From positions 36,810 to 100,809 of the forward strand of contig CANBQT010000004.1 of the NCBI GenBank assembly GCA_947371755.1: a DNA stretch of 64,000 bases. Reading direction: 5' to 3'. Of the stretch, positions 1-64,000 are shown piece after piece. The notes under the pieces are model-generated. The model was not told where the DNA came from. It did no database searches and worked only from the letters and a program-made list of their open reading frames with translations. Position 1 is the first letter of the stretch. The number at the start of each line of letters is the position of its first letter. Source of the stretch: Chitinophagaceae bacterium. Lineage in GTDB: Bacteria; Bacteroidota; Bacteroidia; Chitinophagales; Chitinophagaceae. Made by a program: the position numbers and the translations under genes.

Positions 1-911
1 GTTTGCTGGAATATGATGATGTAATGAATAAGCAACGTACAGTTATTTATAGCAAACGTAATCACGCTTTATTCGGAGAAAGATTGGCATTGGACTTAGA
101 TAATGCATTGTATTCTGTTGCTGAAGGATTAATCAGTTCTTTCAAAGAACAAAATGATCACGAAGGATTCAGACTTGCTGTAATTGTTAATTTTGGTATA
201 GATTCTACTATCACTGCAGATGAATTGTCCAGAGGAAACGAGTTAGATCTTACTGAAAAATTGTATAGTGAAGCGGTTGCAAATTATGAACGTAAGAAAG
301 CTAATCTGGCTGAACAGAGTATTCCTGTTTTCAAAAATATTAGAAAGGATCAGGGTGCACATATCGAAAATGTGATCGTACCATTTACAGATGGTCGTCG
401 TGTGATCCAAGTGTTAGCCCCATTGGATAAAACTTTACAGACTGCTGGTGCTGAATTACTAAATGCACAAGAAAGAACCTGTACTTTAGGCTTTATTGAT
501 GATGCCTGGAAAGAACATTTAAGAGCGATGGACGATTTAAAGCAAAGTGTTCAGACTGCAACTTATGAGCAAAAAGATCCGTTAGTAATTTACAAAATGG
601 AGGCATTTGATCTTTTCAAAAAAATGGATGGGGAGGTGAATCGTGAGATCGTACAATTCCTTTGTCATTCCGCTATTCCTTTAAATGAAGGCGACACTGT
701 AAAGGAAGGACGTCAACAAAAAACAGATTTGAGTAAGATGAGAACTCAGAAAGATGATGTTGATCAAGCTCCTACAGAAAATGATTATTACGATCCAACT
801 CCAGTTAAACAACAACCTGTTCAGGTTGGTCCAAAGATTGGAAGAAATGACCCTTGTCCTTGTGGTAGTGGCAAGAAATTTAAATCCTGCCATGGGAAAG
901 ACGCGCAATAA
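1..911 (+). CDS. secA: Preprotein translocase subunit SecA, C-terminal part (5' truncated by window)
   Basis: [11 protein letters not shown]...YSKRN and C-terminal SEC-C zinc motif [19 protein letters not shown]. Confidence 0.95.
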
Positions 912-987
912 AAGTAAAAAGTAAAAAGTAAAAAGTGTTAACACTGGCCTAAAGGCTAGTGCAGCAAAGTTCTACTTTAAAATATTA

Positions 988-1019
988 GCCCTGCTCAGAA
1001 ATATGGAGCAGGGCTTTTT
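988..1019 (+). terminator. Intrinsic terminator
   Basis: GCCCTGCTC-loop-GAGCAGGGC followed by TTTTT. Confidence 0.85.
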
Positions 1020-1069
1020 ATTGAGTATAGTTTGTTTCTTTAACTACCTTTGCTTTTCAATTGAATAGT

Positions 1070-1741
1070 ATGAAACTGAACCAATATATCGACCATACAG
1101 TTCTGAAACCTACTACACTCATTTCCGACATTGAAAAACTTTGTGCAGAAGCGATACAATATCAATTTGCGGCAGTATGTGTACCGCCCAATTTTGTGAA
1201 ACAGGCAAAAGCGCTTACGCTGGGTTCGTCTGTGAAAGTGGCTACTGTTATTGGATTTCCTTTTGGTTATGCTGCGGTGGAAGCAAAGATCGCAGAGATT
1301 GTATTGGCAATGGTGGATGGCGCAGATGAGTTGGATGTTGTATGCAATATCTCAGCCATTAAAAACAAGGATTTTACATATATCGCTAATGAGATAAATC
1401 ATATCATGCCGATTGTAAAAAGTAAGGGCAAAACTATCAAAGTGATTATTGAAAGTGGCGTTTTAACTGATGAAGAAATTATCGCTTGTTGTGATATTTA
1501 TGGGGCTGCAGGAATCGATTATTTAAAGACCTCCACTGGCTATGCTGATAAAGGGGCAAGTGTTGCAGCTGTAAAATTGTTCAGATTACATTTACCTAAA
1601 CATGTTCAAATAAAAGCTTCTGGAGGCATCCGGGATTATGCATTTGCAAAAGAATTGGTAGAAGCGGGAGCAACAAGGTTAGGTTGCAGTGCCGGTGTGG
1701 CAATTGTGGAGGGTACTCCAGTTAAAGATTCGGGATATTAA
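1070..1741 (+). CDS. deoC: Deoxyribose-phosphate aldolase
   Basis: MKLNQYIDHTVLKP..., EVDVV-like DELDVVCNI, DYLKTSTGY active-site region, KASGGIRDY. Confidence 0.93.
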   Translation: MKLNQYIDHTVLKPTTLISDIEKLCAEAIQYQFAAVCVPPNFVKQAKALTLGSSVKVATVIGFPFGYAAVEAKIAEIVLAMVDGADELDVVCNISAIKNKDFTYIANEINHIMPIVKSKGKTIKVIIESGVLTDEEIIACCDIYGAAGIDYLKTSTGYADKGASVAAVKLFRLHLPKHVQIKASGGIRDYAFAKELVEAGATRLGCSAGVAIVEGTPVKDSGY

Positions 1742-1781
1742 TTTTATCTTACAGTATCATTCAAATTTCAAAACTCAAAAA

Positions 1782-2231
1782 ATGTTAAAGGGATATATAG
1801 CCATTATTATATTTTTTGGATGCAGCTTTTGGGCATCAGCGAGTGTAGGAAAAGATACTATCATTGTGCATAAAGATGCCCGTATGGATGTATTAACCAG
1901 CAAGCAAATTCTTGCGAATAAAAAATCTTCCCTTCAAACCAGTTCTGGTCAGTACAAAGGTTACCGTGTTCAGGTAGTAAGCACCTCAAATAGGGATCAG
2001 GCATTTAAGGTAAAAGGAGAATTATTGAGTCGCTTCCCTGATCAAAAATCTTACGCATTGTTTCAATCTCCTAATTTCAAAGTTAGGATTGGCAACTTTT
2101 TAAAGAAAGCTGATGCAGAAAAGTTTAAATTACAATTACAGAAATTTTATACAACGGGTGTTTTTGTAGTGGAAGACGCTATTGATTATACGCCAACAAA
2201 AGAGGAAGAAGAACAATTACTTCAACAATAA
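1782..2231 (+). CDS. SPOR domain-containing secreted protein
   Basis: Signal peptide then GYRVQVVSTSNRDQAFKVKGEL...FKVRIGNFLKKADAEKF typical SPOR repeat; start moved to internal ATG. Confidence 0.75.
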   Translation: MLKGYIAIIIFFGCSFWASASVGKDTIIVHKDARMDVLTSKQILANKKSSLQTSSGQYKGYRVQVVSTSNRDQAFKVKGELLSRFPDQKSYALFQSPNFKVRIGNFLKKADAEKFKLQLQKFYTTGVFVVEDAIDYTPTKEEEEQLLQQ

Positions 2232-2237
2232 TTTTTA

Positions 2238-3422
2238 ATGGAACTGAAAAAAAATATACAAGAGAAAGCAAAAAGCTATTCTGAAAAATTTATTCAAATC
2301 AGAAGGCATCTCCATGCGCATCCTGAACTCAGTTACCAGGAATTTGAAACAAGTAAATTCGTGCAAAAGCAATTACAGGACATGGGTATTGCTTTTGATA
2401 TTATTGCTACCACAGGTGTTCTTGGAATAATAAAAGGTAAGAATCCAGATTCGCGTGTGATTGCTTTGCGAGCAGACATGGATGCACTGCAGATAACAGA
2501 AGAAAATCAGGTGAGTTATTGTTCTCAAAATGTAGGCGTAATGCATGCTTGTGGTCATGATGTACATACAACTTTATTACTTGGAGCTGCACAAATTCTA
2601 CATGAATTGCGGGGCGAATGGGAGGGTACTATTAAATTATTGTTTCAACCTGGGGAAGAAAAAAACCCGGGAGGTGCTAGTTTTATGATTCGTGGTGGAG
2701 CATTAGAAAATCCTAAGCCTGCGGGCATCATAGCATTACATGTACACCCAGGACTTGATTTTGGTAAATTAAGTTTCAGAAAAGGAAGGGTAATGGCAAG
2801 TGCTGATGAAATATATATGACGATCAAAGGGAAAGGTGGTCATGCAGCGGCACCCCAACTAACTGCAGACACTATTTTAATTGCCTCACAGTTAATAGTG
2901 AGTTTGCAACAGATCATCTCAAGAAATAATAATCCACTTTCACCTTCAGTATTGTCTATTTGTTCCATCCAGGGTGGACACACTACTAATGTTATTCCTA
3001 CTGAAGTAAAATTAAAAGGCACTTTTCGTGCTATGGATGAAGTATGGCGATATAAAGCCCATGAACTCATTCGTAAACAAGCTTATGGTATTGTTGAGTC
3101 AATGGGTGGGGAACTGGATCTTTTGATTGATGTTGGATATCCTACTGTTGATAATGATCCCGTTTTTACAGAAAACAATTGGCAGTTAGCGAACAACTTT
3201 ATGGGGAAGGAAAATGTGCAGGAGACAGAAGTGCGGATGGGTGCGGAAGATTTTGGATATTATACCCAACAGATCCCAGGATGTTTTTTTCGTTTAGGTG
3301 TTCGTAATGAGGAAAAAGGTATCATACACAATGTACATACGCCTCAATTTGATATTGATGAAAGAGCTATAGAAACAGGAATAGGAATCATGGCATGGCT
3401 GGGTGCACAATCTGGTCTTTAA
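2238..3422 (+). CDS. M20 family amidohydrolase/peptidase (N-acyl-L-amino acid/hippurate hydrolase type)
   Basis: RRHLHAHPELSYQEFETS, ALRADMDALQI, MHACGHDVHTT, GAEDFGYY. Confidence 0.9.
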   Translation: MELKKNIQEKAKSYSEKFIQIRRHLHAHPELSYQEFETSKFVQKQLQDMGIAFDIIATTGVLGIIKGKNPDSRVIALRADMDALQITEENQVSYCSQNVGVMHACGHDVHTTLLLGAAQILHELRGEWEGTIKLLFQPGEEKNPGGASFMIRGGALENPKPAGIIALHVHPGLDFGKLSFRKGRVMASADEIYMTIKGKGGHAAAPQLTADTILIASQLIVSLQQIISRNNNPLSPSVLSICSIQGGHTTNVIPTEVKLKGTFRAMDEVWRYKAHELIRKQAYGIVESMGGELDLLIDVGYPTVDNDPVFTENNWQLANNFMGKENVQETEVRMGAEDFGYYTQQIPGCFFRLGVRNEEKGIIHNVHTPQFDIDERAIETGIGIMAWLGAQSGL

Positions 3423-3431
3423 AATAATATT

Positions 3432-5774
3432 ATGTCGAAACATGCAGATTTAAGAAGAGAACAAGCCTTGGAATACCATGCAAATGGAAGACCTGGAAAA
3501 ATTGAAGTAGTTCCAACAAAAGAAGCAAAGACACAAAGGGACTTAAGTTTAGCCTATAGCCCTGGTGTAGCTGAGCCTTGCAAAGAGATATTTAATAATA
3601 TTGAAGACGTTTATAAATACACTGCCAAAGGAAATTTAGTTGGAGTAATTAGTAACGGAACAGCGGTATTAGGATTAGGTGATATTGGTCCGGATGCCAG
3701 TAAACCAGTGATGGAGGGTAAAGCTGTATTGTTTAAGATTTTTGCTGATATCGATGTATTCGATATTGAGATCAATGAGAAGGATCCTGAAAAATTTGTG
3801 CAGATTGTAAAGGCACTTGAGCCCACATTTGGTGGCATTAATTTAGAAGATATCAAGGCACCCGAATGTTTTTATATTGAGCAGCAATTAAAGGAACAAA
3901 TGAATATTCCTGTGATGCACGATGATCAGCATGGAACAGCCATCATTAGTAGTGCTGCTATGTTGAATGCACTGGAATTGCAGAAAAAGAAAATTGAAAA
4001 AGTTCGTTTCGTAATTAATGGAGCAGGTGCTGCCGCAATGGCTTGTATTCAGTTATATGTAGCCTTAGGGGCTCGGTACGAGCACTTTATACTATTTGAT
4101 AAGGATGGTGTGTTACATGAAGGTAGAACCGACCTCGGACCCATCAGACAAAAATTTGCAGTCAAAAAATCAGATTGGACCTTAGCATCTGCCATGAAAG
4201 ATGCAGATGTATTTTTAGGATTAAGTGTTGGAAATGTAGTAACCAAAGATATGGTTCGGTCCATGGCAAAGAATCCGATTGTTTTTGCGATGGCTAATCC
4301 TGATCCTGAAATAACTTATCCTGATGCATCAAGTGTTCGTAAGGATATTATCATGGCTACAGGAAGAACAGATTTTCCCAATCAGGTAAACAATGTATTG
4401 GGCTTCCCCTATATATTCAGAGGTGCTTTAGATGTGCGGGCCAAACAAATTAATGAAGCTATGAAACTTGCAGCAGTAAGGGCTTTAGCAGATCTAGCAA
4501 AATCAGCTGTTCCTGATATTGTAAATATGGCCTATAACCAACAGAACATGAGTTTTGGACCTGAATATATTATTCCAAAACCTTTGGACCCACGTTTATT
4601 ATCTACCGTAGCCCCAGCTGTAGCAAAAGCTGCCATTGATTCGGGGGTTGCTCAAAAAACAATCCACAACTGGGATGCTTATGCAGTAGAACTGAATAAG
4701 AGACTAGGTTTGGATAATCAGTTAATGCGCGTAATTGGTAATAAAGCTAGAAAAGGACCTAAACGTTTAGTGTTTGCAGAGGCAGATAACCAGAAAATAT
4801 TAAAAGCTGCGAGTATTATTTATGACGATGGTATTGCATACCCTATCTTATTAGGAGATCCTGAAAAGATTAAGGAGATAGCTGAACAAAATAATATTGA
4901 TCTATCAGATATTCCAATCATTGATCCAAGGAATGATGAAAATGAAGCTAAGCGTGAACAATACGCAGATTTATTTTTCAAGAAGCGTCAGCGGAGAGGT
5001 GTAAATCATTATGAAAGCACTAAACTGATGAAAGACCGAAATCACTATGGTTGTATGATGGTTGAAACCGGTGATGCGGATGCTATGTTATCTGGATTAA
5101 CAAAAAATTATGCAGAAGCGATTCGACCAGCGCTACAAATTATTGGTACGGAAGAAGGGGTGAAAAAAATTGCCGGTATGTATTTGCTACTTACAAAAAG
5201 AGGCCCGTTATTTCTTGCAGATACTACAGTAAACTTCAATCCAACTGCAGAGGAATTGGCGGATATTACAATGATGGTAGCAAAAGAAGTACGCAATTTC
5301 AATTTAACACCACGGATAGCCATGTTAAGCTATAGTAATTTTGGAAGTAGTGACTCACCTGAAGCACGCCTGGTTGCAAATGCTACTAAGATTTTGAAGC
5401 AAAGAAATCCTTCTTTAATTGTGGATGGTGAAATGCAGGGTAGTTTAGCTTTTAATAAAGAAATTTTGAAAGACAATTATCCATTTAGTGAATTGGTAGA
5501 TGAGGAAGTAAACGTATTGATTTTCCCGAATCTAACCTCCGGAAACGTAACGTATAATCTGTTAAAAGAGATTGGCGGCGCTGATGCTATTGGTCCAATT
5601 TTGTTAGGTTTAAAAAAGCCAGTGCACGTATTACAATTGGGAAGTAGTGTAAGGAATATCATCAACATGGCAGTTGTAGCTGTTGTTGATGCTCAGCTAA
5701 AATGTAAAGGGGATATCAATGAGGTTGTTCAAACCAGCAGTTGGTGGAAGCGATTAAAGAAAAAAAATAAATAA
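3432..5774 (+). CDS. maeB: NADP-dependent malic enzyme with C-terminal phosphotransacetylase-like domain
   Basis: [25 protein letters not shown], then Pta-like domain ([16 protein letters not shown]...). Confidence 0.92.
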
Positions 5775-5797
5775 GGGTTCATCTATAAATTAGCAGA

Positions 5798-6535
5798 ATG
5801 ACATTTTTTACCCATTTTGGTTCCTATCTACTCATGTTGAAAGGCATGTTTACCAAGCCCGAAAACTGGCGCATGTATTGGAAAGAATTCATGCATCAAT
5901 GTGTAGAGATTGGTATTGGCGCTTTACCGATAGTAGTGATCATTTCAATTTTTTTAGGGGCGGTAACTACAGTACAAACAGCATACCAGTTAGTGAGTCC
6001 TCTTGTACCTGCTTCTACCATTGCACAAATAGTGAGAGATAGTATGATCCTGGAATTGTCGCCAACAGTTTTAAGTATTGTATTGGCAGGTGTGGTAGGA
6101 AGTAAGATTGCCAGTGAATTGGGAAATATGCGTATCAGTGAACAAATCGATGCATTAGAGATCATGGGTATTAATTCAAAGAGTTATCTGATACTTCCCA
6201 AAATTTTAGCAGCACTTTTAGTAATTCCATGTTTGATAGTTATTTCAGCGGTGTTGGGTATTTGGGGTGGAAGAATGGCAGGTTCTATGTCGGGAATTTT
6301 AGCAACGGATATTTTTGATACTGGGTTGAGACAAAATTTGAATTTGTACAATATCAATTTCTCTATGTACAAAGCTTACACATTTGCGTTTATACTGAGT
6401 TCTGTACCGGCTTATTTTGGTTATAACGTAAAAGGCGGTTCACTGGAAATAGGAAGAGCTAGTACTTCAGCAGTAGTTGTAAGTTGTATTTTAATTCTAG
6501 TTGCTGATTATGCTTTAGCCGCAATTTTGTTGTAA
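5798..6535 (+). CDS. MlaE family lipid ABC transporter permease
   Basis: IFLGAVTTVQTAYQL, ELGNMRISEQIDALEIMGINSKSYLILPKILA. Confidence 0.9.
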   Translation: MTFFTHFGSYLLMLKGMFTKPENWRMYWKEFMHQCVEIGIGALPIVVIISIFLGAVTTVQTAYQLVSPLVPASTIAQIVRDSMILELSPTVLSIVLAGVVGSKIASELGNMRISEQIDALEIMGINSKSYLILPKILAALLVIPCLIVISAVLGIWGGRMAGSMSGILATDIFDTGLRQNLNLYNINFSMYKAYTFAFILSSVPAYFGYNVKGGSLEIGRASTSAVVVSCILILVADYALAAILL

Positions 6536-6596
6536 AATTGTGAGAGGTTCTTTTCTGAGTAAAAATAATTTTTAAAAAATTCAAGATTCAAAATAG

Positions 6597-7097
6597 ATGA
6601 AAAAAATAATTGTATTCATGTTGGTGATAGGTTCTATTTCAGTTGTAAGAGCTGAAAATAATGATACTGCAAAATTGTATTCAGTAAATGCAAATGCAAA
6701 AAATGATATTGCTCTAGCTGTAAGGCAGGCAAAGGCAGAGAAGAAACTTGTGATGATTCAGGCTGGCGGGAATTGGTGCAGCTGGTGTTTGCTTTTTGAC
6801 AAAACAGTAAAAAATGATATTCAATTAGATTCGGCTTTAAAAGCAAATTATGTAGTGTATCATTTAAACTATAGTAAAGAAAATCAGAATGAGGCAGTGT
6901 TTGCACAATATTCATACCCTCAAAGATTTGGATTCCCCGTTTTCATTATTCTTGATCAGAACGGTAAATTATTGCATACTCAGAACTCGTCCTATTTAGA
7001 AGAAGGAAAGGGATATAATAAAAATAAAGTCCTTGGATTTTTTTCAGATTGGTCAGTTGCAGCATTTGATCCAAAAAATTATCCAACATTGAAATAA
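6597..7097 (+). CDS. Thioredoxin-fold secreted protein
   Basis: Signal peptide, GGNWCSWCLLFDKTV CxxC motif, FPVFIILDQNGK. Confidence 0.8.
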   Translation: MKKIIVFMLVIGSISVVRAENNDTAKLYSVNANAKNDIALAVRQAKAEKKLVMIQAGGNWCSWCLLFDKTVKNDIQLDSALKANYVVYHLNYSKENQNEAVFAQYSYPQRFGFPVFIILDQNGKLLHTQNSSYLEEGKGYNKNKVLGFFSDWSVAAFDPKNYPTLK

Positions 7098-7107
7098 TAC
7101 TTCGCAA

Positions 7108-7602
7108 GTGAATCCACATTTTCCAAAATTTCAGAAAATCATACTCCATCCTTTAAAGTTTGGATTTTTTCTACTGCAGAAATTACCTGCTGCATGGATG
7201 GCAGGTTTGCATATGAAAAAATTCGAAGTGGAAGAGGCCGTCGTTTCTGTAAGATTTAAATGGTTAAATCAAAATCCATTTAAGTCAATGTACTTTGCCG
7301 TTCAATCAATGGCAGCTGAAATGAGTACTGGGATGCTGGCATTTGGACAGATTTATCAGAGAAACCCTTCCGTTAGTATGTTGGTGGTAGGTATGGAAGC
7401 TAAATTTCATAAGAAAGCAGTGGATATTATCACGTTCACTTGTAGCGAAGGCGTATTAATTGCAGATACAATTGAAAAAGCATTGAGTTCTGGTGAGGGG
7501 CAAACCATTCACTGTTATTCAGTAGGAAAAAATATAGCGGGAGAAACTGTATCTGAGTTTTGGTTCACCTGGAGTTTCAAGAGCAAGACAAGTAAGCATT
7601 AA
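7108..7602 (+). CDS. DUF4442/hotdog thioesterase-like protein (GTG start)
   Basis: Family-like pattern FKWLNQNPFKSMYFAVQSMAAEMSTG; GTG at 7108. Confidence 0.65.
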   Translation: MNPHFPKFQKIILHPLKFGFFLLQKLPAAWMAGLHMKKFEVEEAVVSVRFKWLNQNPFKSMYFAVQSMAAEMSTGMLAFGQIYQRNPSVSMLVVGMEAKFHKKAVDIITFTCSEGVLIADTIEKALSSGEGQTIHCYSVGKNIAGETVSEFWFTWSFKSKTSKH

Positions 7603-7646
7603 ATTCATCTAGCATAAATATCCGAATTGTCGGAAGGAGGAATAAA

Positions 7647-9050
7647 ATGAAAATTGCATTTCATGGTGCTGCAAGAACTGTTACAGGGTCTAAACACTTA
7701 ATCACACTTAAGTCGGGGATTAAAATATTGTTAGACTGTGGAATGTTTCAGGGCATGGGCAAGGAAACTGATGCCATGAATCGCAACTTAGGTTTTGACG
7801 CATCGGAGGTGGATGTGATGATCTTATCGCATGCTCACATTGACCATACTGGTTTGATACCTAAATTAGTGAATGAAGGTTTTAAAGGAAAAATCTATTG
7901 TACTCCTGCTACAAAAGAACTGACCGCCATTCTTTTAGAAGATTCAGCAGAGATTCAACGTTCAGATACAAAATTTATCAATAAACGCAGGTTAAAGCAA
8001 GGCTTACCTCTTTATGAACCTTTGTATTCTGTGGATGATGTTACCAAAGCAATGACTGCTTTTGAAACGGTAGATTATGATCATTGGAAAACTGTATTGC
8101 CCGGTATTGAAGTTCAATTTACGGATGCAGGCCATATCATTGGAAGTGCGGCAGTAAGTTTACAAATCACTGAGAATAATGAGGTAACTAGAATTTGTTT
8201 TAGCGGTGATGTGGGTAGATATCGCGATGAGATCTTAAGATCACCTGCAGTTTTTCCACAAGTAGATTATTTGCTATTAGAAAGTACTTATGGAAATAAA
8301 TTGCACGATGAAGTATATAGCACTCCAGATAATTTATTAAAGTGGATCCAACATACTTGTTCGGTGAAAAAAGGCAAACTGATTATTCCTGCCTTTAGTG
8401 TGGGAAGAACACAGGAACTTCTGTACGAACTCAATCAACTGTCTTTAGAAAAAAAATTACCCAAAGTGCCTATTTATGTGGATAGTCCCTTGAGCAGGGA
8501 AGCCACTCAAATGATTAAAAATTATCCGCAATATTTTAATAGCAGGATCAGAAAAGTAATGGAGAGTGACGAGGATCCGTTTGATTTTGAGGGACTCAAC
8601 TATATTAAAACGGTAGACGAAAGTAAAAATCTCAATTATTTAGAGCAGCCATGTGTGATTATTTCTGCGAGTGGCATGGCAGATGCAGGCAGGGTAAAGC
8701 ACCATATCATGAATAATATCAGTGGGGCACAGAATACTATTTTGATGGTGGGATATTGTGAGCCGCGCTCTCTTGGTGGAAGGCTTGTAAATGGAGATAA
8801 AGTAGTAAGAATTTTTGGAGAGGAATTCGATGTAACCGCTGAAATTGGTTCTTTGAAAAGCATGAGTGCGCATGGCGACTATGAAGATCTATGCCAATTT
8901 ATAAGTTGTCAGGATGTGACACAGATTAAAATATTGTTTCTTGTGCATGGAGAATATGATGTTCAGCAAGATTTTTCAAAAAGACTTGAAAGAAAAGGAT
9001 TTAAGGATGTAGAGATTCCTGATCTGCACGAAGAAAAAATTCTTATTTAA
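7647..9050 (+). CDS. Metallo-beta-lactamase/beta-CASP RNA-processing exonuclease family protein
   Basis: LSHAHIDHTG, FTDAGHIIGSAAV, SGDVGRYRDEILR, PAFSVGRTQELL, SASGMADAGRVKHHI, VHGE. Confidence 0.9.
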   Translation: MKIAFHGAARTVTGSKHLITLKSGIKILLDCGMFQGMGKETDAMNRNLGFDASEVDVMILSHAHIDHTGLIPKLVNEGFKGKIYCTPATKELTAILLEDSAEIQRSDTKFINKRRLKQGLPLYEPLYSVDDVTKAMTAFETVDYDHWKTVLPGIEVQFTDAGHIIGSAAVSLQITENNEVTRICFSGDVGRYRDEILRSPAVFPQVDYLLLESTYGNKLHDEVYSTPDNLLKWIQHTCSVKKGKLIIPAFSVGRTQELLYELNQLSLEKKLPKVPIYVDSPLSREATQMIKNYPQYFNSRIRKVMESDEDPFDFEGLNYIKTVDESKNLNYLEQPCVIISASGMADAGRVKHHIMNNISGAQNTILMVGYCEPRSLGGRLVNGDKVVRIFGEEFDVTAEIGSLKSMSAHGDYEDLCQFISCQDVTQIKILFLVHGEYDVQQDFSKRLERKGFKDVEIPDLHEEKILI

Positions 9051-9132
9051 TATATTTAATGTTAGAAGTTATCCTAAACATAGGGATATGCTTCCCATAC
9101 TTTATTTTTGAGCAACTATAAACTTTGTATTG

Positions 9133-9798
9133 ATGTCTCTTCCCACAAAAGCATTTTTATTTGATTTGAACGGCACCATGATTGATGATATGGATTATCA
9201 TTGTAAGGCATGGTTTAATATTCTTAATGATGATCTCGGTGCCAATTTAAGCTGGGAACAGGTAAAAGAACAGATGTATGGAAAGAACACGGAATTGCTG
9301 ATCCGTGTATTCGGGAAGGATCGATTCACAAAAGAAGAGATGGATGAACTTTCGGTTGAAAAAGAGAAAAGATATCAGGCAGCATATCGGCCTTTATTAA
9401 AATTAATTGATGGGCTGGATGAATTTCTTGTTGAAGCTAAGAAAGCTGGAATACTGATGGGTATTGGATCTGCAGCTATTCCGTTCAATATCAATTTTGT
9501 ATTGGATGGATTGGATCTTCGGCACTATTTTACATCAATTGTAAGTGCGGATGATGTTATCGAAAGTAAACCAGATCCAGAGACTTATTTAAAAGGCGCA
9601 GCAGAATTAGGTGTTTTGCCAGCGGAGTGTATTGTATTTGAAGACGCGCCAAAAGGCGTAGAAGCCGCAGAAAGAGCAGGGATGAAAACTGTTGTGTTAA
9701 CTACCATGCATGAAGCACATGAGTTTGCAGCATACCCCAACATCGTTTGTTTCATAAAAAATTATCATGAATTAGATCTTCAAACCCTGATTCACTAG
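9133..9798 (+). CDS. HAD family phosphatase (beta-phosphoglucomutase-like)
   Basis: FLFDLNGTMIDDMDYH, GIGSAAIPFNINFVLDGL, SKPDPETYLKGA, VFEDAPKGVEAAERAGM. Confidence 0.85.
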   Translation: MSLPTKAFLFDLNGTMIDDMDYHCKAWFNILNDDLGANLSWEQVKEQMYGKNTELLIRVFGKDRFTKEEMDELSVEKEKRYQAAYRPLLKLIDGLDEFLVEAKKAGILMGIGSAAIPFNINFVLDGLDLRHYFTSIVSADDVIESKPDPETYLKGAAELGVLPAECIVFEDAPKGVEAAERAGMKTVVLTTMHEAHEFAAYPNIVCFIKNYHELDLQTLIH

Positions 9799-9800
9799 TA

Positions 9801-9855
9801 ATACATTTCAATAAAAAAGCCTCGATTAAATCGAGGCTTTTTTATTGAAATGTAT
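9801..9855. terminator. Bidirectional terminator, 27-bp perfect inverted repeat with 1-nt spacer
   Basis: ATACATTTCAATAAAAAAGCCTCGATT-A-AATCGAGGCTTTTTTATTGAAATGTAT between convergent genes. Confidence 0.9.
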
Positions 9856-9862
9856 GATCAAT

Positions 9863-11548
9863 CTACCAGAACTTAACATATAGTGCTGTGATGATAAATA
9901 ACATAATAACAATTAAAACAAGGGTAGAAGGGGCAAGCTTGAACATAGACTTATCCAACTCAAATGCCTTAGGATTAATTTTTGGTCCGGCTAAACTTAT
10001 TCCAATCATAGCGATCATCGTAAATAAGAAAGATAATCCCATACAAATATGGAATGGTATTTCAAATCCGCCTTTGCCATTCGGATAAGCAGTATACAAT
10101 ATCGTTTCATTACCAAATAGGCCAGGTGCAAACTCATTAAATAAAACAGATAATAAGAAACCGGTTAACAAGCCAACAATGGCTGCTGCACCTGTAGTTC
10201 TCTTCCAAAACATCCCCAGGAAGAACATGGCAAAAACACCCGGGCTAATAAAGCCAGTATACTTTTGGATATAGGTAAATCCACCCACACCGCCAATGCC
10301 AAGTAAGTCGTTCCAGGTAAATAAAACAGCTAAGATCATAGCAGCAAAAACTGCGAATCGACCGATATAAACCTGACTTTTTTCGTTGGCTTCTTTCTGA
10401 ATATATTTTTTATGGATATCGAGTGTGTAAATGGTTGAGATACTATTTACTTTTCCAGCTAATGAAGCAACAATCGCAGCAGTTAAAGCTGCAACGGATA
10501 AGCCTTTTAGACCTGTCGGTAAAAATGTAAGCACAGCTGAATAGGCACCATCTTTACCACCCACTAATTGAGGTAAGTGGCCAGATTTATATAAAACAAA
10601 TGCTGCAATACCCGGAAGCATTACAATCAAAGGCATCATGAGTTTTAGAAATCCTGCAAATAAGATACCTGTTCTTGCTGTTTGAAGGTCTGCACCCAAT
10701 GCACGTTGAGTGATGTATTGGTTACAACCCCAATAGTTCAGGTTGATGATCCAAATACCTGCAGCATAAGAAAGTATTCCAGGGAATGTGATGTACTTAT
10801 CAATATCATTTTGTGATGATGCCGCATTTGGTTTAGGAATGATCATTTTGAAATGTTCAGGCGCTTCTTTTAATAACACTTTAAAACCTGCGATGGCATT
10901 TTCACCCACACCGAAATACGCACCAACGGTAGTTAATGCTATATAAGTAGTAACCAAGCCTCCAATAATTAAAACTGCTACTTGTATTACATCGGTATAA
11001 GCAACAACTTTCATTCCCCCTAGAGAAATCAAAAGCGCAAATATGGAAAGTCCGATCATGATAATATGGAGATACCCACCTCCAGCAATACCATTAATGG
11101 CCACAGCACCTAAATAAAGAATAGAAGTGAGGTTAACAAATACATACAGGAATAACCAAAACACCGCCATGATCAGAGCCGTAGATTCGTTATATCTTGT
11201 TTTTAAAAATTGCGGCATGGTATAAATCTTGTTCTTTAAATAAACAGGAATAAACCAGATTGCAATGATGATCAAAGCAACAGCTGCAAGCCATTCGTAA
11301 GCAGCAACAGCAATACCTAAAAAGAATCCTTCACCACTCATTCCAATAAATTGTTCAGCAGAAATATTGGAGGCAATCAAAGAAGCACCAATAGCCCACC
11401 ATGTAAGTGTACCCTCAGCCAGGAAGTAGGCTTTTGCGTCGTGTTCGTTCTTTTTTCGTTTTCGATAAATGCTATAACCGTAACCAGCTACGATTATGAA
11501 ATAAACTATAAATACTAAGTAATCAGCAAAGGCAAGGTTTTTGTTCAT
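9863..11548 (-). CDS. Sodium:solute symporter family transporter (SglT-like; candidate arabinose transporter)
   Basis: SSS pattern AYFLAEGTLTWWAIGASLIASNISAEQFIGMSG; located at the end of the ara operon. Confidence 0.88.
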   Translation of the reverse strand: MNKNLAFADYLVFIVYFIIVAGYGYSIYRKRKKNEHDAKAYFLAEGTLTWWAIGASLIASNISAEQFIGMSGEGFFLGIAVAAYEWLAAVALIIIAIWFIPVYLKNKIYTMPQFLKTRYNESTALIMAVFWLFLYVFVNLTSILYLGAVAINGIAGGGYLHIIMIGLSIFALLISLGGMKVVAYTDVIQVAVLIIGGLVTTYIALTTVGAYFGVGENAIAGFKVLLKEAPEHFKMIIPKPNAASSQNDIDKYITFPGILSYAAGIWIINLNYWGCNQYITQRALGADLQTARTGILFAGFLKLMMPLIVMLPGIAAFVLYKSGHLPQLVGGKDGAYSAVLTFLPTGLKGLSVAALTAAIVASLAGKVNSISTIYTLDIHKKYIQKEANEKSQVYIGRFAVFAAMILAVLFTWNDLLGIGGVGGFTYIQKYTGFISPGVFAMFFLGMFWKRTTGAAAIVGLLTGFLLSVLFNEFAPGLFGNETILYTAYPNGKGGFEIPFHICMGLSFLFTMIAMIGISLAGPKINPKAFELDKSMFKLAPSTLVLIVIMLFIITALYVKFW

Positions 11549-11580
11549 CGTTTTATTTTAAAAATTTGTGGGTAATTTAA

Positions 11581-13071
11581 TTATTTATATGCGATTTCGT
11601 TCCAGCGTAATTCGTTTTTAAATTGATAGATCGAAGTTTCTTTTCCGATCAGTAAATATTCGATACCTGCCATTTCTGCAAAGTCTTCCAAATGATCTGC
11701 GCTAAGACTCTGACTATAACAAGTATGGTGTGCACCACCGGCTAATATCCATGCAGCACAACCGGTGTGCATATTAGGATAGGGTTTCCATAAAACACGT
11801 GCAACTGGAAGTTTAGGTAATGGGTTGAAAGAGCTCACTGCCATTACATCATTTACCAGTAATCTAAATCTATTTCCCATGTCGACTATTGAAGCGTTGA
11901 TGGCAGGGCCAGGTCCAGAATTGAAGACTAGTCGAACAGGATCCGCTTTGCCTCCAATACCTAAAGGATGAATTTCACAATTCGGTTTTGCATCTGCAAT
12001 AGATTCGCATATTTCTAACATATGAGCACCTAAAACCATTCTGTTATCTGGATTAAAATGGTATGTATAATCTTCCATAAAAGATGTGCCACCCTTTAAG
12101 CCACTTCCCATTACTTTCATGGCTCTTACAAGTGCAGCAGTTTTCCAATCACCTTCTCCCGCAAATCCATAGCCTTTTGACATCAATCTTTGCGCGGCTA
12201 TGCCCGGTAATTGAGCTAAACCATGAAGGTCTTCGAAAGTAGTGGTAAATCCTTTAAAATTACCGTTCACCAAAAAAGTTTCAATGCCAATTTCTATTCT
12301 TGCTGCTTCTCTGAGCGACTGATGTTGTGCACCACCGGGCTGTAATGCATCAACCAAAGTATATTCTTCTTCATATACAGCTACCAGCGCATCAATTTCT
12401 TCTTCACTTACCTTATTCATTACCTCCACTAAATCTCCAACGCCATGTGTATTGACAGAATAACCAAATTTCAATTCAGCTTCCACTTTGTCGCCCTCGG
12501 TTACTGCAACGTATCTCATATTATCTCCGAAACGAACAAATTTAGCGCCCTGCCAATCGTGCCAACCTGCTGCAGCTCGCATCCAGCTATTAATTTTAGA
12601 TAAAGATTCACTATCCTGCCAATGCCCCACCACCACTTTTCTGTTCATCCTCATTCTAGTCATGATAAAACCAAATTCACGATCGCCATGAGCACTTTGA
12701 TTTAAATTCATAAAGTCCATGTCGATTGTAGACCATGGAATATCTCTGTTGAATTGTGTGTGAAAATGTAACAAAGGTTTCTGTAGAATCTTTAAACCAT
12801 TGACCCACATTTTAGCTGGAGAAAAAGTATGCATCCAAGTAATTACGCCAATACAGTTTTCTGATTTATTAGCATCCTGAATGGTTGCATATATTTCCTC
12901 AGGGGATTTTACCGTTGGTTTATAGATAACTGTTACTGGGATCTGATCAACTTCGTTTAAATAGGTAACAATTGTTTTTGAGTTTTCCGCTACTTTTTGC
13001 AGGGTTTCCTCACCATATAAATTCTGACTTCCAGTGATGAACCAAACTTCGAGTGTTTTTAAATTTATCAT
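11581..13071 (-). CDS. araA: L-arabinose isomerase
   Basis: [56 protein letters not shown]. Confidence 0.95.
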
Positions 13072-13097
13072 TTGATTTTGCTTTCGTTATTGTCTTT

Positions 13098-15107
13098 TTA
13101 TTTTGTTATGATTTCTGTATCAGTAATTTTTTCAGGGATCCAAACTGTCATTTCACCTTTTCCTCTGTTTGCCCAAGCATAATATGGGATTGCAGTGAAA
13201 GGTTTGGTTTGAGTTTTTAATTCAAGACCATTAGGACTGATTTCAATTTGTGAAGCTTGTGATTTTAATACTGTTACGCCGTTCAAAATTGTTGGGTTAA
13301 ATGATGCGATAAAACTGGCATTTTTAGGAAGAATAATATTGGAAGTCTTACCCGCATTGTCTATCCATTCTGCACAATACATCAATGGTCCTCTTTGAAT
13401 CGATGATTTTCCAATATTTTCTTTTATCAAACTGTCGGAAACAACTCTTCTTGTTTCCATGGGTAATACCATTTGTATCTGATCATTTTTATTCCATACT
13501 CTTTTCAAAATTGCATATCCGTTTTGGATCTCATATTCTGCAGGCTTGCCGTTCACATTAATTGAAACAGAAGAATTGGAATGGTTACTGAATTGATATA
13601 AGTTATTTGGGATGGCATTATTTTTAGCCCATCCTGGAATCCGAATTTGTATACTAAAAGGGATAGGTTTTTCTGTAAGGATAGTGAACTTTAAGTTTCC
13701 TTCCCATGGATAATTATTTTCTTGTTTAATTTGAATGCTTTGATTATTTACCTGCAGAGATGCAGTGCCTGTAATAAAAAGATTTGCATATACTGCATCA
13801 TTCTTCTGTGCATAAATATATCCAGGAATAGCCGGCATTAATCGAGCAATATTGGTAGGACAGCAAGAGCATTCAAACCAGCCAGAACGTTCTGCTTCCA
13901 TATCTGGATGATGCAGGAAATGCTGAATTTGCATTGCATTGGTATAAAAAAAAGATTTGCCGTCTAATCCAACACCAGAAAGAAAACCATTATAAAGAAT
14001 TTTTTCGAGTACATCTATATACTGTGCATCCCCATGCAATAAAAACATCCTCTGATTAAAATAAATATTTGCTATTGCAGCACAAGTTTCGTTATATGCT
14101 GTTGCATTTGGAAGTTCATAATTTGCACCAAACCTTTCACCATCGCCTATTGCACCAACACCTCCTTGCACATACATTTTCTTACCAGTTTCGTTGTTCC
14201 AAATTCTATCTACTGCAGCCAACATTTCTTTATCTTCTGTAAGTGCTGCGATATCAGCCATCGCAGAATACAAATACCCTGCCCTCACGGCATGACCTTC
14301 TGCTTCCTGTTGTTGTTTTACAGGTATATCATCTTGCCAATAAGCCCCGTTTTTAAATGGATCTTTGTTTTTGGCATCATAGCCTTTGTAATTGCCTCTC
14401 TCTTCAATAAAAAATTTCGCAGTATTTAAATACTCAGTTTTTCCTGTAATGCGATAGAGTTTTACTAAACCCATTTCAATGATCTCATGGCCCGGAGCCA
14501 CATGGCGCTTATCGGCACCAAAAACTGAGCAAACCAGATCAGCATTTTTCAATGCGATGTTTAGAAGTGTGGTTTTTTTTGTTGCCAAATAATGAGCTGC
14601 TGCAGCTTCATACAGATGACCCGCATTATACAGCTCATGGCTATGTTCTCTTTCCTTCTCCCACCTTTCTTTTCCAAAAAAAGGATTCACATTTACTTTA
14701 TCAATGGTACGAGCAGTATATAAATATCCATCTGGTTCTTGCGCATTTGAAATGATATGAATCATTGAATCAACATAAGCATCCAACTTGGCGTCATAGT
14801 GCATTGCCAGAGAAAATGAAGCACCTTCAATAGTTTTGTAAATGTCGGTATCGTCAAAAGGGTAGCGGGTACAAAACTTACCTGTCTTTGTAGCTGCCAT
14901 TAAAAAATTATTCACCCGACCTGTACTTTCACACCTGGCAAAAGAAGCGGGTATTGTTACCAATCTATTCGTTTCAATACGTGGCATCCAAAACCGATCT
15001 TGTAATGTCACTTTTGTGAAATCCAACGCCTGTATGGGGTAATCCTTCTGTTGCGCATTTGCAGCAAAGAGTATCGTTAATGAAAAAGAAAGAATTAATA
15101 TTTTCAT
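13098..15107 (-). CDS. Glycoside hydrolase family 127-type protein (beta-L-arabinofuranosidase)
   Basis: Signal peptide; DRFWMPRIETNR, FECSCCPTNIARLMPAIPGYIYA. Confidence 0.88.
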   Translation of the reverse strand: MKILILSFSLTILFAANAQQKDYPIQALDFTKVTLQDRFWMPRIETNRLVTIPASFARCESTGRVNNFLMAATKTGKFCTRYPFDDTDIYKTIEGASFSLAMHYDAKLDAYVDSMIHIISNAQEPDGYLYTARTIDKVNVNPFFGKERWEKEREHSHELYNAGHLYEAAAAHYLATKKTTLLNIALKNADLVCSVFGADKRHVAPGHEIIEMGLVKLYRITGKTEYLNTAKFFIEERGNYKGYDAKNKDPFKNGAYWQDDIPVKQQQEAEGHAVRAGYLYSAMADIAALTEDKEMLAAVDRIWNNETGKKMYVQGGVGAIGDGERFGANYELPNATAYNETCAAIANIYFNQRMFLLHGDAQYIDVLEKILYNGFLSGVGLDGKSFFYTNAMQIQHFLHHPDMEAERSGWFECSCCPTNIARLMPAIPGYIYAQKNDAVYANLFITGTASLQVNNQSIQIKQENNYPWEGNLKFTILTEKPIPFSIQIRIPGWAKNNAIPNNLYQFSNHSNSSVSINVNGKPAEYEIQNGYAILKRVWNKNDQIQMVLPMETRRVVSDSLIKENIGKSSIQRGPLMYCAEWIDNAGKTSNIILPKNASFIASFNPTILNGVTVLKSQASQIEISPNGLELKTQTKPFTAIPYYAWANRGKGEMTVWIPEKITDTEIITK

Positions 15108-15131
15108 GAGGATAATTGTATGGGATAATTA

Positions 15132-15830
15132 TTACTGTCCATAATAGGCAGCGGGCCCGTGTTTACGTTCAAAATGTTTTTTAATCAAGGAATCTTTTAA
15201 GCGAGGAGCCTCTGCATTGATTTGTTCTGTTAAATAAGCCATTCTCGCAAGCTCTTCTAATACTGCTGCATTATAAACGGCTTTACTAGCTGTTTTACCC
15301 CAAGTAAATGGGGCGTGATTGCCCACCAAGACCATTTCAACATCTTTATAGTTTAAGCCTAATGCTTCAAAGTGCTGCATGATCTGAAAACCAGTTTGAT
15401 ATTCATAATCTCCCTCAATCATTTGATCATTCATCGGAGCGGCACAGGGAATATCAATGGTTAAATGATCGGCATGAGTAGTACCATAAATAGGAATAGG
15501 TCTTTGAGATTGCGCCCAGGCAGTAGCATAAGTAGAATGGGTATGAACAATGCTATTGATTTCTGTCCAATGCTTATAAAGTACTGCATGGGTTTTTGTA
15601 TCGGAAGATGGTCTTAAATTACCAGCTATCATCTCACCATTAAAATCAACAATCACCATTTTTTCAGGTGTTAATTCATCATAAGGGATTCCACTAGGTT
15701 TTATTGCAAATACATTTAGATCTCTGTCTGCCACACTTACATTACCGAATGTAAACAACACCAAACCGAGTTTTGGTAATTGCATATTCGCATAATAAGC
15801 TTCCTGTTTTATTTTTTCAAATTGTTTCAT
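15132..15830 (-). CDS. araD: L-ribulose-5-phosphate 4-epimerase
   Basis: MKQFEKIKQEAYYANMQLPKLGLVLFTFGNVS, KPSGIPYDELTPEKMV, VHTHSTYATAWAQ, GTTHADH; ORF can extend to 15851 overlapping araB. Confidence 0.93.
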   Translation of the reverse strand: MKQFEKIKQEAYYANMQLPKLGLVLFTFGNVSVADRDLNVFAIKPSGIPYDELTPEKMVIVDFNGEMIAGNLRPSSDTKTHAVLYKHWTEINSIVHTHSTYATAWAQSQRPIPIYGTTHADHLTIDIPCAAPMNDQMIEGDYEYQTGFQIMQHFEALGLNYKDVEMVLVGNHAPFTWGKTASKAVYNAAVLEELARMAYLTEQINAEAPRLKDSLIKKHFERKHGPAAYYGQ

Positions 15831-15837
15831 AATCAAA

Positions 15838-17505
15838 TTAGTTTGATTCAATAAAGGCCCCGAGTTTTTTATACTGCAACATTCTTAAGCTATAATATTC
15901 TGTATTAGATGGATTCGGATGATAAGTAGTGTCAAAACCTTGTCCCATCGCAACCATAGCCTCATCAACTTTCTCAAATACCCCTGCTGCAGTTGCTGCA
16001 AACATGGCGGCACCCAAGGCACAGGTTTGTTCACTTTTGTGAATGCGGATGGGCATATTCATTACATCACTCATCACCTGCATTATGTAGGCCGATTTTT
16101 TTGCTACACCACCTAATCCAATCAACCCTTTAATTGGAACACCTTCTTCATTAAAACGATCTACTATTGCTTTTGCGCCAAAGCATGTTGATTCTACAAT
16201 TGTTTTAAATAGCATCACTGCATCAGTAGAAAGATTCAAACCCAGTATCCCTGCTTTCAGAACTTGATTTGCATCAGGAGTTCTTCTGCCATTTAACCAA
16301 TCTGTTGCAATCGGATCGCTGAGGGATAAGGGTAATTCATTTGCCCTTTTACTGAGCTCAATGATTAATTGATTGGATAGTTCTTCTGTTAATTTTGAAA
16401 TAGTATCTTGATCAGTAACATTTGTTTTTGAGAGAATATCAATTACAGGACTCAGGATCGTTTTTTTCAACCATGCGTAACTATCGCCAAAAGCTGATTG
16501 ACCTGCTTCCAAGCCAATCATACCGGGAATTACAGAACCATCTACCTGACCACAAATGCCCTTCACCAAAGTGTCCTGTATTATTTCTTTAGGGGCAACA
16601 AGCATATCACAGGTAGAAGTGCCCATTACTTTACTTAAGTGGAAAGGTTCAATCTGTCCGCCTACCGCACCCATATGTGCATCAAATGCACCAACCGCTA
16701 CAATGGTATCGATTGATAAACCTAATCTATCTGCCCATTCCTGAGAGAGATGACCAGCAGATTTGTCGGAAGTGAAAACTTCCTGTCCTAATTTCTCTAC
16801 ATGTCCATCTAGCAAAGGATCTAGCGTACTAAAGAATTCATTCGGAGGATATCCGTTGAAACTTGCCGACCATAAACCTTTATGACCAGCAGCACAGACA
16901 CTTCTTTTTAATTGTTTTGCATCGGTTTGACCAGTTAGTAAAAAAGGAATCCAATCACAATGTTCTACCCAGGTATAACAGGCTTTTCTGACAGACTCAT
17001 CAGCTCTTAGTATATGTAATAATTTTGCCCAAAACCATTCGGAAGAATAAATGCCTCCCACATATTGTAAATAATTAATTGGAAACCGGGTTGCGTGTTG
17101 GTTGATAGCGGCTGCTTCTGCAACCGCAGTATGGTCTTTCCATAAAACAAACATGGCATTAGGATTCGAAGCAAATGCAGGTGATAAAGCCAGTGGTTGA
17201 CCAGTATTATCTACTGCAACAGGACTGCTTCCTGTAGTGTCTACGCCAATGGCTTTTATAGCACTTGCAATTTCGCTTCCTGCTATTTCAACGCATGCTT
17301 TGATGGTATATTCCAAGCCATCTATATAATCCTGAGGATGTTGTCTGAACTGGTTTTTGGAAGGGTCACAAAATTTACCTTCTTTCCACAAAGGATAGTG
17401 AAACACGGAAGAACTAATCTCCACTCCATTACTACTGTCAACCAATATTGATCTTACAGAGTCGGTGCCAAAATCAACTCCAATTACATACGCTTTTTTA
17501 GTCAT
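15838..17505 (-). CDS. araB: Ribulokinase
   Basis: YVIGVDFGTDSVRSILVD, GAFDAHMGAVGGQ, GLGGVAKKSAYIMQVMSDV. Confidence 0.93.
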   Translation of the reverse strand: MTKKAYVIGVDFGTDSVRSILVDSSNGVEISSSVFHYPLWKEGKFCDPSKNQFRQHPQDYIDGLEYTIKACVEIAGSEIASAIKAIGVDTTGSSPVAVDNTGQPLALSPAFASNPNAMFVLWKDHTAVAEAAAINQHATRFPINYLQYVGGIYSSEWFWAKLLHILRADESVRKACYTWVEHCDWIPFLLTGQTDAKQLKRSVCAAGHKGLWSASFNGYPPNEFFSTLDPLLDGHVEKLGQEVFTSDKSAGHLSQEWADRLGLSIDTIVAVGAFDAHMGAVGGQIEPFHLSKVMGTSTCDMLVAPKEIIQDTLVKGICGQVDGSVIPGMIGLEAGQSAFGDSYAWLKKTILSPVIDILSKTNVTDQDTISKLTEELSNQLIIELSKRANELPLSLSDPIATDWLNGRRTPDANQVLKAGILGLNLSTDAVMLFKTIVESTCFGAKAIVDRFNEEGVPIKGLIGLGGVAKKSAYIMQVMSDVMNMPIRIHKSEQTCALGAAMFAATAAGVFEKVDEAMVAMGQGFDTTYHPNPSNTEYYSLRMLQYKKLGAFIESN

Positions 17506-17565
17506 GATAGATCTAGCATCTAAAACATGCTGGGTAACATGGTTAGACTATTTATGATTTAAGAA

Positions 17566-18276
17566 TTAAAGCCTGTTAAATATTACTGGATTAGGGATAA
17601 TATTTAAAAATGCATGCAGATTAGCAGCATAGCGGCGTTTATCTAATTTATAATAGTAAGCACCTTTTTTGGAGCTTTCCTTATCCTTATCTTTTTGTTT
17701 TACAAGCAATTTGGTAGATTGAATTTTTCTACTGAAGTTTCTTTTGTCGAACTCAGTATCAAAAATCCCTTCATATAAACTCTGCAATTGCGGAAGCGTA
17801 AATTTCTCCGGTAATAATTCGAATAGTATTGGGTGAAAAGCTGATTTATAACGTAGACGTTCTCTCGCTTTTGCAACCATATTAGTATGGTCGAAAACCA
17901 ATTTAGGAATCTTTTTTACAGGAAACCATTCTGCATGATAATCTGAACTAAGTTGATTTTCGTATTGATGAATATCTATCAAAGCAAAGTAGGCAACAGA
18001 AATAGTGCGTTCATTTGGATCTCGGTCTGGGTGGCCAAAGGCATGCAGCTGCTCCATATATACTCCTTCAAGACCTGTTAACTGCTTGAGTATGCGGGCT
18101 CCTCCTCTGTCGAAATTTTCTTTCTCGGTAATAAATCCCCCCATCAAACTCCACTTTCCTTTTTCAGGTTCGAGGTCTCTTTTTATTAATAAAATCTTTA
18201 ATTCGGTTCCATCGAAGCCGAAAATGATGCAGTCTACTGCAACAAGAATGCGGAACTGTTTTTGATACTTTGGCAT
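17566..18276 (-). CDS. NUDIX-domain transcriptional regulator (AraR/NrtR-like) of arabinose genes
   Basis: N-terminal NUDIX (GKWSLMGGFITEKENFDRGGARILKQLTGLEGVYMEQL) with winged-helix C-terminus; heads the ara operon. Confidence 0.8.
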   Translation of the reverse strand: MPKYQKQFRILVAVDCIIFGFDGTELKILLIKRDLEPEKGKWSLMGGFITEKENFDRGGARILKQLTGLEGVYMEQLHAFGHPDRDPNERTISVAYFALIDIHQYENQLSSDYHAEWFPVKKIPKLVFDHTNMVAKARERLRYKSAFHPILFELLPEKFTLPQLQSLYEGIFDTEFDKRNFSRKIQSTKLLVKQKDKDKESSKKGAYYYKLDKRRYAANLHAFLNIIPNPVIFNRL

Positions 18277-18350
18277 AAATCGTTTTGAAATTTATGGAAG
18301 AGTTTCGACATAGCGAAAAGTTCTGCAATTTATTTTTATAATAAGTGTTG

Positions 18351-18366
18351 TAAATACATTTATTTA
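18351..18366. promoter_or_regulatory. Candidate operator TAAATA-CATT-TATTTA in araR/galK divergent region
   Basis: Perfect 6-bp inverted repeat 11 nt upstream of a TACTTTTG -7 element (18378-18385). Confidence 0.4.
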
Positions 18367-18440
18367 TAAAATATCACTACTTTTGGTCCGCTATTTTACT
18401 ATTTTGTTTGAGTGAGCAAGTAAGATTGGCGGTTAAGAAA

Positions 18441-18474
18441 TTGAGCTGGGGGTATCACCCGGCTCGATTTTTTT
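18441..18474 (+). terminator. Intrinsic terminator/attenuator in galK 5' leader
   Basis: TTGAGCTGGG-GGTATCA-CCCGGCTCGA stem followed by TTTTTTT, ending 12 nt before galK ATG. Confidence 0.75.
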
Positions 18475-18486
18475 CATATAACGAAA

Positions 18487-19671
18487 ATGTCTTTTATGTC
18501 TAACGAGTTTTCAGGTTGTATTTCACGGGTAGTATCTATTTATCAGTTAAAATATGGATCACCAGATTTATGTGCCAAATCGCCCGGTAGGATTAATTTA
18601 ATTGGAGAACATACCGATTATAATTTAGGATTTGTATTACCCGCTGCGATTGATAAAGCCATTTATATTGCCATTGGAAAAAGGGAGGATGCTGAAATTC
18701 ATGTAACCGCCGCTGATCTGGAAGAATCATTTTCTGTTTCCATTTCCAATATGTCAAAGTCAACTTTAGATTGGCCCAATTATATCATGGGTATCGTTGA
18801 CCAATTAAATAAATTGGGGTTGACCATTGGAGGATTTAATGCAGTAATAGCTGGTGATGTTCCACTGGGTGCTGGACTGTCTTCATCGGCTGCTCTAGAA
18901 TGTGTTACAGTGTATGCCCTTAATGAGTTATTTGGACTAGGACTTTCGAAACTTGACATGGTAAAACTGGCACAAAAAGCGGAGAATCAGTTTGTGGGTT
19001 TACAGTGTGGCATCATGGATATGTTTGCGAGTATGTTTGGAAAAGCCGATGCGGTAATTCAATTGGATTGTCGTTCATTGGATTATCATTACAGCCCTTT
19101 TAATCAGGAGGGTATTAAGATTGTTCTGCTGGATACCTGTGTAAAGCATTCTCTTGCTTCTTCAGAATATAATGTACGTAGAACAGAATGCGAATCAGGT
19201 GTTTCTGAAATTCAGAAGAGTCATCCAGCAGTAGCTTCTTTAAGAGATGTAAATGCTACTATGCTCGAAGAAGTTCGGAATAGTGTAGATCAAAAAGTTT
19301 ATAACAGGTGTAAGTACATAGTCGAAGAAATTCAAAGATTACAGGACGCCTGTATTGATTTGGAGCAAAATAATTTGATTGCATTTGGTAAAAAAATGTA
19401 CCTCACCCATGAGGGATTAAGTAAATTATATGAAGTGAGTTGTAAGGAACTAGACTTTCTAGCTAATTTTTCAAAAGGGAATGCAAATGTACTAGGTGCA
19501 AGGATGATGGGGGGAGGGTTTGGTGGCTGTACTATTAATTTAGTAAAAGAAGAGTCAGTTTCAGATTTTATCAGTCAGGCTGAAATTGCTTTTGAAAAAG
19601 AGTTTAACACCAAATTGAAATCGTATATTGTATCCCTCGGAGATGGTACATCTCTTGTTTCGATTGATTAA
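18487..19671 (+). CDS. galK: Galactokinase (GHMP kinase)
   Basis: SPGRINLIGEHTDYNLGFVLPAAID, GDVPLGAGLSSSAALE, GARMMGGGFGGCTINLV. Confidence 0.92.
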   Translation: MSFMSNEFSGCISRVVSIYQLKYGSPDLCAKSPGRINLIGEHTDYNLGFVLPAAIDKAIYIAIGKREDAEIHVTAADLEESFSVSISNMSKSTLDWPNYIMGIVDQLNKLGLTIGGFNAVIAGDVPLGAGLSSSAALECVTVYALNELFGLGLSKLDMVKLAQKAENQFVGLQCGIMDMFASMFGKADAVIQLDCRSLDYHYSPFNQEGIKIVLLDTCVKHSLASSEYNVRRTECESGVSEIQKSHPAVASLRDVNATMLEEVRNSVDQKVYNRCKYIVEEIQRLQDACIDLEQNNLIAFGKKMYLTHEGLSKLYEVSCKELDFLANFSKGNANVLGARMMGGGFGGCTINLVKEESVSDFISQAEIAFEKEFNTKLKSYIVSLGDGTSLVSID

Positions 19672-19690
19672 TTTATAAGCCATATTTTTT

Positions 19691-20836
19691 ATGAAAAGAC
19701 TTTCCACAGTTTTGATGCTATTCTTTGCAATAGCTTGTAACAATGCCAACCACAAGGAAAATTCCAAAAATGATTCTGTAACACTTTTGTCAAGAGGTGC
19801 TTATCAGCAAGATGTAATGGGTAAAAAAGTTGATTTATTTGTATTGTCAAATAAAAATAAAATGACTGTTTATATTACTAATTATGGAGGACGTATAGTA
19901 TCAGTAAATGTTCCTGATAAATCTGGAACATTTGTTGATGTAGTCCTGGGATATGATAGTCTGAAACACTATTTTGATAGAAAGGAAAATTACTTTGGAG
20001 CTTTGATAGGAAGGTATGGTAATAGAATTGCAAAAGGAAAATTCGAGTTGGATGGTAAGCAGTATCAATTAGCCATTAATAATGCACCGAATGCTTTGCA
20101 TGGCGGGCCAACTGGTTTTCATAACCAGGTGTGGGACGCAAAACAGATTGATAGCCAATCTTTAGAGTTGAGTTATGTGTCTAGAGATATGGAAGAGGGC
20201 TATCCTGGAACACTTACTGTTAATGTCTTATACCGATTAACAGATGATAATAGTATTGAGATTAGTTATAAAGCAACAACAGATAAGAAAACTGTTCTTA
20301 ATCTTACCAATCACAGTTATTTTAATTTGAATGGTGCCGGTTCAGGAACTATTAATGACCATTTACTAACTATAAATGCAGATAAATTTACCCCAGTTGA
20401 TTCAACCCTTATCCCTACTGGTATATTGGCAGATGTTGCTGGAACATCCTTTGATTTTAGAAAATCAAAAGCAATCGGAGATAGTGTAAACTCAAGTTCA
20501 GAACAAATTAAAAATGGGAAGGGTTATGATCACAATTTTGTGTTGAATAGAAAGACTGCATCAGATATGGAATTGGCTGCAACAGTATACACATCTGTTA
20601 CAGGAATAAAATTAGATGTCTTTACACAAGAACCTGGGATTCAGTTTTACGGGGGAAATTTTTTAGATAGTAGTTTATTAGGAAAAAAGGATTTGCATTA
20701 TAGCTATAGAACTGCATTTTGTTTAGAAACCCAACATTTCCCTAATGCCCCTAATCAGCATTCATTTGCAAGTACAGAACTTGTTCCCGGTAAAACATAT
20801 CAGACTAAAACTATTTATAAATTCAGTGTACAATAA
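19691..20836 (+). CDS. galM: Aldose 1-epimerase (galactose mutarotase), lipoprotein
   Basis: Lipobox FAIAC; NYGGRIVSVNVPDKSG, IGRYGNRIAKGKFELDG, NALHGGPTGFHNQVWDA, LTNHSYFNLNGAG. Confidence 0.92.
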   Translation: MKRLSTVLMLFFAIACNNANHKENSKNDSVTLLSRGAYQQDVMGKKVDLFVLSNKNKMTVYITNYGGRIVSVNVPDKSGTFVDVVLGYDSLKHYFDRKENYFGALIGRYGNRIAKGKFELDGKQYQLAINNAPNALHGGPTGFHNQVWDAKQIDSQSLELSYVSRDMEEGYPGTLTVNVLYRLTDDNSIEISYKATTDKKTVLNLTNHSYFNLNGAGSGTINDHLLTINADKFTPVDSTLIPTGILADVAGTSFDFRKSKAIGDSVNSSSEQIKNGKGYDHNFVLNRKTASDMELAATVYTSVTGIKLDVFTQEPGIQFYGGNFLDSSLLGKKDLHYSYRTAFCLETQHFPNAPNQHSFASTELVPGKTYQTKTIYKFSVQ

Positions 20837-20855
20837 TTATTATCTCTAAATTAAT

Positions 20856-22421
20856 TTGAAAATGAAAAAGGTTTTATTTAAAAATATCTTACCGCTTTTA
20901 GGTTTACTATTGATTATTTCAACTTCTTCATTAGCACAGTCAGTTGTTAGTGTTCAAGTACAAGCTGCAAACGCAAATACCACGATTAGTAAACACATCT
21001 ATGGTCACTTCTCTGAACATTTAGGAAGATGTATCTATGATGGCTTTTGGGTGAAGGAAAATGCACAGGTACCTAAACAAGATCGTATCCGATTAGATAT
21101 CGTTGAAGCACTTAAGAAAATTCAAATTCCGAATTTGCGATGGCCTGGCGGATGTTTCGCAGATGAATACCATTGGAGAGATGGTATTGGTATTCGTAGT
21201 CAGCGTCCGAAAATGATCAATACCAATTGGGGTAATGTTACAGAAGATAATAGTTTTGGAACACACGAGTTTTTAGAACTCTGTACATTATTGAATTGTG
21301 AGCCCTATATCACTGGAAATGTAGGCAGTGGAACAGTAGAAGAAATGTCAAAGTGGGTAGAGTACTTAAATTTTGATGGATTGAGTCCAATGACTGTCAT
21401 CAGAAAACAGAATGGAAGAGAAAAGCCTTGGAATGTACATTTCTGGGGTGTAGGAAATGAAAGCTGGGGATGTGGAGGAAATATGACTGCAGACTTTTAT
21501 GCAGATCAGTATAAAAGGTATGCTGGTTTTACTAAAAATTATCCCGGTGCTAGCTTAAAACGAATTGCTTCGGGTGCTAATACAGATGATTATAACTGGA
21601 CTGAAACCATGATGAAAAAAGTAGGCCCTTGGATGATGTGGGGATTAACACTACATTATTATACAGTTCCCAAAACCTGGGGTGATAAAGGATCTGCCAC
21701 TTCATTTGATGAGTCAGAGTATTTTACTACCATGAAAAAAACATTATTCATGGAAGAGTTGGTAACAAAGCACTCTACCATTATGGATCAATACGACCCA
21801 GAAAAAAAAGTGGCTTTGGTAGTTGACGAATGGGGAATTTGGACCAATGTTGAACCCGGAACCAATCCTGGCTTTTTATTTCAACAGAATAGTTTAAGAG
21901 ATGCATTAATCGCGGGTACCAATCTGAATATTTTTAATAATCATGCCGACCGTGTTAAAATGGCCAATCTTGCACAAACTGTAAATGTATTGCAATCTAT
22001 CATTTTAACAGAGGGTGATAAAATGGTGCTAACTCCAACTTATCATGTGTTTGATCTTTTCAAAGTGCATCAGGAAGCAAAGCTATTGCCGGTTCAGTTT
22101 GTAAGTCCTGATTACGTGAATGGGAAAGAGAAAATCCCAGCGTTGAATATATCAGCATCAAAAGATAGTAATGGAGTGGTGCATATTACTTTAGTGAATT
22201 TGGATCCTAATAAATCTATCAATCTTAGAACAGCATTACAAACAATTAATTGGTCAAAAGTGGAAGGTCTGGTTTTGTCTTCTTCAAAAATCACTGATAT
22301 TAATTCGTTTGAAAATCCCGATTTTGTAAAGCCTGTAATTTTCAACGGAGCAAAAAAAGAAGCGGGTGACCTTGTAGTGAACTTGCCTGCAAAATCAATT
22401 GTGCAACTAACCCTTAAATAA
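20856..22421 (+). CDS. Alpha-L-arabinofuranosidase, GH51 type, secreted
   Basis: [61 protein letters not shown]. Confidence 0.92.
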
Positions 22422-22436
22422 TATCAAATCAAATTC

Positions 22437-22895
22437 ATGAACAAAATCCCTTTTGTACTTTTGATAACTTTGTTTGGGTTGGCTTGCAGAACCACAACGA
22501 CAATCAAAGAGTCGAATCAAATTCCTTTGGAAGGTACCTGGAAATTACTTTCTGGAACATTGATAGAAAAAGGCGATACTGTAAAAACAGATTATACAAA
22601 ATCTGTTGCATTTATTAAGATCATCAATAAGACACATTTTTCTTTTTTAAAACACGACCTGAATAAGGGAAAAGATTCTACAGCCTCTTTTGATGCCGGA
22701 GGGGGTACCTATACATTAGTAGATAGTACTTATACCGAAAACCTGGATTTTTGTAATGCCCGTGATTGGGAAGGCAATGCTTTTAAGTTTACAGTTTCTA
22801 TTCATAATGATACGCTGATCCAAAAAGGTATTGAGAAAATTGAGAAATCTGGAATTGATCGACTGAATATTGAAAAGTACTTGCGGATTAAGTGA
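22437..22895 (+). CDS. Putative lipoprotein, lipocalin-like
   Basis: Lipobox FGLAC; IPLEGTWKLLSGTLIEKGD. Confidence 0.55.
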   Translation: MNKIPFVLLITLFGLACRTTTTIKESNQIPLEGTWKLLSGTLIEKGDTVKTDYTKSVAFIKIINKTHFSFLKHDLNKGKDSTASFDAGGGTYTLVDSTYTENLDFCNARDWEGNAFKFTVSIHNDTLIQKGIEKIEKSGIDRLNIEKYLRIK

Positions 22896-22945
22896 TTTAC
22901 AGCCTTATCTGAACTAACGAATGTTAGCTTGGCTAAGGCTGTAAA
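22896..22945 (+). terminator. Hairpin terminator after arabinofuranosidase unit
   Basis: TTTACAGCCTTA ... TAAGGCTGTAAA 12-bp stem with inner CTAAC-GAAT-GTTAG. Confidence 0.65.
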
Positions 22946-22954
22946 AGTCTTATT

Positions 22955-22971
22955 TTATTAGTCTACCAAAT
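22955..22971 (+). promoter_or_regulatory. Candidate regulator site TTATTAGTCTACCAAAT upstream of cys leader promoter
   Basis: Identical 17-mer in inverted orientation at 33423-33439. Confidence 0.55.
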
Positions 22972-22985
22972 AAATAGGAATATTT

Positions 22986-23015
22986 TTTGCTATCTCTCTC
23001 GAAATCGTATATTTG
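22986..23015 (+). promoter_or_regulatory. Bacteroidota-type promoter (-33 TTTG, 18-nt spacer, -7 TATATTTG)
   Basis: TTTG at 22986-22989, TATATTTG at 23008-23015, upstream of Cys leader ORF. Confidence 0.65.
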
Positions 23016-23043
23016 TACACCGATTAAGTAGACTATTACGAGT

Positions 23044-23106
23044 ATGAAACGATTTTCGCATAATACACCCATGTCTTTCTGTTGCAAAAGCAAATGTTGC
23101 TGTTAA
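23044..23106 (+). CDS. Putative cysteine leader peptide MKRFSHNTPMSFCCKSKCCC
   Basis: ATG...TGT TGC AAA AGC AAA TGT TGC TGT TAA; 5 Cys in the last 8 residues; 46 nt before cysH. Confidence 0.7.
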   Translation: MKRFSHNTPMSFCCKSKCCC

Positions 23107-23152
23107 TCCTAACAGTACTCTACATTGCTTACCATCTTAACAACAGAATTAA

Positions 23153-23869
23153 ATGAACAACTCCTTGAATCAAAACATACAAGATCTCCAGAATAAACTT
23201 ACTGAGTCTCAGCCATGGAATTTTTTGAAGGATCTATCAAGAGACTATGCGGGCAGAATTGTGTTTTCTTCAAGTTTCAGCTATGAAGACCAGGTGATTA
23301 CCCATTTAATTGCTCATCAACAATTGCCGATACAAATTTTTACGTTAGATACAGGAAGATTATTTGCAGAAACCTATAGTGTTTGGAGTAGTACTTTAGA
23401 ACGTTATAAAATATCTATCAAAGCATTTTACCCTGATCAATCCCGGCTGGAATCATTCGTAGAAAAAAATGGGCCCAATGCTTTTTATGAATCCGTTGAT
23501 AAAAGAAAGGATTGCTGTTTTATTCGTAAAGTAGAGCCCTTGAAACGAGCTTTATTAGGGAATGCCATTTGGGTTACTGGATTACGTGCCGAGCACTCTA
23601 CAGAACGTCAGGACCTTCAATCTATCGAATGGGATGAGAGCAATCAAATAATAAAGTATCACCCCCTTTTGCACTGGACTACCGAAGAGGTAACTGACTT
23701 TATAAAATCAAATAATATTCCATATAATCCTTTACACGATAAAGGATTTGTTAGCATTGGTTGTGCTCCTTGTACCAGGGCAATCAAATCAGGTGAGGAT
23801 TTCCGAGCTGGCCGTTGGTGGTGGGAGGATGCAAACAAAAAAGAATGTGGTTTACACGTGCATCAATAA
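23153..23869 (+). CDS. cysH: Phosphoadenylyl/adenylyl-sulfate reductase (likely Fe-S APS reductase)
   Basis: SSFSYEDQVITHLI, KDCCFIRKVEPL (CC) and GCAPCTRAI (CxxC). Confidence 0.92.
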   Translation: MNNSLNQNIQDLQNKLTESQPWNFLKDLSRDYAGRIVFSSSFSYEDQVITHLIAHQQLPIQIFTLDTGRLFAETYSVWSSTLERYKISIKAFYPDQSRLESFVEKNGPNAFYESVDKRKDCCFIRKVEPLKRALLGNAIWVTGLRAEHSTERQDLQSIEWDESNQIIKYHPLLHWTTEEVTDFIKSNNIPYNPLHDKGFVSIGCAPCTRAIKSGEDFRAGRWWWEDANKKECGLHVHQ

Positions 23870-23914
23870 TGGGAAAGTAAGAATTAAATATTGGCATCGC
23901 ATTTAAAATAGAAA

Positions 23915-24823
23915 ATGAGTAAGTATCAATTAAATTATTTGGATCAGTTAGAATCTGAGTCTATTCACATCATGAGAGAAGTTGCAGGTCAGTTCGAACG
24001 TCCTGCATTACTATTCAGTGGTGGAAAGGATTCTATTGTGCTAGTGCATTTGGCTTTAAAAGCATTTCGTCCGGGGAAATTTCCTTTCCCTTTAGTGCAT
24101 ATCGATACTGGTCATAATTTTCAGGAAGCACTTGATTATCGAGACGCTCTAGCGGAGAGAATTGGAGAAAAACTAATCGTTCGTCAAGTTGCAGATACCA
24201 TTAAAGCAAAAAACTTAACAGAGCCCAAAGGAAAATTTGCAAGTAGAAATGCATTACAAACTTATACGCTGTTAGATACCATAGAAGAGTTCAAGTTTGA
24301 TGCTTGTATTGGTGGAGCAAGAAGAGACGAAGAAAAAGCAAGGGCAAAAGAGCGCATATTTTCTGTGAGAGATGAATTTGGACAATGGAACCCAAAATTG
24401 CAAAGACCAGAATTGTGGGATACTTATAATGGAAGAATTGACAAAGGTGAGAATGTAAGAGTATTTCCTATTAGTAACTGGACTGAATTGGATATTTGGA
24501 ATTATATCAGAAAAGAGAATATTGAATTACCTTCTATATATTTTTCTCACGAAAGAGAAGTGTTGGAACACGAAGGCCAATTAGTGGCAGTATCTGAATT
24601 TGTTCAGATAGAAACCACAGATACAGTGTCTATAAAAAGGGTTCGTTATCGCACTGTGGGTGATATGACCTGTACTGCAGCAGTTGAAAGTAGCGCAAAT
24701 ACAATAGACGATATTATCTCAGAAATCATTGCTACAAAAACCAGTGAGCGAGGGGAAACAAGAATTGATGATCGTGTGAGTGAAGCGGCCATGGAAGACC
24801 GGAAAAAGAATGGATATTTCTAG
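23915..24823 (+). CDS. cysD: Sulfate adenylyltransferase subunit 2
   Basis: LESESIHIMREVAGQFERPALLFSGGKDSIVLVHLALKAF; ends RKKNGYF. Confidence 0.96.
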   Translation: MSKYQLNYLDQLESESIHIMREVAGQFERPALLFSGGKDSIVLVHLALKAFRPGKFPFPLVHIDTGHNFQEALDYRDALAERIGEKLIVRQVADTIKAKNLTEPKGKFASRNALQTYTLLDTIEEFKFDACIGGARRDEEKARAKERIFSVRDEFGQWNPKLQRPELWDTYNGRIDKGENVRVFPISNWTELDIWNYIRKENIELPSIYFSHEREVLEHEGQLVAVSEFVQIETTDTVSIKRVRYRTVGDMTCTAAVESSANTIDDIISEIIATKTSERGETRIDDRVSEAAMEDRKKNGYF

Positions 24824-24854
24824 ACCTGAAATTTTAAAAGTTTAAGAAAGTAAA

Positions 24855-26096
24855 ATGGATATATTAAGATTTATAACAGCAGGCAGTGTAGATGATGGTA
24901 AAAGTACCCTGATTGGCAGATTATTGTATGATAGTAAGTCGATCTTAATTGATCAACTGGAAGCTATAGAAAAGCAGACAAAGAATAGAGAAGATGGTGA
25001 GATCGATCTTGCCTTATTAACTGATGGGTTACGTGCAGAGAGAGAACAAGGGATTACTATTGACGTAGCGTATAAATATTTTACCACACCCAAGCGAAAG
25101 TTTATCATCGCAGATGCACCAGGTCATATTCAGTACACTCGTAATATGGTTACAGGCGCTTCAAACTCTGATTTGGCAATCATCTTAATCGATGCCAGGC
25201 ATGGGGTGGTTGAACAAACCAGAAGACATTCCATTATTGCATCACTGTTAAATATACCCCATGTAGTGGTTGCCGTAAACAAAATGGATCTGGTAGAATA
25301 TTCGCATGATGTTTACAATAACATTTTGATTGATTATGCAGCAGTTGCAAAATCACTGGGATTAAAGGATGTCAGGTATATACCAATCAGTGCATTGAAT
25401 GGCGACAATATTGTAGATAGGTCTACCAAGATGGACTGGTATGAAGGTGAGGGACTTTTGCAAATTTTAGAAACTGTTGTTGTAACAGATGATATCAATT
25501 TAACAGATGCACGTTTTCCAGTGCAGTATGTAATTCGTCCGCAAACTGAAGCATTGCACGACTATCGCGGATATGCGGGAAAAGTAATTAGTGGAATTTA
25601 TAAAAAAGGAGACTCTGTTACCGTGCAGCCTTCTGGTTTAACAACTACAATCTCTGCCATTGAGGTAAGTGGAATAGAAGTTGAAGAAGCTTTCGCTCCA
25701 CAAAGTGCCATATTACATTTAACAGATGATGTAGATGTAAGTAGAGGCGACTTAATTACATTAACTGAAAATCAACCTTCTGTTTCAAATGAATTGGAGG
25801 TTTTATTGTGTTGGATGGATCATAAACCATTGGTGGCTGGAAATAAATATCAATTGCAGATTAATAGCCGACTCGTAAGAGCGGTGGTTAAAGAGTTTCA
25901 ATATAAAGTGAATGTAAATTCATTGGAGCAAGAATCCGCACCAGAAAAAGTTCAACTGAATGATATTATCAAAGCAACAATAAAAACGGCTTCTCCGATC
26001 CCATACGATTCTTACCAACATCTAAGAGTAAATGGCGGTGCAATTTTGATAGACGAAACTAGTCATGTTACAGTTGGAGCTTGCATGATTCAATAA
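24855..26096 (+). CDS. cysN: Sulfate adenylyltransferase subunit 1 (GTPase), no CysC fusion
   Basis: ITAGSVDDGKSTLIGRLLYDSK, DAPGHIQYTRNMVTGAS, NKMDLV; 413 aa only. Confidence 0.95.
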   Translation: MDILRFITAGSVDDGKSTLIGRLLYDSKSILIDQLEAIEKQTKNREDGEIDLALLTDGLRAEREQGITIDVAYKYFTTPKRKFIIADAPGHIQYTRNMVTGASNSDLAIILIDARHGVVEQTRRHSIIASLLNIPHVVVAVNKMDLVEYSHDVYNNILIDYAAVAKSLGLKDVRYIPISALNGDNIVDRSTKMDWYEGEGLLQILETVVVTDDINLTDARFPVQYVIRPQTEALHDYRGYAGKVISGIYKKGDSVTVQPSGLTTTISAIEVSGIEVEEAFAPQSAILHLTDDVDVSRGDLITLTENQPSVSNELEVLLCWMDHKPLVAGNKYQLQINSRLVRAVVKEFQYKVNVNSLEQESAPEKVQLNDIIKATIKTASPIPYDSYQHLRVNGGAILIDETSHVTVGACMIQ

Positions 26097-26103
26097 ATTA
26101 AAT

Positions 26104-26937
26104 ATGACACAGAAAGAATTTATAAATAATCTGTTTAATCAGAATTCAAAGAATTTCAATTTTTTCCCGGATAAAGAATTGGCAGAAGAATTTATTGATA
26201 AACTCTTCGCTTTTCTTTTTTTACCTAAAACGGTGCGGCATAAACAGGCGGCAGATTTGGAAAAAGAATTTGAATCTTTAAAGAGCCATTTTTCCAGTCT
26301 TGTATACGATGTGATTCCTGATGGCGTAAAAGCTCAAGGTATTGCTGATACTTTTTTTGAAGCAATCCCTGAATTATATCACGGTTTAATCTCCGATGCA
26401 AATACTATTTTAAAATTTGATCCTGCAGCGGTTTCCGTAGAAGAGGTTTTAGTGGCATATCCAGGATTTTATGCAACTGCCATCTATAGGTTATCACATT
26501 TACTTTGGAATCTCAATGTGAAAATTATCCCAAGGATTTTTACGGAATATGCACATGGTAAAACGGGTATCGATATTCATCCTGGAGCTACTATTGGTAA
26601 GTCGTTTTTTATAGATCATGGAACAGGAATTGTAATTGGAGAAACAACGCTTATCGGAGATAATGTAAAAATATACCAGGGTGTTACTTTGGGTGCATTA
26701 AATGTTTCTAAAGATAAAGCCAGTACCAAGAGACATCCAACAATTGAAGACAATGTAATTATTTATTCGGGTGCAACTATTTTGGGTGGCGATACTGTAG
26801 TAGGACATGATAGTGTGATAGGGGGTAATGTTTGGTTAACTTATAGTGTGTTGCCCAATTCTATTGTATATCATAAAAGTGAAGTGGCAGTAAAGGATAA
26901 ATATCCGGATACTGAGGTTTTAAATTTTGTCATTTAA
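26104..26937 (+). CDS. cysE: Serine O-acetyltransferase
   Basis: DIHPGATIGKSFFIDHGTGIVIGETTLIGDNVKIYQGVTLGAL hexapeptide repeats. Confidence 0.93.
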   Translation: MTQKEFINNLFNQNSKNFNFFPDKELAEEFIDKLFAFLFLPKTVRHKQAADLEKEFESLKSHFSSLVYDVIPDGVKAQGIADTFFEAIPELYHGLISDANTILKFDPAAVSVEEVLVAYPGFYATAIYRLSHLLWNLNVKIIPRIFTEYAHGKTGIDIHPGATIGKSFFIDHGTGIVIGETTLIGDNVKIYQGVTLGALNVSKDKASTKRHPTIEDNVIIYSGATILGGDTVVGHDSVIGGNVWLTYSVLPNSIVYHKSEVAVKDKYPDTEVLNFVI

Positions 26938-26955
26938 TTCTTTAAAATATTACCT

Positions 26956-27867
26956 ATGAAAGCAAATAACATTCTCGCAACAATTGGCAATACACCACAT
27001 GTGCGTTTAAATAAATTGTTTGGTTCTAATCACGAAATTTGGATCAAGTTGGAAAAAACCAACCCTGGTGCAAGTATTAAAGATCGTATTGCATTAGCAA
27101 TGATAGAAGATGCGGAAGAAAAGGGAATCATTCATAAAGACAGTATCATTATTGAACCAACCTCTGGCAATACGGGCATTGGTTTGGCATTAGTTGCTGC
27201 AGTAAAAGGGTATAAGATCATTTTAGTGATGCCTGAGAGTATGAGCATTGAACGTAGAAGACTCATGGCCCTATACGGAGCTGAATTTGTATTAACCCCT
27301 CGTGAAAAAGGAATGAAGGGTGCTATTGAAAAAGCAACTGAATTAGTGCAAGCTACACCCAATGCCTGGATGCCTCAACAGTTTGATAATCCAGCTAATA
27401 GTGACATCCATCGCAAAACTACAGCACTGGAAATTATTGCTGATTTCCCTGATGGGTTAGATTATATCATCACTGGTGTAGGTACAGGCGGACATATCAC
27501 TGGTGTAGCTGAAGTTTTGAAAGCTAAATTTCCTAATCTTCAAGTGTTCGCTGTTGAACCTGAATTGTCGCCTGTATTAAGTGGTGGTGCACCCGGACCA
27601 CATCCTTTACAAGGTATTGGAGCGGGTTTTGTTCCTTCAATTTTGAATACAAAAATATTGGATGGCATCATAACAGTTAGTAAGGATGAAGCATATGCAT
27701 ATGCGCAACAAATTGCTAAACAGGAAGGTATTTTAGTAGGTGTTTCAACAGGAGCTTCACTTGCCGCAGTTGCTAAAAAATTAGCTGAGATCCCGGTATC
27801 TTCAAAAGTTTTGACATTCAATTATGATACTGGCGAAAGATATCTTTCAATCGAAGGATTATTTTAA
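26956..27867 (+). CDS. cysK: Cysteine synthase
   Basis: [45 protein letters not shown]. Confidence 0.94.
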
Positions 27868-27877
27868 TTAAGTACAT

Positions 27878-27896
27878 GAAAGTGGAACACACTTTC
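27878..27896. other. Small intercistronic hairpin GAAAGTG-GAACA-CACTTTC
   Basis: 7-bp perfect inverted repeat between cysK and cobA. Confidence 0.4.
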
Positions 27897-27932
27897 GCGT
27901 ATTCTTTAAACCTACTCAATTAGTAGACTATT

Positions 27933-28769
27933 ATGCATAAAATTGTCAGTTTTGGAAAAGTAATCCTTGCAGGAGCGGGATGTGGTGATCCGGAATTAAT
28001 CACTGTTAAGGCAGCTCGATATTTACAAGAGGCGGATCTGGTAATTACAGACAGACTGGTTAGTAAAGCGATTCTGGACACTTATGTTGCTCCTAATACC
28101 CCCATCATTTATGTTGGGAAACAATGTAAACAAAAAGGCTCAACACCACAGGAAGATATTAATCAGTTATTGGTTGATTATGCAGCGGATTATAAACTGA
28201 TTGTTCGCTTGAAAGGAGGGGATACTGCTTTCTTTTCGAATATATTAGATGAGTTGCATACTTTGAATAATGCTGGAATTAGATATGAAATTATTCCTGG
28301 AATCACCGCTGCTTCAGGAGCGTCTTCATATGCGGGTATTCCATTAACAGCCAGGGGGTATGCAACTTCAGTTCGTTTTTTGACTAGTTATAACGATAAA
28401 GTTCTAGATGAAAATTATTGGAGAGGTCTAGCTCAAACACCCGATACCCTGGTATTTTATATGTCATCCAATACGCTTGATCAACTAGTTGATCAATTAA
28501 GAGCGTATGGAATTTCGAACGATAACAAAATTGCTGTTGTTTCACAGGCAACAACTCACTTTCAACAAGTTCAGATTGGAAGTTTTGATGGTTATGAAAA
28601 TGAATTAAAAGGGAAAATATTTATTTCTCCTTCTTTAGTCATCATTGGAAAAGTAGTAACACTCCACGAATCTTTTAATTGGTATAATAATATAAAAACT
28701 GATGAATACTATTTTAAGCCAGTAGAAGATCTGGTTCAAAATGTATTGCCAAAACAAGCGATATGTTAA
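27933..28769 (+). CDS. cobA: Uroporphyrinogen-III C-methyltransferase (siroheme branch)
   Basis: GKVILAGAGCGDPELITVKAARYLQEADLVITDRLV, VRLKGGDTAFFSN, GITAASGASSYAGIPLTARG. Confidence 0.94.
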   Translation: MHKIVSFGKVILAGAGCGDPELITVKAARYLQEADLVITDRLVSKAILDTYVAPNTPIIYVGKQCKQKGSTPQEDINQLLVDYAADYKLIVRLKGGDTAFFSNILDELHTLNNAGIRYEIIPGITAASGASSYAGIPLTARGYATSVRFLTSYNDKVLDENYWRGLAQTPDTLVFYMSSNTLDQLVDQLRAYGISNDNKIAVVSQATTHFQQVQIGSFDGYENELKGKIFISPSLVIIGKVVTLHESFNWYNNIKTDEYYFKPVEDLVQNVLPKQAIC

Positions 28770-30460
28770 CAGAGGAAAAACACGCATTGATAAAATCCTT
28801 AGTTGATTCTTCAACACAGGAAGAACTGATATGGATCAATGGTTATTTATCAGGGTTAATAAATGATAGGCATAAATTAAGCTATCATTTACATACTGTG
28901 CCCTCAGTCAAAAAATTGACTATTGCATATGGAACTGAGACGGGAAATTCAAAAAAGTTAGCTACAGAATTTGCAGCCAAAGCAAAAAAGAAACAAATTC
29001 AAACTAAGCTGATAGGTTTGGATCAATACAGGTTGAATGATTTGGTGAAAGAAGAGTTGTTTGTAACTGTAATTAGCACTCAGGGAGAAGGGGAACCGCC
29101 TGCAGCAGCACAAAAATTTTACGATCATATTCATCAAAATGGGTTTCAGTTACAAAATCTTCAGTATGCTGTTCTGGCATTAGGCGACAGCTCTTACCCA
29201 CTTTTTTGTAAAACAGGTGAGGATGTAGATCAGCAATTATCAAAACTTGGCGGTAAAAGAATGGTGCCTATTCAAAAATGTGATGTTGATTATGAACTTG
29301 AAGCTGAATCATGGTTTGATAATTTACTACATGGTTTGAATACACACGAACCATCCATAAAGCCTCGTGAAACTAATCCGGCGGTAGTGGCAAAATCCAC
29401 CGGTAAAACAATTTATAAGGGAACTGTACTCAGCCATTTAAATTTAAATGACCGGGGTTCGAATAAAGAAACCTGGCATATCGAAATTGCAGCTGATTCG
29501 CTTGTGTATGAATCAGGTGACTCAATAGGAATTGTTCCAAAAAATAACGAATCAATTGTTGAGGCGATTATCCAAACAGTACAGGCAGATCCCCAGAAAT
29601 TTTTAAGTTATAAATCAGAAACATACACTGTTTATGATCTTCTGAAGCATAAGCTGAATATTTCAAATCTCAGTGAAAAAGTAGTTAAGAGATATGCTGA
29701 AATAACTAATCAAATAATTCCCATAGCTAAGTTTGATTTATTAGAAATTATTAAATCTTATCCAATTCAAACAGAAGATCAATTCATTGAAGTTTTACAA
29801 TGCTTGAATCCACAATCACCAAGATTATATACCGTATCATCTTCACCATTGGCTACTGAGGGTGAAGTGCATATCACAGTAGCCAGAGATGTTTTCTGGA
29901 TTAATCAACAAAAGAAGTATGGTGTATGCTCTGATTATCTGAGTTCGTTTAAAGAAGGTGATGCAATTGAATTCTTTGTTCAAAAAAATAAGCGATTTAA
30001 ACTTCCTTCAGATGATAAAGATATCATTATGATTGGTCCCGGTACAGGCATTGCAGCTTTTCGTGGATTTCTGCAAGAAAGGGAAATAGTGAATGGATCT
30101 GGTAGAAGTTGGCTGTTCTTTGGTGAACAACATTTTGCTTCTGATTTTCTGTATCAGACTGAGATTCAAAACTGGGAAGCAACGGGTACACTAACAAAAG
30201 TGAATGTGGCATTTTCGCGTGATCAAAAAAACAAGATCTATGTGCAAGACCGAATGTTGAGCCATGGTGCAGAATTATTTCAATGGATCAATAATGGTGC
30301 TTATATCTATGTGTGTGGTAAAAAAGATCCTATGAGTGTAGATGTTGAAAAAACATTCATTCAAATTGTACAGCAATACGGAAATAAAACCATAGAAGAA
30401 TCACTAGAATTCATCAATGAATTAAAAGATACGCATCGATACCATAAAGATGTGTATTAA
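28763..30460 (+). CDS. cysJ: Sulfite reductase flavoprotein alpha subunit
   Basis: YGTETGNSKKLATEFA, STQGEGEPPAAAQKFYDHI, SPRLYTVSSSPL, GPGTGIAAFRGFLQER; overlaps cobA by 7 nt. Confidence 0.93.
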   Translation: MLTEEKHALIKSLVDSSTQEELIWINGYLSGLINDRHKLSYHLHTVPSVKKLTIAYGTETGNSKKLATEFAAKAKKKQIQTKLIGLDQYRLNDLVKEELFVTVISTQGEGEPPAAAQKFYDHIHQNGFQLQNLQYAVLALGDSSYPLFCKTGEDVDQQLSKLGGKRMVPIQKCDVDYELEAESWFDNLLHGLNTHEPSIKPRETNPAVVAKSTGKTIYKGTVLSHLNLNDRGSNKETWHIEIAADSLVYESGDSIGIVPKNNESIVEAIIQTVQADPQKFLSYKSETYTVYDLLKHKLNISNLSEKVVKRYAEITNQIIPIAKFDLLEIIKSYPIQTEDQFIEVLQCLNPQSPRLYTVSSSPLATEGEVHITVARDVFWINQQKKYGVCSDYLSSFKEGDAIEFFVQKNKRFKLPSDDKDIIMIGPGTGIAAFRGFLQEREIVNGSGRSWLFFGEQHFASDFLYQTEIQNWEATGTLTKVNVAFSRDQKNKIYVQDRMLSHGAELFQWINNGAYIYVCGKKDPMSVDVEKTFIQIVQQYGNKTIEESLEFINELKDTHRYHKDVY

Positions 30461-30502
30461 TGAATGGAGCCTTTAACTATTATTAATTTTTTAATATAAA
30501 GT

Positions 30503-32179
30503 ATGTCAAAACAGGAGAAGCTATCCGTGATTGAAAGAATTAAAACGGAAAGTAAAGGATTGCGGGGATCTATAGTTGAAAGTTTACAAGATGAATTAAC
30601 TGGATCTATTCGTGAAGACGATCAGGCTGTGATTAAATTCCATGGGATGTATCAACAGGATGATAGAGACCGTAGGGAAGAAAGAGCCGAGAAAAAATTA
30701 GATAGACTGTATAGTTTTATGATTCGGTTGAGATTGGCAGGTGGATTTCTAACACCAGCACAATGGGTAGCAACACATCATATTGCTGGTGAGCATTCTA
30801 CAGGCGTGATTAAAATTACTAGTCGCCAAACAGTTCAGCTACATGGACTAATTAAATCCCATATCAAACCAACGATACAAGCTTTTAATGAGGCCAACCT
30901 AAACTCTATAGCCACTTGTGGAGATATTAATCGTAATGTTTTATGTAGTTCTCATCCAGGAGAATCGCCCATTCATGAACAGATATTCAGGTATGCTGAA
31001 AAAATTAGTGACCTCTTATTACCCAAAACAAATGCCTATTATGAGATCTGGCTTGATGAAGAAAAATTAGTTGATAAAAAAGAGGAGGAGGATCCACTTT
31101 ATCAAGACCGTTATTTGCCTAGAAAATTTAAAATAGCTATTGCCATACCACCCAATAATGATGTGGATGTGTATGCTAATGACCTTGGTTTAATAGCGGT
31201 AATTGAGGATGATGTGTTGAAAGGATTTAATATAGCAATTGGTGGCGGACTTGCCACAACACATGGTAACCCTGAAACCTACGCAAGATTGGCAACAATA
31301 ATCGGCTTTACAGATACTGAAGAAAAAACCCTTTCTGCTATTTATGAAGTCCTAACCATTCAAAGAGATTATGGAAATCGTTCAGATCGGAAATTATCAC
31401 GTTTAAAATATACAGTCGATAAAGTTGGGGTTGCTTGGTTTAAAGAAGAGTTGGAAAGAAGAATTGGATTTAGTTTGGAAGAGGCTCGTCCTGTTAAGAT
31501 GACTTCAAGGGTAGATCATTTTGGCTGGAAACAAAATGCTGCTGGTAAATGGTATTATACTTTGCTGGTAGAAAATGGTAGAATACTTGATACGGAAACT
31601 TTGCCATTAAAAACTGCTTTACATGAAGTGGCTAAAACAGGTAAGGCAAACTTTAGATTTACCTGTACGCAGAATCTAATTTTAAGTGACATCGAAGAAG
31701 CGGATAAAAAGGCAATAGAGCAAATACTAGATGTACATGGGATAACTAAGCATACAGAGAATAGCTCAGCACTCAGGAAAAATAGTATGGCATGTGTGGC
31801 ATTACCAACTTGTCCATTAGCCTTAGCCGAAGCGCAAAGGTATTTTCCGGAATTGATTACTAAACTTGAGCCGATACTTTCAAAATATGGACTGGATGAT
31901 GATGGTATTGTAATACGAATGACTGGTTGTCCTAATGGTTGTGCAAGATCTTATGCAGCAGAAATCGGTTTTATTGGAACCGCGCCCGGCAAATATAACT
32001 TGCATATTGGTGGGGATAGACAGGGTGAAAGACTTAATAAGATATATCGAGAGAGTTTAGAAGAACCGCAGATTCTTCAAGTATTGGATAAGTTGTTTCA
32101 GATTTATTCGAAGGAGAAAATTACGGGTGAAACATTTGGAGATTTTTCAGTACGTAAAGAATGGGTTGTATATGATTAA
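30503..32179 (+). CDS. cysI: Sulfite reductase hemoprotein beta subunit
   Basis: [63 protein letters not shown]. Confidence 0.94.
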
Positions 32180-33422
32180 ATACGCAGAAATATTTTCTCA
32201 AAAACTAGCCGAACTAAAAGATTCAGGAACTTATCGATATTTTCTGAACGTAAACAAATCGGCTCAGCACTTTCCGGTATTTTATTTTGAAGATGCTTAT
32301 GGTGAAAAACGCCGTGCTATAAACTTTTGCAGTAATGATTATTTAGCCATGAGTGTTCATGAAGAAGTAATTAGCAAGTTGGCTTTTGTGGCAAATAGGG
32401 CAGGAGCAGGAAGTGGTGGAACGAGAAATATCAGCGGGTCAACCATCTATCATCGGGAATTAGAAGCATCTATTGCATCATTGCATCAGAAAAATGCAGC
32501 TTTGCTATTTGGTAGTGCTTATCTGGCCAATCTTACAGCATTAAGTGTGATAGGAAAAATTCTTCCGGAGGTTGTTTTTATATCCGATGAAAATAATCAT
32601 GCATCAATTATCGAAGGTATTAAAGCGAGTGGATCTGCAAAAAGAATATTCCCCCATAATGATTTAGATGCATTGGAAAGGATACTAAAAAGTATTCCGG
32701 TTCATCAGCCTAAAGTAATTGTATTTGAATCGGTATACTCCATGAGTGGAACTGATGCGCCAATTGTAGAGATAGTATTGTTGGCAAAAAAATATAATGC
32801 ATTAACTTATATAGATGAAGTTCATGCAGTAGGGATCTATGGCGAACATGGGGGCGGTTTGACAGAGCAGTTAGGTATTCAACATGGTATTGATATTATC
32901 AATGGCACATTAGCAAAAGGATTTGGAGTTTTAGGCGGATATATTGCCGGGGATTCTAATTTTATTGATGCTATTAGAAGTGTAGGTGCAGGTTTTATTT
33001 TCACAACATCCTTGCCTCCAGCCATTTGTGCAGCTGCTACCAGAAGTATTGAGTATTTGAAAAATGATCAAACTATCAGACCTGCATACCACCAGAAGGT
33101 TAGTGAATTAAGAAATTTATTAAAACGGAATAACATTCCATTCTCTGTAAATAGTACGCATATCACCCCTATTCCAATTGGTGATGAAAAAAAGTGTAAG
33201 GAAATCTCAGATGCTTTACTCTACCAACAAGGTATATATATTCAACCAATAGTATTTCCCACTGTTAAAAAAGGAGAAGCCTGCTTACGTATTACAATAA
33301 CAAGTAAGCATGAAAATTCAGAAATGGTTACTTTGGTCCGGGCTTTAAAAATGGTGCTTGAATCATTTAATGTACGAACATATTCAAGTAGTAAAATTTT
33401 AAATAAAAATAATAGTATATAA
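32172..33422 (+). CDS. 5-aminolevulinate synthase-like alpha-oxoamine synthase
   Basis: [94 protein letters not shown]-type rather than KBL/BioF; 8-nt overlap with cysI. Confidence 0.78.
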
Positions 33423-33439
33423 ATTTGGTAGACTAATAA
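33423..33439 (-). promoter_or_regulatory. Candidate regulator site ATTTGGTAGACTAATAA
   Basis: Reverse complement identical to 22955-22971; overlaps putative -33 TTTG. Confidence 0.55.
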
Positions 33440-33453
33440 GAACTTTATATTTT
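33424..33453 (+). promoter_or_regulatory. Putative promoter (-33 TTTG, 18-nt spacer, -7 TATATTTT) for second Cys leader
   Basis: TTTG 33424-33427 and TATATTTT 33446-33453; same spacing as at 22986-23015. Confidence 0.5.
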
Positions 33454-33476
33454 CGTTCAATAGTAGTTATAAAATC

Positions 33477-33545
33477 ATGAAGTATACTTATCATATCGGT
33501 TTGACTAATTCCTGCAGGGATTTATTAATTGCCTGCTGTTGTTGA
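33477..33545 (+). CDS. Putative cysteine leader peptide MKYTYHIGLTNSCRDLLIACCC
   Basis: ATG...GCC TGC TGT TGT TGA; terminates in CCC-stop like the peptide before cysH. Confidence 0.68.
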   Translation: MKYTYHIGLTNSCRDLLIACCC

Positions 33546-33602
33546 TTCTCTACTAATTATCACAGTTTTAATTTCATTTGTTTTAATTTTTTATTTCTAA
33601 CT

Positions 33603-33680
33603 ATGAATCAACAAATGACTATGAAAGTTAAATGTAGATTACAAACGATGTTTATAGATTTTAAGAATAAGAAAAAATGA
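33603..33680 (+). CDS. Putative 25-aa mini-ORF MNQQMTMKVKCRLQTMFIDFKNKKK in TonB-receptor leader
   Basis: Start overlaps GAATCAACAA, complementary to leader-peptide Cys codons; ATGA overlap with next mini-ORF. Confidence 0.3.
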   Translation: MNQQMTMKVKCRLQTMFIDFKNKKK

Positions 33681-33727
33681 AAAAAAATATACCCACTATA
33701 CGATGTTGTAGACTAGAATCTCACTAA
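33677..33727 (+). CDS. Putative 16-aa mini-ORF MKKNIPTIRCCRLESH in TonB-receptor leader
   Basis: Contains Cys-Cys; TGTTGTAGACTA codons coincide with the GTAGACTA motif. Confidence 0.25.
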   Translation: MKKNIPTIRCCRLESH

Positions 33728-33796
33728 AAGAAAGAACGACTTTTTTTTAAAATAATAGTCTATAAAATTAATAGACAAATAAATCACAACCAATCC

Positions 33797-36343
33797 ATGA
33801 AAAAACTATTATTATTCTTAGTATTGTCTTTGCCAATTTTGGCAATTGCACAATTCTCAGGGCGAATAGTCAATAGTAGCAATGCTGCTATATCTAATGC
33901 AAATGTTTCCATTAAAGGAAGCTCCATCACTTCTACCACTGACGCTGATGGGAAGTTTCATTTTTCAAAGATTCAACAATACCCTTTTACATTGGTGGTT
34001 TCTCATATGGGTTTTGAGAAGTTAGAAAAGCTAATAAAAGACAACAATATCAATAACGTTTCATTAGAACTACAGGTATCTTACCAAAGAGATAGCATTG
34101 TTGTAACATCACGCAGAAGAAAAGAAGTGTTGCAGGAAGTTCCTCTATCAGTTTCTGTAATAGGAGGGGCAAAAGTTGAAGAGTCTGGTTCATTTAACGT
34201 GAACAGGGTTAAGGAGTTTGTGCCTTCATTACAATTATATACCTCAAACCCGAGAAATACTGGAATCAATATACGTGGACTTGGTTCTCCATTTGGACTT
34301 ACCAACGATGGCTTAGATCCTGGTGTAGGGTTTTATGTAGATGGGGTATATTACGCAAGGCCTGCAGCTGCTACGCTTGATTTTATAGATTTAGAAAGAA
34401 TAGAGGTTTTGCGTGGTCCTCAGGGAACTTTATTTGGCAAAAACACAGCCGCAGGTGCAATTAATATCACTACAAAAAAACCTAGCTTCAAAAGTGCTTC
34501 AAATTTTGAATTGAGCACTGGTAATTATGGTTATATCCAGGGGAAAATTTCTGTGACTGGTGCAATTAGTAAGAAATTAGCTACAAGAGTTTCTGTAACT
34601 GGTACACAAAGAGATGGAGTCATTGATAATGTACGTACTCACACAAAAACAAATAGCCTCAGTAATTTCGGATTCCACGGCCAATTATTATATCAAGTAA
34701 CTGATAAAACTACTGTTACTTTTTCAGGAGATGCGGCCATTCAACGTCCTGATGGATATGCCCAAGTGATTGCAGGGGTAGTTCAAACAAAACGTGCTGC
34801 TTATCGTCAATTCAATGCCATTATAAAAGATCTGAATTATTCTTTACCAAGTCAAAATGCATTTGATCGTTTGATTGATCACGATACTCCCTGGAAATCT
34901 GATAATGATATTGGTGGAGCCTCAGTGAATGTTGATTCAAAAATAGGATCAGGCACTTTTACATCAACTACCGCTTGGCGTTATTGGAATTGGGGGCCTT
35001 CAAATGATAGAGATTTTACTGGTTTGCAGGCTTTGGCAAAATCACAAAATCCTGCGAAGCACCAACAATGGTCACAAGAATTTCGCTATTCTGGTGAATT
35101 GTCATCAAATGTAAGTGCAGTTGTTGGACTATTCGGTATTGGACAGGAAGTTAAAATTGATGGACTCGAAGAGTCCGGAAAAGATCAGTGGCGTTTTGTT
35201 CAAAGTTCTACCAGTGCACTTTGGAAAACTCCAGGGTTATTTGAAGGATACGGCATAAAAACAAAGGCATCACTTAATTCTGTGAGTGCAGCAGCATTTA
35301 CAAATATTGATTGGGAAATTGTAAAAGGGTTGCATGTATTGCCAGGACTACGTTTCAATTATGATAAAAAAGATGTTGATTATAATCGTATTGCCTCCGG
35401 TGGTTTGCAAACAACTAATACTGCTTTAATTGCATTAAAGAATTCGGTTTATACCAGCCAGTCATATCTTGCCAGTAAGGAAGAAAATAACTTAACGTAT
35501 CAACTTACCTTATCTTATAGACCTTCAACTAAAATTAATGCCTTCGCAACTTATTCAACCAGTTTTAAACCTTCTGGGGTAAATATTGCAGGGTTGCCAA
35601 CCAATCCAGATAATTCCGCAGCAACAGACCTTGCAGTGATCAAGCCTGAGTATACTAAACATTTTGAAATTGGTTTAAAAACTACACCTGCAAAAAACGT
35701 AACATTGAATTTTGCTTTTTATAATTCTGATATTACAGATTATCAAACAAATGTTCAGTCACCACAGTTGGGTGTAAACAGAGGATATATTGCAACTGCT
35801 GAAAAAGTGAAAGTGCAGGGTTTTGAATTTGATGGCAATATGGATATTCAGAGAAATTTTTCTCTCTTCGCTTCTGTAGCGTATACAGATGGTAAATATG
35901 TAAGCTTTAAGAATGCGCCACTTCCATTAGAAGAAACCGGTACAACACAAGGAGGAGTTCAGGTTGCTTTCAAAGACGTTTCAGGTGCTCAACTTCCTGG
36001 TATTTCTAAATGGGCAGGGACTATTGGTGCTGAGTATAATTTTCCTGCTGTATTTTTTGGTAAGGCGGGCAAATTATTTATTGCTTCAGAAGCTTACTAT
36101 CGTTCTTCATTCTCGTCTAGTCCATCTCCTTCTGCTTATTTAAATATTGAGGGCTATACATTAGTCAATACAAGAGTTGGATTCAAAGTAACCAATGGTT
36201 TATCTTTTTATATATGGGGAAGAAATATTTTTAATCAAAACTATTATGAACAATTATTAGTGGCAGGAGGTAATGCCGGTCAATATGCGGGCGTTTTAGG
36301 TGATCCTCGAACTTATGGAGTAACGTTAAAGTTTTCTCTTTAG
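33797..36343 (+). CDS. TonB-dependent outer-membrane receptor with carboxypeptidase-like N-terminal domain; no SusD partner
   Basis: Signal peptide, CarboxypepD-like SGRIVNSSNAAISNANVSIKGS, plug FVDGVYYARPAA...LERIEVLRGPQGTLFGKNTAAGAINITTKKP, C-terminal beta strand YGVTLKFSL. Confidence 0.93.
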   Translation: MKKLLLFLVLSLPILAIAQFSGRIVNSSNAAISNANVSIKGSSITSTTDADGKFHFSKIQQYPFTLVVSHMGFEKLEKLIKDNNINNVSLELQVSYQRDSIVVTSRRRKEVLQEVPLSVSVIGGAKVEESGSFNVNRVKEFVPSLQLYTSNPRNTGINIRGLGSPFGLTNDGLDPGVGFYVDGVYYARPAAATLDFIDLERIEVLRGPQGTLFGKNTAAGAINITTKKPSFKSASNFELSTGNYGYIQGKISVTGAISKKLATRVSVTGTQRDGVIDNVRTHTKTNSLSNFGFHGQLLYQVTDKTTVTFSGDAAIQRPDGYAQVIAGVVQTKRAAYRQFNAIIKDLNYSLPSQNAFDRLIDHDTPWKSDNDIGGASVNVDSKIGSGTFTSTTAWRYWNWGPSNDRDFTGLQALAKSQNPAKHQQWSQEFRYSGELSSNVSAVVGLFGIGQEVKIDGLEESGKDQWRFVQSSTSALWKTPGLFEGYGIKTKASLNSVSAAAFTNIDWEIVKGLHVLPGLRFNYDKKDVDYNRIASGGLQTTNTALIALKNSVYTSQSYLASKEENNLTYQLTLSYRPSTKINAFATYSTSFKPSGVNIAGLPTNPDNSAATDLAVIKPEYTKHFEIGLKTTPAKNVTLNFAFYNSDITDYQTNVQSPQLGVNRGYIATAEKVKVQGFEFDGNMDIQRNFSLFASVAYTDGKYVSFKNAPLPLEETGTTQGGVQVAFKDVSGAQLPGISKWAGTIGAEYNFPAVFFGKAGKLFIASEAYYRSSFSSSPSPSAYLNIEGYTLVNTRVGFKVTNGLSFYIWGRNIFNQNYYEQLLVAGGNAGQYAGVLGDPRTYGVTLKFSL

Positions 36344-36381
36344 TTAGATTGAGGAATTTATTTCTATCAACCCCATCATAT

Positions 36382-36418
36382 AAAAGCCGTCTCACATTTA
36401 TATGAGGCGGCTTTTTTT
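36382..36418. terminator. Bidirectional terminator between convergent genes
   Basis: AAAAGCCGTCTCA...TGAGGCGGCTTTTTTT. Confidence 0.85.
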
Positions 36419-36430
36419 AAACCATATGTT

Positions 36431-39241
36431 TTATTCACTCACTTCATCCAATAAATACAAGATCGATCGATAATTTTTTTCTACAGTTTTCGAAATAGAC
36501 ATTTCACAAGTTTTACCAGAAGAGTAATAGCCATCATAGTTGCTTTCTAAAACTTCTTCTGCTTCTTTTCTTGTAGCTGCCGCAGTCAGCTCCGGATAAT
36601 AAAAACCCCGATCACCTGCCATGCCACAGCACCCTGCATTAACAGGAAAATCAGCCTCATTTGCACAAGCGTTACCAATTGTTTTCATCTTTCCCAATAA
36701 ATTCATTTTATAACTACTGCAGACTGGATGGAAAACGATTTTATTTTTCGGTTTTGTAATAATAAGTTTTGGTAGAACTATGTCAGCGAGATAATCTATG
36801 ATATCAAGGATTTGTATTCTGTCGAATCTTTCCTGGTTTTGTTGACTTAAATATGGTCTGCTGGTTAAAATAGAATTGGTGCAGGATGTGGTATCGATTA
36901 CAATGGGAAGAATTCCTTCTTTCGACCATCTCCATAATTTTTCAAAAGTTTGATTTACAGTAAATCGATGTGCATCAGTAAAACCTTTAGATGAAAAAAT
37001 CTGACCACAACAAGTACCGGATAATTCTTTAGGAATCATCAAATCAACTCCTGCTCTTTTAGAAACTCGAATTGCAATTTTGACGGAAGATTCATTGGAT
37101 TCTTTATCAGCCCCCATCATTCTGCTGATGCATGCATTAAAAAAAACAGCAGAAGGATTTGCAATCTCGTTATCATTAAATTTGATTGGCCCGGTAATTT
37201 CATTTGTCCATAAGGGGAAACTAGGTATTACTTTCCTGATTGATTTAGTGATACTGGGCATTGCCTGTTTTCCTAAAAGTCGATTCGTTAATTTACCGGT
37301 TTTCAAAGCAATTTTTACCATCGATTCTACAGTACTAAAATGCTTTGCAACTATTAATGCTATTGAGTTTGCACGTTTAGAATGGCTTTCTCTTCGAAGT
37401 CTTTTTACTAAATCTCCTGTATTAATATCTACCGGGCATTCCAAAGCACATAAACCGTCTACGGCACAGGTATCTAACCCATCAAATTGATATTCTTTTA
37501 AAAGCTGATCATAGTTGGCCAGATCTTTTTCTTTAGCCATTCTTTGGAGTGCTCTGCGCACAACAATTCTTCTTCTCGGAGTAAGTGTAAATTCTCTACT
37601 TGGGCAACGGTGCTCACAGTAACCACATTCGATACATTTATCAACTTCTTCTTCAACAATGGGAAGGGTCTTTAAATTTTTAATATGGCAATCTTTGTCT
37701 GCATTGATAATTACTCCGGGATTTAATAATAGATGAGGATCAAGTAAAACTTTCAATTGCTTCATGATCTCGTATGCTTCTTTCCCCCATTCATCTTCAA
37801 TAAATGGTGCAATTTGTCTCCCCGTGCCATGTTCTGCCTTAAGTGATCCCTGGTATTTATCAATCACAAGTACTGCAAGGTCTTTAGCAAAGTTTTCATA
37901 TCCCTCAATATCGCTAGTTTGATTCAGAGATTGCGAAATGATGAAATGAAGATTCCCTTCTTTTGCGTGTCCGAAAATGATTCCATTTTCAAAACCATAT
38001 TGAATCATCAATGCCTGCACATCTAATACTGCTTCTCCTAATACTTCCACAGGGAAAGCAATATCTTCCAGTAAAACAGTTGAACCCTTTTCTCTAGCAG
38101 CTGCAACAGAAGGATACATTCCTTTTCTGAGTTTCCAAAAATTAGCCTGTTGGTCAGGGTTTGTAGTGAATTGAAAAGGAGCGATTGTTGAGAGTGAATC
38201 CAACACTACCCTTGCATCTTCTAATTGTGCATTCAATGCAACCAATGAATTTGCCTGATATTCACATAATATGCCAGTAGCTTGAGAAGGTAAATCCTTG
38301 ATATTTTCAGGGGCTGATTTTTGATTTTCAATGGAACGAAGCGCAGCACGATCCATTAATTCTAGTGCTGCAGCACCTGTTGATTTCAGTCCTTTAATCG
38401 CATTGCAAGCAATCAAAGGTGTTTCAAAGTATAGAATAGACGTGGCTTTGAAAGCCAGATCAGGCAGGGTTTCAAGAATAGCTTCTGCAATAAATGCCAG
38501 ACTACCCTCAGCACCAATTAACACATGTGCAAGTATGTCTAAGGGATGTTCATAATCAATGAAAGAATTGATACTATATCCTACCGTATTTTTCAATTCA
38601 TATTTTTTCCGAATACGGCTAACCAATAATTGATTTTTTAATAATTGAGCTTGAAGGCTTTTTATTTCTTTAAATATAGTTGGCTGCTCACTTTCAAATC
38701 TTTCATAGTCATCAGCTATCGCAGTATTGTAAAAGCTTCCATCAGTGAGCATAAAAGCCATGGATCGAAGCGTATGATAGGCATTGCCCGTAACGCCGCA
38801 ACACATACCACTGCTATTATTGGAAAGTATTCCCCCCATCATGGCCGCATTGATTGATGCTGGGTCTGGTCCGATTTTACGACCAAACTTTTTTAATAAT
38901 TGATTTACCTGACCTCCAATAATTCCTGGTTGTACTTTCACTGCCTCACCCTGATCGATGACAGAGGCGTTTTGCCAATACCTGCTAAGGTCAACTAAGA
39001 TCCCGTCAGTTATGGATTGACCAGATAAACTGGTTCCACCAGTCCTGAAAACTAGTGGCGTATTTGTTTGATGCGATAATTGAAATAGTGATTTGATCTC
39101 TTCAAGGCTGGATGGTTGCACCACTGCTTTGGGCACTAAATAATAAAAACTGGCATCGCTGGCATAACTATATCTGTCTGTAAGTCTGGTCTTAACTTTT
39201 TCAGCCGGAAGAATCTGTAAGAGTGCTTCTTGAAGGTCCAT
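36431..39241 (-). CDS. FAD-binding (GlcD-like) and Fe-S-binding (GlpC/CCG) fusion oxidoreductase, D-lactate/D-2-hydroxyacid dehydrogenase type
   Basis: VFRTGGTSLSGQSITDGI, HAKEGNLHFII, CIECGYCEHRCPSREFTLTPRRRI, SGTCCGQIFSSKG, PVNAGCCGMAGDRGFYYPEL. Confidence 0.9.
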   Translation of the reverse strand: MDLQEALLQILPAEKVKTRLTDRYSYASDASFYYLVPKAVVQPSSLEEIKSLFQLSHQTNTPLVFRTGGTSLSGQSITDGILVDLSRYWQNASVIDQGEAVKVQPGIIGGQVNQLLKKFGRKIGPDPASINAAMMGGILSNNSSGMCCGVTGNAYHTLRSMAFMLTDGSFYNTAIADDYERFESEQPTIFKEIKSLQAQLLKNQLLVSRIRKKYELKNTVGYSINSFIDYEHPLDILAHVLIGAEGSLAFIAEAILETLPDLAFKATSILYFETPLIACNAIKGLKSTGAAALELMDRAALRSIENQKSAPENIKDLPSQATGILCEYQANSLVALNAQLEDARVVLDSLSTIAPFQFTTNPDQQANFWKLRKGMYPSVAAAREKGSTVLLEDIAFPVEVLGEAVLDVQALMIQYGFENGIIFGHAKEGNLHFIISQSLNQTSDIEGYENFAKDLAVLVIDKYQGSLKAEHGTGRQIAPFIEDEWGKEAYEIMKQLKVLLDPHLLLNPGVIINADKDCHIKNLKTLPIVEEEVDKCIECGYCEHRCPSREFTLTPRRRIVVRRALQRMAKEKDLANYDQLLKEYQFDGLDTCAVDGLCALECPVDINTGDLVKRLRRESHSKRANSIALIVAKHFSTVESMVKIALKTGKLTNRLLGKQAMPSITKSIRKVIPSFPLWTNEITGPIKFNDNEIANPSAVFFNACISRMMGADKESNESSVKIAIRVSKRAGVDLMIPKELSGTCCGQIFSSKGFTDAHRFTVNQTFEKLWRWSKEGILPIVIDTTSCTNSILTSRPYLSQQNQERFDRIQILDIIDYLADIVLPKLIITKPKNKIVFHPVCSSYKMNLLGKMKTIGNACANEADFPVNAGCCGMAGDRGFYYPELTAAATRKEAEEVLESNYDGYYSSGKTCEMSISKTVEKNYRSILYLLDEVSE

Positions 39242-39317
39242 TGTTAAAAGTAAAAATTAAAAAGTAAAATGTAAAAAGTAAATACCATATAAAAGGGCGG
39301 GTATAATATTCTCATAG

Positions 39318-39425
39318 ATGATTTCACCCACCCTATGTTTCCGCTAACGCGAAAACATTACCCCTCCTAGGAGGGGATGAAAAAATATATCCCCTCCTGA
39401 GAGGGGAAGGGGTGGGTAAAATCAT
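39318..39425. repeat. REP/MITE-like palindromic element with terminal inverted repeats
   Basis: ATGATTTCACCCACCC ... GGGTGGGTAAAATCAT (15/16 complementary) enclosing ATGTTTCCGC-TAAC-GCGAAAACAT, CCCCTCCTAGGAGGGG and CCCCTC-CTGA-GAGGGG. Confidence 0.75.
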
Positions 39426-39481
39426 GAATGTGTATGAAATGCAATCATTTTAAATCCTGTATTTTAGCCGAAAGGAATTTT

Positions 39482-40222
39482 ATGTCGAAAGAAGTAACCA
39501 TTGAAGTCTGTGCATTTAATTTAGAGAGTTGTGTTAATGCAGAAAAGGGTGGGGCTGGAAGGATTGAGTTGTGTGGGAATCCTACTGAGGGCGGAACAAC
39601 GCCGGCTCCGGGAGTTTTGATTCAAGCAAGAAAATTAGTTTCCATTCAATTGTATCCAATCATTCGACCAAGGGGTGGATATTATTATTATAGTACAGAT
39701 GAAATTGAAAGTATTCATCAGGATATTTTATTCTGCAAGAATATTGGTTGTGACGGAATTTCTATTGGCGCACAAAAAATGGATGGCAGCCTGGATCTTG
39801 AACTTTGTAAAAGATTTGTGGAGTGGGCTTATCCTATGAAAGCCACTCTCAACAAAGCTTTTGACCTGTCTCCCAATTTGCAACAGTCTCTGGAAGATGC
39901 AGTTGAGGCTGGGTTTGAACGAATCCTTACTAGTGGTGGGAAAAAAGCTGCAATTGATGCATTAGAGATTCTCTCAGGATTAATGCAGCAAGCAGGGGAT
40001 CGCATTATTATCATGCCGGGTTGTGGTTTGAGAAGCTATAATGTTGCAGCAATCGCTGCTGCTACCAAGGCTACAGAATATCATAGTGCTGCAAGAATTG
40101 ATATCGCAAATCCTTTAACCTATCAAAACCCATTGGTACATGATCTTGGTACTGTGTTTAATGCTTCCGCAGATGAAGTGAAACTCATCAAAGCCAATGC
40201 TTTTGCAGCATTGAATGGGTAA
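39482..40222 (+). CDS. cutC: CutC family protein
   Basis: MSKEVTIEVCAFNLESCVNAEKGGAGRIELCGNPTEGGTTPAPG, IIRPRGGYYYYSTDEI. Confidence 0.92.
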   Translation: MSKEVTIEVCAFNLESCVNAEKGGAGRIELCGNPTEGGTTPAPGVLIQARKLVSIQLYPIIRPRGGYYYYSTDEIESIHQDILFCKNIGCDGISIGAQKMDGSLDLELCKRFVEWAYPMKATLNKAFDLSPNLQQSLEDAVEAGFERILTSGGKKAAIDALEILSGLMQQAGDRIIIMPGCGLRSYNVAAIAAATKATEYHSAARIDIANPLTYQNPLVHDLGTVFNASADEVKLIKANAFAALNG

Positions 40223-40225
40223 GCC

Positions 40226-41098
40226 CTATTTTAATAAAAAAGTAATAGCTTCTTGAGCAATTTCAGAGTCACTTAATTTAGGAGTTGCCAATAAAATATC
40301 TGTATAGTAATTCAACTTCTTTAATTCCAGAAATCCTAACTCTGGATAATTATGACTCTTTACAATATTCGTAGGAACAATGGAAATACCCAATCCATTT
40401 TTAACTAATTGTATAATGGAAGAAATATTATTTGATTCGTGAACAATCTTTGGTGTAAATCCATATTTGGCACAGATCTCAATCAATGTGTCGTAATAAA
40501 AAGGAGCGTATTCTTTATTGAAAAAAACAAAGGTTTCATCTCTCCATTTAATGATCTCATTCTCTGACTTGATACTCACTTTATTTCTGTTATACACCAA
40601 CGAAAAACTATCTCTGAACCAGAGCCTTGAATTAATTTCAGGGGAGTATAGCGGTGCACGAATAATCCCCAAATCAATTTTACCCTGCTCTAATCCCACA
40701 ACTTGTTCAACTGTTGGTACTTCATATAATCTGAAATTCACGAAAGGATATTTAGCAGATAAGAATTTTACAAGCTCAGTAATATCACCTGAAAAAGTTG
40801 AACTGATATATGCAATGCGAAATTCTCCGCTAATATTCTGACTGATTTTTTGAGCCTTTAAATTTATTCTGTCGAGCGACTGTAGCAATTGAGTAACTTC
40901 TTTCACATAAAACTTGCCTGCCTCAGTTAATTCAACCTTTTTGTTATTTCTCTTAAATAGTTGCGCATTTAGTTCAGTTTCTAATTCTTTGATCTGCCTG
41001 CTCAAAGGAGGTTGGGCTATAAATAGCTTCTCAGAGGCCTTTGTAAAGCTCAATTCTTTCGCTAAAGTGAGGAAATATCGAAGATGTCTTAATTCCAT
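40226..41098 (-). CDS. LysR family transcriptional regulator, divergent from leu operon
   Basis: MELRHLRYFLTLAKELSFTKASEKLFIAQPPLSRQIKELETELNAQLFKR. Confidence 0.93.
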   Translation of the reverse strand: MELRHLRYFLTLAKELSFTKASEKLFIAQPPLSRQIKELETELNAQLFKRNNKKVELTEAGKFYVKEVTQLLQSLDRINLKAQKISQNISGEFRIAYISSTFSGDITELVKFLSAKYPFVNFRLYEVPTVEQVVGLEQGKIDLGIIRAPLYSPEINSRLWFRDSFSLVYNRNKVSIKSENEIIKWRDETFVFFNKEYAPFYYDTLIEICAKYGFTPKIVHESNNISSIIQLVKNGLGISIVPTNIVKSHNYPELGFLELKKLNYYTDILLATPKLSDSEIAQEAITFLLK

Positions 41099-41100
41099 TG

Positions 41101-41137
41101 ATACTTATTAGGTATTAATAATTGTCAAAATAAGTAT
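41101..41137. promoter_or_regulatory. LysR-type operator region
   Basis: ATAC-TTATTAG-GTAT (T-N11-A) and larger inverted repeat ATACTTATT...AATAAGTAT. Confidence 0.6.
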
Positions 41138-41210
41138 AAATAAGTCATAAATAAAGCATTTAAATTTGTGGGATAAGAATTCCCATTAAAATATCTCAAA
41201 AAAATAAAGC

Positions 41211-42614
41211 ATGAGCAATAAACCAAGTACGCTATTTGATAAAGTGTGGGATGCACACGTGGTTCGTAAGATTGAAGATGGTCCGGATGTATTTTTTATT
41301 GACCGCCATTTTATTCATGAAGTAACTAGTCCGGTTGCATTTTTAGGATTAGAAAGCAGGGGTATTGACGTGATGTTTCCTGAATGCACTTTTGCAACAG
41401 CCGATCACAATACGCCAACTATTAACCAACACCTTCCAGTTGCCGATCCACTTTCTGCCAATCAATTACAGGCATTAGAAAGAAACTCAGCAAAATATGG
41501 CATTTCACATTGGGGTCTGGGAGATCCTAAAAACGGGATTGTACACGTAGTTGGACCAGAGAATGGAATTACGCTTCCGGGAATGACGATTGTTTGTGGA
41601 GATTCTCATACTTCCACGCATGGTGCATTTGGCGCTATTGCTTTTGGTATTGGTACATCTGAAGTTGAGATGGTATTATCATCTCAATGTATCATGCAGC
41701 CCAAGCCAAAGAAAATGCGCATCAATGTAAATGGAAATTTGGGTAAGGCGGTTACTCCTAAGGATGTAACACTTTATATCATCTCTCAATTAACAACTGC
41801 TGGTGCTACGGGATATTTTGTAGAATATGCAGGAGATGTGTTCGAGAATATGAGTATGGAAGGAAGGATGACTGTATGTAATATGAGTATCGAAATGGGT
41901 GCTCGGGGAGGTATGATTGCACCGGATGAAACTACCTTTAACTATATCAATGGTAGAGAAAAAGCTCCGAAGGGTGAAGCTTGGGATAAGGCTTTAGCTT
42001 ATTGGAAAACTTTGAAAACCGATGCAGGTGCTGATTTTGACAAAGAGTATCATTTTGATGCAGCAGATATTGAACCCATGATTACTTACGGTACCAATCC
42101 AGGCATGGGAATGGGTATCTCTAAACATATTCCTAAAGCAACTGATTTGGAGGGAGGGGTTGCAACCTATGCGAAATCTTTGAAATATATGGGCTTTGAA
42201 GAAGATCAGTTGATGATTGGAAAGAAAGTTGACTATGTATTCATTGGAAGTTGTACCAATGGAAGAATTGAAGATTTCCGTGCATTTGCATCCATTGTAA
42301 AAGGACGTAAAAAAGCAGATCATATCACTGCATGGATTGTTCCAGGATCACATATTGTAGAAGCACAAATTAAAGAAGAAGGTATTCTTGATATTTTAAC
42401 CGAAGCAGGATTTCAATTACGCCAGCCTGGTTGTTCTGCTTGTTTAGCTATGAATGATGATAAAATTCCTGCAGGGAAATATGCGGTTAGTACCAGTAAT
42501 AGAAACTTTGAAGGTCGCCAGGGCCCGGGAAGTAGAACACTGTTGGCCAGTCCGTATGTAGCAGCAGCTGCAGCAGTAACTGGTATGGTTACTGATCCGA
42601 GAGAACTTTTATAA
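41211..42614 (+). CDS. leuC: 3-isopropylmalate dehydratase large subunit
   Basis: [61 protein letters not shown]. Confidence 0.96.
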
Positions 42615-42657
42615 TATCTGTATTCACTAATTTTAATCAACTTATCAAACTATAAAA

Positions 42658-43254
42658 ATGGCTTACGATAAATTCACCCTCTTAACCAGCACTGCAGTGC
42701 CTTTGCCAATTGAGAACGTAGATACAGATCAAATCATCCCTGCTCGCTTTTTAAAAGCAACAGAAAGAAAAGGATTTGGTGATAATTTGTTTCGCGACTG
42801 GAGATATAATAATGATGATACTCCAAAGAAAGATTTTGTTTTAAATAACCCTATTTATTCGGGAAAAATTCTGGTGGGTGGTAAGAACTTTGGAAGTGGA
42901 AGTAGCCGCGAACACGCTGCCTGGGCAATTTATGATTATGGATTCCGTTGCGTGGTTTCTAGTTTCTTTGCGGATATTTTTAAAGGGAATGCTATCAATA
43001 TTGGAATACTTCCCGTGCAGGTATCTGAAGCATTTCTAGATCAGATCTTTAAAGCGATTGAGGTAGATCCTGCTACAAGTATCACCATCGATTTAAATGC
43101 GCAAACCATTAAATTAGAAGCAACAGGTGCAACAGAATCTTTTGCTATCAATGGTTATAAGAAACACAATCTCATTAACGGGTTTGATGATATTGATTAT
43201 TTGCAAGCGATGAAATCAGATATCAAAGCTTTCGCATCTCTTCATAGCATCTAA
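42658..43254 (+). CDS. leuD: 3-isopropylmalate dehydratase small subunit
   Basis: [30 protein letters not shown]. Confidence 0.96.
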
Positions 43255-43271
43255 TTTACAAGCATTAAAAC

Positions 43272-44804
43272 ATGCCATTGAAACAACAACAACGACATAT
43301 AGAAATCATGGACACCACGCTTCGCGATGGTGAACAAACCAGTGGCGTTAGTTTTTCTTCGTCAGAAAAATTAACGATCGCCAAACTTTTATTGACGGAC
43401 TTAAACGTAGATAGAATTGAAATAGCATCTGCACGTGTTTCTGAAGGAGAGTTTCAGGCGGTTAAAAAAATTACTGACTGGGCAAAAGAAAATGGATATA
43501 TCGATAGAGTAGAAGTATTGACATTTGTTGATGGTGATGTTTCTGTGAATTGGATGTTGGAAGCAGGAGCAAAAGTGATGAACCTATTGACAAAGGGTTC
43601 ATTAAATCATTTAACACATCAGCTTAAAAAAACCGAAGAACAGCATTTTGCAGAGATTGCTGCTGTTTTAAAATTAGCAAAAGAGAAAGGGTTAAAGAGT
43701 AATGTTTATTTAGAAGACTGGAGCAATGGTATGCGCCATTCAAAAGAATATGTGATACACTATTTAGATTTCATCAAAGATCAGCCAATAGAAAGAATCT
43801 TATTACCCGATACACTGGGCGTACTTACACCTAGAGAAACATTTGAATTTGTTTCTGAGTTGGTTAATCAATATCCAGACATTCATTTCGATTTTCATGC
43901 ACATAATGATTATGACTTAGGAACAGCCAATGTTTTGGAAGCCGTTAAAGCTGGCGCTAAGGGTATTCATCTTACCATTAATGGGATGGGTGAAAGAGCT
44001 GGTAACGCCTCATTGGCAAGTGCAGTAGCTGCCTTACACGATAATATGAAAGAAGTAAAGACTTCTGTCAACGAGAAATCTTTATACTCAGTTAGTAAGT
44101 TGGTAGAAACATTTTCTGGCTTCAGAATACCTGCTAATAAACCAGTAGTTGGTGAAAATGTGTTTACCCAAACAGCGGGTATCCATGCTGATGGTGATAA
44201 AAAAAATAACCTATATTTTAACGACTTGATGCCAGAACGTTTTGGGCGTCAACGAAAATATGCTTTAGGAAAAACGAGCGGTAAGGCAAATATTGAAAAT
44301 AACTTAAAGGAATTAGGTATTCAGTTAGCTGATGATGACTTAAAAAAAGTTACGCAGCGAATCATTGAATTAGGCGATAGAAAAGAAACAGTTACACAGG
44401 CCGATCTACCTTATATTATTTCTGATGTTTTAGATAGTAATAGCATCGAAGAAAAAGTACAGGTTGAAAATTATGTACTAACACATTCTAAGAACCTAAG
44501 ACCCTCAGTTACTATCAAGCTTACAATTGCTAACGAAATCTTTGAAGAAAATGCACAGGGTGATGGACAATATGATGCCTTTATGAATGCTTTGAAAAAA
44601 GTATATGAATCCAAAAAAATTGCATTACCTCAATTAACAGACTATGCAGTGAGGATCCCACCAGGAGGAAAATCAGACGCCCTTTGCGAAACCATCATTA
44701 CCTGGATGCACAACAATAAAGAATTTAAAACACGTGGACTGGATAGCGACCAAACTGTTTCAGCGATAAAAGCTACTCAGAAAATGCTTAACATGATCGA
44801 TTAA
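43272..44804 (+). CDS. 2-isopropylmalate synthase-family protein (LeuA/CimA-like, with regulatory domain)
   Basis: IMDTTLRDGEQTSGVSF, HFDFHAHNDYDLGTAN, HLTINGMGERAGNASL; between leuD and leuB. Confidence 0.88.
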   Translation: MPLKQQQRHIEIMDTTLRDGEQTSGVSFSSSEKLTIAKLLLTDLNVDRIEIASARVSEGEFQAVKKITDWAKENGYIDRVEVLTFVDGDVSVNWMLEAGAKVMNLLTKGSLNHLTHQLKKTEEQHFAEIAAVLKLAKEKGLKSNVYLEDWSNGMRHSKEYVIHYLDFIKDQPIERILLPDTLGVLTPRETFEFVSELVNQYPDIHFDFHAHNDYDLGTANVLEAVKAGAKGIHLTINGMGERAGNASLASAVAALHDNMKEVKTSVNEKSLYSVSKLVETFSGFRIPANKPVVGENVFTQTAGIHADGDKKNNLYFNDLMPERFGRQRKYALGKTSGKANIENNLKELGIQLADDDLKKVTQRIIELGDRKETVTQADLPYIISDVLDSNSIEEKVQVENYVLTHSKNLRPSVTIKLTIANEIFEENAQGDGQYDAFMNALKKVYESKKIALPQLTDYAVRIPPGGKSDALCETIITWMHNNKEFKTRGLDSDQTVSAIKATQKMLNMID

Positions 44805-44835
44805 AAACAAATCACTTTACAAATATTGGAACACT

Positions 44836-45909
44836 ATGGCAACTAAGAACATATTAATTGTACCGGGAGATGGTATTGGACAAGAAGTAACAGCAGTGGG
44901 TAAAAAAGTATTAGATGCTATTGCAGCTAAATTCGGACATACCTTTCATTACGATGAAGCTTTGATTGGTCACGTTGCAATTGAAGCAACAGGCGAAGCT
45001 TTACCTGCAGAGTCTTTAGAAAAAATGCGCAAATCAGATGCGGTTTTATTTGGAGCAGTTGGACACCCTAAATATGATAATGATCCATCTGCTAAGGTAA
45101 GGCCAGAACAAGGGCTATTAAAAATGCGTAAAGAATTAGGCTTGTACGCAAACCTTCGACCTATTAAATTATTTGATGAGTTATTGAGTGCTTCAAGTAT
45201 TAAACCTGAAATTTTAAGAGGTGCAGATATCTTGTTCTTCAGAGAATTAACTGGAGATATTTATTTTGGAGAGAAAGGACGCAAAAATGATGGTGATACT
45301 GCGTTTGATGTGGCTGAATATAGTCGTTTTGAAGTGGAGCGTATTGGAAGAAAAGCTTTTGAAGCTGCAAGAACCAGAAAAAAGAAACTCTGCTCTGTAG
45401 ATAAGGCAAATGTGCTGGAAACAAGTCGTTTGTGGAGAGAAGTGATTCAAAAATTAGCATTGGAATATCCTGATGTTGAGGTGGAACACCAATTTGTGGA
45501 TTCAACTGCCATGATGTTGATTAAAAACCCATGTCGTTTTGATGTGGTAGTTACCGCAAATTTGTTTGGCGATATTCTTACAGATGAAGCCTCTCAAATT
45601 GCCGGTTCTATGGGTATGTTAGCATCAGCTTCTATTGGTGATGGAACAGGTGTTTATGAGCCCATTCATGGATCTGCGCATGATATTACTGGTAAAGGAA
45701 TTGCTAATCCATTAGCATCGATCCTTTCTGCAGCTTTATTACTTGATATCTCTTTTGGGATGAAAGAAGAATCAGAATTGATTATAAGTGCTGTTGATCA
45801 GGTATTAAAGCAAGGATTTAGAACGGTAGATATTGCTGATGCATCAACAAAACCTGAACAGATTTTAGGCACTGATGCGATGGGAGCCGCTGTTTTAAAG
45901 TTCATCTAA
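44836..45909 (+). CDS. leuB: 3-isopropylmalate dehydrogenase
   Basis: IVPGDGIGQEV, FFRELTGDIYFGEKG, NLFGDILTDEASQIAGSMGMLASASIG. Confidence 0.96.
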   Translation: MATKNILIVPGDGIGQEVTAVGKKVLDAIAAKFGHTFHYDEALIGHVAIEATGEALPAESLEKMRKSDAVLFGAVGHPKYDNDPSAKVRPEQGLLKMRKELGLYANLRPIKLFDELLSASSIKPEILRGADILFFRELTGDIYFGEKGRKNDGDTAFDVAEYSRFEVERIGRKAFEAARTRKKKLCSVDKANVLETSRLWREVIQKLALEYPDVEVEHQFVDSTAMMLIKNPCRFDVVVTANLFGDILTDEASQIAGSMGMLASASIGDGTGVYEPIHGSAHDITGKGIANPLASILSAALLLDISFGMKEESELIISAVDQVLKQGFRTVDIADASTKPEQILGTDAMGAAVLKFI

Positions 45910-45927
45910 TCAAATACTATTTTTATT

Positions 45928-45960
45928 AAAAAAGCCTTTCAGGAAACTGAAAGGCTTTTT
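45928..45960 (+). terminator. Intrinsic terminator after leuB
   Basis: AAAAAAGCCTTTCAG-GAAA-CTGAAAGGCTTTTT. Confidence 0.9.
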
Positions 45961-46250
45961 GTTTTCACCCCTTTGTATTGGCTTTTTACCGCTATACTGC
46001 ACCAGTAACAAAATTTCATACTTTGTTTACGCTATTTAAGAAAGCTTTAAGAATTCCTCTCTATTCTTTGCTGTGATTGAATCTCAGTCAATCATTAACA
46101 TCCTTTAACCTACTCATTAACACCGTTTATCCAACTATTGATCTTTTTGATGTTGCCGGTCACAATTGCCAATGCCAACTTTTTCATGAAACTAATTTTG
46201 GTATATCAAATTTAAAAAAAACAAATTCCGATAACATTAAAACAAAAATC

Positions 46251-46694
46251 ATGAAAAAGTTATTCATCGCAGCACTTGTAACCATTTTTATCAGTACTAG
46301 TTCTTTCGCAGCAAACAGTCCCGAAAATGTAAGGTCATTTAAAGAAATGAACAATATTAGTAATACTAATTCTTCTGTGAATTGGAAATACACTGAAAGT
46401 TTTCAAAAAGCAAGCCTCGCTGTGAACGGACAAAATACAGAGTACTTCTACACTCCTGAAGGTGATTATTTAGCTAGCAGTAAAACTTTTGATTTCGATA
46501 AGCTTCCCAAAGGAGCGATTAAAACAATCACTAATAATTATGCATATCCATCCTATTCTTTAATCGAGTGCATCGTAATTGAAAATGCCGACCAGGAAAT
46601 CAATTATTATGTGTCTATGGAAAAAGCAGGTAAAACAACCATTTTACAAATCAATGAATCTGGAACTGTTTCGAATATCTCTGGATTGAAATAA
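46251..46694 (+). CDS. Small secreted protein of unknown function
   Basis: Signal peptide MKKLFIAALVTIFISTSSFA; no recognised family. Confidence 0.6.
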   Translation: MKKLFIAALVTIFISTSSFAANSPENVRSFKEMNNISNTNSSVNWKYTESFQKASLAVNGQNTEYFYTPEGDYLASSKTFDFDKLPKGAIKTITNNYAYPSYSLIECIVIENADQEINYYVSMEKAGKTTILQINESGTVSNISGLK

Positions 46695-46708
46695 TTAGGC
46701 TCAGTTAG

Positions 46709-46739
46709 GATCCGGCAGAAAGTTACTTTCGGCCGGATC
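46709..46739 (+). terminator. Hairpin terminator
   Basis: GATCCGGCAGAAAG-TTA-CTTTCGGCCGGATC followed by a T-rich tract. Confidence 0.75.
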
Positions 46740-46827
46740 ATTTTCTTTAATACACTAGGGTGACAATTGTTACAAATATTCTGCTTCCAATACCTTCCCT
46801 TTGCAGTAGAAATTAAAGAAATCGAAT

Positions 46828-48507
46828 ATGAGATATATCATTGTTGGAGGAGTTGCTGGGGGAGCAAGTACAGCGGCCCGCTTAAGAAGATTAGACGAAC
46901 ACGCTGAGATTGTTTTGTTTGAAAAGGGAAGCTATATTTCTTATGCCAATTGCGGATTGCCCTATTATATAGGCGATGTTATTACAGATAGAAATAAGCT
47001 TTTTGTACAAACAGCAGCATCATTCAAAGATCGCTTTAATATAGATGCACGTGTGATGAGTGAGGTTACAGCAATCATACCAGATAAAAAAGTGGTGCAG
47101 GTGAAGGATTTGAAGTCTGGTCTGGATTATGAACTTTCCTATGATAAATTAGTATTGTCTCCAGGTGCAGAACCCATCCGGCCGCCTTTAGAAGGTATTA
47201 ATAACGAAGGAATATTTACATTAAGAAATGTAATTGATACCGATCGTATTAAAGCATATGTCAACAAATTTCCACAAGGAAAAGCTGTGATAATCGGAGC
47301 GGGTTTTATCGGATTAGAAATGGCAGAAAACTTGCACAATTTGGGCATGCATGTATCTATCATAGAAATGGGGCCACAAATTTTAGCACCAGTTGATTTT
47401 CCAATTGCTGCTATCGCACAACAGCATATTCGTTCCAAAGGTGTTGACTTGAAATTGAAAACTACCGTCACAGGATTTGAGAGAACTGACAATGGACTAA
47501 AAGTTTTCATGAAAGACGAATTGCCATTGGAGGCTGATATTGTTATCCTTTCAATAGGAGTTAAACCTGATACCAGACTAGCCATTGCTGCAGGTTTAGC
47601 ATTAGGTTCAGCAAGAGGAATATTGGTGAACGAGTATTTGCAAACCTCCAATGAGGATATCTATGCAGTTGGTGATGCCATTGAATTTACAAATCCAATT
47701 ACACATCATTCCATGCCCACTTATTTAGCCGGACCAGCCAATAAGCAAGGTAGAATTTGTGCAAATAATATAGTACTGGGTAATAATAGTAAATACAACG
47801 GCTCCATCAATACAGCCATTGTTAAAATATTCGATCTAACAGTAGCTGTTGCTGGTGTGGCCAGTAAGCATTTAACAGCTGCTAAAATTGAACACTTGGT
47901 TTCAACTACACATAGCGGTTCTCATGCAGGATATTATCCGGGATCTGAACAAATGACCATTCAAATTAATTTTAGTCCTTCTGAATTCAAATTATTAGGT
48001 GCACAGATTATTGGCACGGATGGAGTGGATAAAAGAATTGACACGCTTTCTTCCGTGATACAAAGAGGAAGTACGATTGAGGAGTTAACTGAATTTGAAC
48101 ACGCATATGCACCACCTTATTCATCCGCAAAAGATCCAGTGAATATGGCAGGCTTTGTAGCAGAGAATATCATTCAAAAAAAATTGAAAGTGATTCCTTG
48201 GTCTGATGTGGCAAATATTTCAGATGATGATGTATTAATTGATGTTCGAACCGTAGTTGAGTTTATGGAAGGGAATATTCCTGGATCGATTAATATTCCT
48301 GTTGATGAGTTAAGAAGTCGTTTACATGAATTAGACAAAAAGGAAAACATTTTCATCTATTGTCAGATTGGATTAAGAGGATATTTAGCACAAAGAATTT
48401 TGTTGCAAAATGGTTTTGAAAATGTGAAAAATATTTCTGGGGGTTATAAATTATGGTCTGCCTGTGATCAGGAATCAAATTTAAAGGAACACACACTGGC
48501 ACTATAA
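46828..48507 (+). CDS. CoA-disulfide reductase-like FAD oxidoreductase with C-terminal rhodanese domain
   Basis: IIVGGVAGGASTAARLRRLDE, SYANCGLPYYIGD, VYAVGDAIE; rhodanese VLIDVRTVVEFMEGNIPGSINIP...IYCQIGLRGYLA. Confidence 0.9.
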   Translation: MRYIIVGGVAGGASTAARLRRLDEHAEIVLFEKGSYISYANCGLPYYIGDVITDRNKLFVQTAASFKDRFNIDARVMSEVTAIIPDKKVVQVKDLKSGLDYELSYDKLVLSPGAEPIRPPLEGINNEGIFTLRNVIDTDRIKAYVNKFPQGKAVIIGAGFIGLEMAENLHNLGMHVSIIEMGPQILAPVDFPIAAIAQQHIRSKGVDLKLKTTVTGFERTDNGLKVFMKDELPLEADIVILSIGVKPDTRLAIAAGLALGSARGILVNEYLQTSNEDIYAVGDAIEFTNPITHHSMPTYLAGPANKQGRICANNIVLGNNSKYNGSINTAIVKIFDLTVAVAGVASKHLTAAKIEHLVSTTHSGSHAGYYPGSEQMTIQINFSPSEFKLLGAQIIGTDGVDKRIDTLSSVIQRGSTIEELTEFEHAYAPPYSSAKDPVNMAGFVAENIIQKKLKVIPWSDVANISDDDVLIDVRTVVEFMEGNIPGSINIPVDELRSRLHELDKKENIFIYCQIGLRGYLAQRILLQNGFENVKNISGGYKLWSACDQESNLKEHTLAL

Positions 48508-48577
48508 GTTAAAATCGAAACTTATTCTGTAATTTAAAGTTCTGAATAAGTTTTGATCATTTAATTCCAGCTGCCAT

Positions 48578-50314
48578 ATGCCTTTCAACGATACGAGTTC
48601 CACGATGATCAATCATCCTGGAAAATTAAAGAATAGTTACGATGCCATTGTAATTGGTTCGGGTATCAGTGGTGGTTGGGCTGCAAAAGAATTATGTGAA
48701 AAAGGGTTGAAAACCCTCGTTTTAGAAAGAGGAAGAGAGGTGGAACACATTAAAGATTACCCAACTGCCAATTTAAATCCCTGGGATCTAAAACATCGGG
48801 GAAATATAACCGATGCACATCGGAAAGAGAATAAGTTGATTACAAAAGCAGCAGGGTATGGCGAAGACAATCAACAATTTTTTGTAGAAGACAAAGATCA
48901 TCCTTATATCCAGGAGAAGCCTTTCGATTGGATCAGAGGTTATCAGGTAGGAGGCAAATCATTAACCTGGGGCAGGGCTTGTCAGCGTTGGAGTGATTTT
49001 GAATTTACCGGTCCTCAAAGATTCGGTTATGGTTGGGATTGGCCCTTACGTTATAAAGATGTAGCTCCATGGTATTCGCATGTAGAAAAATTTATTGGCG
49101 TTTGTGGTAATAAAGATGGAATAGAATCTATGCCTGATGGTGAGTTTCTTCCTCCTTTTGATTTGAATTGCGTAGAGCAACATTTAAAAGATAGCTTTCT
49201 AAAAAATTATGGCAATAGATATCTGGTTCATGCAAGATGGGCTCATCTAACCCAACCTACCCCATTACATATTGAGCAGGGTAGGGCTAAATGTCAGGCG
49301 AGAAACCTTTGTATGCGCGGATGCCCATTTGGAGGCTATTTCAGTAGCAATTCTTCTACATTACCATGGGCAATGAAAACAGGAAATTTAACTGTACGAC
49401 CTCATTCTGTGGTAGATAGTATTATATATGATCCCAAAACAAATAAGGCATCAGGCGTGAGAGTAATAGATGCCATTACGAAAGAAAGTACGGAGTATTT
49501 TGCAAAAATCATTTTTCTAAATGCATCTACTCTGAATAGTAATCTGATACTTTTAAATTCTACTTCCAATAGATTTCAAAATGGATTAGGAAATGATAGT
49601 GGAACTTTAGGAAAATATATTTGCTTCCATAATTATCGGGGTTGGATGAATGGATCCATTGAAGGTTTTGAAGATGGATATACTTACGGAAGAAATCCAA
49701 CCGACACCATAATTGCCAATTATAGAAATTTACATAAGATCGATACAGATTTTGTTGGTGGATTTACCACCTTCGCAGGTGCATATCGCGAAAGGGGCGA
49801 TGGAAATAGATGTCCAGAACAAATAGGTGCCAAATTCAAAGATGCCATGACAGAAGCTGGTCCCTGGCATATCTATGCTTATGTTCAAGGTGAAACGATT
49901 CCTAAAAAAGAGAATCATGTGCGTTTAAGTAATGATCAAAAAGACCAATGGGGTATCCCACAAATCATCACATCAGTTGGGTACGATGATAATGATGAGA
50001 GATTATTAAAAGATTTTTTTACCCAGACAGAAGAAATGCTCAGCAAAGCAGGAGTAAAAAATATCAATCATGCAGATTCAAAGCAAGCCCCGGGTTTGGA
50101 TATACATGAAATGGGGGGATGCAGAATGGGTAACGATAGTAAAAATTCTATGTTGAATCAATGGAATCAATTGCATGCCTGTAAAAATGTATTTGTAACT
50201 GATGGCGCATGCATGACCAGCACAGGGAATCAGAGTCCGAGTATCTTATACATGACTTTAACAGCCAGAGCTGTCGACCATGCTTTTAAAGAATTGAAAG
50301 ATGGAAATTTGTGA
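48578..50314 (+). CDS. GMC family oxidoreductase
   Basis: YDAIVIGSGISGGWAAKELCEKGLKTLVLERG, HEMGGCRMG, VTDGACMTSTGNQSPSILYMTLTARAVDH. Confidence 0.9.
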   Translation: MPFNDTSSTMINHPGKLKNSYDAIVIGSGISGGWAAKELCEKGLKTLVLERGREVEHIKDYPTANLNPWDLKHRGNITDAHRKENKLITKAAGYGEDNQQFFVEDKDHPYIQEKPFDWIRGYQVGGKSLTWGRACQRWSDFEFTGPQRFGYGWDWPLRYKDVAPWYSHVEKFIGVCGNKDGIESMPDGEFLPPFDLNCVEQHLKDSFLKNYGNRYLVHARWAHLTQPTPLHIEQGRAKCQARNLCMRGCPFGGYFSSNSSTLPWAMKTGNLTVRPHSVVDSIIYDPKTNKASGVRVIDAITKESTEYFAKIIFLNASTLNSNLILLNSTSNRFQNGLGNDSGTLGKYICFHNYRGWMNGSIEGFEDGYTYGRNPTDTIIANYRNLHKIDTDFVGGFTTFAGAYRERGDGNRCPEQIGAKFKDAMTEAGPWHIYAYVQGETIPKKENHVRLSNDQKDQWGIPQIITSVGYDDNDERLLKDFFTQTEEMLSKAGVKNINHADSKQAPGLDIHEMGGCRMGNDSKNSMLNQWNQLHACKNVFVTDGACMTSTGNQSPSILYMTLTARAVDHAFKELKDGNL

Positions 50315-50578
50315 GATAAAGCTCAATATTAATTGTAAAAAATAGTGATGTAATTGTATTTATTATATATGTTTTTATTAAAATTTCAGCAATAAAGTTT
50401 ATTATATTATATAATTTGATGAATTAGTGGCATTACTTCATTTTGCCATTTTCTAGATTTATCCTGACTAAGACTTAATCCCCAAAGAATCTATTGATTT
50501 GTGGTATTTGATATAATACTTTAAAGATAATTTTAAGATAGATCAAGGGGGATATTAGGCAAGTTATGATAACCCTTA

Positions 50579-52501
50579 ATGATGATCGATCCGGTAAAAC
50601 AATTAGAAAAAAAATTCTTCGAGCTACTCAGCACGGAAGTAGCCATGCAGAAGTTTTTGAATAATGAAGCCTTTGCAGGTATTTGGTTTTGGGATCTGCA
50701 TGATCGTGGTACTATTTGGCTTAGTAATTCATTGGAAAAATTATTAGGTTTTGAAGAAAACCAACACCTGAAAATTCCACTCTCCTGGAATGAATTGCTC
50801 CCTGTTGATAGAATTGATACAATTTGTAATTCTTTTGATACCTATTTAGCATCTGATACTGAATCACAATTTGAAATGCAGATTCCGTTCTTACAAAAGA
50901 ATAGTCGTGTTCATTATTTAAAGTGCAGGGCTATTGCTGTAAATAATAAGTCTTACCTCCTAGGTCTAATTCAAGTTCAACATAAAAGTGAAGAGATCCG
51001 GACAGATCATATCACAGAATTTCCATTTACACGTAATTCCATTGAATTAGAGCAAGAAATACCGTTAAAAAATTTAGCCGTTGACATTAATGACGATCAT
51101 GAATTTGCTTCGAAATATGAAAGCTTAATAAATGCGGGAAATTTGGGAGGATGGGAATATAAAGTAGATAATGGTGATCTTTGGTGTAGTAAGGAATATT
51201 TTGAGTTATTGGGCTATGACACAAGTTCCATAAAAAGCTGGGAAAAATATGAGACCCAAAAAGTATGGGTAGACTTATTACATCCTGAGGATAAAGAAAA
51301 TGCTAGAGCTTATTTTACGAATTACTTAAAGCACCTGAAAGGAATTTATCGACAGGAGTTTCGCATGAAACATGCTGATGGGAACTGGATTTGGGTCTCT
51401 AGTAGAGGAAAGGTAATGAGTGAAATTGTAGATGGGGTAAAAACAAAAATTGTTATTGGTACACATACCGACATCTCTGAAAGTAAAAGGTTAGAAAAAA
51501 AGCTATTTGAGAGTAATACATTGATGTTAAAAGATAATGCACTTTTAAATTCAATTATCAATAGTCCCGATAATATCATTATTATCAGTATTGATATGGA
51601 ATACCGTTACACTTCCTTTACGAACAATTACCGAAAATTTGTAAAAGAGAAATTCGGAAAGGATATCTATATTGGATACAAATTAATAGATATATTTTCT
51701 GAATCACAGTTAACCATTTTTAAACCTAAAATTGATGCAGCTCTTAGTGGAGAGCATTGTGAACTAAGTGTGTCAATTCCTATTGATTCTAATAAATTGC
51801 TATACGTCAATAATAAATATAATCCTATTCAGGATGAATATGGTAAAATTATCGGCGCAACAGTTTTTATACATGACATCACGAGTGAAAAGAATTCTGA
51901 AATTGAGAATAAAATGAATGAATTGAGGTATTCTAGTTTATTCTATGGAGCTAGTGATGCCATTTTCATTGCGAATGCTGCAACAGGTTTTTTGGTGGAT
52001 GTAAACCTGAAAGCAATTGAATTGACTGGATATGAAAAATCTGAACTTTTATCCATGCATCAGACTCAACTTCACCCACCTGAAATATTACTTGAAATAG
52101 AATCGATCTTCAAAAAGTTTAGTTCTGCAAAAGGATTTATCTCAATTGAATCATTAGTCTTGTCAAAAAACGGCAAACTAATTCCGGTTCAAATCACAGC
52201 AGGCAGTACTTTCCAAATTGGGGAGGAGACTTTTGTGGCTGGATATTTTAAAGACATTAGTTCCAGAGTTCGCATCACTGAAGAATTGAAAATACACAGC
52301 CAGCATCTAAAAGATATTGCCTGGACCCAATCGCATATGTTAAGAGCCCCATTAACCAGGTTAATGGGATTAGTAAATGCATTACATCGGGGTATTGTGC
52401 CTGAAGAGGAAAAGTCTATGTACCTGAATTATGTAAAAGAGGCGTCTAATGAGCTGGATGATGTAATTAGAGATATTACAGCCAATACCATCATTAATTA
52501 A
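50579..52501 (+). CDS. Multi-PAS sensor protein ending in a HisKA-like segment without ATPase domain
   Basis: PAS/PAC pattern FRMKHADGNWIWVSSRGKV, then AWTQSHMLRAPLTRLMGLVNALHRG and C-terminus about 55 residues later. Confidence 0.85.
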   Translation: MMIDPVKQLEKKFFELLSTEVAMQKFLNNEAFAGIWFWDLHDRGTIWLSNSLEKLLGFEENQHLKIPLSWNELLPVDRIDTICNSFDTYLASDTESQFEMQIPFLQKNSRVHYLKCRAIAVNNKSYLLGLIQVQHKSEEIRTDHITEFPFTRNSIELEQEIPLKNLAVDINDDHEFASKYESLINAGNLGGWEYKVDNGDLWCSKEYFELLGYDTSSIKSWEKYETQKVWVDLLHPEDKENARAYFTNYLKHLKGIYRQEFRMKHADGNWIWVSSRGKVMSEIVDGVKTKIVIGTHTDISESKRLEKKLFESNTLMLKDNALLNSIINSPDNIIIISIDMEYRYTSFTNNYRKFVKEKFGKDIYIGYKLIDIFSESQLTIFKPKIDAALSGEHCELSVSIPIDSNKLLYVNNKYNPIQDEYGKIIGATVFIHDITSEKNSEIENKMNELRYSSLFYGASDAIFIANAATGFLVDVNLKAIELTGYEKSELLSMHQTQLHPPEILLEIESIFKKFSSAKGFISIESLVLSKNGKLIPVQITAGSTFQIGEETFVAGYFKDISSRVRITEELKIHSQHLKDIAWTQSHMLRAPLTRLMGLVNALHRGIVPEEEKSMYLNYVKEASNELDDVIRDITANTIIN

Positions 52502-52502
52502 T

Positions 52503-53750
52503 TTATAAACCCATCGCCTTTCTTTGTTTTACCATTTTACTCACTCTATATACCATTAAAATACTTATTACAGAAAGCACTGAAATTACAATACCTAAAG
52601 TGTTATAGTGTTCCAATGGACTATACTTGTCTTTCTGTACTACAATCATTCCACCAACAACAGCGGCTACTCCACCTGCTATTTGTTGTAAGGAAGCATT
52701 GATACTCATAAATGCGCCTCGGTCATGCATTTTAGGGAGTCCCGAAGTAAGTGCCATTGCAGGTACCATCCTACTCATCATACTAACCATAAAAAAGATA
52801 TTCATGATGATGATTAAAGTAAAAGCAACTGGTGTGAGATTGGTATAGATTAATACCATGATGATCATCATGATCGAAGCAATTAAAAAGATCTTGAACT
52901 TATCTATGGTATCACTTAATCTTCCAATCAAGGGCATTGTAATAAGTGAACTAACACCCGAGACCATAAAAACTATGGGTAGTTGTTGTTGAGTAAGTTT
53001 CAAATTGTTGATCGCAAAAGCACTACTCCAAGGCATCATCATAAACCCACCAATAGACAATATGGCTGTTGATAAAAAGCCTATTCGATAATGTTTTTGA
53101 GAGATGGTATTTATTAAGTGCAGGATGACATTTTTTTCATTCTTTTGATCTAAATGTTTCGTAACAGGTTTTAGTTTTAATAATACGATCAACCAAACAA
53201 TCGCAGCAAGAGCAACAATCATTAAAAATGGCGTTTGCCATCCCCATGCATTTGCAAGGTATAAACTGATCGGAATTCCTAAAACCTGACTAGCACCAAA
53301 CCCCATTTGCATAAAGCCCATCACTCTTCCCCTTTTTTGTATCGGGAAGAGGTCCGCAACAATGGCCATTGAAATAGAACCTATCACTCCTCCAAAAAGT
53401 CCGGTAATGATCCTTGCCACAATTAGCATGATATAATTATGTGCAAGTCCACAAAATAAAGTGCCTATGATAAAACCAATATAGAAAAACAATAATAATT
53501 TTTTACGATCGAATTTGTCAGCAAAACCTGCGGTTAATAAACCGGATATACCAGCACTAAAGGCATATGCAGAAACTGCCATGCCAAATTGAGAGGTCTT
53601 TAAGTTCATTGATTTCATCAGCATATCACCCAATGGCGACATCACCATAAAATCCAATACCACGGTAAATTGTGTGATGGCTAATAAAAATATGACTAGT
53701 ACCTGATAAGCTGTAAACTTATCAGTATGATGAGTTGTTTCTGTTTGCAA
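52503..53750 (-). CDS. MFS transporter
   Basis: 12-TM pattern, GFADKFDRKKLLLFFYIGFIIGTLFCGLAHNYIMLIVARIITGLFGGVIGS. Confidence 0.9.
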   Translation of the reverse strand: MQTETTHHTDKFTAYQVLVIFLLAITQFTVVLDFMVMSPLGDMLMKSMNLKTSQFGMAVSAYAFSAGISGLLTAGFADKFDRKKLLLFFYIGFIIGTLFCGLAHNYIMLIVARIITGLFGGVIGSISMAIVADLFPIQKRGRVMGFMQMGFGASQVLGIPISLYLANAWGWQTPFLMIVALAAIVWLIVLLKLKPVTKHLDQKNEKNVILHLINTISQKHYRIGFLSTAILSIGGFMMMPWSSAFAINNLKLTQQQLPIVFMVSGVSSLITMPLIGRLSDTIDKFKIFLIASIMMIIMVLIYTNLTPVAFTLIIIMNIFFMVSMMSRMVPAMALTSGLPKMHDRGAFMSINASLQQIAGGVAAVVGGMIVVQKDKYSPLEHYNTLGIVISVLSVISILMVYRVSKMVKQRKAMGL

Positions 53751-53835
53751 GTAGGTGCTTTAAATAATAAAAGGATCTCTTTAACTCAGCAAAGAAATCC
53801 TTTTAAATTTAGAATACAAAACCTTCTGTATAAAC

Positions 53836-56253
53836 TTATTGGCATTCCAGATCTACAGTATTCAACTGAATGCCATCCAAAACCGCTTCAAAACGTTGCT
53901 TGCTTTTTGTTTTTCCCGACTGAATAATTACCTGACACTTTCCATTGAAACTTGATCTTTGCCATTTGGCATCCTTACAAAAGTCGGCTTCATGACTACT
54001 GGGATCTCCATTGCCTACACCAATTATTTTAGCATCACCCAACAATTTAAAGCTGATCATTTTGTTCGCATCTGGAACTACACGGCCTTCTTTGTCTAAA
54101 ACAGTAATATTGATAACAGAGATATCCTTTCCATCTGCACTTAAATGCGTTTTGGAAGGCTCTAATAATAATTTTGCCGCCTCATTGGTGGTTTCAACAA
54201 AACTGATTAATCTTTTTCCTTTCTTATAAGCCACCGCTTCTAATTTGCCTGGTTCATAATTCACAGACCATTGTAGATGACTATTTCTGGGCATGTCTTT
54301 TTTACCAAGACTTTTTCCATTCAAGAATAGTTCCACATTGTCGGCATTAGTATTTACCCAAACATCAATGGGTTTTCCTTCTTTGCCTTTCCAATTCCAG
54401 TGCGGGGAAATATGCAATACATCTTTATCTGTCCACCAACTTTGATAATAATAATAGATATTCTTTGGAAATCCACATGCATCCATAATTCCAAAATGAG
54501 AACTGATATTCGGCCATCTATAGGGTGTGGGTTCGCCTCTATAATCAAAGCCTGTCCACACAAATCCCCCTATCCAATAATTATTTACTGCCGCAACTTT
54601 CCACCAGGCTTCGGCTCTACTTGCCCACCAAGGTGCTATAATATCCTGATCTGGAACATAGGCTTTGATGCTGTCTTTTTCATAGATGCCTCTGGTTGTA
54701 ACAGTACTTCCCATTTCAGTTCCAATTATGGGTTGTTTGGGATGATCTCTATGATAATCTGCTACTGCATCATGACGGTAATTAAAACCTCTGATAGGAA
54801 TTACTTCGTTTACACCCTTAAAATAATTGGGTAGATCTGCAGCATAAGTACTTGTTCTAGTGGGATCTAACTCTATCTGTTTTGCTAAAAGTGTTTGTGC
54901 TATTCTTTTGCCAATGGTAGTGCTTTGAATCCATCCTTCTTCATTACCGATGGACCAAAGGAAGATCGAAGGATGATTACAATCGCGCTTGATTAATCTT
55001 TCGAACTGATCAATAAATTCATTACTACTATTCAATAATCGTTGTTCATCTAAGACGAGCATACCCAAACTATCGCAGGCATCCAGTAATTCAGGAGTAG
55101 GTGCATTGTGACTGGTACGATAGGCGTTACTACCCATTTTCTTTAAAAGGTCGATCCGATAAAATTGCATTTCATCGGGAAGTGCAGATCCAATTCCTGC
55201 ATGATCTTGATGGTTATTGGTGCCTTTAATTTTAACATGTTTACCGTTTAAGAAAAATCCTTCGTTGGCATCAAATCTTAGGGTACGTACCCCAAATCGA
55301 TGAATCTGTTTGTCTATGATCTTATCAGCGATCTTAATTTCAGAAACTACTCTATACAAATAGGGACTATCTAAATCCCAAACATGTGGTTTTTTTAAAG
55401 TTAGATTTTGTTTGAGTTGCAGGTTAGTTCTGGAAGATAGGATGATATTTTGCGCCGGAGCACTTGCAATTTTATTGCCATTTCTATCGGTGATATAAGT
55501 TTGTAAGATTCCATTACTGCCATTAAAACTTTTGTTTTCTATGGTTGTCTCAACCCCTACTTGGGCGTCTTTACCCTTCATATCAGTATATACAAAAACG
55601 CCGTCATTTGCAATGTGCAGATTATTCAATTTCTTTAACCAAACATGCCTGTAGATTCCTGCGCCCTCATAGAACCACCCCTCATATTGAGTTGCGTCTA
55701 CACGTACAGTGATTACATTTTCTTTTTCATAGTTAATAAAATCAGTAATATCATAATTCACACCCAAATAACCACTGAGGTTGGTGCCAGTAAAAATTCC
55801 ATTCACCCAAACACTTGCATTTCTAAAGATTCCATCAAATTGTAATTGGAAACGATTGCCGGAATCGGCCTTGGCTATTTTAAAATGTTTACGATACCAG
55901 CCAATACTGGTTTCAGGAAATAACCCACCCACTTTTCTAAAACCATGAGACTCTACATCAAAATTGGAATTGTTAGCAAAGGGTACTTCTATAGCCCAAT
56001 CGTGGGGAAGGTTCAAATTTGTCCAACCGCTATCCACAAAATTTGGATCAATGGCAGTTTCATAAGCTCCACCTGTTTTAGAAAAAATATTGGCAATGCC
56101 ATATTTGAAGTCTTTCGTAGGGTCTGATGCATGTCCATAATGAAATTTCCATTGATCGTCAAAGTTGATGACCTGTTGTGCTTTCGTGGATGAATGGATG
56201 AAAATTAATAAGAACGTGAATAATACTTGAATTGTATTTCTTTTTAAAAACAT
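53836..56253 (-). CDS. GH2 family beta-galactosidase-like glycoside hydrolase, secreted
   Basis: LNLPHDWAIEVPF, GWYRKHF, VKIKGTNNHQDHAGIGSALPD, LWSIGNEEGW, GTEMG. Confidence 0.92.
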   Translation of the reverse strand: MFLKRNTIQVLFTFLLIFIHSSTKAQQVINFDDQWKFHYGHASDPTKDFKYGIANIFSKTGGAYETAIDPNFVDSGWTNLNLPHDWAIEVPFANNSNFDVESHGFRKVGGLFPETSIGWYRKHFKIAKADSGNRFQLQFDGIFRNASVWVNGIFTGTNLSGYLGVNYDITDFINYEKENVITVRVDATQYEGWFYEGAGIYRHVWLKKLNNLHIANDGVFVYTDMKGKDAQVGVETTIENKSFNGSNGILQTYITDRNGNKIASAPAQNIILSSRTNLQLKQNLTLKKPHVWDLDSPYLYRVVSEIKIADKIIDKQIHRFGVRTLRFDANEGFFLNGKHVKIKGTNNHQDHAGIGSALPDEMQFYRIDLLKKMGSNAYRTSHNAPTPELLDACDSLGMLVLDEQRLLNSSNEFIDQFERLIKRDCNHPSIFLWSIGNEEGWIQSTTIGKRIAQTLLAKQIELDPTRTSTYAADLPNYFKGVNEVIPIRGFNYRHDAVADYHRDHPKQPIIGTEMGSTVTTRGIYEKDSIKAYVPDQDIIAPWWASRAEAWWKVAAVNNYWIGGFVWTGFDYRGEPTPYRWPNISSHFGIMDACGFPKNIYYYYQSWWTDKDVLHISPHWNWKGKEGKPIDVWVNTNADNVELFLNGKSLGKKDMPRNSHLQWSVNYEPGKLEAVAYKKGKRLISFVETTNEAAKLLLEPSKTHLSADGKDISVINITVLDKEGRVVPDANKMISFKLLGDAKIIGVGNGDPSSHEADFCKDAKWQRSSFNGKCQVIIQSGKTKSKQRFEAVLDGIQLNTVDLECQ

Positions 56254-56525
56254 AGGAAGGTTTTAAATTTCAGTAAAACAAGCGGTGAGTAATCAAAATA
56301 GAAGAAGTAAAGTTATTTAGATCAACCGAAATAAAGATGATAATTATCAAGTTTCATCGAAACGATAGGTTCTAAGAATACTAAATAATTGACTGCATTG
56401 AAAGACTGGGAAGGGATTTATTGACATCCTATAGCAAAAGCCTTAATAAATAGATTTTTATTTTTTTGAATGCAAAACCTTGATTAATTTTTGATAACTT
56501 AATCATTAATATTTCATTTCTTTCT

Positions 56526-57626
56526 ATGCCCTTGAAATTATCGAGCTATAAAGTCTGGATCCTGGCACCTCATTTAATTACCAATGATAGTAATATTGAT
56601 TATTACTACGACTATACCCAAAGCATCGAAGAATATACAAAAGTGTTCAAGGAGTTACAGATCGATTGGCAATGGCAACCTGTTACATTACAAGATTTTA
56701 AATCAGTGATTGATAATATCTCAGAATTCAATCAATTGAACAACCAATTGGTGTTGAATTTATGTGATGGTGATGAGATCAATGACACTCCAGGAATTTC
56801 GGTGATTCATTATTTAGAACAGAAAGGCATCTGTTATACTGGAGCGGACGCCTATTTTTACGATATCACTACTTCTAAAATCCCTATGAAAACGGCTTTT
56901 GATCAGTATGCCGTTGCAACTGCTGCATGGAAGTCAATTAAAAATGAACAAAACAGTTTGACTACTATTTTTGAGGAATTAGGAACCCCCATCATTTTAA
57001 AGCCAGCAGTGAGTGGTGGTAGTATGGGAATTGGTATTAAAAATGTGGTTTCAAACCTCGATGAATGTAATGTGCAAATACAGAAAATGCAGAGTGGTTA
57101 TCGGGGATGGTCTTTAACTGTTGATGGAATCATTGCAGAGTCGTTCATAGAAGGCCCAGAATATACTGTGTTTATTACTGGCAATTATGATAGCCCTGAA
57201 AAGGCAACTATATTTACACCTGTAGAAAGGGTGTTTCATGAATCACTACCTGAAACCGAAAAATTCTTATCCTTTGATCGTCTATGGGAAATTTATGAAG
57301 ACGAAACTCCTATGCCTAATGAAGATTTTTTTTATGAATACAAGGAACCTGAAGCTGCCTTGATTGGCGAAATAAAAAAACTTTCCTGGGATGCATTTGT
57401 TGCGTGTAAAGGCACAGGTTATGCAAGGGTGGATATTCGAATGGATCGAGCTACAAAAAAAATGTACGTTTTGGAAGTAAATGCACAATGCGGCATTAGT
57501 GAAGATGAAGATTTTACATCCATTGGTGCTATTCTACGGGTAAGTAATAAAAGCTTCACTGAACTAATAGCATCTATTTTAGAAGAAACTATTTCGAGAA
57601 AAATATTAATGCCAATTCCATCATGA
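56526..57626 (+). CDS. ATP-grasp ligase, D-Ala-D-Ala ligase-like
   Basis: YTGADAYFYDITTSKIPMK, PIILKPAVSGGSMGIGIKNV, GYARVDIRMDRATKKMYVLEVNAQCGI. Confidence 0.85.
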   Translation: MPLKLSSYKVWILAPHLITNDSNIDYYYDYTQSIEEYTKVFKELQIDWQWQPVTLQDFKSVIDNISEFNQLNNQLVLNLCDGDEINDTPGISVIHYLEQKGICYTGADAYFYDITTSKIPMKTAFDQYAVATAAWKSIKNEQNSLTTIFEELGTPIILKPAVSGGSMGIGIKNVVSNLDECNVQIQKMQSGYRGWSLTVDGIIAESFIEGPEYTVFITGNYDSPEKATIFTPVERVFHESLPETEKFLSFDRLWEIYEDETPMPNEDFFYEYKEPEAALIGEIKKLSWDAFVACKGTGYARVDIRMDRATKKMYVLEVNAQCGISEDEDFTSIGAILRVSNKSFTELIASILEETISRKILMPIPS

Positions 57627-59026
57627 AAATATGTGTGCTTCTTCCTGATTATTCTACATCCAATGTTGATTATCAGAATTATGATCCTCCTAGAAATTTG
57701 GCAACATTATTACCAGAGCATGAAGTGGATACTATCTTTTTGAATAAACTGATCACTTATAAACAACTGAAAGAATTAGGAACAAAGGGCTATGATATTT
57801 TTGTAAATCTTTGTGAGGCTTATCTGGAATGGGAAGTTCCTGGGATTGATGTGATCTATTCTTTGGAATTATTAAATCTTCCTTTTACTGGTCCTACTTC
57901 TATTCTATATGATCCCAGTAAAGAAATCATGAAGCTGGTTGCATATTATGAACAAATTAAAACTCCGGCTTATTGTTTGGCAAATGCAGCATCAAATTTA
58001 AATGAGTGCATTCGTAACCTTCATTTTCCTCTGTTTGTAAAACCATCCAAAGCTGGAGATAGTTTGGGTATTGATGAGCATTCGCTGGTATTGAACTTTG
58101 AAGAACTGCAGAGAAAGGCAAATGCTATATTTCCAGAATATAGTGAAGTATTAATTGAAGAATATATTGACGGAAGAGAATTTACCGTATTAATTGCTGC
58201 GAATGCAGATGGGAAATCGGCAACTGCTTTTCGCCCTGTTGAATTTATTTTTCCTAAGGGAAATGCTTACAAGACCTACGCCTTAAAAACTTCTGAATTA
58301 CATACGGATGCCAATATTCCCGTGGCAGACCAGGAATTGGATCAGCAATTGAGAACTGCTGCAGAAAAAATATTTCATTCATTTGGAGGAGTAGGGTATG
58401 CCCGTTTGGATTTCCGCATGAATGAAGCCGGGGAATTATTTTTCCTTGAAATAAATTTTACTTGTTCAGTATTTTATGAAAATGGCTATGAGGGTAGTGC
58501 CGATTATATTCTTCAATACGATGGGATAGGGCAAAAAGCATTTTTGCAACATATCATCGCGGAAGGTATTGCCAGACATGCAAGGAAGAAAAAAAGTTAT
58601 ATCGTTCGGAATAATGCCATTTCAGGTTTTGGAATCTATGCGTCAAAAGACTTAGCTCCCGGCGATTTGATTTTCAAAGGAGAAGAAATGTCTCAAAGAA
58701 TTGTCACTAAAAAATGGGTAGATGAGCATTGGAATGAAGATGAAAAATTAACTTTTAGACGCTATGCCTATCCCCTTGGGAAAGAAGTTTTTCTATTATG
58801 GAGCAACCTGCCTCAGGATTGGGCACCCCAAAATCATAGTTGTGATGCGAATACTGCCTTTGACGGATTGAATATTATAGCTAAAAGACAGATACCCAAG
58901 GAAGATGAACTAACTTTAGACTATGCCACTTTTCTTGATGAAAATGCAGAACCATTTGATTGCCTATGTGGAGCTACCAATTGTAGAGGAATTATAAAAG
59001 GTGTTGGGGGCAATAATTTTAAATAA
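57623..59026 (+). CDS. ATP-grasp ligase fused to C-terminal SET domain with post-SET motif
   Basis: ATP-grasp: PFTGPTSILYDPSKEIMK, LFVKPSKAGDSLGI, GYARLDFRMNEAGELFFLEINFTCSV; SET: VRNNAISGFGIYASKDLAPGDLI, NHSCDANTAF, DELTLDYATF, CLCGATNCRG. Confidence 0.88.
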   Translation: MKICVLLPDYSTSNVDYQNYDPPRNLATLLPEHEVDTIFLNKLITYKQLKELGTKGYDIFVNLCEAYLEWEVPGIDVIYSLELLNLPFTGPTSILYDPSKEIMKLVAYYEQIKTPAYCLANAASNLNECIRNLHFPLFVKPSKAGDSLGIDEHSLVLNFEELQRKANAIFPEYSEVLIEEYIDGREFTVLIAANADGKSATAFRPVEFIFPKGNAYKTYALKTSELHTDANIPVADQELDQQLRTAAEKIFHSFGGVGYARLDFRMNEAGELFFLEINFTCSVFYENGYEGSADYILQYDGIGQKAFLQHIIAEGIARHARKKKSYIVRNNAISGFGIYASKDLAPGDLIFKGEEMSQRIVTKKWVDEHWNEDEKLTFRRYAYPLGKEVFLLWSNLPQDWAPQNHSCDANTAFDGLNIIAKRQIPKEDELTLDYATFLDENAEPFDCLCGATNCRGIIKGVGGNNFK

Positions 59027-59032
59027 AAGGAA

Positions 59033-59605
59033 ATCACAAAAACGGTAAAAATATTATTAGTCGCTTCAAGTCTTTGGTACTTTGGAGAGGGGCTTTTTGG
59101 CCCATTATTTGCAGTTTTTTCCCAAAAAGTAGGTGGTGATTTATTGGATATTACATGGGCCTGGTCTGCTTATTTAATCGTAACAGGTGTGATGTATTTT
59201 TTTGTGGGAAAGGCATTGCAACATTCGAAATACCAGAAAGAAGTCATGATTCTTGGGTATGCACTCAATACCATATTTACATTTTCCTATCTAATGGTAA
59301 ATAGTGTTACTACCTTATTTTTTGTGCAGGTAGGACTAGGAATGGCCGAGTCTTTAAGTACCCCCATCTGGGATTCTTTATTTGCCAATGATTTAGAAGA
59401 AAAGAATAATACATTTCTGTGGGGACTGGCTACGGGACATACGCATTTTGTTACCGGAATCGCAGTGGCGATTGGTGGACTTATAACTTATTATATTTCT
59501 TTTCAAGTGTTATTTGTTATCATGGGAACGATCCAGGCAATTGCAACAATTATTCAAGCGAGACTTTTATTTGTAAAAAAAACAGTGATGAAAAAACATT
59601 CCTAG
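59033..59605 (+). CDS. Half-size MFS-like membrane protein, no ATG/GTG start at the expected N-terminus
   Basis: In-frame from 59027: KEITKTVKILLVASSLWYFGEGLFGPLFAVFSQKVGGDLLDITWAWSAY...; first recognised start is an internal TTG at 59144. Confidence 0.6.
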   Translation: MTKTVKILLVASSLWYFGEGLFGPLFAVFSQKVGGDLLDITWAWSAYLIVTGVMYFFVGKALQHSKYQKEVMILGYALNTIFTFSYLMVNSVTTLFFVQVGLGMAESLSTPIWDSLFANDLEEKNNTFLWGLATGHTHFVTGIAVAIGGLITYYISFQVLFVIMGTIQAIATIIQARLLFVKKTVMKKHS

Positions 59606-59671
59606 ATTCTGTGCATAAATAGTAATATAAACATCCTAAATTGTTTTTAAATTTATGCAAAACAAACCCCA

Positions 59672-59806
59672 ATGGAATTTTCTCTAGGCCAATTTTTTGG
59701 CGACTTCTTTGTGTTCGAGGCATTTATTGTTGCATATGTGTACTTCGTTGTAAATGGACACAATAATTTCCATAAAACACATCGAAGAGGCCTAACTGTA
59801 AAATAA
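59672..59806 (+). CDS. Putative 44-aa small membrane protein
   Basis: MEFSLGQFFGDFFVFEAFIVAYVYFVVNGHNNFHKTHRRGLTVK; hydrophobic segment plus basic tail. Confidence 0.4.
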   Translation: MEFSLGQFFGDFFVFEAFIVAYVYFVVNGHNNFHKTHRRGLTVK

Positions 59807-59810
59807 GAAA

Positions 59811-60368
59811 CTAGTTCTGATTTAATCTGCCCTTGAATTTGTGTTTTCGAGGATGGGAATACTGTCCCTTTTTTTGGAAGTCGCTACTGATGATACTGAT
59901 ATTACCATCCACTTCCAGCATGGCCAGGTCTACATTTTGTATATCTTTCGATCCATGCTCTCTGGCTGCTGCTTCCAGCTCTTCTATGGTAATCTCTGCT
60001 TTGTCGCAGTTTTCCATGTTAGGTACTCCTTTGTATATCAATAAAAGGGTTTCACCCTGTATCAACTCATTGATCTTTTTGTTCTTATAGAGTAAACGCT
60101 TCATGGTATAATTCGCAAGAAATAATGAACCGGCTGCAACCATACCTCCGTCTAAGGAAGTGTCTGGCCCGATCATTGCATTTTGAACTGCATTGCTGAT
60201 TAATAAGATAAATACTAAGTCAATCACAGATAACTGTGCTAATTCTTTCTTTCCAAAGATCCGTATGGCAATAATCATGAAAAGGTAAACCGAAACAGCT
60301 CTTAGGATGATATTGGGATAACCCTCTTTGAAAAATGCTACACTAATTTCCAGTAAATACAATTTCAT
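59811..60368 (-). CDS. DUF421/YetF-like membrane protein
   Basis: YLFMIIAIRIFGKKELAQLSVIDLVFILLISNAVQNAMIGPDTSL. Confidence 0.88.
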   Translation of the reverse strand: MKLYLLEISVAFFKEGYPNIILRAVSVYLFMIIAIRIFGKKELAQLSVIDLVFILLISNAVQNAMIGPDTSLDGGMVAAGSLFLANYTMKRLLYKNKKINELIQGETLLLIYKGVPNMENCDKAEITIEELEAAAREHGSKDIQNVDLAMLEVDGNISIISSDFQKKGQYSHPRKHKFKGRLNQN

Positions 60369-60462
60369 GAGAACCTATTTTGTTGGTAAGGTATAGAAAT
60401 TCTACTATGATTTTTCATTAAAACAAACTGAAAAAGGGAAGCTATAAGCCCTTTTTAATTCC

Positions 60463-60486
60463 ATAAATGAATAATTATTCATTTAT
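60463..60486. promoter_or_regulatory. TetR-type operator
   Basis: 24-bp perfect palindrome ATAAATGAATAATTATTCATTTAT ending 7 nt before the tetR-like GTG. Confidence 0.65.
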
Positions 60487-60493
60487 TTGCTAG

Positions 60494-61072
60494 GTGAAAC
60501 CCAGGGATGAACATAAGATCGAACAGATTTTTCAGGCTACTTTAGTTTTAGTGAAGGAGAAAGGGCTTGCAGGGATTACTATGAGTGAAATTGCAAGTGC
60601 TGCAAAGATTGCCACTGGAACATTGTATATCTATTTTGAAAGCAAGGAAAAATTGATCAATGATTTGTTTACTCGTTGTAGGAAGACCTCCGCAGAAACT
60701 TATTTTAAAGGTTATCATACTGAACAGCCTTTTAAAGATGGACTTAAAATAGTTTGGTTAAACCTTTTTGATTTTAGAATAGAGCATTTTGAAGAAGCTG
60801 TATTTATGGACCAATGTTATCATTCGCCCTATATCACTGAATCAACAAAGGAATTAACCAAGAAATTGATTCAGCCTTTATATAAACTGGTGGAGAGGGG
60901 AATGGAAGAGAAGCTATTGAAAAAAATGGATGCTTTCATGTTATTGATATTCATCTTTAGCGGGTTGAATGAATTTGTAAAGCATAGTTTTTATAGCGAA
61001 AGGAAAATATCAAAATCTTCGAAGGAAGAACTCTTTAATTTAATGTGGGACGGTATTAAAGCATCATCATAA
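60494..61072 (+). CDS. TetR family transcriptional regulator (GTG start)
   Basis: KIEQIFQATLVLVKEKGLAGITMSEIASAAKIATGTLYIYFESKEKLINDLF. Confidence 0.92.
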   Translation: MKPRDEHKIEQIFQATLVLVKEKGLAGITMSEIASAAKIATGTLYIYFESKEKLINDLFTRCRKTSAETYFKGYHTEQPFKDGLKIVWLNLFDFRIEHFEEAVFMDQCYHSPYITESTKELTKKLIQPLYKLVERGMEEKLLKKMDAFMLLIFIFSGLNEFVKHSFYSERKISKSSKEELFNLMWDGIKASS

Positions 61073-61080
61073 AAAATCGA

Positions 61081-62652
61081 ATGGCAAAATTTTCATCGGA
61101 TAAAATCATCGTCATATTTACAGTAATCTCTGCAGCTCTTTTGCAATTGATCGATACCTCCATTGTAAATGTATCGTTAACTCAAATGATGGGAAATCTT
61201 GGCGCCACATTTGAAGAGATCGGTTGGGTTATCACTGGTTATGCGGTTTCGAATGTGATCATGATTACGCTCTCCGGATGGATGAGTAGTAAGTTTGGCC
61301 GTAAATATTATTTTGCAGGATCCATCATTCTGTTCACTATAGCTTCTGTGCTTTGTGGCATGTCTACTAATGTTTGGGAACTGGTATTTTTTAGAGTGAT
61401 TCAGGGTATAGGTGGGGGTGGGCTGTTATCAACGGCACAAGCTATTTTAATTGAAACATTTCCCAAAGAAGAAATTGGTTTAGCAAACGCCATTTACGGA
61501 TTAGGTGTGATCATTGGTCCGGCATTAGGTCCTACACTTGGGGGTTATATCACGGATAACATGAACTGGCAATGGGTGTTTTATATCAATGTACCTTTTG
61601 GAATATTAGCTACAGTGCTCACACTGATGTATGTGCAGGAGTCGCGGCATAAGGTGGAAGCACCCCGGATGGACTGGTTAGCACTTGCTATGTTGATAGC
61701 TGCGATTGGTTCTTTACAAATTGTATTAGAAAAAGGGCAAAGTGAAGATTGGTTTGAAGCACGCTACATCACTATTCTGGCCATTGTTGCTGTTTTTGCG
61801 GGAGTGATATTTGTGGTTCGTGAATTAAGAAAATCAAATCCAATTGTGAATCTTCGATTGTTTAATAATCGATCATTCACAACAGGAACTGTTTTTAATT
61901 TTGTACTTGGCTTTGGCTTATATGGAACCACGCTGGTGATACCGATATTTTGTCAGGGTTTATTAGGTTTTACTGCTATGCAAACTGGTTTGATCATGTT
62001 GCCGGGAAGCATTGCTACTGCTATCATGATGCCTGTAGTGGGAACATTACTTAAGAAAAAATATATTCATCCTGCACTCTATGCTGGTATGGGGTTGATC
62101 TTATTTTTTATTTTCAGCTATGGGATGTCGCAATTAAATACGCAAATAGGGGAAGAAGATTTTTTCTGGCCCTTGATCATCCGAGGCTTAGCGATGGGAT
62201 TAATCTTTATACCACTTACCACCATTTCATTGGCTAATTTGAAAGGGGCAGAGATTCCACAGGGTACTGCATTGAGTAATATGGTGCGTCAGTTAGGTGG
62301 AAGTATTGGGATAGCAGTAATTACTACTTATATCAGTACGGATACTTATAGACACTATGAAGCATTGAATTCTAATATCAATGCAATTCAACCAGAAACT
62401 TTGGACCGGGTAAAAATGCTAACGGGTGCATTTGTAAGCAAAGGATATGACATTGCTTCTGCAACAAAAGGGGCATATGGAATCATTGCAAGAAACATCT
62501 ATGTGCAGGCTACTTTCCTTACCTATAAAGACTTATTTGTATATCTTGGTTTCTTCTTCCTTTTATTAATTCCATTGTTAATCATGTTCAAAGAGAAAAA
62601 GAAAAAACTTGTTGAGCATGATGAAGTAATGGAATGGGATGTAGTTGAATAG
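61081..62652 (+). CDS. DHA2 family MFS multidrug efflux transporter (EmrB-like)
   Basis: LQLIDTSIVNVSLTQMMGNLGATFEEIGWVITGYAVSNVIMITLSGWMSSKFGRKYYF. Confidence 0.92.
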   Translation: MAKFSSDKIIVIFTVISAALLQLIDTSIVNVSLTQMMGNLGATFEEIGWVITGYAVSNVIMITLSGWMSSKFGRKYYFAGSIILFTIASVLCGMSTNVWELVFFRVIQGIGGGGLLSTAQAILIETFPKEEIGLANAIYGLGVIIGPALGPTLGGYITDNMNWQWVFYINVPFGILATVLTLMYVQESRHKVEAPRMDWLALAMLIAAIGSLQIVLEKGQSEDWFEARYITILAIVAVFAGVIFVVRELRKSNPIVNLRLFNNRSFTTGTVFNFVLGFGLYGTTLVIPIFCQGLLGFTAMQTGLIMLPGSIATAIMMPVVGTLLKKKYIHPALYAGMGLILFFIFSYGMSQLNTQIGEEDFFWPLIIRGLAMGLIFIPLTTISLANLKGAEIPQGTALSNMVRQLGGSIGIAVITTYISTDTYRHYEALNSNINAIQPETLDRVKMLTGAFVSKGYDIASATKGAYGIIARNIYVQATFLTYKDLFVYLGFFFLLLIPLLIMFKEKKKKLVEHDEVMEWDVVE

Positions 62653-62750
62653 CTTTTCTTTTAAACCTTCATTGTTTGTGGTTTTCATATCAAAAATGTT
62701 GCAGGGGAAACAGTTTTTATATTAACTTACTTCCCTAACAATTTGCAAAT

Positions 62751-64000
62751 ATGAAAGATGCTAAAACAAATAGTCGTCGTCGGTTTATCCGAAACTCGGC
62801 AGCCGTATTGGCTGGATTTACAATTGTGCCCAGACATGTCCTGGGCAGAGGCTTTCTAGCCCCGAGTGATCAGTTAACAAAAGGAATTATAGGAGTGGGC
62901 GGTATGGGTCGCGGGCATATTCCATATGCTGGCACAAGAGTAGTTGCTATCTGTGATGTAGATAAAAATCATTTAACTGAAGTAGCCAATTCTATTGGCA
63001 GTGGCGTTAAAACATTTCATGACCATCGTGAATTGATAGCTTTACCTGAGGTTGATATTGTTCATATCGCTACACCTCCGCATTGGCATGCAATCATGGC
63101 CATCGATGCAGCAAAAGCAGGCAAGGATATCTGGTGCGAAAAACCAATGACCAGAACCATCGGTGAAGGAAAGGCAGTGGTTGAAGCAATGACGCAATAC
63201 CAAAAAATGTTTCGTTTAAATACCTGGTTCAGATTTGAAGATAATTTTTATGGTATGAACACCACTGTTCGCCCTATTAAAAAATTAGTGGAGTCTGGAT
63301 TATTAGGTTGGCCATTAACGGTTACTGTTAGTAAAACCACTGGATTCGATTGGAAATTTTATTGGGTTGGTAAAACTAAATTAGAAACACAACCAGTTCC
63401 AGTTGAACTTGATTATGATCGTTGGCTGGGACCTGCACCCTTCAAGCCTTACAACGCACACCGCGTTCACCAGACCTTCAGAGGTTACTGGGATTATGAT
63501 GGTGGTGGACTGGGAGATATGGGACAACACTATATTGATCCAATACAGTATTTCTTAGGTAAGGATGATACAAGCCCGATCCTTGTTGAAGTGGATGCAG
63601 AACAACAACATCCCGACGCTTGTGGAACTTTCCGTAAACTCACATTCACCTATGCCGATGGATGTAAGATTATTTTAGATGGTGAAGCAAAGGATCCTAA
63701 TGCTGCTTATATCGAAGGCCCTAATGGCAAATTATTCGCAGGATTTAAATCTACCATTCCGAATCTCAAAGAGAAATTGGCGATGATGCCCGATCCTGCT
63801 CCGCAAGTAACCAATTTTCTGGACTCTGTAAAATATCGTACACCATTTGCTTTGAACGAGAAAAATGGTTTCAGGTCATGTACCATTATCAATATGGGTA
63901 AAATCGCCTTACAATTAGGGCGTTCATTAAAATTCGATCCTGATCGTCAGGAATTTATTGATGATGTTGAAGCCAATTATATGATCAATCCACCTATGCG
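62751..64000 (+). CDS. Gfo/Idh/MocA family oxidoreductase with Tat signal (3' truncated by window; absent from ORF track)
   Basis: NSRRRFIRNSAAVLAGF twin-arginine signal; GIIGVGGMGRGHIP, DIVHIATPPHWHA, WCEKPMTRTIGEG. Confidence 0.92.
   Translation, partial: MKDAKTNSRRRFIRNSAAVLAGFTIVPRHVLGRGFLAPSDQLTKGIIGVGGMGRGHIPYAGTRVVAICDVDKNHLTEVANSIGSGVKTFHDHRELIALPEVDIVHIATPPHWHAIMAIDAAKAGKDIWCEKPMTRTIGEGKAVVEAMTQYQKMFRLNTWFRFEDNFYGMNTTVRPIKKLVESGLLGWPLTVTVSKTTGFDWKFYWVGKTKLETQPVPVELDYDRWLGPAPFKPYNAHRVHQTFRGYWDYDGGGLGDMGQHYIDPIQYFLGKDDTSPILVEVDAEQQHPDACGTFRKLTFTYADGCKIILDGEAKDPNAAYIEGPNGKLFAGFKSTIPNLKEKLAMMPDPAPQVTNFLDSVKYRTPFALNEKNGFRSCTIINMGKIALQLGRSLKFDPDRQEFIDDVEANYMINPPM

Follow-up and report, generated by a model that had tools for sequence, protein, structure and literature searches.

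A conserved poly-cysteine leader ORF ahead of the cysH operon in Chitinophagaceae, a candidate translation-based cysteine sensor

The window analysed here is a stretch of 64,000 nucleotides from a Chitinophagaceae bacterium, and it carries on the forward strand an operon that begins with a short leader ORF. The genes that follow the leader are, in order, cysH (adenylyl-/phosphoadenylyl-sulfate reductase, 23153–23869), cysD (23915–24823), cysN (24855–26096), a cysE-like serine O-acetyltransferase gene (26104–26937) scoring above the NF041874 cut-off and below that of TIGR01172, cysK (26956–27867), a uroporphyrinogen-III C-methyltransferase (siroheme methyltransferase) gene of the cobA/cysG type (27933–28769), a cysJ-like flavoprotein gene (28763–30460) whose top NCBIfam match is cysJ, at a score under the cut-off, and cysI (sulfite reductase hemoprotein, 30503–32179). 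A 5-aminolevulinate synthase-like gene that exceeds the TIGR01821 cut-off follows cysI at 32127–33422, overlaps it by 53 nt provided that its GTG start is correct, and is possibly tied to siroheme supply.

The leader ORF runs on the forward strand from the ATG at 23044 to the TAA at 23104–23106 and encodes, in 20 codons, MKRFSHNTPMSFCCKSKCCC*, with Cys at five of the final eight codons. A first Cys-Cys codon pair, TGT TGC (23080–23085), is invariant in near relatives, and a terminal run, TGT TGC TGT (23095–23103), abuts the stop codon, which is separated from the cysH ATG (23153) by 46 nt. Upstream, TTTG at 22986–22989 is followed after 18 nt by TATATTTG at 23008–23015 and after a further 28 nt by the leader ATG; this predicted forward-strand element (22986–23015) is presumably a promoter of the Bacteroidota type. 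An initial annotation of this DNA had reported the ORF, its Cys count, the promoter spacing and the distance to cysH, and all of these were exact on re-reading. The motif TGYTGYTGYTRA occurs 30 times in the 3.37 Mb genome, and only two of these sites, both in the window, belong to an ATG-started intergenic ORF with a same-strand gene no more than 300 nt on. A plain poly-Cys DNA pattern was dropped as a genome-wide leader detector because its background was too high.

Relatives of cysH were sampled from the genus, family, order and class of the window and from a set of named genomes, and 223 distinct upstream regions were read and scored against dinucleotide shuffles and the reverse strand. A short ORF with at least three Cys in eight codons was found in 81 of the 223 regions (shuffles 11.5, reverse strand 5), and one with at least five in 42 (shuffles 0.05, reverse strand 0), the regions being related to one another so that these counts are not independent events. 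At the intermediate threshold of at least four Cys in eight codons, the comparative look for Cys-ended short ORFs before cysH that the initial annotation had proposed gave 64 of the 223 regions, against 1.25 in shuffles and none on the reverse strand. Its view that a Cys run at the head of this operon exceeds chance is borne out by the shuffles, the reverse strand and the survey of TGYTGYTGYTRA in the genome itself. It had also made its sensor reading, which specified no mechanism downstream of the ribosome, depend on relatives keeping the Cys codons and the reading frame. The comparison supports this reading: many genera do keep the frame, the Cys tract, the adjacent stop and the place before cysH, while the remaining peptide diverges.

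Within Chitinophagaceae, 74 regions have 100 nt or more of intergenic space, and 39 of them pass the four-Cys test. Leader-positive loci cover 27 genera of this family (our own count of loci) and at least four other families, the positives outside Chitinophagaceae being L204, L208–L210, L236–L237, the Rufibacter loci L080 and L083, and L223. At L223, where cysH is internal, the leader ORF again stands before the first cys gene, here that of the siroheme methyltransferase; it touches the border of the locus, which makes its start uncertain. The leader is rare in the class-wide sample and was not found in the Chryseobacterium cysH loci examined.

The leader peptides vary nearly everywhere except in the Cys codons packed at the stop. 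Cys accounts for 77, 83 and 91% of residues at positions −1, −2 and −3 before the stop codon, a second cluster lies at −7 and −8 (44 and 55%), and the last Cys falls 0–2 residues before the stop in all 60 leaders examined. Both Cys codons (TGT and TGC) occur, as does each of the three stop codons. The spacer to the next gene has a median of about 58 nt and, read by eye, many leaders have their ATG 20-odd nt after a TAnnTTTG-like promoter. In the Ferruginibacter-like loci L048, L050, L051, L057, L059, L064 and L193 the spacer between leader and cysH, TTTTGGCTAAATTTTTTGCAGACT, is strongly conserved; in models of L051 and L057 the cysH start is masked more strongly in the free RNA than in shuffles, and becomes free once a ribosome occupies the stop codon.

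This anatomy bears on the idea that the peptide itself is the product, either as a small peptide that binds thiols or metals or as a nascent chain that stalls on metal or thiol stress instead of Cys-tRNA shortage. The Cys-rich C-terminus would suit such a role, and PMC9973294 gives a precedent from another phylum, a nascent exported protein with copper-dependent control of translation. The peptides nevertheless range from 8 to 38 residues from the first Met with Cys alone conserved, the Cys run lies so close to the stop codon that most of it would still be inside the ribosome, and the genes after the leader make cysteine, all of which renders a peptide product quite improbable. The conservation of Cys-rich mini-genes at the same place in many related Bacteroidota strongly suggests a translation-based cysteine sensor, a kind of device known until now chiefly from mycobacteria. 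By analogy with amino-acid leaders whose function has been demonstrated, the Cys codons are read as sensors of Cys-tRNA, and it is very likely that the ORF at 23044–23106 acts in this way.

The window leader has two of the features by which a polycysteine leader is recognised, namely contiguous Cys codons in a short ORF upstream of cysteine genes and conservation across related genomes. Two papers that cite Canestrari 2020 (doi 10.1111/mmi.14498), PMC13236596 and PMC9031893, describe the polycysteine leaderless short ORFs of mycobacteria as a cysteine-responsive attenuator acting on downstream translation. As portrayed there, these ORFs resemble the window leader in being short and in placing a run of adjoining Cys codons before cysteine genes, and differ in being leaderless and actinobacterial, whereas the Bacteroidota leader would have an untranslated 5′ stretch of about 20–28 nt; the downstream genes also differ, a proposed palindromic operator adjoins the window leader, and sequence homology is not evident. 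Since 28 nt separate the promoter-like element from the ATG, the start is, by sequence, not leaderless, and the window leader was not classed with the mycobacterial leaderless type. By analogy it is nonetheless functionally the same kind of device, apparently of independent origin in Bacteroidota. Cys leaders predicted in Mycobacterium, Propionibacterium acnes and ahead of Bifidobacterium longum cbs (Seliverstov 2005, PMC1262725) likewise have Cys runs near the stop, no terminator hairpin and a polypyrimidine spacer; they belong to a different phylum, and a start-masking stem was not reported there. In Rhodobacterales the uORFC-8-2 motif, a uORF whose tandem Cys codons are believed to gauge Cys-tRNA, stands before cysS and closes with an intrinsic terminator (PMC8632094), neither of which is true of the window leader. 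In the same phylum as the window, leader-peptide attenuators have been suggested before amino-acid biosynthesis operons of Flavobacterium psychrophilum, the main-text passages of that paper naming no cysteine leader (PMC9723704). No description of a cysteine leader from Bacteroidota turned up in our literature search, which covered few subscription journals.

Between promoter and leader ATG, over the expected transcription start, lies a palindrome, TACACCGATTAAGTAGA (23016–23032), which is proposed as an operator, and similar palindromes are likewise placed in other genomes. A second copy, TCTACCAAATAAATAGG (22962–22978), stands upstream of the promoter, and further TCTAY-N7-RTAGA-like palindromes near the cys operon and the TonB-dependent receptor described below are found at 27911–27927, 33416–33432 and 33759–33775; the five likely form an operator set, judging by their sequences. 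A palindrome near TCTAC-N7-GTAGA was seen by eye between promoter and leader ATG in many leaders, and a relaxed form of the pattern occurs in 23 of 64 leader regions versus none of the equal-sized regions further upstream. A combined operator-plus-leader pattern gave 25 matches, about half of them cysH leaders; it was dropped as a leader detector, the remaining matches being near the reversed-pattern background. The genome has two Rrf2 genes, and an Rrf2-family regulator with the Cys cluster PCVSLNFYKKCKDCDEKKC, at 1501–1905 of its locus L190, is a candidate to bind the palindromes. In L187, L189 and L249 the sequence directly before cysH also encodes an Rrf2-like C-terminus, and it is from this gene neighbourhood that we guess at Rrf2 as the binder. 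The presence of a palindrome at the expected start site in this and other genomes, together with these Rrf2 genes, would fit an account in which the operon is regulated solely through that palindrome as an operator, with an Rrf2-family repressor as its possible binder, and the ORF is a passenger. If the ORF were a passenger, however, its Cys codons, its frame and its stop would not be preserved from genus to genus, and an operator layer and a leader layer are compatible with one another, so that regulation by the operator alone is the most improbable of the accounts weighed here.

A second poly-Cys leader ORF, MKYTYHIGLTNSCRDLLIACCC*, is present in the window at 33477–33545 on the forward strand, 251 nt ahead of a gene for a TonB-dependent receptor (33797–36343, forward strand). 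Ahead of orthologues of this receptor we read MRFANLRRSTNCSSVLFRCCCC, a frame ending in CCCCCCC, and MNWLLLQNHYHSLYGRCCCCNSTC. At least three Cys in eight codons precede 13 of 33 orthologues (shuffles 1.3) and at least four precede 5 of them (shuffles 0.05), the palindrome is present in most of the 33 upstream regions, and the receptor gene lies about 10 kb from cysH in several genomes. A further poly-Cys mini-ORF, MYIARFTIHRCCCYCCC, was seen on the reverse strand of L320 (about 1538–1592), after a palindrome-like site and before a gene of the fatty-acid hydroxylase family.

How the signal would reach cysH was considered from the RNA between leader and gene. No intrinsic terminator was found in the window between the leader and cysH, and the device was accordingly not assigned to the classical trp/his type of transcription attenuator. 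Over 64 leaders a weak terminator site occurs in 9 versus 2.6 expected, several of these being the Cys codons read as a T-rich tail, and an Rfam search of 10 loci gave no match at the gathering score.

In the window a stem is proposed between a 5′ arm, UUCUGUUG (23077–23084, forward strand), made of the Phe codon and the first Cys codons, and a 3′ arm, CAACAGAA (23141–23148, forward strand), that ends 4 nt before the cysH ATG. Both arms are kept in the nine nearest relatives while the intervening spacer drifts. In L009, L199 and L006 the arms are CCGUGUUG with AACACG, the two pairs beside the Cys codons changing from C-G and U-A to G-C and C-G, and in L007 they are CCUUGUUG with CAACAA, the pair nearest the Cys codons becoming U-A; the covariation in the genus rests on few independent changes. 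MAFFT moves the 3′ arm in L045, L046 and L011, and the alignment was for this reason not used for pair counts. When a ribosome is modelled on the Cys codons, the start region opens in each of the 13 genus members that have the stem (0.56 to 0.76 unpaired in L001); one genus member with a leader, L008, lacks both the stem and the modelled opening. Beyond the genus, strong pairing is seen in a few loci, L033, L183 and, in another family, L236 and L237, the last two with 11–12 bp of the same pairing. Over 64 leaders, complementarity between Cys tract and spacer is not significantly above that of shuffled spacers (mean z −0.29, p 0.06). Over all leaders, opening upon stalling equals that with shuffled spacers, shuffles that retain the last 20 nt and hence the 3′ arm, and pairs between a Cys tract and its own start region do not beat pairs with the start regions of other leaders (p 0.37). 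These null results indicate that start masking is not general.

The main rival is a Rho-dependent read-out like that of E. coli tna, in which the stalled ribosome would cover the start of the pyrimidine-rich, G-poor spacer and block Rho, whereas with cysteine the ribosome would leave and Rho would end transcription before cysH. That all 60 leaders place their Cys tract against the stop suits this idea, as does the finding of neither an intrinsic terminator nor a general structure, and the same idea has been put forward for the actinobacterial cys leaders (PMC1262725). Leader spacers contain 24% C and 11% G, with C exceeding G in 57 of 60, compared with 17% C, 11% G and a C excess in 71% of cases before other genes; this C excess is modest, genes here generally have little G ahead of them, and the loci compared are related. 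The median spacer is, moreover, short for such a read-out, and the conserved CAACAGAA arm of the genus is left unexplained by it, so that we regard Rho as unlikely, if clearly less so than a peptide product. With a stem that shows compensatory changes in the genus and is not general beyond it, start masking is favoured for the window and its genus, where we give it an even chance; other clades may use another read-out.

According to the start-masking proposal the leader ORF would be translated, and with ample Cys-tRNA the ribosome would reach the stop codon and depart, leaving the Cys codons to pair with CAACAGAA and the cysH start masked. With scarce Cys-tRNA it would stall on the Cys codons, the 5′ arm would stay single-stranded and the cysH start exposed, which would give more translation and hence higher expression of the operon. 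On this reading, stalling at the Cys codons would raise cysH-operon expression, probably at the level of translation. Taken over all the accounts, the best explanation from the sequence comparisons, and a likely one, is that the ORF serves the cysH operon as a leader that senses cysteine.

The finding would extend control by cysteine-codon leaders to Bacteroidota, with strong comparative support. Initiation in this phylum is mostly without Shine-Dalgarno sites, and the leaders would help to show how control by amino-acid leaders operates under such conditions. Ferruginibacter paludis and two Rufibacter strains are among the carriers, which makes the proposal testable in named strains. More tentatively, and with rather less than even probability, many Chitinophagaceae and some other Bacteroidota may possess a two-layer cysteine regulon covering the cysH operons and the TonB-dependent receptor, in which a palindromic, perhaps Rrf2-bound, operator at the start site is combined with poly-Cys leaders whose Cys codons sense Cys-tRNA and mask the next start, in mRNAs generally without Shine-Dalgarno sites. 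The second leader would flag the receptor as part of the cysteine response, and if the two-layer regulon is real the receptor would be an importer of sulfur compounds.

Follow-up and report, generated by a model that had tools for sequence, protein, structure and literature searches.

Candidate cysteine-responsive leader peptides upstream of a TonB-dependent receptor gene and of cysH in Chitinophagaceae

Two short open reading frames (ORFs) that end in three cysteine codons and a stop, one ahead of a TonB-dependent receptor gene and the other ahead of cysH, probably encode ribosome-mediated, cysteine-responsive attenuator peptides; their translation, the cysteine signal and the direction of the response are read from sequence comparison. 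Both lie in the window, by which we mean the whole stretch of DNA analysed (64,000 nucleotides of a Chitinophagaceae genome of 3.37 Mb in 121 contigs, 98.5% complete). The pair and its genes are, in window positions:

23044-23106, plus strand: cysH leader, MKRFSHNTPMSFCCKSKCCC-stop, taken from the sequence; the other member of the CCC-stop pair
23153-23869, plus strand: cysH, first gene of the run cysH-cysD-cysN-cysE-cysK-cobA-cysJ-cysI-(5-aminolevulinate synthase-like)
33424-33453, plus strand: putative Bacteroidota promoter, TTTG-18 nt-TATATTTT, called from the sequence
33477-33545, plus strand: leader A, MKYTYHIGLTNSCRDLLIACCC-stop, from the sequence and the ORF list, with enrichment of such ORFs over shuffles
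33797-36343, plus strand: TonB-dependent receptor of 848 aa (CarboxypepD_reg, plug and barrel)

The consensus for Bacteroidota promoters is TTTG/TAnnTTTG, and the promoter at 33424-33453 was called on this basis. The preliminary description, made from the letters of the window, had reported a 22-codon ORF at 33477-33545 ending GCC TGC TGT TGT TGA, which we confirm to the base; the promoter geometry that it gave is likewise exact (TTTG at 33424-33427, 18 nt, TATATTTT at 33446-33453, then 23 nt to the ATG). Because the ATG lies 23 nt behind the predicted -7 box, leader A is probably not leaderless, unlike the mycobacterial upstream ORFs (uORFs) discussed below. The stop side of leader A is 251 nt upstream of the receptor, which comes directly after the cys run (23153 to 33422). 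Leader A and the cysH leader are the only two CCC-stop short ORFs on either strand of the window; the pattern occurs at 30 places in the whole genome, and these two are the only clean short leaders before a gene.

Several other features accompany the cys run. Its cobA-type gene (start 27933) encodes a tetrapyrrole methylase, and the 5-aminolevulinate-synthase-like gene that closes it (32127-33422) adjoins the genes for sulfite reductase, an enzyme that needs siroheme. Upstream of the cysH leader, a strong inverted repeat (22896-22945; arms of 23 nt, 83% complementary) lies just 3' of an ORF at 22437-22895 (152 aa, no Pfam match), of which it is probably the terminator.

We evaluated conservation in the upstream regions of 80 receptor homologues from the same family, the window's own included (53-77% identity for the first 28), and of 30 cysH genes, counting ATG-initiated ORFs of 8-45 codons within 250 nt upstream and using dinucleotide shuffles and the reverse strand as controls. 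ORFs with adjacent cysteine codons (CC) precede the receptor in 43 of 80 regions (1.8 in shuffles, 3 on the reverse strand) and cysH in 26 of 30 (1.6 and 2, respectively); the upstream sequences share ancestry, so that these counts are non-independent events, and the reverse-strand contrast carries equal relatedness. For CCC the counts are 14/80 before the receptor, as compared with 0.06 in shuffles, and 22/30 before cysH, as compared with 0.04; some counted ORFs are doubtful (for example, one whose ATG sits within the -7 box of a promoter). A chance origin of the Cys ORFs is excluded. Conservation of the Cys ORF at orthologous loci had been set beforehand as one part of the test of the preliminary claim, which survived this part. 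In 37 of the 80 receptor homologues the CC leader is missing, and the leader is therefore dispensable or replaced there.

What persists in these leaders, at the receptor and at cysH alike, is the Cys codons alone, and the remainder of the peptide drifts. There are thus two families, each kept in its Cys codons only, as the preliminary description had guessed in calling the pair independent. At the equivalent place a relative from the same genus has MKPNFLPKTFCINSHCSLHCCCCCCC-stop, with CCCCCCC as compared with CCC in the window. Five leaders of one genus, aligned free of gaps, give a pN/pS of 0.34, which indicates coding constraint and therefore points to translation. The final Cys is two codons or fewer from the stop in 26/26 cysH leaders, and receptor leaders are looser in this respect.

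Other Cys-rich short ORFs were seen in the family. A scan of 120 family genomes for CCCC-stop found a short ATG ORF at 6 of 30 sampled loci, mostly inside larger ORFs. At two loci, CCCC-stop short ORFs lie 126-245 nt upstream of other TonB-receptor-like genes, so that more importers may be under Cys leaders. Longer Cys-rich peptides with an MKKTT start (for example, MKKTTTKFNRTKDRKPVNFLASCCCCCSSSSCCCTV) recur near three loci, perhaps as a small-peptide family of their own.

The preliminary description missed a second leader at the receptor, which occupies the position of the conserved leader in other genera. Its surroundings are as follows:

33603-33680, plus strand: short ORF MNQQMTMKVKCRLQTMFIDFKNKKK-stop, found in this genome only, its TGA overlapping the leader B ATG (ATGA)
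33677-33727, plus strand: leader B, MKKNIPTIRCCRLESH-stop, with CGA TGT TGT at 33701-33709; it stands where other genera have their R-C-C leaders
33741-33748, plus strand: run of 8 T behind leader B; T runs also stand behind the leader in many relatives

Given leader B, the Cys leaders of the window are in tandem, and leader A is the promoter-proximal one. We saw no convincing hairpin ahead of the T run at 33741-33748. The CCC-stop leader that had been described before the receptor is real in the window but is not the usual receptor form, which is R-C-C and sometimes internal.

In other genera the commonest receptor leader carries R-C-C as CGA TGT TGY, with the CGA approximately 65-190 nt ahead of the receptor; a T run and, further on, a palindrome often come next, an order that the window matches (33677-33727, 33741-33748 and 33756-33778). 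The motif CGATGTTG is present in 34 of 80 receptor upstream regions, always in the sense and never in the antisense direction, and was never found before cysH. Of the 29 R-C-C leaders, 28 encode Arg by CGA and all 29 have TGT as the first Cys codon; CGA makes up 4.6% of Arg codons inside the receptor genes themselves. Reduced R-C-stop leaders also exist (MTHIHTTDQRC-stop and MRQFKKHLIYRC-stop). Among the 30 tRNAs examined of 33 tRNA matches, the Arg anticodons are TCT, CCT, CCG and ACG, with no TCG, and the single Cys tRNA has GCA; with ACG present and TCG absent, CGA should be read by tRNA-Arg(ICG). We know of no bacterial test of whether CGA before UGU sensitizes the ribosome to the supply of Cys-tRNA, as it may do in these leaders. 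That tRNA-Arg(ICG) reads CGA is generally held for eubacteria, according to PMC10454642, and CGA-CGA is described as an inhibitory codon pair in yeast in PMC6301793.

Cys leaders also precede receptor homologues in Mucilaginibacter, Pedobacter, Dyadobacter, Emticicia (MHKRCCL-stop), Lacihabitans (MNQRCCL-stop), Niabella and Terrimonas, and Cys-rich ORFs do so in three Acidobacteria, all in a single set of named homologues to which the shuffle control did not extend. In Flavobacterium a Met/Cys block, typically MMCMCW-stop, ends the leader at 14/14 loci. In Sphingobacterium the leaders close with R-M-C and at most two further residues, CGAATGTG being invariant in 6/6, and downstream of them there is an intrinsic-terminator-like hairpin (GGGAAGCC...GGCTTCCC), with TTTTT next in the closest loci. 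At six Sphingobacterium loci a block, ATTGGCGTTGGCACTTG, is invariant between this terminator and the receptor start. Outside the family, cysH leaders are mostly absent, perhaps because cysH may be operon-internal there. In genomes of the same class, at two loci, the region upstream of cysH holds two Met/Cys-rich short ORFs in tandem, MKIQNNNMMMCMCCSENEGLYATC and MNTITNMSIILLTSTACMMMMCCMQNFARGRLLYCL, and also MMMCCRCW.

The sulfur genes and the receptor have a DNA element in common. The sequence GTAGACTA, half of the dyad TAGTCTA-N9-TAGACTA, occurs five times in the window (0.73 expected), in each case intergenic and in or beside the sulfur cluster. The dyad matches (C4 denotes the contig) are these:

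23013-23035, plus strand: operator-like dyad, 3 mismatches, at the cysH promoter (C4:59822-59844)
27908-27930, plus strand: operator-like dyad, 3 mismatches, just ahead of the cobA-type gene at 27933
33413-33435, plus strand: operator O1, TAGTATATAAATTTGGTAGACTA, 1 mismatch, overlapping the -33 box TTTG (C4:70222-70244)
33756-33778, plus strand: operator O2, TAGTCTATAAAATTAATAGACAA, 1 mismatch, behind leader B and ahead of the receptor start (C4:70565-70587)

O1 and O2, which the preliminary description also missed, flank the receptor leader region. Allowing up to two mismatches, the dyad is found in 54/80 receptor upstream regions (shuffles, 0.17) and in 11/30 cysH upstream regions (shuffles, 0.07), and 28/80 receptor regions have at least two dyads. 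Genome-wide matches also flank a metallo-beta-lactamase-rhodanese gene and lie at a TauE/SafE gene (G000:C21:13864-16112), and both genes are likely members of the sulfur regulon. We take the dyad to resemble Rrf2-type sites; the two Rrf2 genes of the genome were considered as sources of the operator-binding factor and rejected, the dyad being near neither.

In 10 of 29 receptor-bearing genomes, no more than approximately 15 kb separates the receptor from cysH. Elsewhere, genes beside it are TauE/SafE (Niabella, Acidobacteria), a PHO4-family transporter and PF03601, as well as many without an evident sulfur link. The common operator, the closeness to cysH and the TauE/SafE or other transporter neighbours support the assignment of the receptor to the sulfur regulon, in agreement with its preliminary placement in a cysteine-starvation response. 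Relatives of the receptor are found across Bacteroidota and also in Acidobacteria and Proteobacteria; those in the PDB are weak generic siderophore-type receptors alone and give no clue to the ligand. That it imports an organosulfur compound is a guess.

Leader A is a short ORF between promoter and gene, enriched in codons for the amino acid of the pathway, with translation indicated by pN/pS, and this is the arrangement of an attenuator. We propose that transcription begins from the promoter at approximately 33424-33453, within operator O1, so that a sulfur-regulon transcription factor would set initiation, and that a ribosome would then translate the leader. With plentiful Cys-tRNA the ribosome would pass the Cys codons and leave, and the receptor would be cut off by premature termination or poor initiation; with scarce Cys-tRNA it would stall at the Cys codons, and the receptor would be made. 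In the window leader A, with its CCC-stop, would act in series with leader B, with its CGA-TGT-TGT, and cysH would respond through its own leader.

The downstream step in the window's family is more likely to be Rho-dependent termination or control of translation than an intrinsic terminator; Rho is encoded in the genome. Intrinsic terminators behind the leader were found in 14/80 cases (4.5 expected), scattered and not conserved. We also rejected base pairing between the Cys codons and the region of the start downstream (for cysH, z = -4.3 in the window's genus and not across the set; for the receptor, none), and a G-poor spacer as a Rho signature, loci without leaders being equally G-poor. 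The minimum free energy fold of 33470-33796 is unremarkable (z = -0.78). Rfam at the gathering score gave zero matches to a riboswitch or other described RNA family anywhere in the window, and the window leader has no match in NCBIfam.

A more ambitious version of the attenuator reading is tentative, and we rather doubt it: sulfur-amino-acid attenuation throughout Bacteroidota, in which the sensor would be a single slow codon pair, CGA in the P site (read only by inosine-adenine wobble) and UGU for Cys in the A site, so that one or two Cys codons would suffice, with a Met/Cys version in Flavobacterium.

The leaders could alternatively act through the nascent peptide, which, being rich in Cys or Met/Cys, would sense a metal, most likely copper, with binding altering translation arrest and termination as for CruR and bfrG. 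A Bordetella TonB transporter is indeed under a Cys-bearing uORF with Rho-dependent termination (PMC9426467), and MMCMC in Flavobacterium and CCMC or CMC elsewhere resemble soft-metal ligands; CruR, however, is approximately 145 aa, predicted to be exported, and has CXXC and a C-terminal RAPP, whereas the leaders here have 7-50 aa and no RAPP. A like leader stands before cysH, the operator is common to sulfur genes, and minimal leaders such as MTHIHTTDQRC-stop have one Cys, fewer than a usual metal site needs, all of which makes metal sensing unlikely.

We consider it no less unlikely that the leader is translated without being a sensor, loading ribosomes on a long 5' leader and stabilizing it, or feeding the receptor start, with sulfur control exerted wholly by the operator-binding factor. 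Operators flank the leader region at many loci, where DNA binding alone could give full sulfur control, and the 37 homologues that lack a CC leader fit this; the retention of Cys alone before two unrelated genes, and CGA in 28 of 29 R-C-C cores, are nevertheless left unexplained. Another account takes CGATGTTG as a nucleic-acid motif bound by protein or RNA, the Cys reading being a by-product; in its favour, the motif is retained at base level, synonymous sites included, in 34/80 receptor upstream regions and on the sense strand alone. Yet the motif is in frame within a short ORF nearly always, leaders without it have Cys runs of varied TGT/TGC make-up, and it is never in cysH leaders, so that we give this account very little credence.

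Cysteine-responsive attenuation by the leaders, the reading that we prefer, has precedents. A proposal of cysteine attenuators in Actinobacteria dates from 2005 (PMC1262725), and attenuation by poly-Cys uORFs in mycobacteria was supported in 2015 (PMC4633059) and further by Canestrari et al. 2020 (doi 10.1111/mmi.14498), as described in PMC9031893 and PMC13236596. The leaders resemble the Mycobacterium uORFs, for which attenuation through cysteine-dependent ribosome speed has been proposed or shown, in being short ORFs, located before sulfur or cysteine genes, whose Cys run lies close to the stop, and in having no conserved terminator hairpin; the mycobacterial case is likewise without conserved hairpins (PMC1262725). 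They differ in phylum, in showing, short and divergent as they are, no evident sequence relation, in having an outer-membrane TonB receptor among the targets, and in their Met/Cys and R-C-C forms and palindromic operators around the leader. As in trp and his attenuators, the leader peptide is rich in codons for the end product, and Sphingobacterium has an intrinsic terminator behind the leader; unlike in those systems, an antiterminator/terminator pair is neither demonstrated here nor conserved in the window's family. As to the type of target, the closest precedent is CruR before bfrG in Bordetella (PMC9426467), a Cys-bearing uORF ahead of a TonB-dependent transporter; CruR is a DUF2946 protein, and the leaders here, tiny and linked to sulfur genes, fall outside its definition. 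For Flavobacterium psychrophilum, clues have been reported to attenuation by leader peptides ahead of amino-acid operons in general (PMC9723704). The literature that we searched, of limited coverage such that absence is not proof, has no report of Bacteroidota cysteine leaders or of a cysteine-controlled TonB receptor.

If the leaders act as proposed, then cysteine-sensing leader peptides, so far found mainly in mycobacteria and their relatives (Actinobacteria), would extend to a second major phylum, and would control an outer-membrane importer as well as biosynthesis. The CGA-TGT constraint offers a concrete and cheap test of codon-pair tuning of attenuators, and a short ORF with CC, CCC, MMCMC or CGA-TGT-TGY may serve as a signature for finding sulfur-regulated genes. 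The leaders would also assign a family of orphan TonB receptors to sulfur nutrition.

Follow-up and report, generated by a model that had tools for sequence, protein, structure and literature searches.

The leader of a TonB-dependent receptor gene in the window (the whole 64,000-nucleotide stretch of Chitinophagaceae DNA analyzed here) contains short upstream open reading frames (uORFs) with runs of cysteine codons. The original prediction was that the last Cys codons and the stop of the first uORF pair with the start region of the next mini-ORF and that this pairing is a mechanism shared with a second leader in the window, that of the cysH operon.

Cysteine-run uORFs upstream of the receptor

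The receptor, the putatively regulated gene (33797 to 36343, + strand), was predicted to contain CarboxypepD_reg, Plug, and barrel domains (Pfam PF00593, PF07715, and PF13715). Upstream of it, uORF1 (33477 to 33545, +) encodes a 22-residue peptide, MKYTYHIGLTNSCRDLLIACCC, ending in the Cys codons TGC TGT TGT and a TGA stop (33534 to 33545, +), the presumed sensing site. About half of 80 receptor homologs, drawn from Chitinophagaceae, Sphingobacteriaceae, Cytophagales, and Flavobacterium, have a Cys-run uORF at the equivalent place; in about half, no Cys uORF was detected. Within 350 nt upstream, short ORFs with at least three Cys among their last five residues were found at 24 of 78 loci; the opposite strand had none, and no other residue exceeded 6 in the same test. 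Apart from the Cys run, the peptides were free to vary. On this comparison of homologs, the uORF with a terminal run of Cys codons is what evolution keeps in the receptor leader.

Arginine directly before the terminal Cys run was encoded by CGA in 11 of 15 receptor leaders (P = 6e-11) and still in 9 of 13 after near-duplicates were removed (P = 8e-9); within these receptor genes, CGA makes up 6% of all Arg codons. The resulting core, CGATGTTG, preceded 17 of 79 receptors, where 0.1 were expected. In the window, uORF1 is followed by a mini-ORF encoding MNQQMTMKVKCRLQTMFIDFKNKKK (33603 to 33680, +), which is not conserved and is absent from relatives, and whose TGA overlaps the ATG of uORF2 (ATGA). 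The latter ORF (33677 to 33727, +; MKKNIPTIRCCRLESH) had no place in the original account of this leader. It carries the family core CGA-TGT-TGT (33701 to 33709), which matches that of homologs and is placed as in L003 to L006, so the leader in the window consists of two Cys uORFs in series. The uORF peptides had no NCBIfam match, and no Rfam cis-regulatory RNA matched at curated score in the window.

Genes of sulfur metabolism adjoin the receptor at a number of loci (TauE-like, 18 loci; cysI, 7; cysN, 5). In the window, the ORF between cysI and the receptor leader (32175 to 33422) encodes a protein that scored 510 bits against a cutoff of 339 for 5-aminolevulinate synthase, and a similar protein adjoins the receptor in relatives L001 and L002. 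To our knowledge, this heme-pathway enzyme is unusual among Bacteroidota.

Complementarity within the receptor leader

The predicted pairing is present as described: TTGTTGATTC (33539 to 33548, +) is an exact 10-nt reverse complement of GAATCAACAA (33605 to 33614, +). The first arm starts on the final T of the penultimate Cys codon, runs through the last Cys codon and the TGA stop, and extends 3 nt past the stop. The second arm does overlap the ATG at 33603, an overlap limited to the G of that codon. Shuffled controls, proposed with the original prediction, spoke against a special status for this duplex. The longest inverted repeat within 33477 to 33796 is 10 nt, a length of at least 10 nt was reached by 20.6% of dinucleotide shuffles of this leader (G+C content, 25%), and 45 inverted-repeat pairs of 10-mers separated by at most 80 nt occur in the whole window. 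Folding of 33520 to 33640 was close to the shuffled expectation (z = -0.5; 52 of 200 shuffles as good). Pairing anchored on the Cys codons, an anchor chosen post hoc, gave a P of ~0.004 by shuffles and of 0.06 when scored by duplex energy.

Comparison with relatives separated the two arms. TTGTTGATTC recurs in L001 and L002, where it again spans Cys codons and the stop; GAATCAACAA was not found in L001, L002, or L046, and in the alignment its region corresponds to a stretch missing from the three closest relatives. It also lies within the nonconserved mini-ORF, at a distance of 183 nt from the receptor start. The Cys codons of 35 receptor leaders were compared with the 45 nt that precede the receptor start: the longest complementary stretch averaged 5.03 nt (5.12 expected), and none of the 35 leaders showed an excess at P < 0.05. 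Duplex energies concurred (mean z, -0.08; standard error, 0.24), and sequestration of the start by structure with the Cys codons was not found in receptor leaders (Fisher P = 1.0). A duplex with the Cys codons was thus rejected as a conserved feature of these leaders. Since the partner is absent from relatives and the tests were null, the pairing is best regarded as due to chance or private to this genome, and the 10-nt duplex at the receptor leader is most likely incidental. The first reading is corrected accordingly: in the receptor leader it is the run of codons that is conserved, and the duplex is not. Because the start of the mini-ORF pairs with uORF1 and its end overlaps uORF2, a tentative possibility is that the duplex could relay a signal from one uORF to the other.

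cysH leader and operon

The second leader precedes a sulfate-assimilation and cysteine operon (23153 to 32179, +) with the ORFs cysH, cysD, cysN, cysE, cysK, cobA, cysJ, and cysI. The first gene contains a phosphoadenosine phosphosulfate (PAPS) reductase domain (PF01507), and the names of the others were assigned by reading their translations. Its Cys-run uORF (23044 to 23106, +; MKRFSHNTPMSFCCKSKCCC) is kept before cysH across the family and the genus. Here the Phe-Cys-Cys codons form a putative sequestering arm, TTCTGTTG (23077 to 23084, +), whose partner, CAACAGAA (23141 to 23148, +), ends 4 nt before the cysH ATG. Both arms are invariant in six congeners (the window and L285 to L289) while surrounding bases vary, and more distant cysH leaders contain other matched pairs in their place (TTGTTGTTGTT in L292, GTTGTTG in L296, and CGTGTTG in L298 and L299).

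Among 33 cysH leaders, complementarity between Cys codons and the start was in excess (Fisher P = 6e-4), with members of the genus dominating this excess. When the Cys codons were masked as if by a ribosome, the cysH start became more accessible, its unpaired fraction rising from a mean of 0.44 to 0.57 (mean z, 0.95; standard error, 0.46), which supports start release at cysH; across receptor leaders, the same masking gave no mean gain in accessibility, and start release was rejected there. The test was thus positive at cysH and showed no excess among the 35 receptor leaders; of the two leaders, only that of cysH fits the pairing logic. Of the mechanism predicted to be shared by the two leaders, the part that stands is a genuine Cys-run uORF in each, with a common principle of Cys sensing that is well supported, and pairing at cysH; pairing at the receptor does not. 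Of the 101 congeneric genomes, only 18 contain cysH itself, a patchy distribution of the sulfate-assimilation operon across the genus.

Genome-wide and phylum-wide occurrence

uORFs in the 3.4-Mb genome were sought by sequence patterns only. All 30 CCC-stop motifs (TGYTGYTGYTRA) were checked, and the free-standing ORFs located before a gene were those of the receptor and cysH. A search for four Cys codons added a single uORF, MHLSNYYTYSCCCCY, before cysS. Cys-run short ORFs were therefore detected before exactly three genes in this genome, the receptor, the cysH operon, and cysS. The cysS uORF is present in a subset of the genus (L147 and L192 to L197), which includes the genome of the window (C28). 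The presence of such a uORF before the gene for Cys-tRNA synthetase points to Cys-tRNA charging, rather than a metal, as the signal.

Phylum-wide, a pattern of five Cys codons was strongly overrepresented. Most sampled matches were inside longer genes, and raw counts were for this reason dropped as evidence; free-standing matches were before cysS, cysH, and one dioxygenase-like gene. In L156, L157, and L160, from another family of the same class, uORFs with 6 to 9 Cys codons precede a gene for a 269-residue protein. This protein reads like a candidate member of the phytanoyl-CoA dioxygenase family; a 50-residue piece of it had no Pfam match.

Promoter and operator-like elements

A putative Bacteroidota-type -7 promoter box, TATATTTT (33446 to 33453, +), close to TAnnTTTG, lies upstream of uORF1, as in homologous leaders, in which the uORF usually follows the box directly. 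TAnnTTTG boxes were found no more than 80 nt ahead of the uORF in 25 of 35 receptor homologs; for receptor and cysH leaders combined, the count was 53 of 68 (3% of random stretches in both comparisons), a placement that makes the uORF most likely the first ORF on the transcript. The gap from box to ATG was 4 to 55 nt (median, 22 for the receptor and 28 for cysH), so most Cys uORFs probably have a short 5' untranslated region (UTR) and are not leaderless.

Two operator-like palindromes flank the receptor leader. Palindrome 1, TAGTATATAAATTTGGTAGACTA (33413 to 33435, +), overlaps the -33 region of the promoter, has one mismatch to TAGTCTA-N9-TAGACTA, and is aligned in L001 to L004, L046, and other relatives. 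Palindrome 2, TAGTCTATAAAATTAATAGACAA (33756 to 33778, +), was found by palindrome search and alignment immediately before the receptor gene. These two sites are the best matches in the genome. Since a reversed control gave 42 matches compared to 9 per strand for the palindrome itself, only these two one-mismatch sites were used. The half-site GTAGACTA occurs five times in the window (0.7 expected), and four of these copies belong to the two leaders; positions 22959, 23028, 27923, and 33708 include the cysH leader and the region preceding the cobA-like gene. The palindrome is probably the site of a transcription factor of sulfur genes. Directly before palindrome 2 is a T8 tract (33741 to 33748, +) with no terminator hairpin before it. 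The corresponding motif, TTTTTTTT, was found in 15 of 79 upstream regions (0.4 expected), many of them Chitinophagaceae leaders.

Comparison with known systems

Polycysteine-encoding leaderless short ORFs have reportedly been described in mycobacteria and are the closest known system. As in that system, Cys-run short ORFs precede genes of cysteine metabolism, one sensor is common to several operons, and at cysH a structure conceals the start and would be opened by a stalled ribosome. The differences are that the phylum is another one, that a short 5' UTR is probably usual here whereas the mycobacterial ORFs are leaderless, that a TonB-dependent receptor is among the targets, and that receptor leaders have no sequestering structure and often a rare CGA before a Cys pair.

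CruR (DUF2946), the copper uORF of Bordetella bfrG, likewise contains Cys residues, lies in an unstructured leader, and precedes a TonB-dependent transporter (mBio 2022, PMC9426467). CruR is an exported protein of more than 140 residues that senses copper through a CXXC motif and contains a RAPP arrest motif (PMC9426467). The uORFs here are 15 to 40 residues long, end in Cys codons, and have partners in cysteine metabolism, and the DUF2946 domain and the CXXC and RAPP motifs are absent from the 22-residue uORF1 peptide. In common with the trp and his leader-peptide attenuators is a run of codons for the amino acid whose genes are controlled; unlike in those attenuators, an intrinsic terminator was not found in receptor leaders. 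The Bacteroidota literature that was found contains general mentions of leader peptides (amino acid operons and long 5' UTRs in transcriptome papers) and no cysteine uORF.

Proposed mechanism and alternative explanations

Taken together, the comparisons make it likely that the TonB-receptor leader is a cysteine-responsive, ribosome-stalling uORF attenuator. We infer that uORF1, and perhaps also uORF2, would be translated first on the transcript, with charged Cys-tRNA as the ligand. With ample Cys-tRNA, the ribosome would clear the terminal Cys codons and exit at the stop; with scarce Cys-tRNA, it would halt on them, and the stalled ribosome would permit production of the receptor along with that of the cysH operon and cysS, which have the same kind of uORF. 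At cysH, the stall would release the start region from the hairpin with the Cys codons. At the receptor, it may block Rho-dependent termination in the unstructured spacer, the favored readout by analogy with CruR, to which we give somewhat less than half of the weight within the attenuator explanation. A search of the receptor leaders for a shared structure or intrinsic terminator by which a stall could be coupled to expression found none, which makes the proposed receptor readout a conjecture. The C>G bias of the spacer was not distinctive (C/[C + G] of 0.63, compared to 0.59 in homologs with no uORF). A counterpoint to the attenuator is that uORF1 of the window has just three terminal Cys codons.

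The alternatives differ in what the Cys run would do. Opening of the duplex between the Cys codons and stop of uORF1 and 33605 to 33614, which would free the next ATG when a ribosome stalls, has on its side the exact complement with its anchored shuffles, the comparable pairing in cysH leaders, and a rise in start accessibility from 0.61 to 0.77 (z = 4.5) upon masking of the Cys codons in the leader of the window. No such gain was found in the three nearest relatives, and this explanation is unlikely given a partner that relatives lack and that is distant from the receptor start, an unremarkable local fold, and the null result in 35 leaders. Classical attenuation, in which the ribosome selects between an intrinsic terminator and an antiterminator, would account for the T8 tract that many leaders have ahead of the gene, but hairpins before the tract were of about shuffled strength in nearly all Cys-uORF leaders, and the strong ones (L020, L027, and L078) are in leaders without a uORF. 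Intrinsic terminators, as a G+C hairpin with a U tract, were rejected, there being essentially none with Cys uORFs; we consider this reading quite unlikely.

A nascent peptide that senses copper or another metal, instead of cysteine supply, has a precedent in CruR, a uORF of a TonB-dependent transporter that uses Cys residues, stalling, and Rho (PMC9426467). Against it, Cys residues at the extreme C terminus would remain within the ribosome tunnel, the peptides have neither a DUF2946-like length, a RAPP motif, nor an NCBIfam match, and the same uORFs before cysH operons and cysS fit cysteine and not copper, which makes metal sensing very unlikely. Control solely by a transcription factor on the two flanking palindromes, with no role for the uORF, draws on their rank as the best matches in the genome and on the enrichment of the half-site at the two leaders. 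It leaves unexplained the repeated conservation of a Cys run amid free peptide sequence, and both layers of control can coexist; we regard it, too, as improbable.

The attenuator reading may extend to a ribosome-sensed cysteine regulon of Bacteroidota's own, comprising the cysH operon, cysS, and the receptor, in which stalling at the receptor would take place in an unstructured leader, at a rare CGA with two Cys codons after it; we put this forward as a tentative possibility. If true, outer membrane import would be tied to Cys-tRNA charging without an RNA switch, and a second lineage would be added to the mycobacterial polycysteine attenuators. A phylum-wide Cys-codon sensor would place the receptor in the cysteine and sulfur economy of these bacteria and would hint at its cargo.
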